Assembly: GCA_003220435.1 (NCBI GenBank)
Contig: QHSL01000093.1
Location: 1 to 42,896 of the forward strand
Length of the DNA: 42,896 nucleotides
From: Candidatus Rokuibacteriota bacterium
GTDB taxonomy: Bacteria > Methylomirabilota > Methylomirabilia > Rokubacteriales > CSP1-6
Direction: 5' to 3'
Position numbers and translations under genes: made by a program. Below the pieces are notes generated by a model. It saw only the letters and a list, made by a program, of their open reading frames with translations. It was not told where the DNA came from and ran no database searches. Below are positions 1-42,896 of the stretch, one piece after another. Each line of letters starts with the position of its first letter. Positions within the stretch are counted from its first letter, which is position 1.

Positions 1-1220
1 AGCGTCCGCGCGATCTGGAGCGCGCGGCTCTTCGTCTCGATGACGGCGAGGTTGCAGAATTCGATACCGGTGCAGCTCACCAGCCCGCGCATGATCTGCG
101 AGGGGTCGTAGCGGAGCACCTTGAGGAGCGGCTCGGCGGTCAGGTTGCCGAGCTTGGCGTCTGGCACGTGTGGGACGATCACGTTCTGGTCCACCGTCAG
201 TCGCACCTCGCCGGTGCCGTAGCCTTCGGCCAGCCGCGCGACCTCGGCGAGTTGATCGCCGGTGATCCGCCCGACCGGGACGAGCAAGCCGACCCAGCTC
301 AGCGTGGGCTGCTTCTGGCGGAAGACGCCGACGTGGTCGGTCCCCGCCGGTGCGCGTTCGTCGACGCCCGCCCGCTCGAGCGGCCGCCCCAGTCGCCCCT
401 CGAGCGCATCGCGGAACTTCGCCTCGCCCCACTCCTCAAGCAGGAACGCCAGGCGGATCTTGTTGCGCGCGTCTCGCGAGCCGTGGTCGCGATAGAGGAA
501 CACGATCGCACTCGACAGCTCCACCGCCTCGCCGGGGAGCACGAAGACGTCCAGCGGCGTCGCGATCCGGTAGCCGCCGGAGCCGTTCTTGCCGCCGACG
601 AGCACGTTGAAGCCATGGTCGGTCTCGCCGCCGAGCGATCTCGTCGCTGGCACGAGGGCGAGGTCCTGCGTCTCGGCGTGCGTGCAGTTGTCGCGGCAAC
701 CGGTGATCGTGATGTTGAACTTCCGAGGGAGGTTCGTGTATGCCACGTCGCCCACGAACGTGTCGGTGAAGGCGCGCGCGACCGGCGAGGCGTCGAACAG
801 CTCGTTGGGCGTGAGCCCGGCGACGGCGCAGCCGACGACGTTGCGAATGTTATCCATCCCGGTCTGGAGCGTCACGAGCCCGACCTTGCGGAGCTCCTCG
901 AGGATCGGCGGCACGTCGTTGATCTGGATCCAGCGGAGCTGGATTTGTTGTCGCGTGGTGATGTCGGCGATCCCGCGCCCGACGCGGTTGGCGATGCGGC
1001 CGATCGTACGGAGCTGCGCAGCGCTAGTGATCCCGTTCGGGATGCGGATCCGCATCATGAAGTGACCGGGCGTGTGCTTGCGGAAGAAGATCCCCCACCA
1101 CTTCAGCCGCTCCAGGTCGCCCTCCTCGATCGCCTCGACCCCGAGCTCCGCGTAGCGGGGAATGTCTCGACCGACCTCGAGGCCGCCCTTCTCCGCTTTG
1201 ATCTGTTCGATCTTGTTCAC
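1..1220 (-). CDS. nirA: Ferredoxin-nitrite reductase (assimilatory), C-terminus outside window
   Basis: Siroheme/4Fe-4S enzyme that reduces nitrite to ammonium with ferredoxin in nitrate assimilation. The minus-strand frame is open for 406 codons from GTG at 1220 to the window edge. It shows the paired ferredoxin-like half-domain layout of the family. The N-terminal half has the TRQQIQLRW segment and the GCRDNC / HAETQDL stretch. The second half has GLVSCTGIEFCNLAVIETK, where Cys383 and Cys389 form the first C-x5-C pair of cluster/siroheme ligands; the second pair (GCPNxC) would lie beyond base 1. GTG is chosen because GGGAGA sits about 8 nt upstream. A structured leader with a terminator precedes it. 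A sulfite reductase is the main alternative; the leader and motif wording favour nitrite. Confidence 0.88.
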   Translation of the reverse strand, partial: MNKIEQIKAEKGGLEVGRDIPRYAELGVEAIEEGDLERLKWWGIFFRKHTPGHFMMRIRIPNGITSAAQLRTIGRIANRVGRGIADITTRQQIQLRWIQINDVPPILEELRKVGLVTLQTGMDNIRNVVGCAVAGLTPNELFDASPVARAFTDTFVGDVAYTNLPRKFNITITGCRDNCTHAETQDLALVPATRSLGGETDHGFNVLVGGKNGSGGYRIATPLDVFVLPGEAVELSSAIVFLYRDHGSRDARNKIRLAFLLEEWGEAKFRDALEGRLGRPLERAGVDERAPAGTDHVGVFRQKQPTLSWVGLLVPVGRITGDQLAEVARLAEGYGTGEVRLTVDQNVIVPHVPDAKLGNLTAEPLLKVLRYDPSQIMRGLVSCTGIEFCNLAVIETKSRALQIART

Positions 1221-1253
1221 AGCGATCTCCCTTCGCGCCGGCGGCGCGTGAAC

Positions 1254-1292
1254 AAAAAAAGGGCACCCTCCCCATTGAGGAAAGGCACCCTT
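1254..1292 (-). terminator. Leader terminator (attenuator) upstream of nirA
   Basis: On the minus strand, bases 1292-1278 pair with 1273-1259 through 15 consecutive pairs, several of them G-U, closing a 4-nt CAAT loop. A run of T follows (1260-1254, seven T in all). This is an intrinsic terminator 34 nt before the nirA GTG, between promoter and gene, so it can only act as an attenuator. Its 5' arm overlaps the second leader hairpin (1300-1279), so the two folds exclude each other. Confidence 0.75.
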
Positions 1293-1322
1293 GCCTTTCC
1301 GAGAGTCCGACGTGGGACTCTC
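1279..1322 (-). promoter_or_regulatory. Tandem-hairpin antiterminator leader of nirA (ANTAR/NasR-NasT type candidate)
   Basis: Two perfect hairpins abut on the minus strand. P1 (1322-1301) has an 8-bp stem GAGAGTCC/GGACTCTC and hexaloop CACGTC. P2 (1300-1279) has a 9-bp stem GGAAAGGCA/TGCCTTTCC and loop AGGG. If the top A-U pair opens, the P2 loop becomes AAGGGU, with A at position 1 and G at position 4, as in known ANTAR-protein targets. The P1 loop keeps G4 but has C at position 1. P2 shares bases 1292-1279 with the terminator. Two hairpins plus a competing terminator before a nitrite reductase is the arrangement known from NasR/NasT-controlled operons. No ANTAR gene is visible in the window. 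Confidence 0.6.
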
Positions 1323-1342
1323 AGATCACGCGAAGCTCAGGG

Positions 1343-1358
1343 CTCAAGCGGCGTGCCA
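1343..1358 (-). promoter_or_regulatory. Sigma54-like promoter upstream of nirA
   Basis: On the minus strand TGGCAC (1358-1353), five bases, then TTGAG (1347-1343) resemble the -24/-12 elements TGGCAC-N5-TTGCA. The -24 box is perfect. The -12 box has A where the conserved C is expected. A start about 12 nt downstream would fall near 1332, ten bases before the first leader hairpin, which is a sensible transcript start. Confidence 0.4.
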
Positions 1359-1741
1359 GATTCTTGGTGAGGTGCGGTCGTCGAAAACTCTTTCAAAGCG
1401 GCGCTTTAGGAGCGTACTCCCTGTTTGCTGGCCGGATCTACGTGGCGAAAAACTCAGCAGCCACGGGTGAGATGCTCAATTCGATGGCGTTGTCACACAG
1501 CCTTCCAACCGGTCGCGCGCGATCAACTCGCGAATCGCGCGCAGACGGCGCGCGCCGTACCGGGTACCAGAAAGAAGTACCTTGATGGACGTCGTCGACA
1601 TCCTCGATCTCATGCGGGCCGATACTTGAGATATCAAAATCACCCTCGGAGGTCAGGTGCGAAGGGTCACTGGCGCTCGAAGAGATCGTCTACGGACAGA
1701 CGCGGCCCTAGCGAAGCCGCGGACCTTGAAGGTGAGATCCT
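1359..1741. other. No gene recognised between nirA leader and transposase remnant
   Basis: Short open stretches occur on both strands but none has family motifs, a convincing ribosome binding site, or the codon-position GC bias of neighbouring genes. It is adjacent to transposon debris and may be degenerate mobile DNA. Confidence 0.5.
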
Positions 1742-2179
1742 GTGCCAACCATTGTGGTGGCCCCATATCTGAAAGCGCTGCGCCGTTCAACGGCGGGGCC
1801 TGGTCATGGTAGTCCGTCTGCCTTTTCGCGTGGTCGCCGCAGACTCACACCATCATTCGTCTCCCCACATCAACCCGTTTCGTCGGAGCCATATCTTCGC
1901 CATCGTGGGCCTCACAGCCCGTGGCAGAACCCCTTCGCGGAGCGGCTCATCGGCTCCATCCGGCGCGAGTGTCTGAATCACGTCGTCGTCCTTGGCGAAC
2001 GGCACCTGCGCCGCCTCCTGACCCGTTACTTCGCGTACTACCACCGGGCGCGTACTCACCTCTCGCTCGACAAGGATGCGCCCCACGGCCGCCCAATTGA
2101 GCGGCCGGAACTCGGCAAGGTCATCCCGATTTGCGAAGTCGGTGGCCTCCACCATCGCTACGTCCGACGGGCGGCCTGA
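1742..2179 (+). pseudogene. Integrase-core transposase remnant (C-terminal part only)
   Basis: From about base 1916 the frame reads SPWQNPFAERLIGSIRREC, then LTRYFAYYHRARTHLSLDKD and GGLHHRYVRRAA. This is the last third of an rve-type DDE integrase core of an IS3/IS481-like transposase; the E of FAERLIGSIRRE is the expected final catalytic acid. The upstream part of the frame (1742-1915) does not resemble an integrase, and the two catalytic Asp regions are missing, so the element is dead. Terminal repeats were not found. The GTG at 1742 is only the limit of the open frame. Confidence 0.75.
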
Positions 2180-2507
2180 TCCAGCTCACTCGGTTCGCCA
2201 CGATCGGGCCCGTCCTTCCGTTAGGCTGCTCGCCGCCCCACCCCCTAAAGGTCCAGCGTCCTTCAGTGGCGGCCCGACGGGCCCGCACTGCTTGCCTCCC
2301 CTCCTGTCTACAGTCTCCTAAACATTCCTTGGCCTGTCGCGAGAGCGTCGGCCGTCGTCGTCCACTGAGTGGGATGAGGTTTTGGCGAAGGACAGCCGCT
2401 GTCGTCCTACTCTTCAGCCTCGTGGCGAGCGGGCAGATCAGGTTGCGGAGGATCGACGGCTGGCGGAAGATCGCCTCTGTGCTCAGCCAGCACACGGCGG
2501 TGGCGGC
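2180..2507. other. No gene recognised; upstream region of the substrate-binding protein gene
   Basis: The 328 bases between the integrase remnant and the substrate-binding protein hold only short overlapping frames without motifs. An in-frame extension of the next gene starts at 2382, but it reads as arginine-rich non-signal sequence, so the gene start is placed at 2508. No clear promoter boxes were seen. Confidence 0.45.
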
Positions 2508-3443
2508 ATGATGATCGTACGCGCGGCGCTTGCGGTCGTCCTTGGCCTCGGCATCCTGGTCACGCCGCTCGCCGCCGAGACGCAGCCAGCGGGGAAGGTC
2601 TGGCGAATTGGTCTATTCCATGTCGGTCTCGATCACGTCCCTCCGTCACTCGACGGTCTGCGCGAGGGCCTGACGGCTCTTGGCTATGAAGAGGGGAAGA
2701 ATATCCACTTCGACTGGCGCAACCTCGCCGACGAAGACGCAGCACGCACTACTGCGCAAGCGTTTGTGCGTGACCGAGTCGATCTCATCATAGCGTTTGA
2801 GAATCAGACGGTGCGAGCTGTGAAAGCCACCACCACCGAAATTCCTGTCGTCATGTTGCACGTCACTGCCCCGGTCGAAAACGGCTTCATCAAGAGCTTC
2901 GCTCACCCTGGCGGCAATTTCACGGGTCTCGCCGGGCTCGGGGACAACCCGTCTAAGGAAGTTGAACTGTTCAAAGAGCTCGTCCCGCGACTTAAGCGGC
3001 TGCTCGTGTTATCTGCGGGCGATCCGGCGTCATCACGCTGGCTCGCGGATGTCCGGCAAGCCGCGACCAAACTCAAACGTGAGTTGGTCGAGCGGGAAAC
3101 GGCGACGCGGGCTGATATTGAGCGCGTGTTCGCCGCGATCAAGCCAGGCGATGTCGACGGCGTGTTCATCAGCTCACCTGACCTCCGCACCAGGTTCTTA
3201 GCGCTCATCTTAGAGCTTGCCTCCAACAGACACCTGCCGCTCCAGGGCCACCGCAGGGAATGGGTGGAACAAGGTGCGCTGTTTTCCTACGGCGAAGTCC
3301 TAAGCTTGCTGGATAACGAGACGGGGATGCACTCTTGCTTGGAATCCAAAACCCAAGCGTCGCCGGTTGGCGCCGGCGGCAAGAGGAGGCATCCCCGTGC
3401 CCACGAGAATACCGGCATCGGAGCGGACGAGCCAGAAGCTTGA
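2508..3443 (+). pseudogene. ABC transporter substrate-binding protein, 3' end cut by IS256-family insertion
   Basis: Starting at tandem ATGATG (2508/2511), the protein opens with a signal peptide (MIVRAALAVVLGLGILVTPLAA). It continues as a PF04392-type (TrpX-like) periplasmic binding protein: KVWRIGLFHVG, LREGLTALGYEEGKNI, VDLIIAFENQTVRAVKATTTEIPVV and HPGGNFTGL. Family members are about 325 residues. Here homology stops near residue 270 (base about 3318), just after GALFSYGEVLSLL, and the frame runs 40-odd codons into IS sequence to a stop at 3443. About 50 C-terminal residues are lost and no fragment of them was recognised beyond the IS. Many such proteins are orphan binding proteins; no permease or ATPase gene lies nearby. 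The ligand cannot be told. Confidence 0.8.
3323..3396 (+). promoter_or_regulatory. Hairpin sequestering the transposase ribosome binding site
   Basis: GGGGATGC-A-CTCTTGC (3323-3338) pairs with GCAAGAG-GAG-GCATCCCC (3379-3396), giving 15 bp with a small asymmetric bulge. Nested inside are GCTTGG/CCAAGC and a GCCGG/CCGGC stem. The AGGAGG ribosome binding site (3384-3389) is inside the right arm, and the GTG start (3397) follows it directly. Transcripts entering from outside the IS would fold and hide the start, a protection device known for other insertion sequences such as IS10 and IS50. Confidence 0.6.
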
Positions 3444-4735
3444 TGAGCTGCTGACCCAGGGTGTGGCCGACGGCGACGCCCGCGCCGAGCTGCTCAAGCT
3501 GGCGGTGCGCAAGATCGTGGAGGAAGCGCTGGAAGCAGAGGTCGCCGAGGCCGTGGGGCGCGGCTACTACGAGAGCGGGGCGCCGCCCGGCGCCGGCTAC
3601 CGCAATGGCTATCGCCGCGGCCGGCTCGCCACCGCCGAGGGACCTATCGAGTATGGAGTCCCGCAAGTCGCCGATCGCGCCGAGCCGTTTGTCTCCCGCG
3701 TGCGGGCCGGCCTGGCGGGGCGCACGGCGGAGCTGGAGCGCTTGGCGGTGGAGATGTTCGCGCGCGGGCTGAGCACGCGAGACATCGAAGCGGCGTTTCG
3801 GGACGCCAGCGGGGCCAGCGTGCTGAGCCGGACGGCGGTCAGCCAGGTGACCGAGCGGCTCTGGCAGGAGTACGAAGCCTTCGCCGGGCGGGACCTCAGC
3901 GAATTCTCGGTCGCCTATCTGTTCGTGGACGGGGTGGCGGAGCGGCTGCACGCCGGGCTGCCGCGAGAAGCGGTGCGCTGTGCCTGGGGCATCACCGACG
4001 ACGGCCAGAAGGCCCTGCTGCACCTGGCGCCGGGCACGAAGGAGGACACGGCGAGTTGCACGGCCTTCTTCGAGGATCTCAAGCGCCGCGGGTTGGCCGA
4101 CCCGCTGCTCGTCGTCACCGACGGGGCGCCCGGGCTGATCCGCGCTGTGGAGATATGCTTCCCACGGGCGCTGCGCCAGCGCTGCCTGGCGCATCGGCTC
4201 CGCAATCTCCGGAGCAAAGCCCCCGAGAGCCGGTGGCCGGAGATCGCGCTGCGGGCGCGCGGGTGTTACGAGGCCGCGTCGCCGGCCCTCGCCACGGTGC
4301 TGCGCGAGGACTTCGTGCAGACCTACGAGCGGGAGCTGCCGGCGGTGGTGCAGTGTTTCTCTGACGACTTCGCCGCGTGCATCGCCCATCTCCGCTTCCC
4401 GCTTCGGCATCGCCGCGGCGCGCGCACCACGAACCTGCTCGAGCGACTCTTTCTCGAAGAGCGGCGGCGGACAAAGATCATTCCCAACGCGTTCGGCGAG
4501 CGCCCGGTGCTGAAGCTGATGTACGCCGCCGTCATCCGCGCGGCTGAGCGGTGGCGCGGGATCACCGTCGGTGAGTTTGAGCAGCGCCAACTGCGGGCGA
4601 TCCGTGACGAGCTTGGCCGCGCTCATGCCGAACGCGTGGCGCCAGCCATCACCGCCAAGGCGATGCCGCCGATCCGAAAACTGCGAGCTGGCAACGCACT
4701 CGGTAGCGAGCTGACTGGTGTGATTTCAGGCACCC
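3323..4735 (+). mobile_element. IS256-family insertion sequence (approximate ends)
   Basis: One transposase gene of the IS256/Mutator family inserted into the substrate-binding protein gene. The left limit is set where the host protein loses homology, beside the sequence CGGGGATGC. The right limit is a guess near GGCACCCCG (about 4735), whose reverse complement CGGGGTGCC loosely resembles the left end. Convincing 20-30 bp terminal repeats and an 8-9 bp target duplication were not found by eye, so both ends may be off by tens of bases. Confidence 0.6.
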
Positions 4736-4914
4736 CGCCGTTCCGGCGCGACGGATGCCTGACCAGATTCGCGGCCGGCCACTCGACCCCTTGCTTATCG
4801 GCCATTGATCGGCCAATTTCCCCCTCGGCGGCAACGCGCCCTTCAGACGGCGGTGATACCGATTCGGAGGAGTCTTCGAGACCGCCGTCAGGCCGTCGGG
4901 CAAGTCCCGCCTGA
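3397..4914 (+). CDS. IS256-family (Mutator) transposase
   Basis: DDE transposase that cuts and joins the element's ends. The GTG start is chosen because AAGAGGAGG lies 7 nt upstream; the first residues read PTRIPASERTSQKLDELL. Visible family features are EALEAEVAEAVGRGYYE and YRNGYRRG near the N-terminus, the first catalytic Asp in LFVDGV, the second in LLVVTDGAPGL followed by CLAHRLRNL, and the catalytic Glu in RTTNLLERLFLEERRRTKII. Relatives are about 400-430 residues. This frame is 505 because it continues past the usual C-terminus (near AERVAPAITAKAMP) without a stop, into serine/proline-rich sequence that looks non-coding. The 3' end of the element may therefore be truncated or joined to foreign DNA. 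Confidence 0.88.
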   Translation: MPTRIPASERTSQKLDELLTQGVADGDARAELLKLAVRKIVEEALEAEVAEAVGRGYYESGAPPGAGYRNGYRRGRLATAEGPIEYGVPQVADRAEPFVSRVRAGLAGRTAELERLAVEMFARGLSTRDIEAAFRDASGASVLSRTAVSQVTERLWQEYEAFAGRDLSEFSVAYLFVDGVAERLHAGLPREAVRCAWGITDDGQKALLHLAPGTKEDTASCTAFFEDLKRRGLADPLLVVTDGAPGLIRAVEICFPRALRQRCLAHRLRNLRSKAPESRWPEIALRARGCYEAASPALATVLREDFVQTYERELPAVVQCFSDDFAACIAHLRFPLRHRRGARTTNLLERLFLEERRRTKIIPNAFGERPVLKLMYAAVIRAAERWRGITVGEFEQRQLRAIRDELGRAHAERVAPAITAKAMPPIRKLRAGNALGSELTGVISGTPPFRRDGCLTRFAAGHSTPCLSAIDRPISPSAATRPSDGGDTDSEESSRPPSGRRASPA

Positions 4915-5094
4915 GTGATCGCTTCCTCCAGGCTCCGGATCTTCCGATAGGCCCGCAGCTCGCGCATCGCTTTCACCCGCCACGTCCAAGCGATGCGGCC
5001 CTTGCCATCAGCCAGCTTCGGGGCCAAGCCCTTCGCCTTCGACGGGCCGGATTTATCTTGGACTGCGACTACTGCCGATGGTGCGGGTCGCGCG
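4736..5094. other. Flank of the IS; no gene firmly supported
   Basis: The plus frame is the tail of the transposase reading frame. On the minus strand an open frame (about 5080 down to 4900) reads KSGPSKAKGLAPKLADGKG and RVKAMRELRAYRKIRSLEEA, which looks protein-like but matches no family I know. It runs into the IS-derived sequence, so it may be a host gene fragment broken by the insertion. Confidence 0.35.
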
Positions 5095-5538
5095 TCAGCG
5101 GGAGGGGGAGTCGGCGAAGGCGGAGAGGGGTGGGCCGGCGGCGTTGATGACTGAAGCTACGTAGCCGCTGCGGTGGACTGCGGCGGCGAGGAGACCGACC
5201 AGGAGCACGAGGATCAGCACGCCGGCGACGGCGTGTCGATAGCCGCGCCGGAACCACAGAACTCCGGCCGCGAAGATCGTGAGCGCCAGCCCGGTGGCGA
5301 GCGCCGGCGCGATCATTCCGAGGCGACCGAGGCGCCACGCGACGACGGCGAGGAGCAGCAAGCCCAGCGCGCCGAGCGTGGCGAAGCCCGGCAGCACGTG
5401 GTGGTACTCGGTCTCCGGCGGAAGCATGAGCATCTTCCGGCAGAGCCGCCGCTGCCGCGCCTCTTCGGGGCTTTCCGACGGCCAGAGGTCGAAACGCATC
5501 GACTTCCAGAAGTGCAAGAGGCGCACCGGGTGGCGCAT
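5095..5538 (-). CDS. Small multi-pass membrane protein of unknown function
   Basis: 147 residues from ATG at 5538. The first 50 residues are soluble and charged (FWKSMRFDLWPSESPEEARQRRL). Three to four hydrophobic segments follow: ATLGALGLLLLAVVAW, MIAPALATGLALTIFAAGVLW, AVAGVLILVLLVGLLAAAV. The open frame extends upstream, but that part is arginine/serine-rich and overlaps the zinc-ribbon gene, so a start at MRHPVRLLHF is preferred; no strong ribosome binding site decides it. It is the third gene of a minus-strand unit with the zinc-ribbon and exported proteins. No family recognised. Confidence 0.6.
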   Translation of the reverse strand: MRHPVRLLHFWKSMRFDLWPSESPEEARQRRLCRKMLMLPPETEYHHVLPGFATLGALGLLLLAVVAWRLGRLGMIAPALATGLALTIFAAGVLWFRRGYRHAVAGVLILVLLVGLLAAAVHRSGYVASVINAAGPPLSAFADSPSR

Positions 5539-5612
5539 CTCTGCAGATATGCGTTGAAGGCCCTCGTTGCGGTGCCCGTCCTCCTGTCCCGAAATTCCAG
5601 TCTGTTCGCTGC

Positions 5613-5750
5613 TCAGTCGGCGCCGGGCATCGCAGCGGCATTTGGAAACTGGGACTCGGACCCGCATTCGGAGCATTTGAGCAGCCCGGAGTCGGGGTAG
5701 GCGTGAACGGTGTGCGTCCGGCAGCGGGCGCAGCGCTTGAAATCGCACAC
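5613..5750 (-). CDS. 45-residue zinc-ribbon protein
   Basis: GTG start at 5750, preceded by AAAGGAGGT with about 5 nt spacing, the clearest ribosome binding site of this neighbourhood. The peptide has two CxxC pairs (Cys7/Cys10 and Cys26/Cys29) around a short linker with two His, the layout of a rubredoxin-like zinc ribbon. The stop codon of the upstream gene (TAG, 5755-5753) lies inside the stretch joining this ribosome binding site to the start, leaving only two bases between genes, so translation is probably coupled. Function unknown; it might bind nucleic acid or a partner protein. Confidence 0.65.
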   Translation of the reverse strand: MCDFKRCARCRTHTVHAYPDSGLLKCSECGSESQFPNAAAMPGAD

Positions 5751-5752
5751 CG

Positions 5753-6085
5753 CTACCTCCTTTGTGGATAGTGCGAAGCCGACGGATCCGCTGAGACGGC
5801 TCTCGGCCACACGACCACCTGCTTTCCAGTGGCGATGTCGTGGCGGACGATGGTGTGCACCTCGGTGCCGTCGGAATCGAAGACGGCGATGTAAATGACG
5901 TCCGCTTCCTCGTGGTTTGCAAGGATGACGCAGGGCGCGCGGGCGTGACCGAGCACACTCCGGCAGATCGAAACCGACTTGACCTCGAGACCGCGGAGCT
6001 CTTCCTCCTGGCCCCAGACGCGGAACGCGACGCTGAGAGCGAAGAGGATCGTTGCGATGAGCGTAACCACCACGTGCCTCGGCAC
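5753..6085 (-). CDS. Exported or membrane-anchored small protein of unknown function
   Basis: GTG start at 6085 is chosen for GGGGAGGG about 9 nt upstream and because it opens an N-terminal hydrophobic stretch (VVVTLIATILFALSVAFRVWG). The mature part begins QEEELRGLEVKSVSICRSV and contains two Cys (SICRSVLGHARAPCVI), then a beta-rich tail (ADVIYIAVFDSDGTEVHTIV). 110 residues. First gene of a unit with the zinc ribbon, two bases apart. No family recognised. Confidence 0.6.
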   Translation of the reverse strand: MPRHVVVTLIATILFALSVAFRVWGQEEELRGLEVKSVSICRSVLGHARAPCVILANHEEADVIYIAVFDSDGTEVHTIVRHDIATGKQVVVWPRAVSADPSASHYPQRR

Positions 6086-6788
6086 GGCTCTCAGCCCTCC
6101 CCTCTCGTTGCGTTCATAGTGTCCGGCCGCGCCGGCGTTCGCGTCGATCCGGAAGTAACCTAAGGGTGGTCTCGGTAAATACCTCCAATGCGCGCGTCCT
6201 GAAATCAGGAGCTCCGCTTCCGGAAATTCTGATTCAGTCCTCGCTCCGTTACAACCGAGGCTGACGGGCGGGGATCGCGCCAACAGGGATGATCCTCCGC
6301 GCGCCCTCAGCTCCCGCGTCGGAGGCCAGGTAGCGCCCAGTCAATAAAAACAGTCCGCAGGGAGCTGGCGCGCGACCTTTTACACGACCGGCATGGAACA
6401 CTCGCCCACGAGCGCGACGGCGACTAGGAGTGAACTGGACTGGGGACTCGCACCGTCGCGTCCTCGCCCCGGAGCGCCCCTCGCTGGGGACCTGAGAGTC
6501 CCCTGGGTACCGGGAAGTCCCCAGCCCGGGTGCGAGGCGCCTGGGGCATCGGCTCGAGGAGGATTCCGACCAGTTCCCGGCCATTCGCGCCCCGTGGCTT
6601 CGGGGCTCCTACCTGGAGCGGCCGGCGCCGATTCGGACGAGGACCTCGAACCGCTCAGGCACCCCTCCCGCCGAAGGAGGGTTGAGAACTTTGCTATTGC
6701 TCGCTGGCTCGCAGTTCTAGAGCGCTGACGGCCTGTCGATGTTGATCGGCGGCGCGGGTTGCGGCGGTAGCGGGCGGTCGAGAACGGG
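6086..6788. other. 700-base stretch without a recognisable gene
   Basis: Upstream region of the three-gene minus-strand unit. Frames on both strands here are low-complexity Arg/Pro/Ser translations without motifs. A perfect short palindrome TCCTGA-AA-TCAGGA lies near 6206, and copies of the words GGGGACT/AGTCCCC and GCACC/GGTGC recur around 6430-6540. No tRNA, terminator with a T run, or promoter was identified with confidence. Confidence 0.4.
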
Positions 6789-7421
6789 TCACACGTACTC
6801 CTGGCCGTCGGCGTCGCGCACGGCGCCATCCGGCTCCCCGGGGGCGGTAGCAACAATCGCCTGCCTGGCTTGCAGGTCGTCGGAGTAGACGAACATGGCC
6901 GGCGTCGGCGTCTTGCCTTCGGCCGCCTCGTCCTTCTGGGGCTGGAACATCATGTGCCCGTCGGCCATCATGCGCAGGTAGGGACCGTACGCTTCCTGGA
7001 TGCCGAGCGCCGCGTCGGCCGCGATGTTCTTGTACGCGAGCTTGCAGTAGTTGACCATCAGCATCGGCACTAGCGTCTCCCCCTTGCGGTGCTTCCGCCG
7101 GCGCCGAAGGTTCTCAAGACTGACCCCCTCATCGGTGAGCGCTCCCATGAAGATGGCCCGCACGACGTTGCGGCGAATGCCCTTGTCCGGGCCGCGGTGC
7201 ACCCCGCCATTTGATCCCGGAGCGTGCGGCGTCAGAGCGCCTCCGTGAGGCTGAGAAATCTTCTTGCGGTCTGGCTCCGCGCCACTCATTGACCACCCAG
7301 TCGCGCCCTGTGGAGATTCCGTGGCGCCTATGGGGCTGCACGCTGGATCGGGATTGGTCTGCCGACGTTCCTTGGGCGCTCGTGACGAGCTCGCAGCAGT
7401 CCTGCGCTTCTTGTTCGGCAT
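6789..7421 (-). CDS. Conserved-looking unknown protein, phage-like N-terminus
   Basis: 210 residues from ATG at 7421, five bases after the stop region of the upstream gene. The N-terminus is very basic (MPNKKRRTAASSSRAPKERR). A patch HGGALTPHAPGSNGGVHRGPDKG, followed by RRNVVRAIFMGALTDEG, resembles the DNA-binding front part of phage small-terminase or DUF5681-like proteins; this is a weak resemblance from memory. The middle, ETLVPMLMVNYCKLAYKNIAADAALG, looks helical. No signal peptide or membrane segment. Pairing with another small unknown gene suggests a phage or element remnant, but no capsid, portal or integrase gene is near. Confidence 0.5.
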   Translation of the reverse strand: MPNKKRRTAASSSRAPKERRQTNPDPACSPIGATESPQGATGWSMSGAEPDRKKISQPHGGALTPHAPGSNGGVHRGPDKGIRRNVVRAIFMGALTDEGVSLENLRRRRKHRKGETLVPMLMVNYCKLAYKNIAADAALGIQEAYGPYLRMMADGHMMFQPQKDEAAEGKTPTPAMFVYSDDLQARQAIVATAPGEPDGAVRDADGQEYV

Positions 7422-7425
7422 CGTC

Positions 7426-7851
7426 CTACCTCATCTCCCCGAGCCGATATAGGGCGGCGCGCTCAGCGACGCGCCGCAAACAATCCGTGACGTCCGCCGG
7501 CTCTTCGTCAAGACTACCGTGTGGTCTCCCTTTGACCGCGATGTTGAAGTTCCTCAACAGCCGCCCAAGTCCCTGGCTCCACGCGACCGCGGCCATGACG
7601 CCTGTCTCGGTCGGTAGCTGCTCAACGGTCGCGACACCTGCGATCACCAGGCACTGGGCCGTGTAGTCCTCCGCCGCCTGAAGGAGTGCGGCACTGGCCA
7701 TCGCGACGTAGCGCTCGGCGAGCGCGTGGTCCCACGAACCATCCCTGAGCCGATTCTGTGGCGCCCTCGAGTTCCTCACGCGGGCGCGCGAGCCCAGGAG
7801 CGGCCTGGACCTCGGGCGCATCAACGGCCTCTGTGATTGTTGCCTACCCAC
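7426..7851 (-). CDS. Small helical protein of unknown function
   Basis: Up to 141 residues. The convincing part is LAERYVAMASAALLQAAEDYTAQCLVIAGVATVEQLPTETG to RVAERAALYRLGEMR, an alpha-helical soluble domain. The Arg-rich first 35 residues may not be translated, and a start nearer the first VAMASAALL is possible; no ribosome binding site decides it. It ends five bases before the next gene, so the two are probably co-transcribed. Not recognised. Confidence 0.45.
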   Translation of the reverse strand: MGRQQSQRPLMRPRSRPLLGSRARVRNSRAPQNRLRDGSWDHALAERYVAMASAALLQAAEDYTAQCLVIAGVATVEQLPTETGVMAAVAWSQGLGRLLRNFNIAVKGRPHGSLDEEPADVTDCLRRVAERAALYRLGEMR

Positions 7852-8252
7852 CGAACTCCTCTTCGGGACGTTCGTCCTCGCGTTGCACTACGCCCGTAGG
7901 ATGCGAGAGGCGTGCGTGCCGCAGCACACACCCTTCCTTGAGCCCGATCGCCACGCCTGGACGATTCCGACGCTCGTGGACGCAGGTTTTAGCGAGTGCG
8001 GGCGACACCGTGGTGAGGTAGGTGTTCGTCGTGTCGTTCGGCGACGCGCGGCCGCAAGTTGGTTGCGTCTGGGTTGCGCGTGGCGCCGCGATCTGCAGCG
8101 ATCTGCAACTTCGTGTCCCGCATCATTGCGCGGGTTCAGACGTTGTATCGGACATTGGACGTTGACGCGTTCCTTCGTCGACAGGTTCAATGGCAGTGCT
8201 CGCGAGCGCTCGAGTGCATGCCGTGAACCCCCAACACGATCGGAGGAACTCC
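7852..8252. other. 400-base stretch without a supported gene
   Basis: A plus-strand frame from about 7730 through 7990 (with ELLFGTFVLALHYARRM) is open, but it lacks a start with ribosome binding site, overlaps the minus-strand gene, and dissolves into Arg-rich sequence. The last 100 bases are upstream sequence of the ComEA-like gene. Confidence 0.4.
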
Positions 8253-8570
8253 ATGAGTCGCATTCGTCCCGCTCTCGTCCTCGCGTTCGCCGCGCTGCCG
8301 TGGCTCGCTCCGTGGCCCGCCGCCGCGGCGCCGCCGTCGCACACGGAGTCGAGTCAGGCGCCGATGGCGGTCGGCAGCCCGGTCAACATCAACACCGCCG
8401 ACGTCAAGGAGCTGATGAAGCTCGACGGCGTCGGTCGCCACGTCGCCGAGAAGATCGTCGAATACCGCGACAGCCACGGCCCGTTCAAGAAGCCGGAAGA
8501 GCTCCGGAAGGTCGAGGGCATCGGGAGCGGGCTGTGGGAGCGCAATCGCACGCGCATCGTCATCAAGTAG
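8253..8570 (+). CDS. ComEA-like exported helix-hairpin-helix DNA-binding protein
   Basis: ATG 8253 follows CGGAGGA by 7 nt. 105 residues: a signal peptide (MSRIRPALVLAFAALPWLAPWPAAAA), a short linker, then a ComEA-type helix-hairpin-helix pair, PVNINTADVKELMKLDGVG and YRDSHGPFKKPEELRKVEGIG. The family binds double-stranded DNA outside the cytoplasmic membrane, as in competence ComEA. Stand-alone short versions are common in non-competent bacteria and their role is unclear. No other competence gene is nearby. Confidence 0.85.
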   Translation: MSRIRPALVLAFAALPWLAPWPAAAAPPSHTESSQAPMAVGSPVNINTADVKELMKLDGVGRHVAEKIVEYRDSHGPFKKPEELRKVEGIGSGLWERNRTRIVIK

Positions 8571-8590
8571 CCGCGGGCGGCACTTTGTGC

Positions 8591-8619
8591 TTGGGAGCCT
8601 GCCGGGCCCGGTGTAGGAT
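8591..8619 (+). promoter_or_regulatory. Candidate sigma70 promoter for the structured RNA / 13-codon locus
   Basis: TTGGGA (8591-8596), 17-bp spacer, TAGGAT (8614-8619); each box matches four of six consensus bases. A start near 8626 would give a transcript of about 350 nt ending at the T-rich tract at 8965-8973. Confidence 0.35.
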
Positions 8620-8771
8620 TGGGGCAAATCGACCGGGAGCGTCACAGCGCCCCAGCAGCGTCCCCGCCGACAATTCCGCCGGCGGCCGACGTGGTCGAGC
8701 CCCGGGCCGGGAGTCGGCATCCGGTTCTGGGTAGGTGGGAACTGGGCCCGCGTGGCGGCCTTGCCGAGAAT

Positions 8772-8787
8772 AGGAGGTGATCCAGCC
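8772..8787 (+). promoter_or_regulatory. Extended Shine-Dalgarno, 16-nt match to the 16S rRNA 3' end
   Basis: AGGAGGTGATCCAGCC is the exact reverse complement of the conserved bacterial 16S terminus GGCTGGATCACCTCCT. Ordinary ribosome binding sites here match 5-9 bases. One base separates it from ATG 8789; the AGGAGG core is 11 nt from the ATG. Confidence 0.7.
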
Positions 8788-8788
8788 G

Positions 8789-8830
8789 ATGTGTAACCCT
8801 ACGGTGATCTGTGAGGTGGTTGCCTCCTAG
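8789..8830 (+). CDS. 13-residue peptide MCNPTVICEVVAS (leader peptide or micro-protein candidate)
   Basis: ATG at 8789 to TAG at 8828, with two Cys (positions 2 and 8). The case for translation is the 16-nt perfect ribosome binding site directly before it. The stop codon sits in a small hairpin (TGCCT/AGGCA, 8821-8833), and four more stems follow. Possible roles are a stalling or sensing leader peptide, a short functional peptide, or a ribosome-binding decoy in a regulatory RNA. No coding gene follows on this strand, so classical attenuation of a downstream gene is unlikely. I do not recognise a family. Confidence 0.45.
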   Translation: MCNPTVICEVVAS

Positions 8831-8973
8831 GCAGGGTCCACGCTAGCTCTAGGTGGAACGCCTGGGAGTCCAGGCGCCACCGGCCCCGACGGTCCCGCTT
8901 TCACCAGCGGGGCGGCGCGACGCGCGAGTGAAGAGACACAACGCGCCGCAGCCACCGTCGGGGCTTTTCATTT
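8821..8973 (+). ncRNA. Structured RNA with five or more stems and terminal T-rich tract
   Basis: Perfect stems in order: TGCCT/AGGCA (8821-8833); TCCAC/GTGGA (8837-8857); CGCCTGG/CCAGGCG with GAGT loop (8859-8876). A three-way junction follows, closed by the 11-bp stem GCCCCGACGGT/ACCGTCGGGGC (8883-8893 with 8954-8964) and holding CCCGCT/AGCGGG (8894-8911) and GCGGCGCG/CGCGCCGC (8912-8949). TTTTCATTT follows immediately. Adjacent helices that abut without gaps, plus the terminal T-rich run, argue for a folded transcript with its own terminator. It does not match a known family I can name. Function unknown. Confidence 0.55.
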
Positions 8974-8979
8974 GTAGGG

Positions 8980-9004
8980 ATGAGGGGGGACGGCCCCCCC
9001 TCAT
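8980..9004. repeat. 10-bp G/C-run inverted repeat between convergent transcripts
   Basis: ATGAGGGGGG (8980-8989) pairs perfectly with CCCCCCTCAT (8995-9004) around a 5-base loop. It lies between the plus-strand RNA and the minus-strand cold-shock gene, where a two-way transcription barrier would fit, but no T run follows on either strand. Confidence 0.5.
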
Positions 9005-9034
9005 ACTCCCCCGGTGCTCCTTACGGACAGCCGG

Positions 9035-9235
9035 TCAGGCTTTGCGGACGTTGGCGGCCTGAAGACCCTTCGGGCCGCGAGTGACCTCGAACTCCACGCG
9101 GTCCCCTTCGGACAGGCTCTTGAAGCCCTGAGCCTGGATGGCGCTGAAGTGAACGAACACGTCCTCGCCGCCCTCCTGCGTGATGAAGCCGAAGCCCTTC
9201 GCGTCGTTGAACCACTTCACTGTTCCCTGTGCCAT
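9035..9235 (-). CDS. Cold-shock protein, CspA family (copy 1)
   Basis: 66-residue single cold-shock domain: [18 protein letters not shown] carries the RNP1 motif (KGFGFI) and VFVHFSAI the RNP2 motif, which bind single-stranded RNA or DNA and melt RNA structure. ATG 9235 follows AGAGGAAA. It lies 72 bases downstream of the helicase gene with hairpins between, and differs from the copy at 10527 at only five of 66 residues. Known family roles are RNA chaperoning in cold or growth transitions. Confidence 0.95.
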
Positions 9236-9264
9236 GACGTTTCCTCTTTCTGTTTCTGTGTTGT

Positions 9265-9304
9265 GGAGCCTCACGCTCCGGTAATCCCGGCCACTGTGGC
9301 CGGG
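9265..9304 (-). promoter_or_regulatory. Hairpins in the leader of cold-shock gene copy 1
   Basis: In the helicase-csp gap, CCCGGCCA/TGGCCGGG (9286-9304) and GGAGC/GCTCC (9265-9279) form stems upstream of the start. Structured leaders are usual for csp genes and could act as RNA thermosensors or stabilisers. No T run follows, so read-through from the helicase is possible. Confidence 0.4.
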
Positions 9305-9307
9305 GGG

Positions 9308-10444
9308 CTAATTCCGCGGGACCGAGTGCCCAAGGTGCCGCTCGATCGTGCGCAGCTGCTCATGCTCCTCGGGAGCCGCGAAGCTCGTGGCGCGGCCGCT
9401 CGCCTCGGCGCGGGCGGTGCGGCCGATCCGGTGGATGTAGTCCTCCGCCGTGTGGGGGAGGTCGAAGTTGACGACGTGAGCGATGCCGGGCACGTCGATG
9501 CCGCGCGCCGCGATGTCCGTGGCGATCAGCACGCGATACCGGCCTTTCCGGAATCCGTCGAGCGCCTCGCGGCGCTGCGTCATCGAGCGGTCGGCGTGCA
9601 GGCGGGTGGCGCGATGGCCCGCGGCCACCACGGCGCGCGCCACCCGATCGGCGCGATGCTTGGTGCGCGTGAAGACCAGCGTCTGCCCGCGCTCCTCGCC
9701 GAGGAGCCTGAGCAGCAGCGGTGTCTTCTCCTGGATCGGCGTCTTGTAGAGCACCTGCGTGACCTTCGCCACCGGCTTGGCGACGACGCCGACGTCCACG
9801 CGGATGGGCCGCACGAGATGCCGGCGCACCAGCGCCTCGACCTCCGGCGGCATCGTCGCCGAGAAGCAGAGCGTCTGGCGGTCGAGCGGCGTGGCGCGCA
9901 GGATGCGCTCGACCTGAGGCGCGAAGCCCATATCGAGCATCCGGTCGGCCTCGTCGAGGACGACGAGGCGGACGCCGCCGAGACTCAGCGTCGCCCGCTC
10001 GAGGTGGTCGATGAGCCGTCCGGGCGTCGCGACGACAACCGCGGGCCTCGTCCGTAGTCCGGCGAGCTGCGGCGCCATGGACTCTCCGCCGATGAGCACG
10101 ACGGTCTCGATGCCGCGCGCGCGCCCGAGCGTGCTGAAGGTCTCGGCGATCTGGAGCGCGAGCTCGCGTGTGGGCGCCAGCACCAGCGCGGCCGGCGCCG
10201 AGCGTCCGAGCCGCGCCGGGGTTCCGGCGAGGCGCTCGCCCGCTCCCGCGAGGAGCTCGATGGCTGGGATCGCGAACGCGGCGGTCTTGCCGGTACCCGT
10301 CTGCGCGCAGCCGATCAAGTCACGGGCCTCGAGAATCGGGCCGATCGATTGAGCCTGAATGGGTGTCGGAGTGGAATAGCCGGCGCGGTCGATCGCCTCG
10401 AGCATCGCCGGGGTGAGCGGGAGATCTGTGAATGCACGAATCAT
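9308..10444 (-). CDS. rhlE: DEAD-box RNA helicase, RhlE type
   Basis: ATP-dependent RNA unwinding enzyme of 378 residues. Motifs in order: Q motif with GYSTPTPIQAQSI, Walker A AQTGTGKT, PTREL, TPGR, DEAD in VVLDEADRMLDMGF, SAT in CFSATMPPEVE, then LVFTRTKHRADRV, TDIAARGIDVPGI and HRIGRTARAE. It ends shortly after the helicase core, lacking the long basic tails of CsdA/DeaD, which fits RhlE-like proteins. It sits between two cold-shock genes on the same strand, suggesting joint use in RNA remodelling. ATG 10444 has only a weak GAAAGG upstream. Confidence 0.93.
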   Translation of the reverse strand: MIRAFTDLPLTPAMLEAIDRAGYSTPTPIQAQSIGPILEARDLIGCAQTGTGKTAAFAIPAIELLAGAGERLAGTPARLGRSAPAALVLAPTRELALQIAETFSTLGRARGIETVVLIGGESMAPQLAGLRTRPAVVVATPGRLIDHLERATLSLGGVRLVVLDEADRMLDMGFAPQVERILRATPLDRQTLCFSATMPPEVEALVRRHLVRPIRVDVGVVAKPVAKVTQVLYKTPIQEKTPLLLRLLGEERGQTLVFTRTKHRADRVARAVVAAGHRATRLHADRSMTQRREALDGFRKGRYRVLIATDIAARGIDVPGIAHVVNFDLPHTAEDYIHRIGRTARAEASGRATSFAAPEEHEQLRTIERHLGHSVPRN

Positions 10445-10526
10445 AGAATGAGGAGGCCTTTCGGTGTCTGCTGTGGCGTGCCCGGGCCCGAGGGCGGCCC
10501 GGGCGGAGTGAGCAGAAGTGGGGTTG

Positions 10527-10727
10527 CTAGACCTTCCGGACGTTGGCTGCCTGAAGACCCTTCGGGCCGCGGGTCACTTCGAACTCGACCCGGTCACCTT
10601 CGGCCAGGCTCTTGAAGCCCTGGGCCTGGATCGCGCTGTAGTGCACGAACACATCCTCACCGCCCTCCTGAGTGATGAATCCATACCCTTTAGCGTCGTT
10701 GAACCACTTCACCTGTCCCTGAGCCAT
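10527..10727 (-). CDS. Cold-shock protein, CspA family (copy 2)
   Basis: 66-residue cold-shock domain with RNP1 KGYGFI and RNP2 VFVHYSAI. It differs from copy 1 by T5Q, F15Y, F30Y, S42A and A66V. ATG 10727. Probably first gene of a csp-helicase-csp unit; the 82-base gap to the helicase contains a 9-bp stem GCCCGGGCC/GGCCCGGGC without a T run, which might lower read-through or stabilise the upstream mRNA. Confidence 0.95.
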
Positions 10728-10768
10728 ACCTCGAACCTCTCTTTAGGGGGGTCTTCAAGCCCCGTGCT

Positions 10769-10810
10769 CCCGCCATCGTGGCGGGGTTGCCCTCCGGAAT
10801 TGGAGGGCAA
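10769..10810 (-). promoter_or_regulatory. Two perfect hairpins in the leader of cold-shock gene copy 2
   Basis: TTGCCCTCC/GGAGGGCAA (10787-10810, loop of six) and CCCGCCA/TGGCGGG (10769-10785, loop of three) precede the start by 40-80 bases on the minus strand. They directly follow the terminator at 10808-10844, so a csp promoter must overlap this stretch or read-through supplies the mRNA. Probable leader structure of a cold-regulated mRNA. Confidence 0.4.
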
Positions 10811-10844
10811 ACAAAACCGCCGCGCGAACTAGGCCCGCGCGGCG
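10808..10844 (-). terminator. Intrinsic terminator after the 10914-12005 gene
   Basis: On the minus strand a 9-bp stem CGCCGCGCG/CGCGCGGCG (10844-10818, 9-base loop) is followed by GTTTTGTTT. It lies 70 bases after the stop of the unknown gene and before the cold-shock gene. Confidence 0.7.
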
Positions 10845-10913
10845 TGTGTCTCGATCTATCACAATCGGTACCTGACTCCGTGTGTGCCAGAAGCAGCCCG
10901 AAGGATGACACGC

Positions 10914-13367
<2,454 letters not shown>

Positions 13368-13404
13368 CGGGCTGCCGCGTTCGCTCCGGGGGGTCGGTCG
13401 AACC

Positions 13405-14241
13405 GTGAAGATTCGGAAGGTCGCATTACTCGCCTCCCTCGTGGCAGTCTGCCTGTTGATTCTCACGCTCCAGACGCGCGGCTACGGCGCGCCTGCCCGC
13501 GACGCGTTCGCGATCGTGACCACGCCGATCTCCGCGGGGCTGGCGAGGGCGAGCCGCGCGACGTTCGGCCTCTGGGCCACCTACCTCGACTGGAAGAACG
13601 TCCGCGCCGAGAACTACCGTCTGCGCGAAGAAGTCCAGCAGCTGCGTGTCCAGTCGCTGCGGGTGACCGAGACCGACGAAGAGAACCGCCGGCTCCGGCG
13701 GCTGCTGGCGCTGCAGGAGCGCCTGCCCCTCACGACACTCTCCGGCGAGATCATCGCCCGCGAGTGGGGCGGCTGGATCAGGTCGCTCACCGTCAATCGC
13801 GGCCGCAGCGACAACGTGCCCCGTCTGAGCGCGGTGATCTCGCCCAACGGCCTCGTGGGCCGCATCGTCGACGTCCGACCGGGCGCGTCGATCGTGCAGG
13901 TGCTGACCGACCCGGCCTCCACGGTCGGCGCCCACGTGGTGCGCACGCGCACCCCGGGCATCGTCGAGGGCGATCCGCGGGGCACGATCCGGTTCAAGTT
14001 CATGGCGCGCGACGGCGCCTCGATCCGGGTAGGCGACGCCCTGGTGACGGCGGGCCAGGGCGGGGTGTTCCCGCGCGGGATCCCGATCGGCATCGTCCGG
14101 TCGATCGACGACCGCGGGGCGGCGCTGTTCCACTACGCCGAGGTGACCCCGGCCGTGGACTTCGCGCGGGTCGACGAGGTGCTGCTGGTCACCGACAGCT
14201 CGCAGCGCGACGTCACCGCGTTCTTCCCGAGCGGTGGGTAG
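13405..14241 (+). CDS. mreC: Rod-shape determining protein MreC
   Basis: Bitopic inner-membrane protein whose periplasmic part activates PBP2/RodA. 278 residues from GTG 13405. It has an N-terminal membrane anchor (VALLASLVAVCLLILTL), a coiled coil at about 60-100 (NYRLREEVQQLRVQ to EENRRLRRLLALQERL), then the beta-rich MreC domain with VISPNGLVGRIVDV, VLTDPASTVGAHVVRT and VGDALVTAGQGGVFPRGIPIG. Thirty-seven bases after mreB; its stop codon directly abuts the mreD ATG. Confidence 0.95.
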   Translation: MKIRKVALLASLVAVCLLILTLQTRGYGAPARDAFAIVTTPISAGLARASRATFGLWATYLDWKNVRAENYRLREEVQQLRVQSLRVTETDEENRRLRRLLALQERLPLTTLSGEIIAREWGGWIRSLTVNRGRSDNVPRLSAVISPNGLVGRIVDVRPGASIVQVLTDPASTVGAHVVRTRTPGIVEGDPRGTIRFKFMARDGASIRVGDALVTAGQGGVFPRGIPIGIVRSIDDRGAALFHYAEVTPAVDFARVDEVLLVTDSSQRDVTAFFPSGG

Positions 14242-14742
14242 ATGAAGGGGCTGCTCGCGTTGACGGTGGTCGGAGGCTCGGTCGCCCACGCGACGCTCAC
14301 TCCGTTGATCAGCGTGGCCGGGGTGACGCCCGACCTGCCGCTGATCATGGTCATTCTATTGGCTCTCCGACGCGGTCCCGAGTTCGGCTGCGCGGCCGGG
14401 TTCGTCACCGGCCTGCTGCAGGACGCGGCCGGCGGCGGGCTCATCGGCGTGCAGGCGTTGACGAAAGGCTTGATCGGCTTCGGCATCGGCGTCGCCGGCG
14501 GCCGGCTGCGCGTGAGTCAGCCGCTGGTGCAGGTGCCCGGGCTCGTGGTGCTCACGTTAGCGGAGGGGATTGCGCGCTTCGCGCTGTTGCAGATCTTTCG
14601 CTTCCCGGCGCCGTTCGGCGAGCTGATGGCCTACGTGGTGCTTCCGCAGGCGCTCTTCAACGGGTTCATCGGCGCCGCCGTCGTGCTGAGCCTCGCGTGG
14701 GCGCAGACCTTCCGCGGGCGCTTCGAGGGTGAGCAGTCGTGA
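14242..14742 (+). CDS. mreD: Rod-shape determining membrane protein MreD
   Basis: 166 residues, with four to five hydrophobic segments (TPDLPLIMVILLALRRGPEFGCAAGFVTGLLQDA and following). The GFVTGLLQDAAGGGLIGVQALTKGLIGFGIG stretch is typical of MreD. The ATG begins at the base after the mreC TAG, and the gene ends in a 4-base overlap (GTGA) with mrdA, so translation is coupled. Part of the elongasome with MreC, PBP2 and RodA. Confidence 0.92.
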   Translation: MKGLLALTVVGGSVAHATLTPLISVAGVTPDLPLIMVILLALRRGPEFGCAAGFVTGLLQDAAGGGLIGVQALTKGLIGFGIGVAGGRLRVSQPLVQVPGLVVLTLAEGIARFALLQIFRFPAPFGELMAYVVLPQALFNGFIGAAVVLSLAWAQTFRGRFEGEQS

Positions 14743-16559
14743 GCGTCAGGCACCGGTCGCTGCCGGGCCGCCGCGATCCCGGGCACAAGCGCGTGATGGT
14801 GATCGCGACGGCGGTGATCCTCGGCTTCGTCGTCTTGATCGGACAGCTCTGGTACCTTCAGGTGCTCGAGGGCGGCCGGTTCCTCGACGCGTCGGACAAG
14901 AACCGCATCCGCATCCGCCCGATCGCCGCGCCGCGCGGCATCCTGTTCGATCGCAACGGCACGCCCCTCGTTGACAACCGCCCGGCGTTCACGCTGTCGC
15001 TGATTCCTCGGGAGCTGCCCCGCGAGGTCGAGAGCCGCGACGCCGTGCTCGGCCGGGTCGCGTCGCTGCTGAACGTCCCCTATCAGGAGCTGCTCGACGC
15101 GGTGGCGCGCGTGCAGCCCGACTCGTTCCTGCCGGTGCGCGTGCGCCGCGGCCTGACCCTGGCGGACGTCGCCAAGGTCGAGGAGTGGAAGCTCGAGCTG
15201 CCGGGCGTGATCACGGAGGTCGAGCCCCAGCGCGTCTATCCGACGAGCCGGTTCGCGGCCCACCTGCTCGGCTACGTCCGCGAGGCCAACGACGAGCAAC
15301 TCAAGCAGGGACGCTACCGCCGCGGGGACATGGTCGGGCAGAGCGGTCTCGAGCGGCTCCTCGACGAGTATCTGCGCGGCCAGGACGGCGGCGAGCGGAT
15401 CGAGGTCGACGCGATGGGACGCCAGGTCCGCCGGGTTCAGCAGACGGAGCCGCACGCCGGCGCGCAGGTGATCACCACGATCGATCGCGGCTTCCAGGAG
15501 GCCGCGGAGCGCGCGATGGAGGGACACGCCGGCGCGGTCGTCGTCATGGACCCGCGCAACGGCGACGTGCTCGCGATGGTGTCGACGCCGGCCTTCGAGA
15601 TCGATCGCTTCACCGGGACCATCGAGCGCGAGGCGTGGCTGCGCGTGGTCCAGGACCCGAACTTCCCGCTGCTGAACCGCACCATCCAGAGCCAGTACGC
15701 GCCCGGGTCCGTGTTCAAGATCCTCGTCGCCGCGGCCGGCCTGCAGGAGGGGAGCCTCACGCCCGTCGACCGCACGTACTGCAACGGCGAGTTCCAACTG
15801 GGCACGTTCGCGTTCAAGGACTGGAAGGAAGGTGGGCACGGATCGGTGGATCTCCACCAGGCGATCGTGCACTCCTGCAACATCTTCTTCTATCAGGCGG
15901 GGCTCAAGATCGGCGCGCCGACGATCGTCAAGTATGCCAGCGCGTTCGGCTTCGCCCAGGCGACCGGCGTCGACCTGCCTGGTGAAAAGCTCGGCTTCCT
16001 GCCCCAGCCCAAGAGCGTGCGCGGACGACAGGCCAAGACGTGGCCCGCGGGCGAGACGGTCAACATGTCGATCGGCCAGGGCGCCGTCCTGGTCACGCCG
16101 ATGCAGGTCGCGCGCTTCATGGCCTCGGTCGCCAATGGCGGTGTCCTGTGGCGACCGCGCCTGGTCCAGCGGGTCGAGCGCTCCGAGCGCGGCGTCGTGT
16201 GGGCCGACCGGGGCCAGGTGAGCGGCCATGTCGAACTCTCGCCAGTGGTCTGGGCCTTCCTTCGCCAGAGCATGTGGGCGGTGGTGAACGAGGGCGGCAC
16301 TGGCGCCGGGGCGCGGATCCCCGGCCTCGACATCGCCGGCAAGACCGGCACCGCGCAGACGATCGCCAAGTCGAGAGCCGACAAGGGCCAGGACCACGCG
16401 TGGTTCGCGGCGTTCGCGCCGGCGAAAGCCCCCGAGGTCGTCGTGGTCGTGCTGGTGGAGCGCGGCGGCAAGGGCGGCCAGGTCGCGGCCCCGATCGCGC
16501 GGAAGATCCTCAACGCGATCTTCTACGAGAAGGTGGCGGCCGTGGAGGTCGACGGGTAA
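14739..16559 (+). CDS. mrdA: Penicillin-binding protein 2 (elongasome transpeptidase)
   Basis: 606-residue class B PBP that crosslinks sidewall peptidoglycan. GTG 14739 overlaps the mreD stop. It has one membrane anchor (VMVIATAVILGFVVLIGQLW) and a dimerisation domain with APRGILFDRNGTPLVDNRPAF. Transpeptidase motifs are SVFK (Ser324 nucleophile), SCN (Ser379) and KTG (Lys535), with the family context PGSVFKILVAAAGLQEG, VHSCNIFFYQAG and AGKTGTAQT. rodA follows without a gap, matching the obligate PBP2-RodA complex. Confidence 0.96.
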   Translation: MSVRHRSLPGRRDPGHKRVMVIATAVILGFVVLIGQLWYLQVLEGGRFLDASDKNRIRIRPIAAPRGILFDRNGTPLVDNRPAFTLSLIPRELPREVESRDAVLGRVASLLNVPYQELLDAVARVQPDSFLPVRVRRGLTLADVAKVEEWKLELPGVITEVEPQRVYPTSRFAAHLLGYVREANDEQLKQGRYRRGDMVGQSGLERLLDEYLRGQDGGERIEVDAMGRQVRRVQQTEPHAGAQVITTIDRGFQEAAERAMEGHAGAVVVMDPRNGDVLAMVSTPAFEIDRFTGTIEREAWLRVVQDPNFPLLNRTIQSQYAPGSVFKILVAAAGLQEGSLTPVDRTYCNGEFQLGTFAFKDWKEGGHGSVDLHQAIVHSCNIFFYQAGLKIGAPTIVKYASAFGFAQATGVDLPGEKLGFLPQPKSVRGRQAKTWPAGETVNMSIGQGAVLVTPMQVARFMASVANGGVLWRPRLVQRVERSERGVVWADRGQVSGHVELSPVVWAFLRQSMWAVVNEGGTGAGARIPGLDIAGKTGTAQTIAKSRADKGQDHAWFAAFAPAKAPEVVVVVLVERGGKGGQVAAPIARKILNAIFYEKVAAVEVDG

Positions 16560-17651
16560 GTGGCCGGGATCGATCGGCGCCTGCTGCAGAACGTGGACTG
16601 GGCGCTGATCGCCGTCTCGTTCGGGCTGGTCGTGATGAGCGCAATCACGCTGGCCAGCCTCCACGTGGGCCGCGCCGGCGGCAGCGTCGTCTTTCGCCAG
16701 CTCATCTGGTTCCTGGTCGGACTGATCGCCTTGATCCTGCTCGGAAGCCTCGACTACCGTCGGCTGGTGCGGGCGGCGCCGGCCATCTATCTGCTGGGCC
16801 TGGCCGGGCTGGCTGCAGTCTTCGGGCTCGGGCGCACGGTGTCGGGCGCGCGACGCTGGATGGTGCTCGGCCCGCTGTCGATTCAGCCTTCCGAGATCTT
16901 CAAGGTATGCTTTCTCCTCATGGTGGTGTGGGCGATCACGTCCCGCTGGGCGCAACCGGTGGGCAAGACCACGCTCGCCATCACGTTGCCGATACTGGCC
17001 GTGCCGATCGTGCTGATCATCAAGCAGCCCGACCTCGGCACCGCGCTTCTGCTTGTCCCCGTGCTGGGAATCCTGCTGATCGGCGCCGGGATGCGTCTCA
17101 AGCTCCTCGGCGGCCTGGCGCTCGCGGCGGTGGCGGCGATGCCGCTGGCCTGGCTGGCGCTGAAGGAGTACCAGCGCGAACGAATTCTCGTGTTCCTGGA
17201 TCCGTTCCGCGACCCGCTCGGGAGCGCGTACAACGTGATCCAGGCCAAGATCGCGATCGGATCGGGTCAGCTCCTGGGCAAGGGCGTGGCCGGCGCGACG
17301 CAGAGCCGGCTGGCGTTCCTCCCGGAGCGTCACACGGATTTTATCTTCGCCGTATTCGCCGAGATGTGGGGGTTCGTCGGCTGCCTCGTCCTGCTGTTCT
17401 GCTATGTCTTGCTCCTGCTCCGGGGCTTCGACATCGCGGCCTCCGCGCGCGAACCGGTGGGGCGGCTGCTGGCGCTCGGCGCCACGTCCCTGATCGCCGC
17501 GCAGGTCTTGATCAACGTGGGAATGGTGACCGGACTGCTGCCCGTCGTCGGGATCCCGCTGCCGATGATGAGCTACGGCGGCTCCTCGATGGTCGCCTCC
17601 TTCATGATGCTGGGCCTCCTCCTCTCGGTACGAATGCGGCAGTTCCAATGA
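16560..17651 (+). CDS. rodA: Peptidoglycan glycosyltransferase RodA (SEDS family)
   Basis: 363-residue polytopic membrane enzyme that polymerises lipid II and works with PBP2. GTG 16560 directly follows the mrdA TAA. About ten hydrophobic segments are visible. SEDS signatures are GARRWMVLGPLSIQPSEIFKV, IIKQPDLGTALLLVPVLGIL with the conserved Asp, FLPERHTDFIFAVFAEMWGFVGC and the C-terminal GIPLPMMSYGGSSM. FtsW is excluded by the elongasome neighbours. Confidence 0.95.
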   Translation: MAGIDRRLLQNVDWALIAVSFGLVVMSAITLASLHVGRAGGSVVFRQLIWFLVGLIALILLGSLDYRRLVRAAPAIYLLGLAGLAAVFGLGRTVSGARRWMVLGPLSIQPSEIFKVCFLLMVVWAITSRWAQPVGKTTLAITLPILAVPIVLIIKQPDLGTALLLVPVLGILLIGAGMRLKLLGGLALAAVAAMPLAWLALKEYQRERILVFLDPFRDPLGSAYNVIQAKIAIGSGQLLGKGVAGATQSRLAFLPERHTDFIFAVFAEMWGFVGCLVLLFCYVLLLLRGFDIAASAREPVGRLLALGATSLIAAQVLINVGMVTGLLPVVGIPLPMMSYGGSSMVASFMMLGLLLSVRMRQFQ

Positions 17652-17705
17652 GACACGGGGGGCGCGACACCATGCTGCGTGCCGCCGTGTCGGCGAGGTG
17701 CTGCC

Positions 17706-19283
17706 GTGGGCAAACGAATCGTCGTCAACGCCGGGATCACCGAAACTCGCGTCGGGGTGCAGGAGGGTAGCCTCCTCACCGAGCTCTACGTCGAGCGGCA
17801 CCACCACCGCTCGATCGTCGGGAGCGTCTACAAGGGAGTCGTGACGAACGTCCTGCCGGGTATGCAGGCGGCGTTCGTCGACATCGGCCTGCAGAAGGAC
17901 GCCTTCCTCTACGCCGGCGACTACACGACCAACCTCGGCGACTTCACGCGCGCGATGCTCAAGGCGAGCGACGAGGAGAGCGAGACCGAGGGCGAGAGCG
18001 AGGCCGAGGCCGCGGCGGAGGCCGACGTCGACGTGGAGGAGCTCGCGCAGCGCCGCGAGCCGTCGCCCCCGATCGAGGAGATGCTGCACAAGGGCCAGAC
18101 CGTCCTCGTGCAGGTCTCGAAGGAATCGCTGGGGACCAAGGGCGCCCGGATCACCTCCTTCATCTCGCTGCCCGGCCGCTATCTCGTCTATATGCCGCAG
18201 GTCCGCCACATCGGCGTCTCTCGGCGGATCCGCGACGAGCGCGAGCGCGACCGGCTGCGTGCCGCGCTGCGCTCGCTCGACCTGCCGTCGGGCGGATTCA
18301 TCGTGCGCACGAACGCCGAGGGCAAGAGCGCGGCCGAGTTCGCGGCCGACGTGGAGTTCCTGTCCCGCCTGTGGGCGCAGATCCAGGCTCGGTTCGAGCA
18401 GGCGGGGGCGCCGGCGGCGCTGCACGAGGAGGGCGATCTGACCTTCCGCGTCGTGCGGGACCTGTTCTCACCCGAGGTCGACGAGTTCGTGGTCGACTCA
18501 CGGGAGGTCTACGACAAGTGCGCCGGCTACGTCGGCGCGCTCGTGCCCGCGCTGGCCGACCGGGTCCGGCTCTACGAAGACCGCCAGCCGATCTTCGACG
18601 CACTCGGGGTCGAGAAGGAGATCGAGAAGGCGCTCCGGCGGCGCGTCTGGCTCAAGTCCGGTGGCTACATCGTGATCGACCACACCGAGGCGCTCGTCTC
18701 GATCGACGTGAACACCGGCAAGTACGTCGGCAAGCGCGACTTCGAGCAGACCGTGCTCAAGATCAATCTCGAGGCGGTCGGCGAGGTGGTCCGCCAGATC
18801 CGGTTGCGCGACCTGGGCGGAATCATCATCATCGACTTCATCGACATGGAATCCGCCGAGCACCGCGAGCAGGTCTACCGGGCCCTCAAGCGCGCGCTGG
18901 CCGAGGACAAGGCGCGCACGAACGTGCTCGAGATCTCCGAGCTGGGCCTGGTGGAGATGACGCGCAAGCGGGTGCGCCAGGATCTGCGCGCGCTGCTCTC
19001 GACGCGGTGCCCTTCCTGCAAGGGCAGCGGCGTCACGAAGTCGGACGCGACGATCGCCGCCGACATCTTCCGCGCGGTGCAGGCGAAGGTCGGGACCGCC
19101 GACGACGGGCTCGACCGCGAGGTCGCGGTCCGCGTGCATCCCGACCTCGCGCGGTACTACGAGGGCGATGGCCAGGAAGCGCTCGAGCGCCTGGCGCGGC
19201 TGCTCGACCGCAAGATCACCGTCCAGCCGAACTTCCCCGACCGCGAAGGCTTCGAAGTCCGGCTGCGTGGCGGCGGCCCGTGA
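17706..19283 (+). CDS. rng: Ribonuclease G/E family endoribonuclease
   Basis: Single-strand-specific endoribonuclease for rRNA and mRNA processing, 525 residues from GTG 17706 (GAGGTG upstream). It has an S1 domain (GSVYKGVVTNVLPGMQAAFVDIG), RNase H-like and 5'-sensor regions, catalytic Asp334 (SIDVNTGKYVG) and Asp377 (IIIDFIDM), and the zinc-link CPSCKGSG (Cys435/Cys438). It ends soon after the small domain, like RNase G rather than RNase E. Unusual is an acidic insert of roughly 35 residues (about 88-122, DEESETEGESEAEAAAEAD) inside the S1 region. rng lying after mre genes is also known in enterobacteria. Confidence 0.93.
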   Translation: MGKRIVVNAGITETRVGVQEGSLLTELYVERHHHRSIVGSVYKGVVTNVLPGMQAAFVDIGLQKDAFLYAGDYTTNLGDFTRAMLKASDEESETEGESEAEAAAEADVDVEELAQRREPSPPIEEMLHKGQTVLVQVSKESLGTKGARITSFISLPGRYLVYMPQVRHIGVSRRIRDERERDRLRAALRSLDLPSGGFIVRTNAEGKSAAEFAADVEFLSRLWAQIQARFEQAGAPAALHEEGDLTFRVVRDLFSPEVDEFVVDSREVYDKCAGYVGALVPALADRVRLYEDRQPIFDALGVEKEIEKALRRRVWLKSGGYIVIDHTEALVSIDVNTGKYVGKRDFEQTVLKINLEAVGEVVRQIRLRDLGGIIIIDFIDMESAEHREQVYRALKRALAEDKARTNVLEISELGLVEMTRKRVRQDLRALLSTRCPSCKGSGVTKSDATIAADIFRAVQAKVGTADDGLDREVAVRVHPDLARYYEGDGQEALERLARLLDRKITVQPNFPDREGFEVRLRGGGP

Positions 19284-19648
19284 GCCGCCAGACTCCGGGC
19301 ACCCCGACGCGGCCCTCGCGCGTCAGCCAGTCCAAGGTGCTCGGCGACCTCAGGCTCGCCGCGAAGCGGGGCGATCGCACCGCGCTCTCGCTGGCGCTCG
19401 ACCAGATGCGCACGCTCGCTCACTCGCCGCGCTACTGGGCGAGGTACTTCACGCTGCTGTCCAATCCGCTGGCGCGACTCGTCGACCTGCTGGTCATCAA
19501 GCAGGGCGACCGGATCGCTTACCAGAAGGGATGGAAGCTGCCGAAGCGGCCCGCGAAGCCGAGCGCGTCGAAGCGCAAGGGGGCGAAGGCCGGCCGGCGG
19601 CGCCGGGCCGGGTCGGGGATGGAGCAGCCGTCCCTGTTCGACCTCTGA
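19280..19648 (+). CDS. Small basic protein of unknown function after RNase G
   Basis: 122 residues. GTG 19280 overlaps the rng stop by four bases (GTGA), so it is co-translated. The N-terminal half looks folded (SKVLGDLRLAAKRGDRTALSLALDQMRTL, SPRYWARYFTLLSNPLARLVDLLVIKQGDRIAYQKGW). The C-terminal third is Lys/Arg-rich (KPSASKRKGAKAGRRRRAG) and ends MEQPSLFDL. The basic tail and the position after an RNase suggest RNA or ribosome contact, but this is only inference from context. Confidence 0.7.
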   Translation: MSRQTPGTPTRPSRVSQSKVLGDLRLAAKRGDRTALSLALDQMRTLAHSPRYWARYFTLLSNPLARLVDLLVIKQGDRIAYQKGWKLPKRPAKPSASKRKGAKAGRRRRAGSGMEQPSLFDL

Positions 19649-19670
19649 GGTCTCGAGCCTCCGGGGGGCG

Positions 19671-20558
19671 ATGACGCGCGCGTTCGTCGTCGTGAACCCG
19701 GCGGCCGGCGGCGGCCGGACCGGACGGATGTGGCGCCGCCTCCGTGACGAGCTGGCGCGCCTCGGCCTCTCCTTCGAGACCGGCGAAACCACGAGCCGGG
19801 GCCACGCGACCGAGCTCGCGCGCCGGGCGGCCGCCGCCGGCTGGCCGCTCGTGGTCGCCGTCGGCGGCGACGGCACGCTCAACGAAGTGATCAACGGCGT
19901 GACGGATGCGCGTGGGGCGTCGCTGGCGACCACGGGCGCGATCCTCACCGGGCGGGGTCGCGACGCGTGCCGGAACTTCGGCCTCGCCTCCGACCCGCAC
20001 GTCGCCGCGAGCCGCCTCGTCGCCGGCACCGACACGCGCTTCGACCTCGGCGTGGCCGAGTGGCCCGACGGGACGCGGCGCTACTTCGTCAGCATTGCCG
20101 GCGCCGGCTTCGACGCCGTCGTCGCCCGGCGGGCCGCTTCGCGGGGCGGCCGCGGGACTCTCCCGTATCTGCGCGCGGTGGTCGAGAGCCTCTGGTCGCA
20201 TCGAGCGACCGCGGCGGCGCTCGAGGTCGACGGCGCCCCGGCGCCCGGCCTCCTCACCGCGGCGATGGTCGCGAACGGCGCGTACTGCGGGGGCGGGATG
20301 CGGATCGCGCCCGCCGCGGATCCCACCGACGGCGCCCTGGACCTCGTCAGCGTCGGCGACCTCGGCCGTGGCCAGCTGCTCCGCTGGCTGCCGTCGGTTT
20401 ATCGAGGCTCCCACCTCGCCAACCCCAGGGTCACGGCGCGTCGTGCCCGCCGAGTGACGATTGGCGCGCGGCTGGCGACGCATCTCGATGGCGAGCCGGC
20501 GGCGGAGGGTCCGGTGGCGTTCAGCGTGTGCCCGGGCGCCCTGCTCCTCCGCCGCTAG
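19671..20558 (+). CDS. Diacylglycerol/sphingosine kinase-family lipid kinase (YegS/DgkB-like)
   Basis: 295 residues, ATG 19671 after GGGGGGC. The N-terminal nucleotide-binding domain has FVVVNPAAGGGRTG and the signature VVAVGGDGTLNEVINGV (GGDGT). Where most relatives have GTGNDFAR, this one has TGRGRDACRNFG, a variant I associate with a subfamily. The C-terminal domain contains SIAGAGFDAVVARR, ANGAYCGGGMRIAPAADPTDGALDLV and HLDGEPA. It probably phosphorylates a lipid or prenol; the substrate cannot be told. Last gene of the plus-strand run before a long palindrome. Confidence 0.88.
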   Translation: MTRAFVVVNPAAGGGRTGRMWRRLRDELARLGLSFETGETTSRGHATELARRAAAAGWPLVVAVGGDGTLNEVINGVTDARGASLATTGAILTGRGRDACRNFGLASDPHVAASRLVAGTDTRFDLGVAEWPDGTRRYFVSIAGAGFDAVVARRAASRGGRGTLPYLRAVVESLWSHRATAAALEVDGAPAPGLLTAAMVANGAYCGGGMRIAPAADPTDGALDLVSVGDLGRGQLLRWLPSVYRGSHLANPRVTARRARRVTIGARLATHLDGEPAAEGPVAFSVCPGALLLRR

Positions 20559-20683
20559 GAGGCTGCGGAAAAGGGCCCATCTGCTTCGTTGGCGCCCTCG
20601 GCTGCGCGCTCAACGTACAGAGAGTACGCCTCGCGTGCAGCCGACGGGCGCCGCCTCGCATCTGGACCCTTTTGCGCAGCCTC
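20559..20683. repeat. 125-nt imperfect palindrome (REP/MITE-like), directly after the lipid kinase stop
   Basis: The arms at 20559-20618 and 20624-20683 are symmetric about 20621. Matching blocks from the outside in are GAGGCTGCG, AAAAGGG, GGCGCCC, TCGGCTGC and CGTAC, with loop AGAGA. Most positions pair. The left arm starts at the base after the stop codon. Such long cruciforms with GGCTGCG-AAAAGGG ends look like dispersed non-autonomous repeats; it may also end transcription before the copper operon. Confidence 0.65.
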
Positions 20684-20730
20684 TCGACGAGCACCCGCAA
20701 CGAGGACGGCCGAGGGCCGGGGGCGCGGGT

Positions 20731-20759
20731 TTGACAGCGGGGCGGGGGGAGGGGATACT
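20731..20759 (+). promoter_or_regulatory. csoR-copA operon promoter
   Basis: Perfect -35 TTGACA (20731-20736), 17-bp spacer, -10 GATACT (20754-20759). Transcription would start around 20766, inside the CsoR-type operator and only about 12 nt before the csoR GTG, so the mRNA is nearly leaderless. Confidence 0.65.
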
Positions 20760-20773
20760 ACCCCCAGGGGGTA
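20759..20773 (+). promoter_or_regulatory. CsoR-type operator
   Basis: TACCCCCAGGGGGTA is a perfect 15-bp palindrome around a central A, matching the pseudo-palindromic C-run/G-run operators bound by copper-sensing CsoR repressors. It begins at the last base of the -10 box and covers the expected start point, so the apo-repressor would block RNA polymerase and Cu(I) would release it. Confidence 0.75.
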
Positions 20774-20777
20774 TAGA

Positions 20778-21059
20778 GTGATCAACGAGGAGACGAAGGC
20801 CAAGGCGCTGGGACGGCTGCGGCGGATCGAGGGGCAGGTGCAGGGGCTCCAGCGGATGATCGACGGCAAGGCGTACTGCGTCGACATCCTGCTCCAGATC
20901 TCCGCGGTGCAGGGCGCGCTGGAGCAGGTCGAGAAGCTCCTGCTGGGCCGGCACATCGAGTCGTGCGTGGCCGACGCGCTGCGCACGGGCTCGAAGGGCG
21001 AGCGCCAGCAGAAGATCGACGAGCTGATCGATGTGTTCGCGCGCTTCCGAGGGAAGTGA
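20778..21059 (+). CDS. csoR: Copper-sensing transcriptional repressor CsoR
   Basis: 93-residue all-helical repressor. GTG 20778; the frame stays open upstream, but that DNA is operator, promoter and palindrome. The Cu(I) ligand set is Cys34 (AYCVDIL), His59 and Cys63 (GRHIESC), the X-H-C-C pattern of true copper sensors as opposed to RcnR or FrmR. The N-terminal [17 protein letters not shown] is the typical DNA-contact helix. There is no Shine-Dalgarno, consistent with a very short leader. The stop overlaps the copA ATG (ATGA-type junction). Confidence 0.93.
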
Positions 21060-23320
21060 TGGCGACGACGCAGATCGTCGCGCCGGTCCGGGGCATGCAC
21101 TGCGCGGCGTGTGTCGGCAAGGTCGAGCGCGCGCTGACCTCGGTCGGCGGCGTCCACGCGGCCTCGGTCAACCTCGCGACCGAGCAGGCGGCCGTCTCGT
21201 TCGATCCGGCGCTGACGACCGTCGACGCGCTCCGCGCGGCGGTGGCCCGGGCGGGCTACGAGCTCGCCGAGCCCCGCGCTACCGCGATGCCCGGCGCCAT
21301 GGACGACGCAGACCAGGCTTCACGCGACGCTGCGCTGCGTTCCGAGAAGATCAAGTTCGTGGTCGGCGGGGTCCTCTCGGTGCCGGTGCTCCTCGGCGGG
21401 ATGTCGCACGTGTTGCCGTGGGTGCCGGCGGCCCTCCAGAACCCCTGGCTCCTGCTCGCGCTCACCACGCCTGTCCAGTTCTGGGTCGGCTGGCAATTTC
21501 ATCGCGGGTTCCTCCACGACCTGCGCTATCGGACGGCGTCCATGTCCACGCTGGTCTCGCTCGGGACGAGCGCCGCGTATTTCTTCAGCGTCGCGGTCAC
21601 CCTGTGGCCCGAGACGTTCCACCAGCCCGGCGCCATGACGTACTACGACGTGAGCGCGGTCGTCATCACGCTGGTCGTGCTGGGCCGGTGGCTCGAAGCG
21701 CGCGCGCGCGGGCGGACCTCCGAGGCGATCCGGCGGCTCCTGAACCTGGCGCCGCGCACCGCGCGCGTCATTCGCGACGGTGTCGAGGTCGACGTGCCGA
21801 CCGCCGAGGTGGTGGTGGACGACTACGTGCGCATCCGGCCGGGCGAGCGCATACCCGTCGACGGCGTCGTCACCGAAGGGGCCTCGACGGTCGACGAGTC
21901 GATGCTGACGGGCGAGAGCCTGCCGGTGGCGAAGCTGCCCTCGTCGCGCGTCTTCGCGGGCACCGTCAACCGGACCGGCACCTTCGTCTTTCGGGCCTCG
22001 CGCGTGGGTAGCGAGACGACTCTGGCCCGGATCGTCGCGCTCGTCGCCGAGGCGCAGGGCTCACGCGCGCCGATCCAGCGGCTCGCCGACCGCGTCGCCG
22101 CGGTCTTCGTCCCGATCGTGCTGGGCCTCGCGGCCCTGACGTTTCTCGTGTGGTGGGCCGCGGGGCCCGACCCGGCGGCGCTGTTCGCTCTCACCAACGC
22201 GGTCGCCGTGCTCGTGATCGCGTGCCCCTGCGCGATGGGGCTCGCGACGCCCACCGCGATCATGGTCGGCGCGGGTCGCGGCGCCGAGTACGGTGTCCTC
22301 ATCAAGAGCGCGGCGGCACTCGAGCTGCTTCACGGTGTCGACACGATCGTGTTCGACAAGACCGGCACGCTCACCGTCGGGCACCCGATCGTGACCGACG
22401 TGACCCCCGTGGGCTCGACGTCGGCGGAGCCGGGCCCGGGATCGGACGACGTCCTGGCGCTGGCGGCGGCGGCGGAGCAGGGCTCGGAGCACCCGCTGGG
22501 CGAGGCGATCGTGGCGCGCGCCAAGGAGCGCGGAGTCGCGCTGCCGCTGATCGGCGAGTTCGCGACGGTGCCGGGCCAGGGGATCGACGCGATGGCGGCG
22601 GAAGGCCGCGTGCTGCTCGGCAACCGCACGCTGATGGAGGCGCGCGGGGTCGACGTCGGCACGCTCGCCCCGCGCGCCCACGCGCTGGCCGCCGAGGGCA
22701 AGACCGTGGTCTACCTCGCCCTCGCCGGGCGACCACTCGGCCTTCTCGCCGCCGCCGACGTGCTGAAGCCCGAAGCGGCGGGCGTGGTCGCCGCGCTGAA
22801 GCGTCGCGGCGTCGCCGTCGTGATGCTCACCGGCGACACCCGGCCGACCGCCGAGGCGATCGCCCGCCAGGCCGGCATCGATCGCGTCCTCGCCGAGGTC
22901 CTTCCCGAGGACAAGGCGAACGAGATCGCGAGGCTCCAGGCCGAGGGTCGCCGCGTCGCGATGGTCGGCGACGGCATCAACGACGCGCCGGCCCTCGCGC
23001 GTGCCGACGTCGGCATGGCGATGGGCTCCGGCACCGACGTGGCGATCGAGGCCGCCGACGTGACGCTGCTGCGCGGCGACCTGCACGGTGTCGTGGCGGC
23101 GCTCGACCTCTCGCGCCGGACGATCCGTGTCATCAAGCAGAACCTCGTGTGGGCGTTCGGGTACAACGTGGTGCTGATTCCGGTGGCGGCCGGCGTGCTC
23201 TATCCGCTCTGGGGCGTGCTGCTCTCGCCGATCCTGGCCGGGGCCGCCATGGCCTTCTCGTCCGTCTCCGTCGTGACCAACAGCCTCAGGCTGAAGCGGT
23301 GGCAGTACGAGAAAGAGTGA
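21059..23320 (+). CDS. copA: Cu(I)-exporting P1B-type ATPase CopA
   Basis: 753 residues from ATG 21059. One N-terminal heavy-metal domain has GMHCAAC (Cys15/Cys18). Then come eight predicted membrane segments, the TGES loop (MLTGES), CPC in the membrane (Cys389, Cys391; [12 protein letters not shown]), phosphorylated Asp433 in [40 protein letters not shown], and the late-membrane YN and MxxSS residues ([15 protein letters not shown]). These are the Cu(I) class 1B-1 signatures. It pumps Cu(I) out of the cytoplasm; the preceding CsoR regulates it. Confidence 0.97.
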
Positions 23321-23331
23321 GGAGACCTGCG

Positions 23332-23490
23332 ATGGCGGTTGATCCCGTGTGCAAGATGACCGTCGACCCTCCCCGGGCGGCGGCGCAGTCGACGTACCGC
23401 GGCCAGACCTACTACTTCTGCGCCGTGAGCTGCAAGCAGACGTTCGACAAGGCACCCGAGAAGTACGTCGCCGAGCCGTCGAGTCGATGA
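23332..23490 (+). CDS. 52-residue YHS-domain protein
   Basis: ATG 23332 after GAGGAGA. A single YHS (TRASH-like) domain: VDPVCKMTVDP, then YRGQTYYFCAVSCKQTFDKAPEKYV, with the metal-binding Cys pattern C...C-x3-C. YHS proteins bind or hand on heavy metals and are often encoded beside copper ATPases. Eleven bases after copA, and the stop overlaps the next ATG. Confidence 0.9.
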   Translation: MAVDPVCKMTVDPPRAAAQSTYRGQTYYFCAVSCKQTFDKAPEKYVAEPSSR

Positions 23491-24368
23491 TCGCGCCGGC
23501 GCTGCTCCGGCAGCGCGATCGCTACGAGCGCGTCATGGACGGGTGGGTGGACAACACTCACGAAGACGCGTTCACCCACACCGTGACGCTCCGCGACGAC
23601 GATCGCGCGATCGAGCTGTCGGTCGTCGCGCTCCCGTCCCCGAGCTACGAGATCCGGCAGGCGCGCTGTCGGTCGCTGGCGGGCGTGCTCGACGCCACCG
23701 TCGTCGCGGGCGTCGAGACGCTCGGCGGTGCGCGAATGGTCGGCGGGCTGACTCGTCGGGTCGCCGAGTCGACCGGGAACGGCGCCGGCTCCGAGCTCGT
23801 CCTCGCCGCCCTCATCGAGGTGGCGCGGCTGGCCCGCCAGGCGGCCAAGCTCCCGCGCGAGCGCGCCGAGCGCACGGCCGGCGGCGATGCGTGGGAATGC
23901 TGGCAGCTCGACATGACCGGCTGGGTCGATCTGCCGAACTCGTGCTTCACCTACAGCGACGCGGGCCGGAGCCTCTTCGGCACGCGGCCGATTGTGACGC
24001 CGATGCAACCCGACCTGTACAGTCCGCGCCCAGGCCAGCGACGGGTCTTCGCGCGCACGAAGCGGGCGCGGCTCGAGCGCGCGGCCGGCCGGCTCAAGCT
24101 CTTCCACTCCATGTACGACAATGTCCACGGGTTCGAGCTCACCTACGAGATCGATCTGGCGACCGGGCGGATCGTGCGCGCCGAGCACATCACGCCGCGC
24201 CTGCCGTACATGGGTATCTGCTCCGAGCCTCAGCGGAAGATCGCCGCGCTGCTCGGCGAGACCGCCGACGAGGGCCTTCGCCGTCGCATCGGGAGCCACC
24301 TGGGCGGTGAGAGCGGCTGCGCCCAGCTCTACGACCTGACCGCCGATCTGCTGAAGCTCCTGACCTGA
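23487..24368 (+). CDS. DUF2889-domain protein
   Basis: 293 residues; ATG 23487 overlaps the previous stop (ATGA). The reading resembles the DUF2889 family: DAFTHTVTLRDDDRAIELSV, an N-terminal region near residue 60 (ARCRSLAGVLDATVVAGVETL), the middle WQLDMTGWVDLPNSCFTYSD, and the end KIAALLGETADEGLRRRIG. No signal peptide or membrane segment and no known catalytic residues; function unknown. The overlap links it to the copper genes, but the family itself is not a copper family. Confidence 0.65.
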   Translation: MIAPALLRQRDRYERVMDGWVDNTHEDAFTHTVTLRDDDRAIELSVVALPSPSYEIRQARCRSLAGVLDATVVAGVETLGGARMVGGLTRRVAESTGNGAGSELVLAALIEVARLARQAAKLPRERAERTAGGDAWECWQLDMTGWVDLPNSCFTYSDAGRSLFGTRPIVTPMQPDLYSPRPGQRRVFARTKRARLERAAGRLKLFHSMYDNVHGFELTYEIDLATGRIVRAEHITPRLPYMGICSEPQRKIAALLGETADEGLRRRIGSHLGGESGCAQLYDLTADLLKLLT

Positions 24369-24380
24369 CCGGGAACGCGG

Positions 24381-25637
24381 ATGGCCGATGCCGAGGCGCT
24401 GCATCGTGCGCTGGTCGACGGGCTCATCAGCCGCCGCTGCATCACCGACCCGCGCGTGGAGGCGGCGTTTCGCGCCGTGCCACGCCATCTGTTCCTCCCG
24501 AGCCTGGCCCCGGAAGAGGCGTACCGAAACGTGGCCATCCCGACGAAGCTCGTGAACGGCGAGGCGGTGAGCTCGTCGTCGCAACCCGAGATCATGGCGA
24601 CGATGCTCGAGCAGCTCGGCCTCGAGCCCGGACATCGCGTGCTCGAGATCGGCGCCGGCACCGGCTACAACGCCGCGCTCATGGCCCATCTCGTCGGCAG
24701 CGCGGGCGAGGTCACGACGATCGATCTCGACGAGGACCTCGTCGATGGAGCCCGAGCGCATCTCGCCAGCGCTGGTTTCGATCGGGTGCGCGTCGAGCTG
24801 GGCGACGGCGCGCTCGGGTGTCCGGCCGCCGCGCCGTTCGACCGGATCATCCTCACGGTCGGAGCCTGGGACATCTCGCCGGCGTGGCGCCGGCAGCTGG
24901 GGCGTAACGGCCGGCTGGTGTTGCCGCTCGCAGTCGCCGGCACGCAGAAATCGATCGCCTTTGCTCACGCCGGGGACGGGCTCGCGAGCCTTTCGGTCAG
25001 AGAGTGCCTTTTCATGCCGCTTCGGGGCGCCTTCGCCGCCTCACCCCCTCGCGTGGCCCTCGGCGACGGCCCTGGGCTCCATCTGTATGTCAGCGATCCG
25101 GCCGGCGTCGACCCGGTCGCGGCCCACACTCTCGTGAAGGGTGCGCCCGCGGACCATTCCACCGGAGTGCGCGCGACCGGAAGCGAGGTCTACGCCGGCC
25201 TCGTGCCATGGACGGCGCTTCGCGAGTCTGAGTTCTGCTGGCTCGAAGCGACGGGCGCGGAGGCGGACGCCGGCGCCGTGCCCTATCTCTACGGAGTCGC
25301 CGGCAAATACCGAAGCGCCGCCGGCGTCTTCGAGGGCACGAGCGCCGGCTTCTTCATGCGGCCCCCGAGCGATGCTTACCCCAGCGAGCCGGAGCCGGAG
25401 CCGAAGCCGTTCGAGCTCTACGTGCGCGGGTTCGGGGACGGGGCGCTCGACGATCGCCTGCGACAACACGCGCGAGCGTGGGACGCCGCCGGGCGCCCGA
25501 CCTCCAGCGGGCTCCGTATCCGTGCGCTGCCGATCGACGCGACGTATGCGCCGAACGCCGGCGAGCACGTGGTCGAGAAGCGATGGACGCGGCTCGTGCT
25601 CGACTGGCCCCGCAACGCCCGCGACAAGGTGCAATAG
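24381..25637 (+). CDS. Protein-L-isoaspartate O-methyltransferase-like protein with C-terminal extension
   Basis: 418 residues. The first 210 follow the Pcm family: PRVEAAFRAVPRHLFLPS, the SSSSQPEIMATMLEQL substrate region, SAM-binding motif I RVLEIGAGTGYNAALMA, and VTTIDLDEDLVDGARAHL. Pcm proteins (about 210 residues) methylate damaged isoaspartyl sites. The extra 200 residues (GEVYAGL-type region to DWPRNARDK) resemble the tail of larger Pcm-like methyltransferases found near peptide-modifying systems. Whether it acts on general damaged protein or a dedicated substrate is open. Twelve bases after the DUF2889 gene. Confidence 0.75.
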   Translation: MADAEALHRALVDGLISRRCITDPRVEAAFRAVPRHLFLPSLAPEEAYRNVAIPTKLVNGEAVSSSSQPEIMATMLEQLGLEPGHRVLEIGAGTGYNAALMAHLVGSAGEVTTIDLDEDLVDGARAHLASAGFDRVRVELGDGALGCPAAAPFDRIILTVGAWDISPAWRRQLGRNGRLVLPLAVAGTQKSIAFAHAGDGLASLSVRECLFMPLRGAFAASPPRVALGDGPGLHLYVSDPAGVDPVAAHTLVKGAPADHSTGVRATGSEVYAGLVPWTALRESEFCWLEATGAEADAGAVPYLYGVAGKYRSAAGVFEGTSAGFFMRPPSDAYPSEPEPEPKPFELYVRGFGDGALDDRLRQHARAWDAAGRPTSSGLRIRALPIDATYAPNAGEHVVEKRWTRLVLDWPRNARDKVQ

Positions 25638-25764
25638 CTGTCGAGCAGCACTCCCGTGGCCTGGAACCGCCGCCGTCCGGCGCGCACGGCGGCCGCGATC
25701 TCACGCGTGGCGGACGGCCGACGCGACGGGTGGGCGCGGCATGCGGTGTATACTACCGGTCGGC

Positions 25765-26784
25765 ATGCAGTCCCTGCCAATCGGCAAGCTCCGTGCCGGG
25801 ACGCTGCAGGCGATCTTCGACAAGTATCACTCCAAGGATCCCCGCGTCGTCGTCGGTCCCAGGGTCGGTGAGGACGCCGCGATCATCGACATGGGCGACC
25901 GCTATCTCGTCGCCACGACCGATCCGATCACGTTCGCGACCGCCGAGATCGGCTGGTACGCCCTCCACGTCAACGCCAACGACGTCGCGGTCCGCGGCGC
26001 GCGCCCGCGCTGGTTCCTGGCGACGCTCCTGCTCCCGGTCGGCGCCACCACCGATGCGTCGGTGGAGGCCCTGTTCGCCGAGCTGCACGAGGCGTGCGAG
26101 GAGCTCGAGGTCGCGCTGGTCGGCGGCCACACCGAGGTCACGCATGGCCTCGACCGGCCGATCGTGGTCGGCACGATGCTGGGGGAAGTCGAGAAGGACA
26201 AGCTCGTGACAACCGGCGGAGCACGGGTGGGCGATGCCGTCGTGATGACCAAGGGCGTTCCGCTCGAGGGCGCGGCGATCATCGCACGCGAGAAAGAGGC
26301 TGAGCTGCGCGCGCGCGGCGTGCCGCCCGCCCTCATCGGCAAGGCGAAGGGCTTTCTCAAGACGCCGGGGCTCAGCGTGCTGCCGGAGGCCGAGATCGCG
26401 TGCGAGTTGGCCACGGTCCACGCCATGCACGACCCGACCGAAGGGGGCATTGCGACGGCGCTCGTCGAGCTCGCCGACGCGGCCGGGGTCGGGCTGCGCA
26501 TCGACCGCGATCGGGTCAAGGTGCTGCCGGAGGGAAAGACGCTCTGCGACTCGTTCGGGCTCGACCCGCTCGGCACGATCGCCTCGGGGGCCTTGCTGAT
26601 CGCGCTGACGCCGGCCGACGCCGGCATCGTGATCCACGCGCTCGCGCGCGAGTCCATCGACTGTCACTTCATCGGCCAGGTCGTTCCGCGAGCGCAGGGC
26701 GTGACGCTGGTGAGCGGAAGCCGGCAGGAGCCGATGCCGGTGTTCGCCCAGGACGAGATCTCGCGGCTCTTTCAGGGCGCCTGA
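25765..26784 (+). CDS. AIR synthase-related protein (HypE/ThiL/SelD superfamily)
   Basis: 339 residues. It shows the PurM-like ATP-binding fold: RVGEDAAIIDMGDRYLVATTDPIT, ALHVNANDVAVRGARPRWFLATLLLP, VGGHTEVTHGLDRPIVVGTMLG and the second-domain motif MHDPTEGGIATALVELADAAGVG. HypE itself ends in a conserved Cys; here the C-terminus is EISRLFQGA with no Cys, and no hyp genes are near, so hydrogenase maturation is unlikely. ATG 25765 is given; an in-frame ATG at 25741 is possible. TATACT at 25749-25754 may be a -10 box for a short-leader mRNA. Confidence 0.8.
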   Translation: MQSLPIGKLRAGTLQAIFDKYHSKDPRVVVGPRVGEDAAIIDMGDRYLVATTDPITFATAEIGWYALHVNANDVAVRGARPRWFLATLLLPVGATTDASVEALFAELHEACEELEVALVGGHTEVTHGLDRPIVVGTMLGEVEKDKLVTTGGARVGDAVVMTKGVPLEGAAIIAREKEAELRARGVPPALIGKAKGFLKTPGLSVLPEAEIACELATVHAMHDPTEGGIATALVELADAAGVGLRIDRDRVKVLPEGKTLCDSFGLDPLGTIASGALLIALTPADAGIVIHALARESIDCHFIGQVVPRAQGVTLVSGSRQEPMPVFAQDEISRLFQGA

Positions 26785-26788
26785 GCTC

Positions 26789-28390
26789 GTGCCCCAGGTC
26801 GGCTACTCGCATCGATCGGTCGCGCTCGGACGGGGCGGGATGGTGGCAGCGGCGCATCCCTATGCGGTGCTCGCGGGCGTCGACGTGCTGAAGGCCGGGG
26901 GCACCGCCGCCGACGCGGCGGTGGCGACGAACGCGGTGCTCGGAGTGACGGAGCCTCAGGATTGCGGCGTGGGCGGCGATTTCTTCTGCCTCTACTACGA
27001 GGCCGCGACGGGGCGCGTGCACTTCCTCAACGGCAGCGGGCGCTCGGGGTCGCGCGCGGGCCTCGACGAGCTTCGCCGTCGCGGCATCGAGCGGCTTCCG
27101 GTCGTCGGTCCGCCCACGGTCAGCGTCCCCGGCTGCGTGCGGGCGTGGGCGATGCTGCTCGAGCGGTTCGGAACCCGGCCGCTCGGCGATCTCCTCCAGC
27201 CCGCGATCCACTACGCCGCGCGCGGGTTCCCGACGACGTCGTTCGTGAGCCAGGTGATTCGTGAGTACGCCTCGGTGACCCCGGATGCCGAGTGGCATCG
27301 GGTGTTCGCGCCGGCCGGCCGGGGCCCGGAGTTCGGCGGGCTGTTGATCCAACTGGATCTCGCGCGCACGCTCACCGAGGTGGCCGCGCAGGGCCCCGAC
27401 GGATTCTACCGGGGTCGCGTCGCCGAGGCGATCGCGCACCGGATGGAGGCCGAGGGGTTCCTGACGCGCGAGGATCTCGCGCGGCATTCCGGCGAGTGGG
27501 GCGAGCCGATCTCGACGATGTATCGCGGGGTGCGCATCTACGAGACGCCGCCGCCGACGCAGGGGCTGGCCGCGCTGCTCGGGCTGAACCTGCTCGAGGG
27601 CTTCGACCTCAAGAACTATCCGCTCCACTCGGTGGAGCACCTGCATCTCCTCATCGAGATCGCGAAGCTCGCGTACGCCGATCGTGACCGCTGGATCGGC
27701 GATCCCGCCCACGCGCGCCTGCCGGTGGCCGAATTGCTGTCGAGCGCGTACGCCGCGCGTCGCCGGCGCGAGTTCGACCCCGAGAAGGCGCGGCCGCATA
27801 CCTTCGGTGATCCCCAGGGAGACACGACGGGCTTCGTGATCGCCGACCGGCATGGCAACCTGATCAGCGTGGTCCAGAGCCTCTTCAACGCGTTCGGCTC
27901 GGGCGTGGTGGCGCCGGGCACGGGTGTCGTCTTGCACAATCGCGGGCGACACTTCAGCGTGGACCCGACGCACCCGTCGGCCTTCGCGGCGCGCAAGCGG
28001 CCGTTCCACACGCTGATGGCGTCCATCGCGACGCGCGAGGACCGGCCGGTGCTGGGCTTCGCCACGATGGGCGGCAACGGGCAGGCGATGTTCCACCTGC
28101 AGGTGCTGACGAACCTGTTCGACTACGGCCTGGACATCCAGGAGGCCATCGAGCGCCCACGCTTTCTCATCGGCGCGTTCCTGCCGGGCGATCCGGACGA
28201 CACGACGCACCTGGAGTCGCGCCTGGGCCCCGACGTGCTGACGGCGCTCGAGGCCAAGGGCCACCGCCTGAAGCTGGCCCCCGAGCTCTTCTGGCGGTGC
28301 GGCCAGGCGCACGGGATCGCGCTCCGTGACGGGACGCTGATGGGCGGCGCCGACCCTCGCGGCGACGGCGCCGCGCTGGGATTGTCATGA
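26789..28390 (+). CDS. Gamma-glutamyltransferase-family protein
   Basis: 533-residue Ntn-hydrolase precursor, GTG 26789, four bases after the previous stop. Family features are GGTAADAAVATNAVLGVTEPQDCGVGGDFF near the start, ETPPPTQGLAALLGLNLLEGF, and the autocleavage/nucleophile site GDTTGFVIAD with Thr346, followed by GNLISVVQSLFNAFGSGVV and the late RPRFLIGAF region. Self-cleavage before Thr346 yields two subunits. Relatives act on glutathione, cephalosporins or unknown amides. No signal peptide is seen, so it may be cytoplasmic, unlike classical periplasmic enzymes. Confidence 0.88.
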   Translation: MPQVGYSHRSVALGRGGMVAAAHPYAVLAGVDVLKAGGTAADAAVATNAVLGVTEPQDCGVGGDFFCLYYEAATGRVHFLNGSGRSGSRAGLDELRRRGIERLPVVGPPTVSVPGCVRAWAMLLERFGTRPLGDLLQPAIHYAARGFPTTSFVSQVIREYASVTPDAEWHRVFAPAGRGPEFGGLLIQLDLARTLTEVAAQGPDGFYRGRVAEAIAHRMEAEGFLTREDLARHSGEWGEPISTMYRGVRIYETPPPTQGLAALLGLNLLEGFDLKNYPLHSVEHLHLLIEIAKLAYADRDRWIGDPAHARLPVAELLSSAYAARRRREFDPEKARPHTFGDPQGDTTGFVIADRHGNLISVVQSLFNAFGSGVVAPGTGVVLHNRGRHFSVDPTHPSAFAARKRPFHTLMASIATREDRPVLGFATMGGNGQAMFHLQVLTNLFDYGLDIQEAIERPRFLIGAFLPGDPDDTTHLESRLGPDVLTALEAKGHRLKLAPELFWRCGQAHGIALRDGTLMGGADPRGDGAALGLS

Positions 28391-28455
28391 TGCCGCGAGG
28401 CAGTGCGAGCCGCAGGACGTCGCGGGGCTGGGGGCCCGCCGTCCGAGGCGAGCCT

Positions 28456-28947
28456 ATGATAGCGGCGGCGCTGGCGCTCCTGGTCGCCCTCGCTTCTCCA
28501 GGGGCAGCGGCCGAGTGGCGAGAGATCAAGCCTGGTGAGACTCCGATGGCCGAGATCCGCGCGCGCTTCGGCGCGCCGACGAAGGCGACGCCGGTGAAGG
28601 TCGAAGGATTCGACACGACGGAGTGGGTCTACGAGGGCGCGCAGGCGCTGGTGGGAATGGTGAGGGTCACCCTTGAATTCGGCCTCAAGGCCCCCTCGGG
28701 CTATAACAAGGACGTCGTGCGCACGTTCACGCTCGAGCCCAAGCGCGGCATCTACAACCGGAAGCTCGTCCTGGACGGCTGGGGTCCGCCCGACCGGGCG
28801 GGCAAGCAGGCCGACAACGAGTTCTTCCTCTACCGTGCGGGGTTGCTGGTCTACTTCGACAAGGACGGAGAGATCGCGCTCTCCATGACCTTCACACCGC
28901 CCCAGCCGCTGTCCGACGGGACCGCGCCGCCGTCGCCGCAACGCTGA
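28456..28947 (+). CDS. Small exported protein of unknown function
   Basis: 163 residues from ATG 28456 (GAGGCGA upstream), starting with a clean signal peptide MIAAALALLVALASPGAAA. An upstream in-frame ATG at 28387 overlaps the previous stop but would bury the signal. The mature protein reads EWREIKPGETPMAEIRARFGAPTK and later LDGWGPPDRAGKQADNEFFLYRAGLLVYFDKDGE. Repeated G-x-P turns after MAEIRARF resemble SmpA/OmlA-like small exported folds (inference). It converges with glgE across 24 bases. Confidence 0.65.
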   Translation: MIAAALALLVALASPGAAAEWREIKPGETPMAEIRARFGAPTKATPVKVEGFDTTEWVYEGAQALVGMVRVTLEFGLKAPSGYNKDVVRTFTLEPKRGIYNRKLVLDGWGPPDRAGKQADNEFFLYRAGLLVYFDKDGEIALSMTFTPPQPLSDGTAPPSPQR

Positions 28948-28971
28948 GGGGAGGAGATCCGCCCGGAAGCG

Positions 28972-30930
28972 TCAGCGCTGGAGGACGAAGATCTGCGCCG
29001 GCTCGATGTCGGGGGAAAGGTCTACGTAGCCGCGCGCGCCCTGCCACTCGTACTCGCGGCCGCTGATCAGCTCGCGCATGCGATACGGCTGGCGCTCACC
29101 GATGCCGAGCTCGGCGATCGGCACGTCGACCAGGCTCGCGTGGGTGGCGAACGGGTCGAGGTTCACGGCCACGAACACGAGATTGTCGCGCTCGGGCGTC
29201 ATCTTCCCGAAGAACAGGACGTGCGGGTCGTCCGAGGGGTAGAACCGCAGATTTGTGTAGTGCTGCAGCGCGCGGTTCTCGCGCCGGATCCGATTGATGC
29301 GGGTCACGTAGTCGACGAGGTTCCCGGGCGCGTCCCACTTGCGCGCCTTGTACTCGTATTTCTCGGAGTTCAGATACTCCTCCGACCCGGGCTCGCGCGG
29401 CACGTTCTCACAGAGCTCGTAGCCGGAGTAGATCCCGTACAGCGACGACAGCGTGGCGGCCAGCGCGAGGCGCGTCTTGAAGGCGGGCCGACCGCCGCGC
29501 TGCAGCGTCTCGTGGAGAATGTCAGGAGTGTTCGGCCACAGGTTGCCGCGAAGGTAGTCGGCCACCGGCGGCGTGGTGATCTCGGTGAGGTAGTCGATCA
29601 GCTCCTGCTTCTCGTTGCGCCAGGTGAAGTAGGTGTAGGACTGCGTGAAGCCCGACTTCGCGAGCGCCCGCATCATCTTCGGCCGCGTGAACGCCTCGGC
29701 GAGGAAGATCACCTCCGGGTGCTGCTGCTGCACGGCGCGGATCAGCCACTCCCAGAACTTTACGGGCTTGGTGTGAGGATTGTCGACGCGGAAGGTGTGG
29801 ACTCCGTGGCTGATCCAGAACTCCAGGATCCGCCGCATCTCCTCCCAGAGCGGGCGCGGGTCCCGGGTCTGGAAGTTCACGGGATACACGTCCTCGTACT
29901 TCTTGGGCGGGTTCTCCGCGTACTTGATGGTGCCGTCGAGCCGGTGGAAGAACCACTCCGGATGCTCACGGACCCATGGGTGATCCGGCGAGCACTGGAT
30001 CGCGAAGTCGAGCGCGACGTCGAGGCCGAGCCTCCGCGCCCGCGCGACGAACCGGTCGAAGTCGTCGATCGTGCCGAGGTCGGGGTGGACGGCGGTGAAG
30101 CCGCCCTCGGCGCCACCGATCGCCCACGGGCTGCCCGGGTCGCCGGGCGCGGCGAGCAGCGTGTTGTTCGGTCCCTTGCGGTGGGCGCGGCCGATCGGGT
30201 GGATCGGGGGCAGATAAACGACGTCGAACCCCATCGCGGCGGCGCGCTCGAGCTGGGCCGCGGCTTCGGCGAAGGTAGCGCTCCGGTCAGCCCTCGCCCC
30301 CGAGCGCGGGAAGAACTCGTACCACGCGGCGAAGCGCGCCTGCTCGCGGTCGGCCACCACTTCGAGCTCGTGCGAGGCCCACGTCGCCTCCGACCGATCG
30401 AGGTGGCGGTCCATCAGCTCGCCGAGCTCGGCGTCTCCGGCGATCGCGGCGGCCGCCGCCGGGCCGGGCGCGCGCTCGATACGGTCGGCGCCGGCGGCGA
30501 GCGCACCCCGATCGGCCCCCGTCGCGCGCTCGGCGGTGGCCCGGATCAACGCCGTGCCTTCGAGGAGCGCGCTGGCGAGGTCCTGGCCCGCCGCGCGACG
30601 CTTCTCGAGGTCGACGAGCCACGATCGGAAGGGATCAGGGAGCGCCTCGATCGTGTACTGGTATCGGCCGTTCACCTCGAGCGTGAACGCGCCGGCCCAG
30701 CGGTCGTTGTCGACATGGCGCATCGGGGTCTCGCGCCACCCGCGCTCGCCCGCGCGGCGGTATCTCAGGTAGGCGACCAGCACGTCCTGGCCGTCTTTGA
30801 AGATGTCGGCGGAAACTTCGAGGATGGCGCCGACCTCCCGCTTGACGGGATAGCGTCCGCAGTCCACCGCGGGCGCCATGGCCTCGATGACGACGGTGCG
30901 CCGCGGGGTGTCGCTGAGCCCGACGGTCAC
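28972..30930 (-). CDS. glgE: Alpha-1,4-glucan:maltose-1-phosphate maltosyltransferase GlgE
   Basis: 652-residue GH13_3 enzyme that extends alpha-glucan with maltosyl units from maltose-1-phosphate. GTG 30930. An N-terminal DUF3416-type beta domain (AVDCGRYPVKREVGAILEVSADIF) is followed by a helical insert and barrel with VYLPPIHPIGRAHRKGPNN, nucleophile Asp383 (FRVDNPHTKP) and acid/base Glu412 (FLAEAFTRP); the 29-residue spacing equals that of characterised GlgE. GYELCENVP and a C-terminal beta domain close it. It is the last gene of the glgC/GH57 cluster. Its partners GlgM or TreS-Pep2 are not in the window. Confidence 0.95.
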   Translation of the reverse strand: MTVGLSDTPRRTVVIEAMAPAVDCGRYPVKREVGAILEVSADIFKDGQDVLVAYLRYRRAGERGWRETPMRHVDNDRWAGAFTLEVNGRYQYTIEALPDPFRSWLVDLEKRRAAGQDLASALLEGTALIRATAERATGADRGALAAGADRIERAPGPAAAAAIAGDAELGELMDRHLDRSEATWASHELEVVADREQARFAAWYEFFPRSGARADRSATFAEAAAQLERAAAMGFDVVYLPPIHPIGRAHRKGPNNTLLAAPGDPGSPWAIGGAEGGFTAVHPDLGTIDDFDRFVARARRLGLDVALDFAIQCSPDHPWVREHPEWFFHRLDGTIKYAENPPKKYEDVYPVNFQTRDPRPLWEEMRRILEFWISHGVHTFRVDNPHTKPVKFWEWLIRAVQQQHPEVIFLAEAFTRPKMMRALAKSGFTQSYTYFTWRNEKQELIDYLTEITTPPVADYLRGNLWPNTPDILHETLQRGGRPAFKTRLALAATLSSLYGIYSGYELCENVPREPGSEEYLNSEKYEYKARKWDAPGNLVDYVTRINRIRRENRALQHYTNLRFYPSDDPHVLFFGKMTPERDNLVFVAVNLDPFATHASLVDVPIAELGIGERQPYRMRELISGREYEWQGARGYVDLSPDIEPAQIFVLQR

Positions 30931-30937
30931 GAGGGGC

Positions 30938-33319
30938 TCACGCCTCGAGGTTGAACGCGAGCGTCTCGGCGAGCGGCAACAGGACCCGGCGCGCGTCGGG
31001 GTGCTCGCGCCAGAGCTGGAAGAAGCGGTTCTGGGTCACCCAGTGGCCGTAGCGGACATCGAGCCGGCGCGCGCCCTCGATGAGGGCGACCGCCCGGGCG
31101 ACGCGCTGGCCGGTCGGCGCCGCGGCGATGGCTTCGATGGCGGCGACGACCGCGTGGTGCATGAGGAACCGCTTCGGCGAGAGGTCCAGCGCGAGCCCGA
31201 GCTGGCGGGCTTCGTCGACGACGGCGAAGACGCGCTCGGGAATCTCACCGAGATCGGAGAGCCGCTCGAGCCCGTCGGAGGCCTGTCGCTCCAGCACGTG
31301 ACGCGCCGCCAGCGCCAGCGCGTCGGGAATCGGCGCGTCGACCTCGCGGAGATAGTGCATGAGCCTCCGGTTCTCCTCCCAGATACGCCGATAGGTCTCT
31401 TCGTGAGTCTCGAGCAGGGCGCGAATGACGCTGGTCAGCACCCGCCGGCGCTCTTCCAGGAACAGGTGGCTCAGCGAGCAGAGCTCGCCCGGGAAGTATT
31501 CCTCGAGGCCGCGGACGAGGTCGGCGACGCTCGAGCGCGCGAAGCGCCCGAGCAGGTCGGCCTTCAGCGCGTCGTAGGCCGCCTGGTCGCGCCAGGCGCC
31601 GATGCCGCACGAGAAGTCGTGGCCGCCGAAGTGCAGCAGCGCGTACACCGCGTCGTGCGTCTCGCCGGTCACCTCGGAGTGGACCCGCACGCGGGCGAGC
31701 CGCAGCGCGGTGCCGTCGGACGCCTCGCGCGCCTCGTCGAGGCGCCGGACCCGGTACGCGTACACGCGGGCGTCGGCCTCGTACTCCTCGAGGAAACCGG
31801 TGATCGCGTAGTGCGCCACGACGCGGCCGATGTCGACGACGGTCGGCCGGACGACCCTCCGGTAGACCTCGGCGCCGTCGCGCCACTCCGGCAGGTTGCT
31901 CGGCGCCGCCGCAAGCCGGCGGACGAACTCGTCCTCGAGCCGGCTGCCGCCCAGCTCGTCGAGGTACTGGAGCGCCATCGCGGCGTAGCGGAGGATCTGG
32001 ACGGCCTCGAGCCCGGAGATCTCGTCGAAGAACCAGCCGCAGGAGGTGTACATGAGGAGCCGGTTGCGCTGCATCTCGAGCAGCCGGCGCGCCTCGACGC
32101 GGGCGGCGTCGTCGAGCGGCGCGCGCGCGTGCGCGGCGAAGAACGCGTCGAGCCGCTCCGGCCCCCGGTCGAGGAGGATCGCGACGTAGGCGTCGCGGGC
32201 CGCCCACGGATCCTTGAGATACGACGACGCGCGCGCCTCGAAGAACGGGTCGATCTGGTCGCGCAGCCAGTCGAGCGCCTCCCGGAGCGGCGCGCGCCAG
32301 CGCTGGTGCCAGTCGGCGCGGGTGCGGCAGCCGCAGTCGGACCGCCACCGCTCGATGCCGTGGGCGCAGCTCCACGAGGTCCGCGGCCGGATTTCGACCT
32401 CGTGGGTCGGCGGGTTCGCCGCCAGGAACGCGCCGTAATTCGTGAGCGTCGCCGCGTCCTCGGCGTCGATCTGCTGCACCGCCGCCGCCAGCGCCATCTC
32501 GCCGAAGCGGAAGTGGTGACCGTAGGACTCGCCGTCGGTGGCGCAGTGCACGAGTTGCGGCCAGTCTCGTCCGTCGGAGAATGCGGCATTCAGCCACGCC
32601 ACCAGATGCTCGCCGCGCTCCAGGAGCCGCTCGAACGCGATCCCGCGGGAGATCGGCCCATCGTAGAAGAAGACCGCGAGCCCGAGTCCGCGGGCGCTGC
32701 GCCAGCGATAGGCGCGGCTCGGGTCGATCCCGTCGCCGACGTCTTCCCACGCTTCGGCGCCTAGCGGCCGCACGCGCCGCGCCTGGCTCGGCGCCAGGAT
32801 CGTGAACTTCACGTCCGCCTCGGCGAGGACCTCGAGCGTCTCGTCGTCCACCGCGGTCTCCGGCAGCCAGAGCCCCTCGGGCTCGCGGCCGAAGCGCGCG
32901 CGGAAGTCCTCGATCGCCCAGCGCACCTGCGTGACCTTGTCCCGGCGCGTGGCCAGCGGCATGATCATGTGGTTGTAGACCTGCGCGAGCGCGTTGCCGT
33001 GGCCGCCGCGCGCCGCGACGCTCTGCCGGTCGGCCTCGAGGATCTTCTCGTACACGTCGGGCCGGTGGCGCTCGAGCCAGGAGATCAGGGTCGGCCCGAC
33101 GTTGAACGAGATCTTTTCAAAGCTGTTGACGATGTCGAGCACGCGGTTCTTGTCGTCCACGCGCCGCGCTGCGGTGTTCGGCGCGTAGCATTCGGCGGTC
33201 ACCCGCTCGTTCCAGTCGTGGTGCGGCGCCGCCGAGTCTTGCACCTCCACCGAGTCGAGCCATGGGTTCTCGCGCGGCGGCTGATAGAAGTGGCCGTGGA
33301 TGACGATCGCGCGATTCAA
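30938..33319 (-). CDS. GH57 family protein with DUF3536 domain
   Basis: 793 residues. Start TTG 33319 overlaps the glgC TGA (TTGA); the upstream open frame is Arg-rich and lies inside glgC, and LNRAIVIHGHFYQPPREN is the usual family N-terminus. GH57 motifs are HGHFYQPPRENPW (region 1), EGLWLPETAVDDETL with the candidate nucleophile Glu (region 3) and ATDGESYGHHFRFGE with the candidate Asp (region 4). The C-terminal half is the DUF3536 region (NRLLMYTSCGWFFDEISG, LLHFGGHDFSCG). Such proteins are uncharacterised alpha-glucan-active enzymes. Contains TSCGW and SCGI Cys residues; no signal peptide, so cytoplasmic. Confidence 0.85.
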   Translation of the reverse strand: MNRAIVIHGHFYQPPRENPWLDSVEVQDSAAPHHDWNERVTAECYAPNTAARRVDDKNRVLDIVNSFEKISFNVGPTLISWLERHRPDVYEKILEADRQSVAARGGHGNALAQVYNHMIMPLATRRDKVTQVRWAIEDFRARFGREPEGLWLPETAVDDETLEVLAEADVKFTILAPSQARRVRPLGAEAWEDVGDGIDPSRAYRWRSARGLGLAVFFYDGPISRGIAFERLLERGEHLVAWLNAAFSDGRDWPQLVHCATDGESYGHHFRFGEMALAAAVQQIDAEDAATLTNYGAFLAANPPTHEVEIRPRTSWSCAHGIERWRSDCGCRTRADWHQRWRAPLREALDWLRDQIDPFFEARASSYLKDPWAARDAYVAILLDRGPERLDAFFAAHARAPLDDAARVEARRLLEMQRNRLLMYTSCGWFFDEISGLEAVQILRYAAMALQYLDELGGSRLEDEFVRRLAAAPSNLPEWRDGAEVYRRVVRPTVVDIGRVVAHYAITGFLEEYEADARVYAYRVRRLDEAREASDGTALRLARVRVHSEVTGETHDAVYALLHFGGHDFSCGIGAWRDQAAYDALKADLLGRFARSSVADLVRGLEEYFPGELCSLSHLFLEERRRVLTSVIRALLETHEETYRRIWEENRRLMHYLREVDAPIPDALALAARHVLERQASDGLERLSDLGEIPERVFAVVDEARQLGLALDLSPKRFLMHHAVVAAIEAIAAAPTGQRVARAVALIEGARRLDVRYGHWVTQNRFFQLWREHPDARRVLLPLAETLAFNLEA

Positions 33320-34557
33320 AATTCGTCGAGGCCCCGGAGGAACTCGCGACGCCCGCCGCGCGGCACCACCACGAGCCCGGACGCGTCGACGTGATACCGC
33401 CGGCGGTCGGCCACCGCGTCGAATCCGATCTCGCCGTCGGCCGGGATGATGTTGAAGCGGTCCACGATGGCGCGCCGGAGGCGCGCGCCCTTGCCGACGG
33501 TGGTGTGGTCCATGACGATCGAGTCCTCGATCACCGCGCCCTCGTTGACCCACACCGACCGGCCGAGGATGGAGTTGCGGATGGTCGCGCGCTTGAGGAG
33601 GCTCGCCTCGCCGACCTGGGCGTTGTCGACATCGCTGCCGAGGAACCGGGCCGGTGGTCCGGCGTGGTGCTCGCTGCGGATCGGCCAGTAGCGATTGTCC
33701 AGGTCGAAGCGCGGCGACTCGCCCAGGAGGTCCATGTGCGCCTCCCAGTAGCTGGAGATGGTGCCGACGTCGCGCCAGTAGGCCTGCTCCTCGTAGGGCT
33801 TCACCCCGGGCAATTCGTTGTGCTGGAAGTCGTACGCGAACACGTGGCCGGTCGGCACCAGCTCGGGGATGATGGAGCGACCGAAGTCGTGCTCGGTCGA
33901 GCGGCGCGCGTCCGCCACGAGCGCGTCGACCAGCGGCTGGCGCGAGAAGATGTAGTTGCCCATGGAGACCAGCGCGCGCTGCGGGTCGCCCGGCAGCGCC
34001 GTCGGCTTGGCGGGCTTCTCCTCGAAGTGGACGACCCGCCCCGTGCGATCGACGCTGAGCACGCCGAACTGGTGGGCGTCACCGATCGGCACCGGTCGGG
34101 CGGCGATCGACACGTCGGCGCCCGCCTCCTGGTGGAACGCGAGCATCTGGTTCACGTCCATCCGATAGACGTGGTCGGAGCCGAAGATGGCCACGACGTC
34201 GGCGTTGAAATCGTCGATGAGGTTCAGGTTCTGCAGCACCGCGTCGGCGGTGCCGCGATACCACCCGGTCCCGAACCGCATCTGCGGCGGCACGACCGTC
34301 ACGAAGAAGTCCGGCAGCATCCCGCTCGTCCGCCAGGCCAGCCGGAGGTGCTCGATCAGCGATTGCGACTTGTACTGCACGAGGACGTAGAGCGAGGGGA
34401 GATCGGAGTTCATGAAGTTGGAGAGCACGAAGTCGACCAGGCGATGCCGACCCCCGAAGGGGACGGCCGACTTCGAGCGCTCCCGGGTGAGCGGCTGCAG
34501 GCGCTCGCCCTTGCCGCCGGCCATGATCATCGCGAGGAGGCGGGCGCGCCGCGGCAT
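33316..34557 (-). CDS. glgC: Glucose-1-phosphate adenylyltransferase GlgC
   Basis: 413-residue ADP-glucose pyrophosphorylase supplying ADP-glucose for glycogen or maltose-1-phosphate synthesis. ATG 34557. Nucleotide-binding start AMIMAGGKGERLQPLT with RSKSAVPFGG, then FGTGWYRGTADAVLQNL, IFGSDHVYRMD, FEEKPAKP, YWRDVGTISSYWEAHMDLL, and a left-handed beta-helix tail (LLKRATIRNSILGRSVWV, DHTTVGKGARLRRAIVD). Follows the branching enzyme by five bases and overlaps the GH57/DUF3536 gene by four, so expression is coupled. Confidence 0.96.
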   Translation of the reverse strand: MPRRARLLAMIMAGGKGERLQPLTRERSKSAVPFGGRHRLVDFVLSNFMNSDLPSLYVLVQYKSQSLIEHLRLAWRTSGMLPDFFVTVVPPQMRFGTGWYRGTADAVLQNLNLIDDFNADVVAIFGSDHVYRMDVNQMLAFHQEAGADVSIAARPVPIGDAHQFGVLSVDRTGRVVHFEEKPAKPTALPGDPQRALVSMGNYIFSRQPLVDALVADARRSTEHDFGRSIIPELVPTGHVFAYDFQHNELPGVKPYEEQAYWRDVGTISSYWEAHMDLLGESPRFDLDNRYWPIRSEHHAGPPARFLGSDVDNAQVGEASLLKRATIRNSILGRSVWVNEGAVIEDSIVMDHTTVGKGARLRRAIVDRFNIIPADGEIGFDAVADRRRYHVDASGLVVVPRGGRREFLRGLDEF

Positions 34558-34562
34558 CGGGC

Positions 34563-36260
34563 TCAGCTCGGGGTGGCGGCGCCCAGACCCCAGGCCGGGT
34601 CGAGGTCAGGGAAGCAGAAGTCTTCGCGCTCGAGGCGGCGCAGCGAGTGCTCCGCGTCGGGCGAGAGCGCGCCGCCCGTCTCGAGCGAGCGGGCCATCTC
34701 GCAGAGCCGCTTGAACTCGGCGTAGTGCTCGGCGACTCGCCGCTCGGCGTAGTCGGCGGCCGAGCGCGTCGTGATCAGGAACTGCCAGTCGGAGGACTGG
34801 AGCAGCAGGAGCTCGCGCGTCGCCTGGACGAGCACGCGGCGAAGCTCGGGCGGCCCACCGCCGAGGCGCGCGAGATGCGCGACCCACTCGGCCTCGGCGC
34901 TGTAGATTCGGTCCCACGTCCACTCGGTGTCGCGGTTGAGCCACACGCGATGGTCGCCGCCTTCGCCCCACGAGCCTTCGGGCAGCGAGAGCGTCGCCCG
35001 CGGCGGCACCGCCTCGAGCGCCTCGCCGAGCGTGGTGCGCAGGACGTCGGCGCGGGCCATCTCGCGGGCGACGTGCTCGAGCCACAGCGGTCCCTCGAAC
35101 CACCAGTGGCCGAACAGCTCGGAGTCGTACGGCGAGCAGACCACGGCCGGGCCGCTGCCGCTCGCCCGCGCCAGCGTGTCCGTCACCAGCTCGACGAAGT
35201 GACGCGCGTGCTGGCCAACCTTCTGGGCGGCGGCGTCCGGGTTGTAGACCGCCTTCGTGCCGAAATCGCCCAGGTTGTCCGTGATCCGCCAGAACCGCAG
35301 TCCGCCCGGGAAGTGCTTCTTGTGGAACTCGAGGTACGCGTACTCGCCGGGATAGCCGTGCTCGCGGCTCCACACCTGGAGGGTCGACCGCGGATCGCGG
35401 AAGAAGGCGACGGCGTGGCCGGCGCCCCCGCGGGAGGCGACGCGATAGGGTGCATAGGGGGAGCGGCCCTCGGGGGACGGCATCGCCGCGATCGGCTCGC
35501 TCCGGCCTTGCTTGAGCGGGATGTAGTCGCGATAGAGGAAGACCGGCTGGCCCGCGCCGACCAGGTGAGAGTCGGCGACGAAGTACTCGATCCCGTGCTG
35601 CGCCAGCAGCTCCTCCACGCCGGGCCGGACGCGGCGGTCGCGGCCACTGTCGCGCCCGGTCGGCGGCGTCCACTCGTACCGGGGCCGGTAGGCGCATTCC
35701 GGCAGCCAGATGCCGCGCGGCGCCCGCCCGAAGTGCCGGCGGTGCGTCTCGACCGCGGTGCGTAGCTGCAGGTGAATCGACTCGTCGCGCGCCAGCAACG
35801 GTAGATAGCCGTGGGTCGCCGCGCAGGTGATGATCTCCACGTGGCCCGCCCGCTGCAGATCGGCGAACGTCCCGGGAATGTCACCGCCGATCCGCCGGTG
35901 CATCTCCCACATCCGCTCGAAGAACTCCTCCCAGAAGTGGGTGAGACGCACGATCTCCTTTTCGCCCTCGCGGGCGAAGTAGTCGCGCGATTCGGCGCAG
36001 GCGCGCCGCAGATTGTCGTGGTAATAAGAAAGCTCCTGCTGGAATTCGGGCGAGGCGAGTTGCTCCGTCAGCACCGGTGAGAGGTTGAGGGTCCACTTGG
36101 GCGAGATGCCGTCGGCGATGAGGCGGTGCGCCGTCTCCAGCAGCGGCAAATAGCACTCGAAGGTGGCCTCGCAGAGCCAGTCGCTGCCGTGGGGCCAGCG
36201 GCCGTGATTGACCACCATCGGAAGATGAGTGTGAAGTACGAGGGCGAACGGTGATGCCAT
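34563..36260 (-). CDS. GH57 1,4-alpha-glucan branching enzyme (DUF1957 type)
   Basis: 565 residues from ATG 36260 (MASPFALVLHTHLPMVVNHGRWP), the usual N-terminus with the HTHLP motif; the frame upstream runs into treZ DNA. Catalytic nucleophile Glu188 in GIWLPECAYRP and acid/base Asp379 in SPYDSELFGHWWFEGP match the Glu/Asp pair of characterised archaeal and bacterial GH57 branching enzymes. The C-terminal helical DUF1957 region includes LLLLQSSDWQFLITTRSAADYAE. It makes alpha-1,6 branches in the polymer extended by GlgE. Divergent from treZ, with only 22 bp between start codons. Confidence 0.9.
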   Translation of the reverse strand: MASPFALVLHTHLPMVVNHGRWPHGSDWLCEATFECYLPLLETAHRLIADGISPKWTLNLSPVLTEQLASPEFQQELSYYHDNLRRACAESRDYFAREGEKEIVRLTHFWEEFFERMWEMHRRIGGDIPGTFADLQRAGHVEIITCAATHGYLPLLARDESIHLQLRTAVETHRRHFGRAPRGIWLPECAYRPRYEWTPPTGRDSGRDRRVRPGVEELLAQHGIEYFVADSHLVGAGQPVFLYRDYIPLKQGRSEPIAAMPSPEGRSPYAPYRVASRGGAGHAVAFFRDPRSTLQVWSREHGYPGEYAYLEFHKKHFPGGLRFWRITDNLGDFGTKAVYNPDAAAQKVGQHARHFVELVTDTLARASGSGPAVVCSPYDSELFGHWWFEGPLWLEHVAREMARADVLRTTLGEALEAVPPRATLSLPEGSWGEGGDHRVWLNRDTEWTWDRIYSAEAEWVAHLARLGGGPPELRRVLVQATRELLLLQSSDWQFLITTRSAADYAERRVAEHYAEFKRLCEMARSLETGGALSPDAEHSLRRLEREDFCFPDLDPAWGLGAATPS

Positions 36261-36282
36261 GGGGCTTGCTTCATTGGACCGT

Positions 36283-38070
36283 ATGACCGCTCTCGGTGCA
36301 AGCCTTCTCGACAACGGCGTCACATTCCGGGTGTGGGCGCCTCGCTGCCGCTCGGTCGACGTCACGGTCGACGGCCGGCCGCCCGAGCCGCTCGCCCTAC
36401 GCGGGTCCGGGCTGTTCGAGACGACGCTCGAGGGCGTGGCGGAGGGCGCGCGTTACCGGTACCGGCTCGACAGCGAGCGCTACCGGCCGGACCCGGCATC
36501 ACGCTCCCAGCCCGAGGGCGTCCACGGCCCGTCGGTCGTGATCGACCCCAACCGGTTCGTGTGGACCGATCATGAGTTTCCCGGCCACGCCGCCCCTGAC
36601 CTCATCGTCTACGAGATCCACGTAGGCACGTTCACGGCGGCGGGCACCTTCGAGGGGATCATTTCCCACGTGGCCCGCCTGGTCGAGCTCGGCGTCACCG
36701 CGCTCGAGCTGATGCCGGTCGCCGAGTTTCCAGGCTCGCGCAACTGGGGTTACGACGGGGTGCACCTGTTCGCGCCGCAGTCGACCTACGGTGGGCCCCG
36801 CGGCTTGCGCCGGCTGGTCGACGCCTGCCACGCGCGCGGCCTCTCGGTGTTCCTGGACGTCGTGTACAACCACCTGGGCCCGGAAGGGAACTACCTTGCG
36901 GAGTACGGGCCGTACTTCACCGACCGTCACTCGACGCCCTGGGGCCCGGGAGTGAACTACGACGGGCCCGGCGGCGAGGGCGCGCGCCGTCACGTGGTCG
37001 AGAACGGGCGCATGTGGGTTCGCGAGTTCCACATCGACGGCTTCCGCCTCGACGCGATCCACGCGATCCGCGACGCGAGCCCCCGGCACATCCTCACCGA
37101 GTTCGCCGAGGCCGTCCGCTCCGAGGCCGCCCAGATCGGCCGGCGCGTGCACGTGATCGCCGAATCGCACGACAACGACCGGCGGCTCGTGCTGCCGGTC
37201 AGCGCGGGCGGGCTCGGCCTCGACGCGGTCTGGTCGGACGATTTCCACCACGCGCTGCATCGCGCGCTCACCGGCGAGACGACCGGCTACTACGTGGACT
37301 TCGGCGCCGATCGCCACCTGGAGCGGGCGATCGCCGAGGGGTTCGCGTTCCAGGGCGAGCCGTCGGAATACTGGGGGCGCCCACGCGGGACGCCGAGCGC
37401 CGATCTGCCCGGCGACCGGTTCGTGGTCTTCCTGCAGAACCACGACCAGATCGGCAATCGCTCCCAGGGGGATCGGCTCGGCACGCTGGTGCCGTTCGAC
37501 GCGCTGAAGCTCGCCGCCGGCCTGCTTTTCGTCAGCCCGGCGGTGCCGCTGCTCTTCATGGGCGAGGAATATGCCGAGACGGCGCGCTTCCAGTTCTTCA
37601 CCTCGTTCCTCGACAAGCGGCTGACCGAGGCGGTGCGCCGCGGCCGGGCCGAGGAGTTCAAGCGGTTCGCGTGGCGCGGGCCCATGTCTGACCCGGACTC
37701 CCCGAACACGTTCGTGAGCTCGCGGCTCAGCCACTCGCTCGCATCGGCCCCGCGCCGTCGCGGCCTTCGCGAGTATTATCGGCGCTGGCTGACGCTGCGC
37801 CGGACGCACCCCGCGCTCGGCACGCGGGGCAAGGAGCTGACACGAGTGACGCGCGACGCGTCCGGAGTGCTGACCGTGATCCGTGCGAGCGCCGACGGCA
37901 ACGAGCTGAGGCTGGTCGCGAACCTCACGCCGAAGACGCAGTTCATGCCGCCCCTCGCCCCGCCGGCCTGGCGCGTGGTGCTCGACAGCGACGCCGAGAG
38001 CTTCGGCGGGACCGGTGCCGCGGCCCCGCTGGCGCCGTACCAGTGTCTGCTCTTAGAAGCTCAACGCTGA
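36283..38070 (+). CDS. treZ: Malto-oligosyltrehalose trehalohydrolase TreZ
   Basis: 595-residue GH13_10 enzyme that releases trehalose from maltooligosyl-trehalose. ATG 36283 gives MTALGASLLDNGVTFRVWAP; an ATG at 36259 would overlap the divergent gene's start. N-terminal beta domain, then EIHVGTFTAAGTFEGI, ELMPVAEFPGSRNWGYDGVHLFAPQSTYGGP, nucleophile Asp257 (GFRLDAIHAIRD), acid/base Glu294 (VIAESHDND) and Asp388 (QNHDQIGNR). The usual partner TreY is not seen here; a TreZ without TreY nearby could act with a distant treY. Confidence 0.94.
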   Translation: MTALGASLLDNGVTFRVWAPRCRSVDVTVDGRPPEPLALRGSGLFETTLEGVAEGARYRYRLDSERYRPDPASRSQPEGVHGPSVVIDPNRFVWTDHEFPGHAAPDLIVYEIHVGTFTAAGTFEGIISHVARLVELGVTALELMPVAEFPGSRNWGYDGVHLFAPQSTYGGPRGLRRLVDACHARGLSVFLDVVYNHLGPEGNYLAEYGPYFTDRHSTPWGPGVNYDGPGGEGARRHVVENGRMWVREFHIDGFRLDAIHAIRDASPRHILTEFAEAVRSEAAQIGRRVHVIAESHDNDRRLVLPVSAGGLGLDAVWSDDFHHALHRALTGETTGYYVDFGADRHLERAIAEGFAFQGEPSEYWGRPRGTPSADLPGDRFVVFLQNHDQIGNRSQGDRLGTLVPFDALKLAAGLLFVSPAVPLLFMGEEYAETARFQFFTSFLDKRLTEAVRRGRAEEFKRFAWRGPMSDPDSPNTFVSSRLSHSLASAPRRRGLREYYRRWLTLRRTHPALGTRGKELTRVTRDASGVLTVIRASADGNELRLVANLTPKTQFMPPLAPPAWRVVLDSDAESFGGTGAAAPLAPYQCLLLEAQR

Positions 38071-38072
38071 CC

Positions 38073-39101
38073 GTGCCGCGCCGCCCTCCGGACCTCATCG
38101 ACCAGATCCTGGCCCTCGACCCCGCGCATCGCGCGATCGCGGCGTTCTCGACGCCCCGCGCCGCGGCCGCGGCCGCGCGCGCGCTGCGAGATGCGCGGCG
38201 CGTCCTGATCGTCACGGGCTTCACCGTCCAGCCCGGCATGCCCGAGACCGACGGACCCCCGGGCGCCGCGGTGCTCGGCCGCGCGCTGCGCCGGGTCGGC
38301 GCGCAGGTCCGCTACGTGACCGATGCCGCCAACGTGCCGCTGGTGGAGGCCGCGCTCAAGACGCTCGATGAGCCGCTGGACGTCACGATCTACCCGGGCG
38401 AAGCCGACGGCGCCCGCCGGCTGCTCGTCAGCGAGCGGCCGACGCATCTCGTCGCGATCGAACGCCCAGGACGGAACCGCGCGGGGGAGTACCTGAACAT
38501 GCGTGGCGATTCGGTCGCCGCGTTCAACGCGCGAATCGACGAGCTGTTTGTTGTAGCGGGGGTTGTTGGAGCGGGGGCTGTTGTAGCGAGGGCCGTTGTA
38601 GCGGGGGCCGTGAGGCCGGCGCATGCCGAGGGTGGCCTGAGAAAGGCGCGAGCCGGCTCCGGGTCCGCGGACAACCGTCGTGGGGCGAGCCGATTCAGGA
38701 GGCCGGTGACGGTGGGGATCGGCGACGGCGGCAACGAGATCGGCATGGGCGCGATGCGGGCCAAGCTCGCCCGGATCGACGCGCTGCGCGCCCGGATCGC
38801 CACGGTCGTGCGGGTCGACCATCTGGTCGTGGCCGGAGTCTCCAACTGGGGTAGCTACGGCGTCGTCGCGGCGCTCGCCCGGCTCACCGGCGTCGACCTC
38901 CTGCACACGCCCGAGATCGAGCGGAGGCTCATCGCGGCGTGCGTGGCGGCGGGAGCCTGCGACGGGATCACCCGGCGCCGCGAGCCGACCGTAGACGGAT
39001 TGGGGGCCGAGGTGCACGCCGCCGTCGTCGAGCTTCTTCGATTGGCGTCCCGTTCCGGTATATTGGAAAGCAGCCGGCAGGGGAGAGGAACGAGAACATG
39101 A
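38073..39101 (+). CDS. DUF4392 / D-glutamate cyclase-like protein with repeat-derived insert
   Basis: 342 residues from GTG 38073, two bases after treZ. Family features are VLIVTGFTVQPGMPETDGPPGA, AIERPGRNRAGEYLNMRG and VTVGIGDGGNEIGMGAM with SNWGSYGVVAALARLTG and LLHTPEIE. Characterised relatives convert D-glutamate to 5-oxo-D-proline. Between DELF and VTVGIGDGG, which usually lie a few residues apart, there is an insert of about 50 residues. It starts with four 15-nt tandem repeats and continues with Arg/Ser-rich sequence. The reading frame survives; activity may not. Confidence 0.8.
   Translation: MPRRPPDLIDQILALDPAHRAIAAFSTPRAAAAAARALRDARRVLIVTGFTVQPGMPETDGPPGAAVLGRALRRVGAQVRYVTDAANVPLVEAALKTLDEPLDVTIYPGEADGARRLLVSERPTHLVAIERPGRNRAGEYLNMRGDSVAAFNARIDELFVVAGVVGAGAVVARAVVAGAVRPAHAEGGLRKARAGSGSADNRRGASRFRRPVTVGIGDGGNEIGMGAMRAKLARIDALRARIATVVRVDHLVVAGVSNWGSYGVVAALARLTGVDLLHTPEIERRLIAACVAAGACDGITRRREPTVDGLGAEVHAAVVELLRLASRSGILESSRQGRGTRT
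38550..38609 (+). repeat. Four 15-bp tandem repeats inside the DUF4392 gene
   Basis: Units at 38550, 38565, 38580 and 38595 follow the pattern GTTGTAGCGGGGGYY with one to three differences. They encode VVAGV-VGAGA-VVARA-VVAGA in frame. Because the unit is a multiple of three, slippage would change length without shifting the frame. Confidence 0.9.
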
Positions 39102-40420
39102 CGATCCACGAGGAATACCGCGCTAAGCACGCCAAGTCCCTCACGCTCTACGAGCGGGCCCGCCGCTCGATCCCGGGCGGTATCACCCACGACATCCGTC
39201 ATCTGGTCCCGTTTCCGACCTACGTCGAGCGCGCGGCCGGCACGCGCAAGTGGGACGTCGACGGCAACGAGTACGTCGACTACTGGATGGGGCACGGCGC
39301 GCTCTTCCTGGGTCACTGCCACCCCGCGGTCGTCAAGGCCGTCCAGGATCAGGTGGCGCGCGGCACTCACCTGGGCGCCTGCCACGAGCTGGAGGTGCGC
39401 TGGGCCGAGCTGGTGACGAAGCTCATCCCGTGCGCGGAGCAGGTGCGGTTCACGATGTCGGGGACCGAGTCGACGCACCTGGCGATGCGGGTGGCGCGCG
39501 CCTACACCGGGCGATCGAAGATCGTGAAGTTCACGGGACACTTCCACGGCTGGCACGACGGCGCGGTCGCCGGCGTGAACCCGCCGTACGAAGTGCCGAT
39601 GTCGGCGGGCGTGCCCGGCGCCATGCTCGACCAGGTGGTCATCTGTCCGCCGAACGACATCAAGGCAGTGCAAGTCGCGCTCGAGCGCGGCGACGTCGCG
39701 GCGGTCATCCTCGAGCCGGCCGGCGGGCAGGCGGGGACGACGCCGACCCTCCCGGGGTATCTGCAAGAGCTGCGCGCGCTGACGGAGCGCCACGGTGTCG
39801 TGCTGATCTTCGACGAGGTCATCACCGGCTTCCGCTACTCGCCGGGCGGCGCCCAGGCGTACTTCGGCGTCATGCCCGATCTGACGACGCTCGCCAAGAT
39901 CGTCGCCGGCGGGCTGCCCGGCGGCGCCCTCTGCGGCAAGCGTCCCCTGATGTCCCAGCTCGCGTTCCGGGGCGATCCCGACTGGGACCGCAGCCAGCGC
40001 GTGGCCCACGCCGGAACGTTCAACGCCAACCCGCTCTGCGCCGCCGCGGCGATCGCGACGCTGGAGCTGGTCGCGGACGATGCGCACCAGACCCGCGCGA
40101 ACAAGCAGGGCGAGGAGCTACGGCGCGGCCTCAGCGAGGCGATGAAGCGCACGGGCGCCCCCGGTGTGTGCTACGGCGAGGCGTCGATCTACCACGTGTC
40201 GTTCGAGGGCAAGCCCGGCCTCGCCGGCCACGACCGGCCGCGGCGCTCGAGTCTCTATCATCTGCTGCGCTGCGCCCTGATGAACAACGGCGTCGATTCC
40301 TCGATGAACCACGGCTGGATCTCGGCCATCCACAACGACGAGGACCTCGAGCGCACCCTGCGAGGCTACGAGCGGGCCTTCCAGGCGATGGTCGCCGAGG
40401 GCGCGTTCAAGGGCGCATGA
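39098..40420 (+). CDS. Class III PLP aminotransferase, glutamate-1-semialdehyde aminomutase-like
   Basis: 440 residues; ATG 39098 overlaps the previous stop and has GGGGAGAGGA upstream. Aminotransferase III fold: RSIPGGITHDIRH, GNEYVDYWMGHGALFLGHCHP, MSGTESTHLAMRVARAYTGR, FHGWHDGAV, LIFDEVITGFRYSPGGAQAYFGVMPDL, PLP-lysine in LTTLAKIVAGGLPGGALCGKR, and HAGTFNANPLCAAAAIATL. Close to HemL but with changes (DIRHLVPFP), so it may be an amino acid transaminase or aminomutase of other substrate. Neighbouring D-glutamate-type enzyme hints at glutamate chemistry. Confidence 0.85.
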   Translation: MTIHEEYRAKHAKSLTLYERARRSIPGGITHDIRHLVPFPTYVERAAGTRKWDVDGNEYVDYWMGHGALFLGHCHPAVVKAVQDQVARGTHLGACHELEVRWAELVTKLIPCAEQVRFTMSGTESTHLAMRVARAYTGRSKIVKFTGHFHGWHDGAVAGVNPPYEVPMSAGVPGAMLDQVVICPPNDIKAVQVALERGDVAAVILEPAGGQAGTTPTLPGYLQELRALTERHGVVLIFDEVITGFRYSPGGAQAYFGVMPDLTTLAKIVAGGLPGGALCGKRPLMSQLAFRGDPDWDRSQRVAHAGTFNANPLCAAAAIATLELVADDAHQTRANKQGEELRRGLSEAMKRTGAPGVCYGEASIYHVSFEGKPGLAGHDRPRRSSLYHLLRCALMNNGVDSSMNHGWISAIHNDEDLERTLRGYERAFQAMVAEGAFKGA

Positions 40421-40854
40421 CGCACGCGCGCCGGCGCCGCGCCGTCGGGGGCGTCGCGATCGGCCTGGCTCTGTTTCTCCTGGCGGGCGGCTGTGTCTAC
40501 TACCCGACCGTGGCCGATGTCGGCGGCGTCCGCATCCAGCCCGAGCACGGGCGCGTGGTCCGCAGCGGCGAGGGGGCGCTCTTCTTCGTGGATCTCAACA
40601 GCACCGGGATGTTCGAGGACGTGCTCGTGCGCGTGGAGACGCCCATCGCCAAGCGCGCCCAGCTCGTGGGCGCCAACGGCGGCCAGCTCTCCAAGCTCAC
40701 CGTGCCCGGCACGAGCCTCGTGCGCCTGCACGCCAGCGGCGAGCGTGTCGCGCTCTCGGAGCTGACGCGTGAGCTCAAGGCCGGCGAGGTCGTCATCGTC
40801 ACGCTGTTCTTCCAGAAGTACGGCGCGCTCGGCGTCGTCTCGTCGGTCGAGTAG
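40417..40854 (+). CDS. PCuAC-like periplasmic lipoprotein without copper ligands
   Basis: 145 residues; ATG 40417 overlaps the previous stop (ATGA). N-terminal hydrophobic signal ends at a lipobox-like LAGGC. The body follows the PCu(A)C/DUF461 cupredoxin-like fold: FEDVLVRVETPIAKRAQLV, LTVPGTSLVRLHASGERVALSEL, LKAGEVVIVTLFFQKYG. True PCu(A)C proteins bind copper through spaced His and Met residues; the expected Met-x-Met and His-x-Met positions read other residues here, so copper delivery is unlikely. Confidence 0.7.
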   Translation: MTHARRRRAVGGVAIGLALFLLAGGCVYYPTVADVGGVRIQPEHGRVVRSGEGALFFVDLNSTGMFEDVLVRVETPIAKRAQLVGANGGQLSKLTVPGTSLVRLHASGERVALSELTRELKAGEVVIVTLFFQKYGALGVVSSVE

Positions 40855-40884
40855 CCTCCACGTCGTCTTCAGCCGCGTCGAAAG

Positions 40885-40913
40885 TAGACGCGTTCACGCG
40901 CGTCTGCTATCCT
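40885..40913 (+). promoter_or_regulatory. tRNA-Phe promoter
   Basis: TAGACG (40885-40890), 17-bp spacer, TATCCT (40908-40913); each box matches four of six consensus bases. The expected start near 40920 is six bases before the mature tRNA 5' end. Confidence 0.5.
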
Positions 40914-40925
40914 CACGCGTCTGGT

Positions 40926-41001
<76 letters not shown>

Positions 41002-41036
41002 TTCCAATTACTTACGCGCCATCGTGCACTGGACGA

Positions 41037-41055
41037 AAAATCCTGGTGTCGGCGG
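41037..41055 (+). repeat. Partial tRNA-Phe duplicate (att-like scar)
   Basis: 19 bases identical to tRNA-Phe positions 40960-40978 (anticodon loop to T-stem), with further similarity outside: GGAC before it and GTTC/CCCG-like T-arm after. The copy cannot fold as a tRNA. Direct repeats of tRNA segments next to a tRNA gene usually mark integration of a mobile element; here the copies are only 77 bp apart, so any element has been lost. Confidence 0.7.
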
Positions 41056-41338
41056 GTTCCCGCCCCATCAGGTTTCAGCGACTTAACGAACGCCCTCTCC
41101 GTGCTGTAACCGAAAGTGTCACCGGAATTGTCACCGAACGCGGAATTCTGCCGGCACTCTCACGTCTACCGGCGGCGCGGCAGCCCGGACACCACGATCT
41201 ACTGCCACCGTCTCGAGCGATACGTGCCGCGCGACATCGTGGGTGCAGCGAGTTCAGGGCGATCACCGCGCTGAGCCTCAGCGGGATGGCCGACATCGCG
41301 CTTCACGTCGACCCACGCCCCGGCATCAGCGACGGCAG
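41056..41338. other. Unassigned stretch after the tRNA duplicate
   Basis: A plus-strand frame starting inside the tRNA runs to 41348, but it has no motif and no ribosome binding site. Words GTGTCACCG and TTGTCACCG occur near 41115-41135. This may be left-over element DNA; no integrase signature was found. Confidence 0.4.
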
Positions 41339-42238
41339 CTACCGCTGAGGTTGTGGTCGGGTTCGTCGGGTCGTTGGCCGCGTCGACCCTGCTGACGGCT
41401 TGCCGCGCCGAGTTCTGCCCGTCTCAGACTGCGCTCCGCCGCGCTTTCCGAGCGGCTCGCTTCGCGTTCGTCTCTGCTTCCCGGCCCTCGTGACGTCGGG
41501 CGACTCGGCCTCGATCTCGATCCCAAACACGTCCGCCAGCTTCCCGACGGCAATCCGCTTCCCCGCGCCCGCGTCGGCTCGTGAGATGACTCCGGCCGTG
41601 GCCGAGCTCAGGAGCTCAGCCTGATCGACCTGACGCAGGGTGAAGAACAGCTCGGGCCTCTGGTCGAGGCGCGCGCCCACGCCGTACAGGACCGCCGCCA
41701 CGTGCTTGCACATGCCCGCCCAGTCCGGGCACGAGCACTCCATCGTGATCTCGCGCGGTTCGGGGAACAGCCCCTCCTTGGCGTCGGCTAGCACCGCCAG
41801 CACCTCCGCGGACAGCTCCCCCCGCAGGAGCCCCACCAGAGACCCTATTCGGCCCGTGCAGCAGCTCACGACGCCGCGCCAGCGCGCCCGCTTCATTTGA
41901 GCGATGCGGACCGTCACCGTGTACAGCTCGCTCCCCGCGACGAGCGCCTCGACCTTGCCCTTCGCGATCGCCAGATCCACCACCGAGCCGTTGCGCACGT
42001 AGGTGCGCCCGCGCGGCAGCCGGTTGGCGAAGTCCATGTAGCGCTCGAGGTTGTCGCACCAGGCCCTGCCCCAGAAGGTGGTCGCGATGCCCCGCCCGCG
42101 ACGCGGGATCACGACCGGCTCGGCGGCCCGTCCGCGCTTCTTGGCGACCCTGGCGATCGCCTTGGCGGCGCGCGCCTTCTTCTCCGCCACCGAGACGTAC
42201 GGGCGAGGGCTCCAGCCACCGTAACCGTACCAAGCCAT
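41339..42238 (-). CDS. SWIM zinc-finger protein
   Basis: 299 residues from ATG 42238 (GAGGAGACG upstream). The N-terminal third is basic (VAEKKARAAKAIARVAKKRG). FWGRAWCDNLERYMDFANRLPRGRTYVRNGSVVDL is the usual front region of SWIM proteins encoded next to SNF2 helicases. The SWIM finger is CSCPDWAGMCKHVAAVLYGVG (C-x-C-xn-C-x-H). The last 60 residues are Arg/Lys/Thr-rich and disordered. It follows the SNF2 gene by 25 bases and likely works with it on DNA or chromatin-like complexes. Confidence 0.92.
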   Translation of the reverse strand: MAWYGYGGWSPRPYVSVAEKKARAAKAIARVAKKRGRAAEPVVIPRRGRGIATTFWGRAWCDNLERYMDFANRLPRGRTYVRNGSVVDLAIAKGKVEALVAGSELYTVTVRIAQMKRARWRGVVSCCTGRIGSLVGLLRGELSAEVLAVLADAKEGLFPEPREITMECSCPDWAGMCKHVAAVLYGVGARLDQRPELFFTLRQVDQAELLSSATAGVISRADAGAGKRIAVGKLADVFGIEIEAESPDVTRAGKQRRTRSEPLGKRGGAQSETGRTRRGKPSAGSTRPTTRRTRPQPQR

Positions 42239-42263
42239 CGCGTCTCCTCGTCGCGCCCCGCGT

Positions 42264-42896
42264 TCACGCCTCGGCGGTCGCCCGGGCCAGATCGAGCGCC
42301 ACCATCGCCATCAGCTCCTCGTTGCTCATCTCCGTCAGCAGCGCCTCGCCGCCGCCCTCGAGCAGGCCGCGCGCCAGCGACTGCTTGCCTTCGATGAGGC
42401 GATCGATCCGCTCTTCGACCGTGCCGCGGCACACCAGCTTGTGAACGAGCACGTTCCGGTGTTGTCCGATGCGATAGGCGCGATCGGTTGCCTGGTTTTC
42501 GACGGCGGGATTCCACCAGCGGTCGAAGTGCACGACGTGAGCGGCGGCAGTCAGGTTGAGCCCGAAGCCACCCGCCTTCACGGACAGCACGAAGAATCCC
42601 ACCGCCGGGTCCTCCTGAAAGCGCCGCACGAGCCCGCCGCGATCCTTGACGGGTGTCTGGCCGTGAAGGATGAGCCCCGGCCGCCCGAACACGCTCGCCA
42701 GGAACGCCGCCAGTGGCTCGGTGGCCTCGCGGAACTGGGTGAATACCAGCGCCTTCTCCTGCTTGGCGGCGATTGCCTCGGCGATCTCGCGCAACCGGGC
42801 CAGCTTGCCGCTTCCCGGCTCGTCCCACGCGCCGTCGCCGAGCCACTGCGACGGGTGATTGCAGATTTGCTTGAAGCGCATGAGGTAGGCCAAGAC
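42264..42896 (-). CDS. SNF2-family DNA helicase/ATPase, C-terminal part only
   Basis: 211 codons seen; the gene continues beyond the window. It covers the second RecA-like lobe: LRFKQICNHPSQW-type start (here LMRFKQICNHPSQW), KALVFTQFREATEPL (motif IV), FVLSVKAGGFGLNLTAAAHVVHFDRWWNPAVENQATDRAYRIGQ (motifs V and VI), and a C-terminal VEERIDRLIEGKQSLARGLL brace. SNF2 proteins move along double-stranded DNA to remodel protein-DNA complexes; the bacterial version is regularly paired with a SWIM protein, as here. Confidence 0.95.
   Translation of the reverse strand, partial: VLAYLMRFKQICNHPSQWLGDGAWDEPGSGKLARLREIAEAIAAKQEKALVFTQFREATEPLAAFLASVFGRPGLILHGQTPVKDRGGLVRRFQEDPAVGFFVLSVKAGGFGLNLTAAAHVVHFDRWWNPAVENQATDRAYRIGQHRNVLVHKLVCRGTVEERIDRLIEGKQSLARGLLEGGGEALLTEMSNEELMAMVALDLARATAEA

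Follow-up and report, generated by a model that had tools for sequence, protein, structure and literature searches.

The closest described relatives of the leader presented here are two-hairpin RNAs operated by ANTAR proteins. EutV acts on leaders of the Enterococcus faecalis eut genes, which carry hexaloops with G at position 4 (G4) and a second hairpin (P2) that overlaps a terminator (PMC3369931, PMC8934654). NasR acts on the nasF leader of Klebsiella oxytoca, a two-hairpin antiterminator with C:G loop-closing pairs in a nitrite/nitrate assimilation operon, and detects nitrate through a NIT domain of its own (PMC7496416). NasT of the NasS-NasT pair in Paracoccus and Azotobacter is a REC-ANTAR protein that serves an assimilatory nitrate/nitrite gene set, and the pair dissociates with nitrate or nitrite (PMC3795266). 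In diverse bacteria, a covariance search by Ramesh et al. 2012 (PMC3369931) located ANTAR targets in front of genes for nitrite reductase and urea transporters. The strict form of the target has A at position 1 (A1) and G4 in both loops (PMC3369931), and a looser form tolerates hexaloops with one point variation, with a linker of about 2–25 nt between the stems (PMC8164766).

A leader of this kind precedes nirA, a gene of the ferredoxin-nitrite reductase family, in an uncultured Rokubacteria genome, and it is very probably an ANTAR-operated transcription attenuator of that gene. It resembles the EutV leaders in its G4 hexaloops, in the overlap of P2 with the terminator, and in an inter-loop distance (16 nt) similar to the 18 nt of eutP, but serves another pathway, begins its first loop with C, and is matched in its genome by an ANTAR protein (ANTAR1) with alanine where EutV is phosphorylated on Asp54 (PMC3369931, PMC8934654). 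It shares with nasF the type of operon, the two-hairpin antiterminator, and the C:G closing pairs, and differs in that no protein with the NIT domain of NasR was found in the genome. With NasS-NasT it shares a REC-ANTAR regulator and the gene set, and differs in that no NasS was found and that the ANTAR gene is linked to urtA. Relative to the targets of Ramesh et al. (PMC3369931), the kind of leader and the gene classes are the same, but the leaders occur in Rokubacteria and position 1 of the loop is relaxed to A or G. This seems to be a switch of an established type that is apparently undescribed in this lineage; a literature search, with supplements and most subscription journals outside its scope, returned no report on ANTAR in Rokubacteria.

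Anatomy of the nirA leader

The window, the whole 42,896-nt stretch that was analyzed, is one contig of a 5.4-Mb assembly (147 contigs, 95.5% complete) and ends inside nirA (3..1220, minus strand), so that the 3' part of the gene lies off the contig end. The product contains NIR_SIR and NIR_SIR_ferr domains, and the best NCBIfam model, PRK09566 (ferredoxin--nitrite reductase), matches with 480.6 bits over 406 aa, a score for a cut gene that does not reach the curated cut-off of 594. The closest nirA genes among named records belong to 'Candidatus Rokuibacteriota' MAGs. The gap of about 34 nt between leader and gene follows from a GTG start at 1220, and the orthologues likewise begin MNKIE; a Shine-Dalgarno-like AAGGGAG was read from the sequence at 1227..1233 of the minus strand.

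The leader, on the same strand, consists of two abutting perfect hairpins followed by an intrinsic terminator. P1 (1301..1322; GAGAGUCC[CACGUC]GGACUCUC) has 8 bp and a hexaloop with G4 but C at position 1, and the antiterminator hairpin P2 (1279..1300; GGAAAGGC[AAGGGU]GCCUUUCC) has 8 bp and a hexaloop with both A1 and G4. The terminator stem-loop (1259..1292) has 15 bp and a 4-nt loop, and the first two of the seven U that end it (1254..1260) lie inside the stem. Because the P2 loop and 3' arm (1292-1279) are also the 5' arm of the terminator, P2 and the terminator are mutually exclusive. This anatomy had been foreseen in the original prediction and was borne out in full: the abutting perfect hairpins (1322-1301 and 1300-1279), the bases that P2 shares with a terminator of 15 bp and seven U, the distance of 34 nt to nirA, and a second loop with A1/G4 beside a first with G4 and no A1.

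The folds are stronger than composition would give, with an energy of -28.6 kcal/mol for P1 and P2 (z -5.5) and of -23.0 for the terminator (z -3.8), each equaled by 0/200 shuffles, and with two (overlapping) terminator-like sites in the leader against 0.6 +/- 0.7 in shuffles. The terminator is the winning fold for the whole leader, as is expected without protein, and RNAfold pairs A1 with U6 of the P2 hexaloop to give a 9-bp stem with a tetraloop. Measured against the published targets, the 8-bp stems and 6-nt loops exceed or equal the dual-hairpin definition (at least 3 bp each, hexanucleotide loops), a C:G pair closes both loops, and P2 shares bases with an intrinsic terminator that cannot form alongside it. 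The window copy lacks the strict A1/G4 pattern in both loops and agrees with the looser hexaloop form, the C1 of P1 being its single departure. Counting against the assignment are the C1 of P1, since EutV position-1 loop mutants lost activity, and the stem-to-stem linker, which is 0 nt when all 8 bp of each hairpin are counted, since eutP was impaired once its linker had been set to 3 or 14 nt (PMC3369931); the loops themselves are 16 nt apart, however, close to the 18 nt of eutP. Attenuation by a leader peptide was considered and rejected by eye, as the short transcript has no plausible reading frame.

Conservation and covariation

The leader is more than a chance arrangement, and both of its alternative folds are conserved in relatives. 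The comparison of nirA orthologue leaders, which had been proposed with the original prediction, found both hairpins conserved with covariation. A MAFFT alignment (A3) was made of 18 nirA leaders: that of the window, those of 12 same-class relatives, and those of five MAGs filed under Deltaproteobacteria. In P1 and P2, 86.9% of cells were paired and both sides had changed in 9 of the 12 pairs, with a covariation of 0.499 against 0.192 in shuffles (0/500) and a slid maximum of 0.159. The terminator also shows compensatory changes over the 18 leaders, with a covariation of 0.355 against 0.218 (0/500; slid maximum 0.299). It should be noted that MAFFT misaligned P1 of one leader (L109), which lowers the P1 and P2 pairing count; this leader was kept in the P1 and P2 covariation and left out of A4. 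Column 45 is paired in both folds in 18/18 sequences, with column 34 in P2 and with column 67 in the terminator, and the partners co-vary.

As a guard against circularity, covariance model R2 left out the leaders of the window, G032, and L109, so that the closest relative of the window was also excluded; it scored these three leaders at 63.8, 57.7, and 47.7 bits, respectively. Within the 5.4-Mb source genome, R2 ranked the window leader first (E 1.2e-14), with second place at 18.9 bits (E 0.096), and model R1 returned the window leader alone followed by chance-level matches from E 0.16, with no second nirA-type leader. Covariance models were substituted for a strict pattern scan of 80 nirA loci (8 found, vs 2/395 shuffled sequences) because that scan missed leaders with an irregular P1. 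R1 had a match at E <= 1e-3 in 26 of 57 family genomes. Of 30 matches with fetched loci, 24 lie just 5' of a coding start, 11 of them before nirA and 13 before nrtA, and the nrtA leaders were absent from the training set of nirA leaders. The other six (L209, L210, L213, L214, L215, and L217) are followed by neither gene and could be decayed or chance matches. In L122 and L158 the leader heads an nrtA-nrtB-nrtC-nitrate reductase-nirA operon (names by eye and from Pfam matches of homologues), and in the Nitrospirae-type MAGs L119 and L123 matches fall 5' of genes that by eye are nirC- or nrtA-like. Among the 80 nirA loci, 25 have a match at E <= 1e-3 somewhere in the locus and 55 have none, including those of Acidobacteria, Chloroflexi, Nitrospinota, and Planctomycetota.

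The combined set of 45 aligned leaders pairs in 89.9% of cells with a covariation of 0.624 vs 0.175, although this alignment was fitted to the model and so leans towards it. An Rfam search found no family on the window leader at the gathering score and, at a lax threshold, chance-level matches only; the 45 covarying leaders could seed a model for RNAs that Rfam did not recognize here. Two nitrate/nitrite clusters carry three ANTAR-type leaders each (L106 at 836, 1150, and 2643; L114 at 1707, 3244, and 3528), as in multi-leader regulons.

A relaxed loop code

Across the 45 leaders the published A1/G4 rule holds at G4 and is relaxed at position 1 to a purine. The P2 loop is absent from the alignment in two leaders, and the other 43 have hexaloops with G4 in 43/43, A2 in 42/43, G5 in 41/43, and either A (23) or G (20) at position 1. 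P1 is more variable: 33 leaders have a hexaloop, with G4 in 29/33 and a purine first in 31, and the window has the only C at position 1 among them; the irregular forms are 5-nt loops in 10 leaders, a 4-nt loop in one, and a 7-nt loop in one, an irregularity that counts against the ANTAR assignment. Both loops of 10/45 leaders (including L106, L111, L113, and L114) have strict A1/G4. The closing pair is C:G in 43/45 P1 and 45/45 P2 hairpins, so the set matches the preference of ANTAR/NasR for G4 and C:G loop-closing pairs (PMC7496416), and the inter-loop distance is 14–22 nt in 40/45 leaders. A group of Rokubacteria nirA/nrtA leaders (L193, L197, L201, L202, L203, L206, L207, and L138) has a 5-nt P1 loop, mostly A-Y-G-R-C, and keeps the P2 hexaloop.

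ANTAR proteins and the probable regulator

The original prediction was to fall if the genome encoded no ANTAR protein and neither hairpin was conserved in relatives; besides the covarying hairpins, the genome encodes two ANTAR proteins, both over the curated Pfam cut-off and both of REC-ANTAR architecture with no further domain match. ANTAR1 (193 aa) has the stronger domain match (80 bits), and its gene lies immediately 5' of urtA, the position found in most of the family. In relatives this neighborhood further includes genes for an ammonium transporter, P-II, and glutamine synthetase; the contig with the ANTAR1 gene breaks off about 0.5 kb on its upstream side. The closest solved structures are Rv1626 (1s8n) and EutV (6wsh/6ww6). 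ANTAR1 keeps the seven RNA contacts of EutV that are named in PMC8934654; mapped by eye with an inferred numbering offset of 2, they read R, K, R (in place of K), K, E, F (in place of Y), and M.

Counting against a role for ANTAR1 at nirA, the two genes are non-adjacent in their own genome. In seven relatives (L063, L106, L108, L111, L113, L114, and L117, the last on one contig with L064) nirA is preceded on its own strand by an ANTAR gene, always within 2.1 kb, at <=0.75 kb in five of them and at about 2 kb with intervening genes in L106 and L114. In genome G069 the ANTAR gene lies 5' of the leader and nrtA. ANTAR proteins are present in 24/26 genomes with a leader (E <= 1e-3) vs 18/31 without, and the Fisher p of 0.0056 overstates independence since the genomes are related members of one family. 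In L111 (2246-3576) and L114 (121-1550) the first few bases of the ANTAR gene are shared with a gene for a class-I glutamine amidotransferase, an overlap that suggests translational coupling and a possible sensor partner.

Of the original prediction, the ANTAR two-hairpin antiterminator was supported and the regulators that it named, NasR and NasS-NasT, were not, as the recommended search of the genome returned the two REC-ANTAR proteins, no NasS/NrtA-like partner, and no NIT-domain NasR. Control by nitrate or nitrite through such regulators is thus unlikely, even with nirA as the target gene, with the same leader heading complete nitrate assimilation operons in relatives, and with NasT itself a REC-ANTAR protein (PMC3795266). 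A NasS gene could be missing from an assembly that is 95.5% complete and in which the nirA contig ends inside the gene, but the best PF13379 match in the genome has 75 bits vs 317 and 331 for NrtA of relatives, and a relative's NrtA used as query had a best match of 27 bits at 29% identity. With REC-ANTAR architecture and no further domain match, neither of the two proteins counts as a NasR, and the linkage of the main ANTAR gene is to urtA rather than to nas genes. With no NasS/NrtA-like partner and no NasR found, the nitrate-responsive antitermination that had been proposed is unproven here.

The second protein, ANTAR2 (234 aa), is an improbable regulator of the leader in place of the urtA-linked ANTAR1. 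It lies over the Pfam cut-off but with a weak domain match (34 vs 80 bits), and by eye it is without counterparts of EutV Lys143, Lys147, and Met172; weaker second ANTAR matches of this sort occur in a minority of family genomes, the urtA-linked type being the common one. The ANTAR2 gene (L002 61-2916) lies, by eye, between genes for a LuxR-type response regulator and a NusG/RfaH-like protein.

A leader of the same shape could in principle answer to a metabolite, the ribosome, or another RNA-binding protein, given that mutually exclusive hairpins are a general device and that the leader is unmatched in Rfam at the gathering score. This is very improbable: the G4 hexaloops, C:G closing pairs, inter-loop distance, and ANTAR-gene linkage point to ANTAR, and by eye no leader peptide is evident. 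The strong terminator is hardly a plain, unregulated one with a fortuitous hairpin beside it, common as intrinsic terminators are, for no minus-strand gene that it might close was identified just upstream of the leader (the closest features identified there are remnants of a transposon on the plus strand), P1 covaries separately from the terminator, and leaders of this build are found repeatedly 5' of nirA and nrtA.

Proposed mechanism and a possible nitrogen regulon

Operation of the leader by an ANTAR protein would proceed from a putative sigma-54 promoter, TGGCACGCCGCTTGA (TGGCACG-N4-TTGA; 1344..1358, minus strand), located 21 nt before P1. The site scores 12.5 of 14.5, with 0/500 shuffles as high, and is off-consensus at its last base, reading GG-N10-GA for the sigma-54 consensus GG-N10-GC. 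Upstream of P1, a sigma-54-like site was found at p <= 0.014 (500 shuffles each) in 12/18 nirA leaders; two more (G023 and G051) have scores up to 11.5 with weaker p, four (G035, L106, L113, and L108) have no such site, and in 8/18 a high-scoring site finishes with GC. A single sigma-54 gene is present in the genome. If the putative promoter is used, the usual sigma-54 spacing would put the transcript start about 10 nt before P1, so that RNA polymerase would probably begin there and make P1, then P2. Without an active ANTAR protein on the RNA, the bases of P2 would instead pair with those farther downstream to form the terminator, ending transcription 34 nt before nirA; an active ANTAR dimer on P1 and P2 would block the terminator and allow nirA to be transcribed. 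ANTAR1 is the likely protein, and its receiver, which has no phosphorylatable Asp, is probably controlled by a partner protein. Precedents for partner control are AmiR by AmiC and NasT by NasS.

The gap between ANTAR1 and urtA (L001 1292-1464, minus strand) holds a sigma-54-like site and a dual hairpin with A1/G4 in both loops, GUCCGCGGCC[AGGGAC]GCUCGCGGAC and CGCGCC[AGCGAC]GUCGCG, 17 nt apart; below the closing pair, each hairpin has a single pyrimidine mismatch. A hairpin scan that allowed one mismatch per stem found A1/G4 dual hairpins in 14/29 ANTAR-urtA regions vs 5/870 shuffles. On 31 ANTAR loci, R1 recovered one clear leader, before urtA in L094 (E 5.8e-6), and the others needed the direct hairpin scan. 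A U-run terminator follows the urtA dual hairpin in L094, and none does in the genome of the window, which counts against the attenuator reading; other ANTAR RNAs control translation (PMC8164766).

These observations suggest one regulator for urea and nitrite use, and provide an uncultured soil lineage with a concrete nitrogen-control switch. More tentatively, there may be a Rokubacterial nitrogen regulon in which a single pseudo-receiver ANTAR protein, without NasS or NasR, governs urt and nirA behind sigma-54 promoters, responds to a signal other than nitrate by way of a partner, and reads a loop code of a purine at position 1, A2, G4, and G5. This raises the question of what signal reaches an Asp-less ANTAR protein that has no adjacent NasS or AmiC-like partner.

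Genomic surroundings of nirA

Two nirA genes of this bacterial clade, without the leader, occur in MAGs titled Thaumarchaeota (L105, 70% identity) and Klebsiella pneumoniae (L110, 65% identity), and are likely the result of mis-binning. In the window, the strand opposite nirA carries an integrase-core (rve_3) fragment (1742-2179) upstream of the leader, and beyond it (2382-4914) a gene for an ABC_sub_bind protein is apparently truncated at the start of a Mutator-family (IS256-like) transposase gene.

What the first reader, a model, noticed from the sequence alone, without database searches (positions are those of the whole stretch)
8772..8973. 13-codon frame with a 16-nt perfect Shine-Dalgarno, followed by a multi-helix RNA and terminator
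Seen: AGGAGGTGATCCAGCC (exact complement of the conserved 16S 3' end) one base before ATG; a 13-residue peptide with two Cys; its stop codon in a hairpin; then four or more perfect stems including a three-way junction closed by 11 bp, and TTTTCATTT. A weak promoter fits at 8591-8619. No gene lies downstream on the strand. A full-length match to the anti-Shine-Dalgarno goes far beyond what initiation needs. Inference: a free-standing regulatory RNA that captures ribosomes, a stalling peptide sensor, or a micro-protein gene with a stable 3' end. I know of no named family with this layout.
Basis: partly seen in the sequence, partly recalled or inferred. Interest (0 to 1): 0.85.

Follow-up and report, generated by a model that had tools for sequence, protein, structure and literature searches.

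The report
Translated 16S-tail-pairing RNA, Ms_IGR-5 relative
A stand-alone bacterial RNA gene pairs at its start with the whole loose tail of the ribosome's 16S RNA and carries a tiny, always-terminated reading frame; it is a distant relative of an uncharacterised actinobacterial RNA and occurs once per genome across at least five phyla.

Summary
8772-8787 is an exact complement of the 16S 3' tail, ATG is at 8789, a 13-codon frame stops at 8830, and a structured 3' part ends in an 11-bp-closed terminator. It is conserved: 82 of 95 Methylomirabilota genomes (51 of 53 near-complete) carry it, essentially once each. 'No named family' is wrong. The window matches Rfam RF02471 (Ms_IGR-5, 'Actinobacteria sRNA', function unknown) full length but below cut-off (28.7 of 45 bits). 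Copies in the same phylum, found with a model built from the window type, pass the cut-off (50-72 bits) at the same coordinates. Related loci occur in Acidobacteriota, Planctomycetota, Myxococcota, Binatota and Actinobacteria.

New here: pairing with the 16S tail runs a median of 17 nt. The frame's stop position is kept in 86 of 87 distinct sequences, with all three stop codons used. Amino acids are not conserved as in a protein (pN/pS about 1.5). The last codons form a covarying helix (P1) with the strand before the terminator. Best reading: a free-standing RNA whose 5' end loads ribosomes, and whose short translation opens P1 and controls RNA shape or lifetime. The downstream function is unknown. 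An attenuator is unlikely and a micro-protein is weakly supported.

The parts
8591..8619 (+). promoter of the RNA gene: -35 TTGGGA 8591-8596, 17-nt spacer, -10 TAGGAT 8614-8619; inferred start of transcription about 8625-8628
   Evidence: columns conserved across Methylomirabilota in the alignment; no hit in the strict consensus scan; start site not measured
8626..8771 (+). structured 5' leader (about 145 nt), present in the Rokubacterial type; actinobacterial and Methylomirabilis types have only about 10-15 nt here
   Evidence: alignment A3, 34 predicted pairs, 16 with a change on both sides in at least one sequence; short leaders seen
8772..8787 (+). 16S-tail-complementary ribosome-loading site (extended Shine-Dalgarno)
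   Evidence: exact; contiguous pairing to the consensus 16S tail of 13 nt or more in 97/104 and 36/37 relatives, core variation mostly wobble-keeping; tail GCGGCTGGATCACCTCCTTTCT read from relatives L171-L173
8789..8830 (+). micro-ORF, 13 codons plus TAG (MCNPTVICEVVAS)
   Evidence: start and stop kept in frame in 57/57 distinct non-actinobacterial sequences; stop position kept in 29/30 actinobacterial ones
8815..8820 (+). P1 5' strand, inside the last codons of the micro-ORF (GGTGGT)
   Evidence: covaries with 8876-8881 across phyla
8821..8833 (+). stop-codon hairpin TGCC-TCCTA-GGCA; its CCTCCTA can also pair with the SD in the minimum-energy fold
   Evidence: pairing with the SD is not supported by covariation outside the Rokubacterial type
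8837..8857 (+). hairpin P2 (TCCAC 8837-8841 with GTGGA 8853-8857); variable domain, about 50 to 130 nt longer in some Methylomirabilis-group loci
   Evidence: helix 2; L048, L049
8860..8875 (+). hairpin P3 (GCCTGG 8860-8865 with CCAGGC 8870-8875)
   Evidence: helix 3
8876..8881 (+). P1 3' strand (GCCACC; CACC nearly invariant in the family)
8883..8968 (+). terminator domain P4: stem 8883-8893 with 8954-8964, inner hairpin 8894-8898 with 8907-8911, second arm, then T run 8965-8968
   Evidence: strong covariation, 7 of 10 tested pairs with changes on both sides (helix 4)

Best explanation
This is the gene of a free-standing, single-copy, translated structured RNA, a divergent member of the group that contains Rfam RF02471 (Ms_IGR-5). 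Shown by comparison: its 5' part is kept complementary to the single-stranded 16S 3' tail, a micro-ORF starts a few bases later and stops at a fixed place, the last codons of that ORF also form helix P1 with the strand just before the terminator, and the amino acids are not conserved as in a protein. Inferred: 30S subunits are recruited very strongly to the 5' end; the ribosome reads 10-18 codons, melts P1 and terminates at its 3' edge. Ribosome occupancy therefore decides between a P1-closed and a P1-open RNA and shields the 5' end from nucleases. The act of translation, not the peptide, is what is selected. The RNA would then act in trans, or report ribosome availability, through its conserved 3' half. 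The target is unknown.
For: Conservation: 82/95 Methylomirabilota genomes and 51/53 near-complete ones, almost always one match per genome. Identity: RF02471 matches the window full length, 28.7 bits, E 7e-5, and it is the only match in the whole genome at E <= 0.1. In seven genomes of other groups the best RF02471 hit is the very locus found independently by DNA pattern. Same-phylum copies found with the window-type model score 50-72 bits, above the 45-bit cut-off, at the same coordinates. 16S pairing: median 17 nt contiguous. ORF: stop at the same codon in 86/87 distinct sequences, never in the other two frames, with TAG, TAA and TGA all used; an in-frame start in 79/87. Not a protein: codons 2-8 pN/pS 1.53, changes at codon positions 1/2/3 = 10/8/4. 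P1: cognate strands pair at -15.3 versus -11.7 kcal/mol when shuffled between species, 0/5000; a further set of 11 gives -11.8 versus -9.0, 2/5000; in L231 GGUG becomes GAUG while the partner becomes UAUC. Structure covariation 35 versus 12.1 cells, 0/500. Free-standing: no neighbour shared between phyla, downstream genes on either strand. Homologues are expressed (IGR-5 in M. smegmatis, PMC10454040; RNA-seq-validated in Streptomyces, PMC8079986) and show ribosome-protected reads in M. abscessus and M. smegmatis (PMC4974804).
Against: No experiment in this organism. Ribosome-protected reads on small RNAs can come from RNP co-sedimentation (the paper says so). 8 of 30 actinobacterial-type sequences lack an ATG/GTG/TTG start in frame. 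Two Myxococcota copies (L230, L231) have lost the fixed stop position and read on for some codons. The shuffles do not correct for relatedness. P1 anchors were picked by hand next to the terminator. The 16S tail of the window's own genome was not found (no SSU in the MAG), so a consensus tail was used. Switching between P1-open and P1-closed, and any trans action, are inference.
Confidence: 0.45

Rival explanations
1. The 16S-complementary site is a 5' stabiliser of the STAB-SD kind: 30S binding near the 5' end protects an abundant regulatory RNA from 5'-dependent nucleases. The short ORF is only a way to let ribosomes leave.
For: In actinobacterial and Methylomirabilis-type copies the site sits about 10-15 nt from the inferred transcript start. 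Pairing covers the whole tail.
Against: A pure 30S-binding site needs neither a kept start codon nor a stop at a fixed codon. The Rokubacterial type has a 145-nt structured leader before the site.
Confidence: 0.25
2. A micro-protein gene: the 10-18 residue peptide is the product, and the structured RNA is only its 3' UTR and terminator.
For: Start, frame and stop kept; -VICEVVAS or -EV[VA]xS recurs in many phyla.
Against: Codons 2-8 pN/pS 1.5; peptides outside EV differ freely between phyla. The recurrent EV codons coincide with P1, whose covariation explains them. In L194/L197 the GAGGTG motif is out of frame with the start codon while a short frame still ends nearby.
Confidence: 0.1
3. A ribosome sponge or hibernation-type decoy: the RNA ties up 30S subunits by 16-20 bp pairing with the tail.
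For: Pairing length far beyond initiation needs; homologue among ribosome-protected RNAs (PMC4974804); wide, single-copy presence.
Against: A decoy does not need a start codon, an in-frame stop and a covarying helix in the last codons. It would need very high abundance, which is unknown here.
Confidence: 0.12
4. A cis-acting attenuator or leader for a downstream gene.
For: Short ORF plus mutually exclusive helices plus terminator resembles attenuation.
Against: The downstream genes here are on the opposite strand. Across phyla there is no shared downstream gene and the next gene is more often convergent.
Confidence: 0.05

Closest known systems
Ms_IGR-5 RNA (Rfam RF02471), 'Actinobacteria sRNA', first seen in Mycobacterium smegmatis
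   Same: Full-length match, same order of parts: 16S-complementary 5' end, micro-ORF with GAG GTG near its end, hairpins, CACC strand, terminator domain. Same-phylum relatives of the window pass the family cut-off.
   Different: The window copy is below the cut-off (28.7 versus 45 bits), has a 145-nt leader, different loops, and a stop-codon hairpin with CCTCCTA. The family entry is typed as an sRNA of Actinobacteria; the actinobacterial copies read here also contain the frame.
STAB-SD 5' stabilisers of Bacillus mRNAs (e.g. cry3A leader; from general knowledge)
   Same: SD-like sequence near a 5' end that binds 30S subunits.
   Different: STAB-SD is not followed by a start codon and belongs to long mRNAs; here a start and stop are kept and the RNA is free-standing.
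tmRNA (RF00023)
   Same: A free-standing RNA of about 350 nt with a short reading frame.
   Different: No tRNA-like end, no SD-less resume codon, no tag-like ending; neither the tRNA/tmRNA scan nor Rfam calls it.

Membership tests
RF02471 Ms_IGR-5 | score at or above the curated gathering cut-off (45 bits) | tested here: not met
   window 28.7 bits, full length 1-184/184, E 7e-5; but eight same-phylum copies 50.3-72.3 bits
RF02471 Ms_IGR-5 | common descent with accepted members | tested here: met
   model R1, built from window-type sequences only, finds the same loci in Methylomirabilis-type genomes that RF02471 finds above cut-off; RF02471's best hits in other phyla are the pattern-found loci
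RF02471 Ms_IGR-5 | small intergenic RNA that is transcribed | not testable with these tools
   promoter columns conserved, terminator covaries; no RNA data for this organism
tmRNA | tRNA-like domain and tag frame | tested here: not met
micro-protein gene | purifying selection on amino acids | tested here: not met
   pN/pS 1.5 in codons 2-8, 27 distinct Rokubacterial ORFs
micro-protein gene | conserved start, frame and stop | tested here: met
   57/57 and 29/30 stops at the same codon
STAB-SD stabiliser | SD-like site near the 5' end that binds 30S and raises RNA stability | not testable with these tools
   site present and complementary; position near the 5' end inferred for actinobacterial types only
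cis attenuator | co-directional gene downstream under its control | tested here: not met

The most novel reading that the evidence does not exclude
A cross-phylum housekeeping RNA that senses free ribosomes: it captures 30S subunits by pairing with the whole 16S tail, is translated for 10-18 codons without a selected product, and reports ribosome supply through the translation-gated opening of helix P1.
Probability: 0.3. Interest if true: 0.88.

Novelty: new variant of a known kind. Interest (0 to 1): 0.72.

Why it matters
An RNA filed as an actinobacterial sRNA of unknown function turns out to be an ancient, nearly universal single-copy gene in Methylomirabilota and to be present in at least four further groups. 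It carries a previously unstated set of conserved features: full pairing with the mature 16S tail, a terminated micro-ORF with no selected product, and a helix shared between the ORF's last codons and the terminator strand. The homologue lies in Mycobacterium smegmatis and Streptomyces, where deletion, ribosome profiling and structure probing are routine, so a precise mechanism becomes directly testable.

Tried and rejected
Antisense or relic of a 16S gene: the similarity to the 16S gene ends at the tail, changes within the complement core are mostly wobble-keeping on the + strand (A/G opposite U, C/T opposite G), and no rRNA family match is found. Function on the minus strand (16S-tail mimic): G-U pairs appear on the + strand in the helices and the frame is on the + strand. 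tmRNA: rejected. Phage origin: no match to the DNA pattern in viral contigs (one pattern only). Attenuator: rejected. SD sequestration by CCTCCTA as a family-wide switch: it is in the minimum-energy fold, but covariation is absent outside the Rokubacterial type (1298/3000), although three Acidobacteria with a GGGGG site have CCCC near the stop. Other Rfam families for the non-actinobacterial loci: none at gathering score. Bacillota: 0/149 genomes with model R1, not proof of absence. Many of the weak 49-nt Planctomycetota hits are probably 16S tails and were not counted. Paper searches for a named function of Ms_IGR-5 gave only transcription and ribosome-read mentions.

Full report
1. What is in the sequence. 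8772-8787 (+) reads AGGAGGTGATCCAGCC, the exact reverse complement of the 16S 3' tail. ATG follows one base later (8789) and a 13-codon frame ends at TAG 8828-8830. No other exact copy is in the window; up to 3 mismatches there are 3 sites against 0.39 expected. The DNA downstream holds a cold-shock protein (9035-9235) and a DEAD-box helicase (9308-10444), both on the minus strand.

2. It is conserved. A DNA search found it in 40 or so relatives, from 97% identity in the genus to about 75% in other families of the order and class. A covariance model, R1, made from 27 relatives found it in 82 of 95 Methylomirabilota genomes and 51 of 53 near-complete ones; the only genomes with two matches (G048, G054) have one copy split by an insert. 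An exact-pattern scan of 84,980 species gave 78 loci, of which two (Cellulomonas L086, Oscillospiraceae L094) look like chance matches. The rest include Rokubacteria, NC10, Binatota, Acidobacteria, 'Deltaproteobacteria'/Myxococcales, Planctomycetota and Patulibacter. R1 then found it in 14/149 Acidobacteriota, about 7/149 Planctomycetota (discounting the 49-nt hits), 29/141 Myxococcota and 0/149 Bacillota.

3. It has a known relative. With permissive filters, Rfam gives one credible match for the window: RF02471 Ms_IGR-5, an actinobacterial sRNA, full length, 28.7 bits against a cut-off of 45, E 7e-5. Three results make this homology rather than chance. It is the only match in the whole 5.4-Mb genome at E <= 0.1. 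In seven genomes of other groups, the best RF02471 match is the locus that my pattern had found without it. And in two other families of the window's own phylum, the R1 matches are RF02471 members above cut-off (50-72 bits) at the same coordinates. The actinobacterial members themselves carry the same frame. So the window copy is a divergent member of a wider group; by the curated cut-off alone it would not be called.

4. The 16S site. Measured against the consensus tail GGCTGGATCACCTCCTTTCT (read from relatives' 16S genes), contiguous pairing has a median of 17 nt in both the Rokubacterial-like and the actinobacterial-like sets and reaches 13 nt or more in 133 of 141 distinct sequences. Variation in the core is mostly wobble-keeping: A or G opposite U, C or T opposite G. 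This points to pairing by the + strand RNA and not to a minus-strand mimic of 16S.

5. The frame. In 57 of 57 distinct non-actinobacterial sequences there is an in-frame ATG, GTG or TTG 1-7 nt after the core site, and a stop five codons after GAG; in actinobacterial-type sequences the stop is there in 29 of 30 and a common start in 22 of 30. TAG, TAA and TGA are all used; no stop occurs at that place in the other frames. The pattern used for part of the set fixed only the first T of the stop. Yet the peptide is not conserved like a protein: over codons 2-8 of 27 Rokubacterial variants pN/pS is 1.5 and third positions change least. The recurrent EV comes from bases that also form P1.

6. The fold. 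Helix P1 joins GGTGnnnnnn in the last codons with nnnnnCACC just before the terminator. Pairing strands of the same species gives -15.3 kcal/mol, against -11.7 when strands are exchanged between species (0 of 5000 shuffles as good); 11 further loci gave -11.8 versus -9.0 (2 of 5000). In Myxococcota L231 GGUG has become GAUG and CACC has become UAUC, keeping nine pairs. On alignment A1 the structure as a whole has 35 cells changed on both sides, against 12.1 in shuffles, with the terminator helix strongest. The Rokubacterial type has a further 145-nt leader with covarying stems; the actinobacterial and Methylomirabilis types start about 10-15 nt before the site, by their promoter spacing. These shuffles ignore relatedness, so they overstate significance somewhat; the compensating changes between phyla do not depend on that.

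7. How it probably works. Shown: pairing potential, frame, stop position, P1. Inferred: a 30S subunit is held by its tail at the 5' end, initiates, and the ribosome must melt P1 to reach a stop codon placed at its 3' edge, so translation and P1 exclude each other. GAGGTG also lies about 9 nt before the stop, a spacing that could hold the terminating ribosome; this is speculation, since two Myxococcota copies lose it while keeping P1. Since no gene follows consistently, the output is likely in trans or is the RNA's own lifetime. Published data agree but do not prove it: IGR-5 is expressed in M. smegmatis (PMC10454040), the homologue is RNA-seq-validated in S. lividans (PMC8079986), and it shows ribosome-protected reads in M. 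abscessus and M. smegmatis, with the authors' caution about RNPs (PMC4974804).

8. Verdict. The claim that no named family exists is wrong. The novelty lies in extending an uncharacterised RNA family across phyla and in the frame, 16S-tail and P1 features, none of which I found stated in the papers available here.

Noticed in passing
window 9035-9235 (-) and 9308-10444 (-): A cold-shock protein and a DEAD-box helicase lie next to each other on the minus strand, convergent with the RNA; downstream minus-strand genes of the same length recur in many Rokubacteria. Not shared between phyla, so probably only local synteny.
   Followed up: partly
L151, L153, L159, L161, L163, L164, L065, L117: Actinobacterial-type copies in which the frame has no ATG/GTG/TTG but CTG, ATC or ATA (or nothing clear) at the expected place: possible initiation on rare codons driven by the strong 16S pairing.
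   Followed up: no
L194, L197 (Planctomycetota): The GAGGTG motif is in another frame than the start codon, yet the start codon's frame still ends in TAG or TAA at nearly the same place.
   Followed up: no
L047, L048, L049, L112, L120: Methylomirabilis-group copies with roughly 50 to 130 extra nt in the P2 domain, containing AGGTAGGGT-like repeats.
   Followed up: no
L097 (CAMBFS010000068.1): Record titled Klebsiella pneumoniae MAG carries a copy almost identical to a 'Deltaproteobacteria' one (L057); the label is probably wrong.
   Followed up: no
window 11343-13367 (+): ORF of 674 aa with MreB only in residues 343-668; the called start is probably too early.
   Followed up: no
L141, L142, L143: Mycobacterial-type copies sit about 60 nt downstream of an aminodeoxychorismate-lyase-like gene (by reading the sequence, not by a family search).
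   Followed up: no
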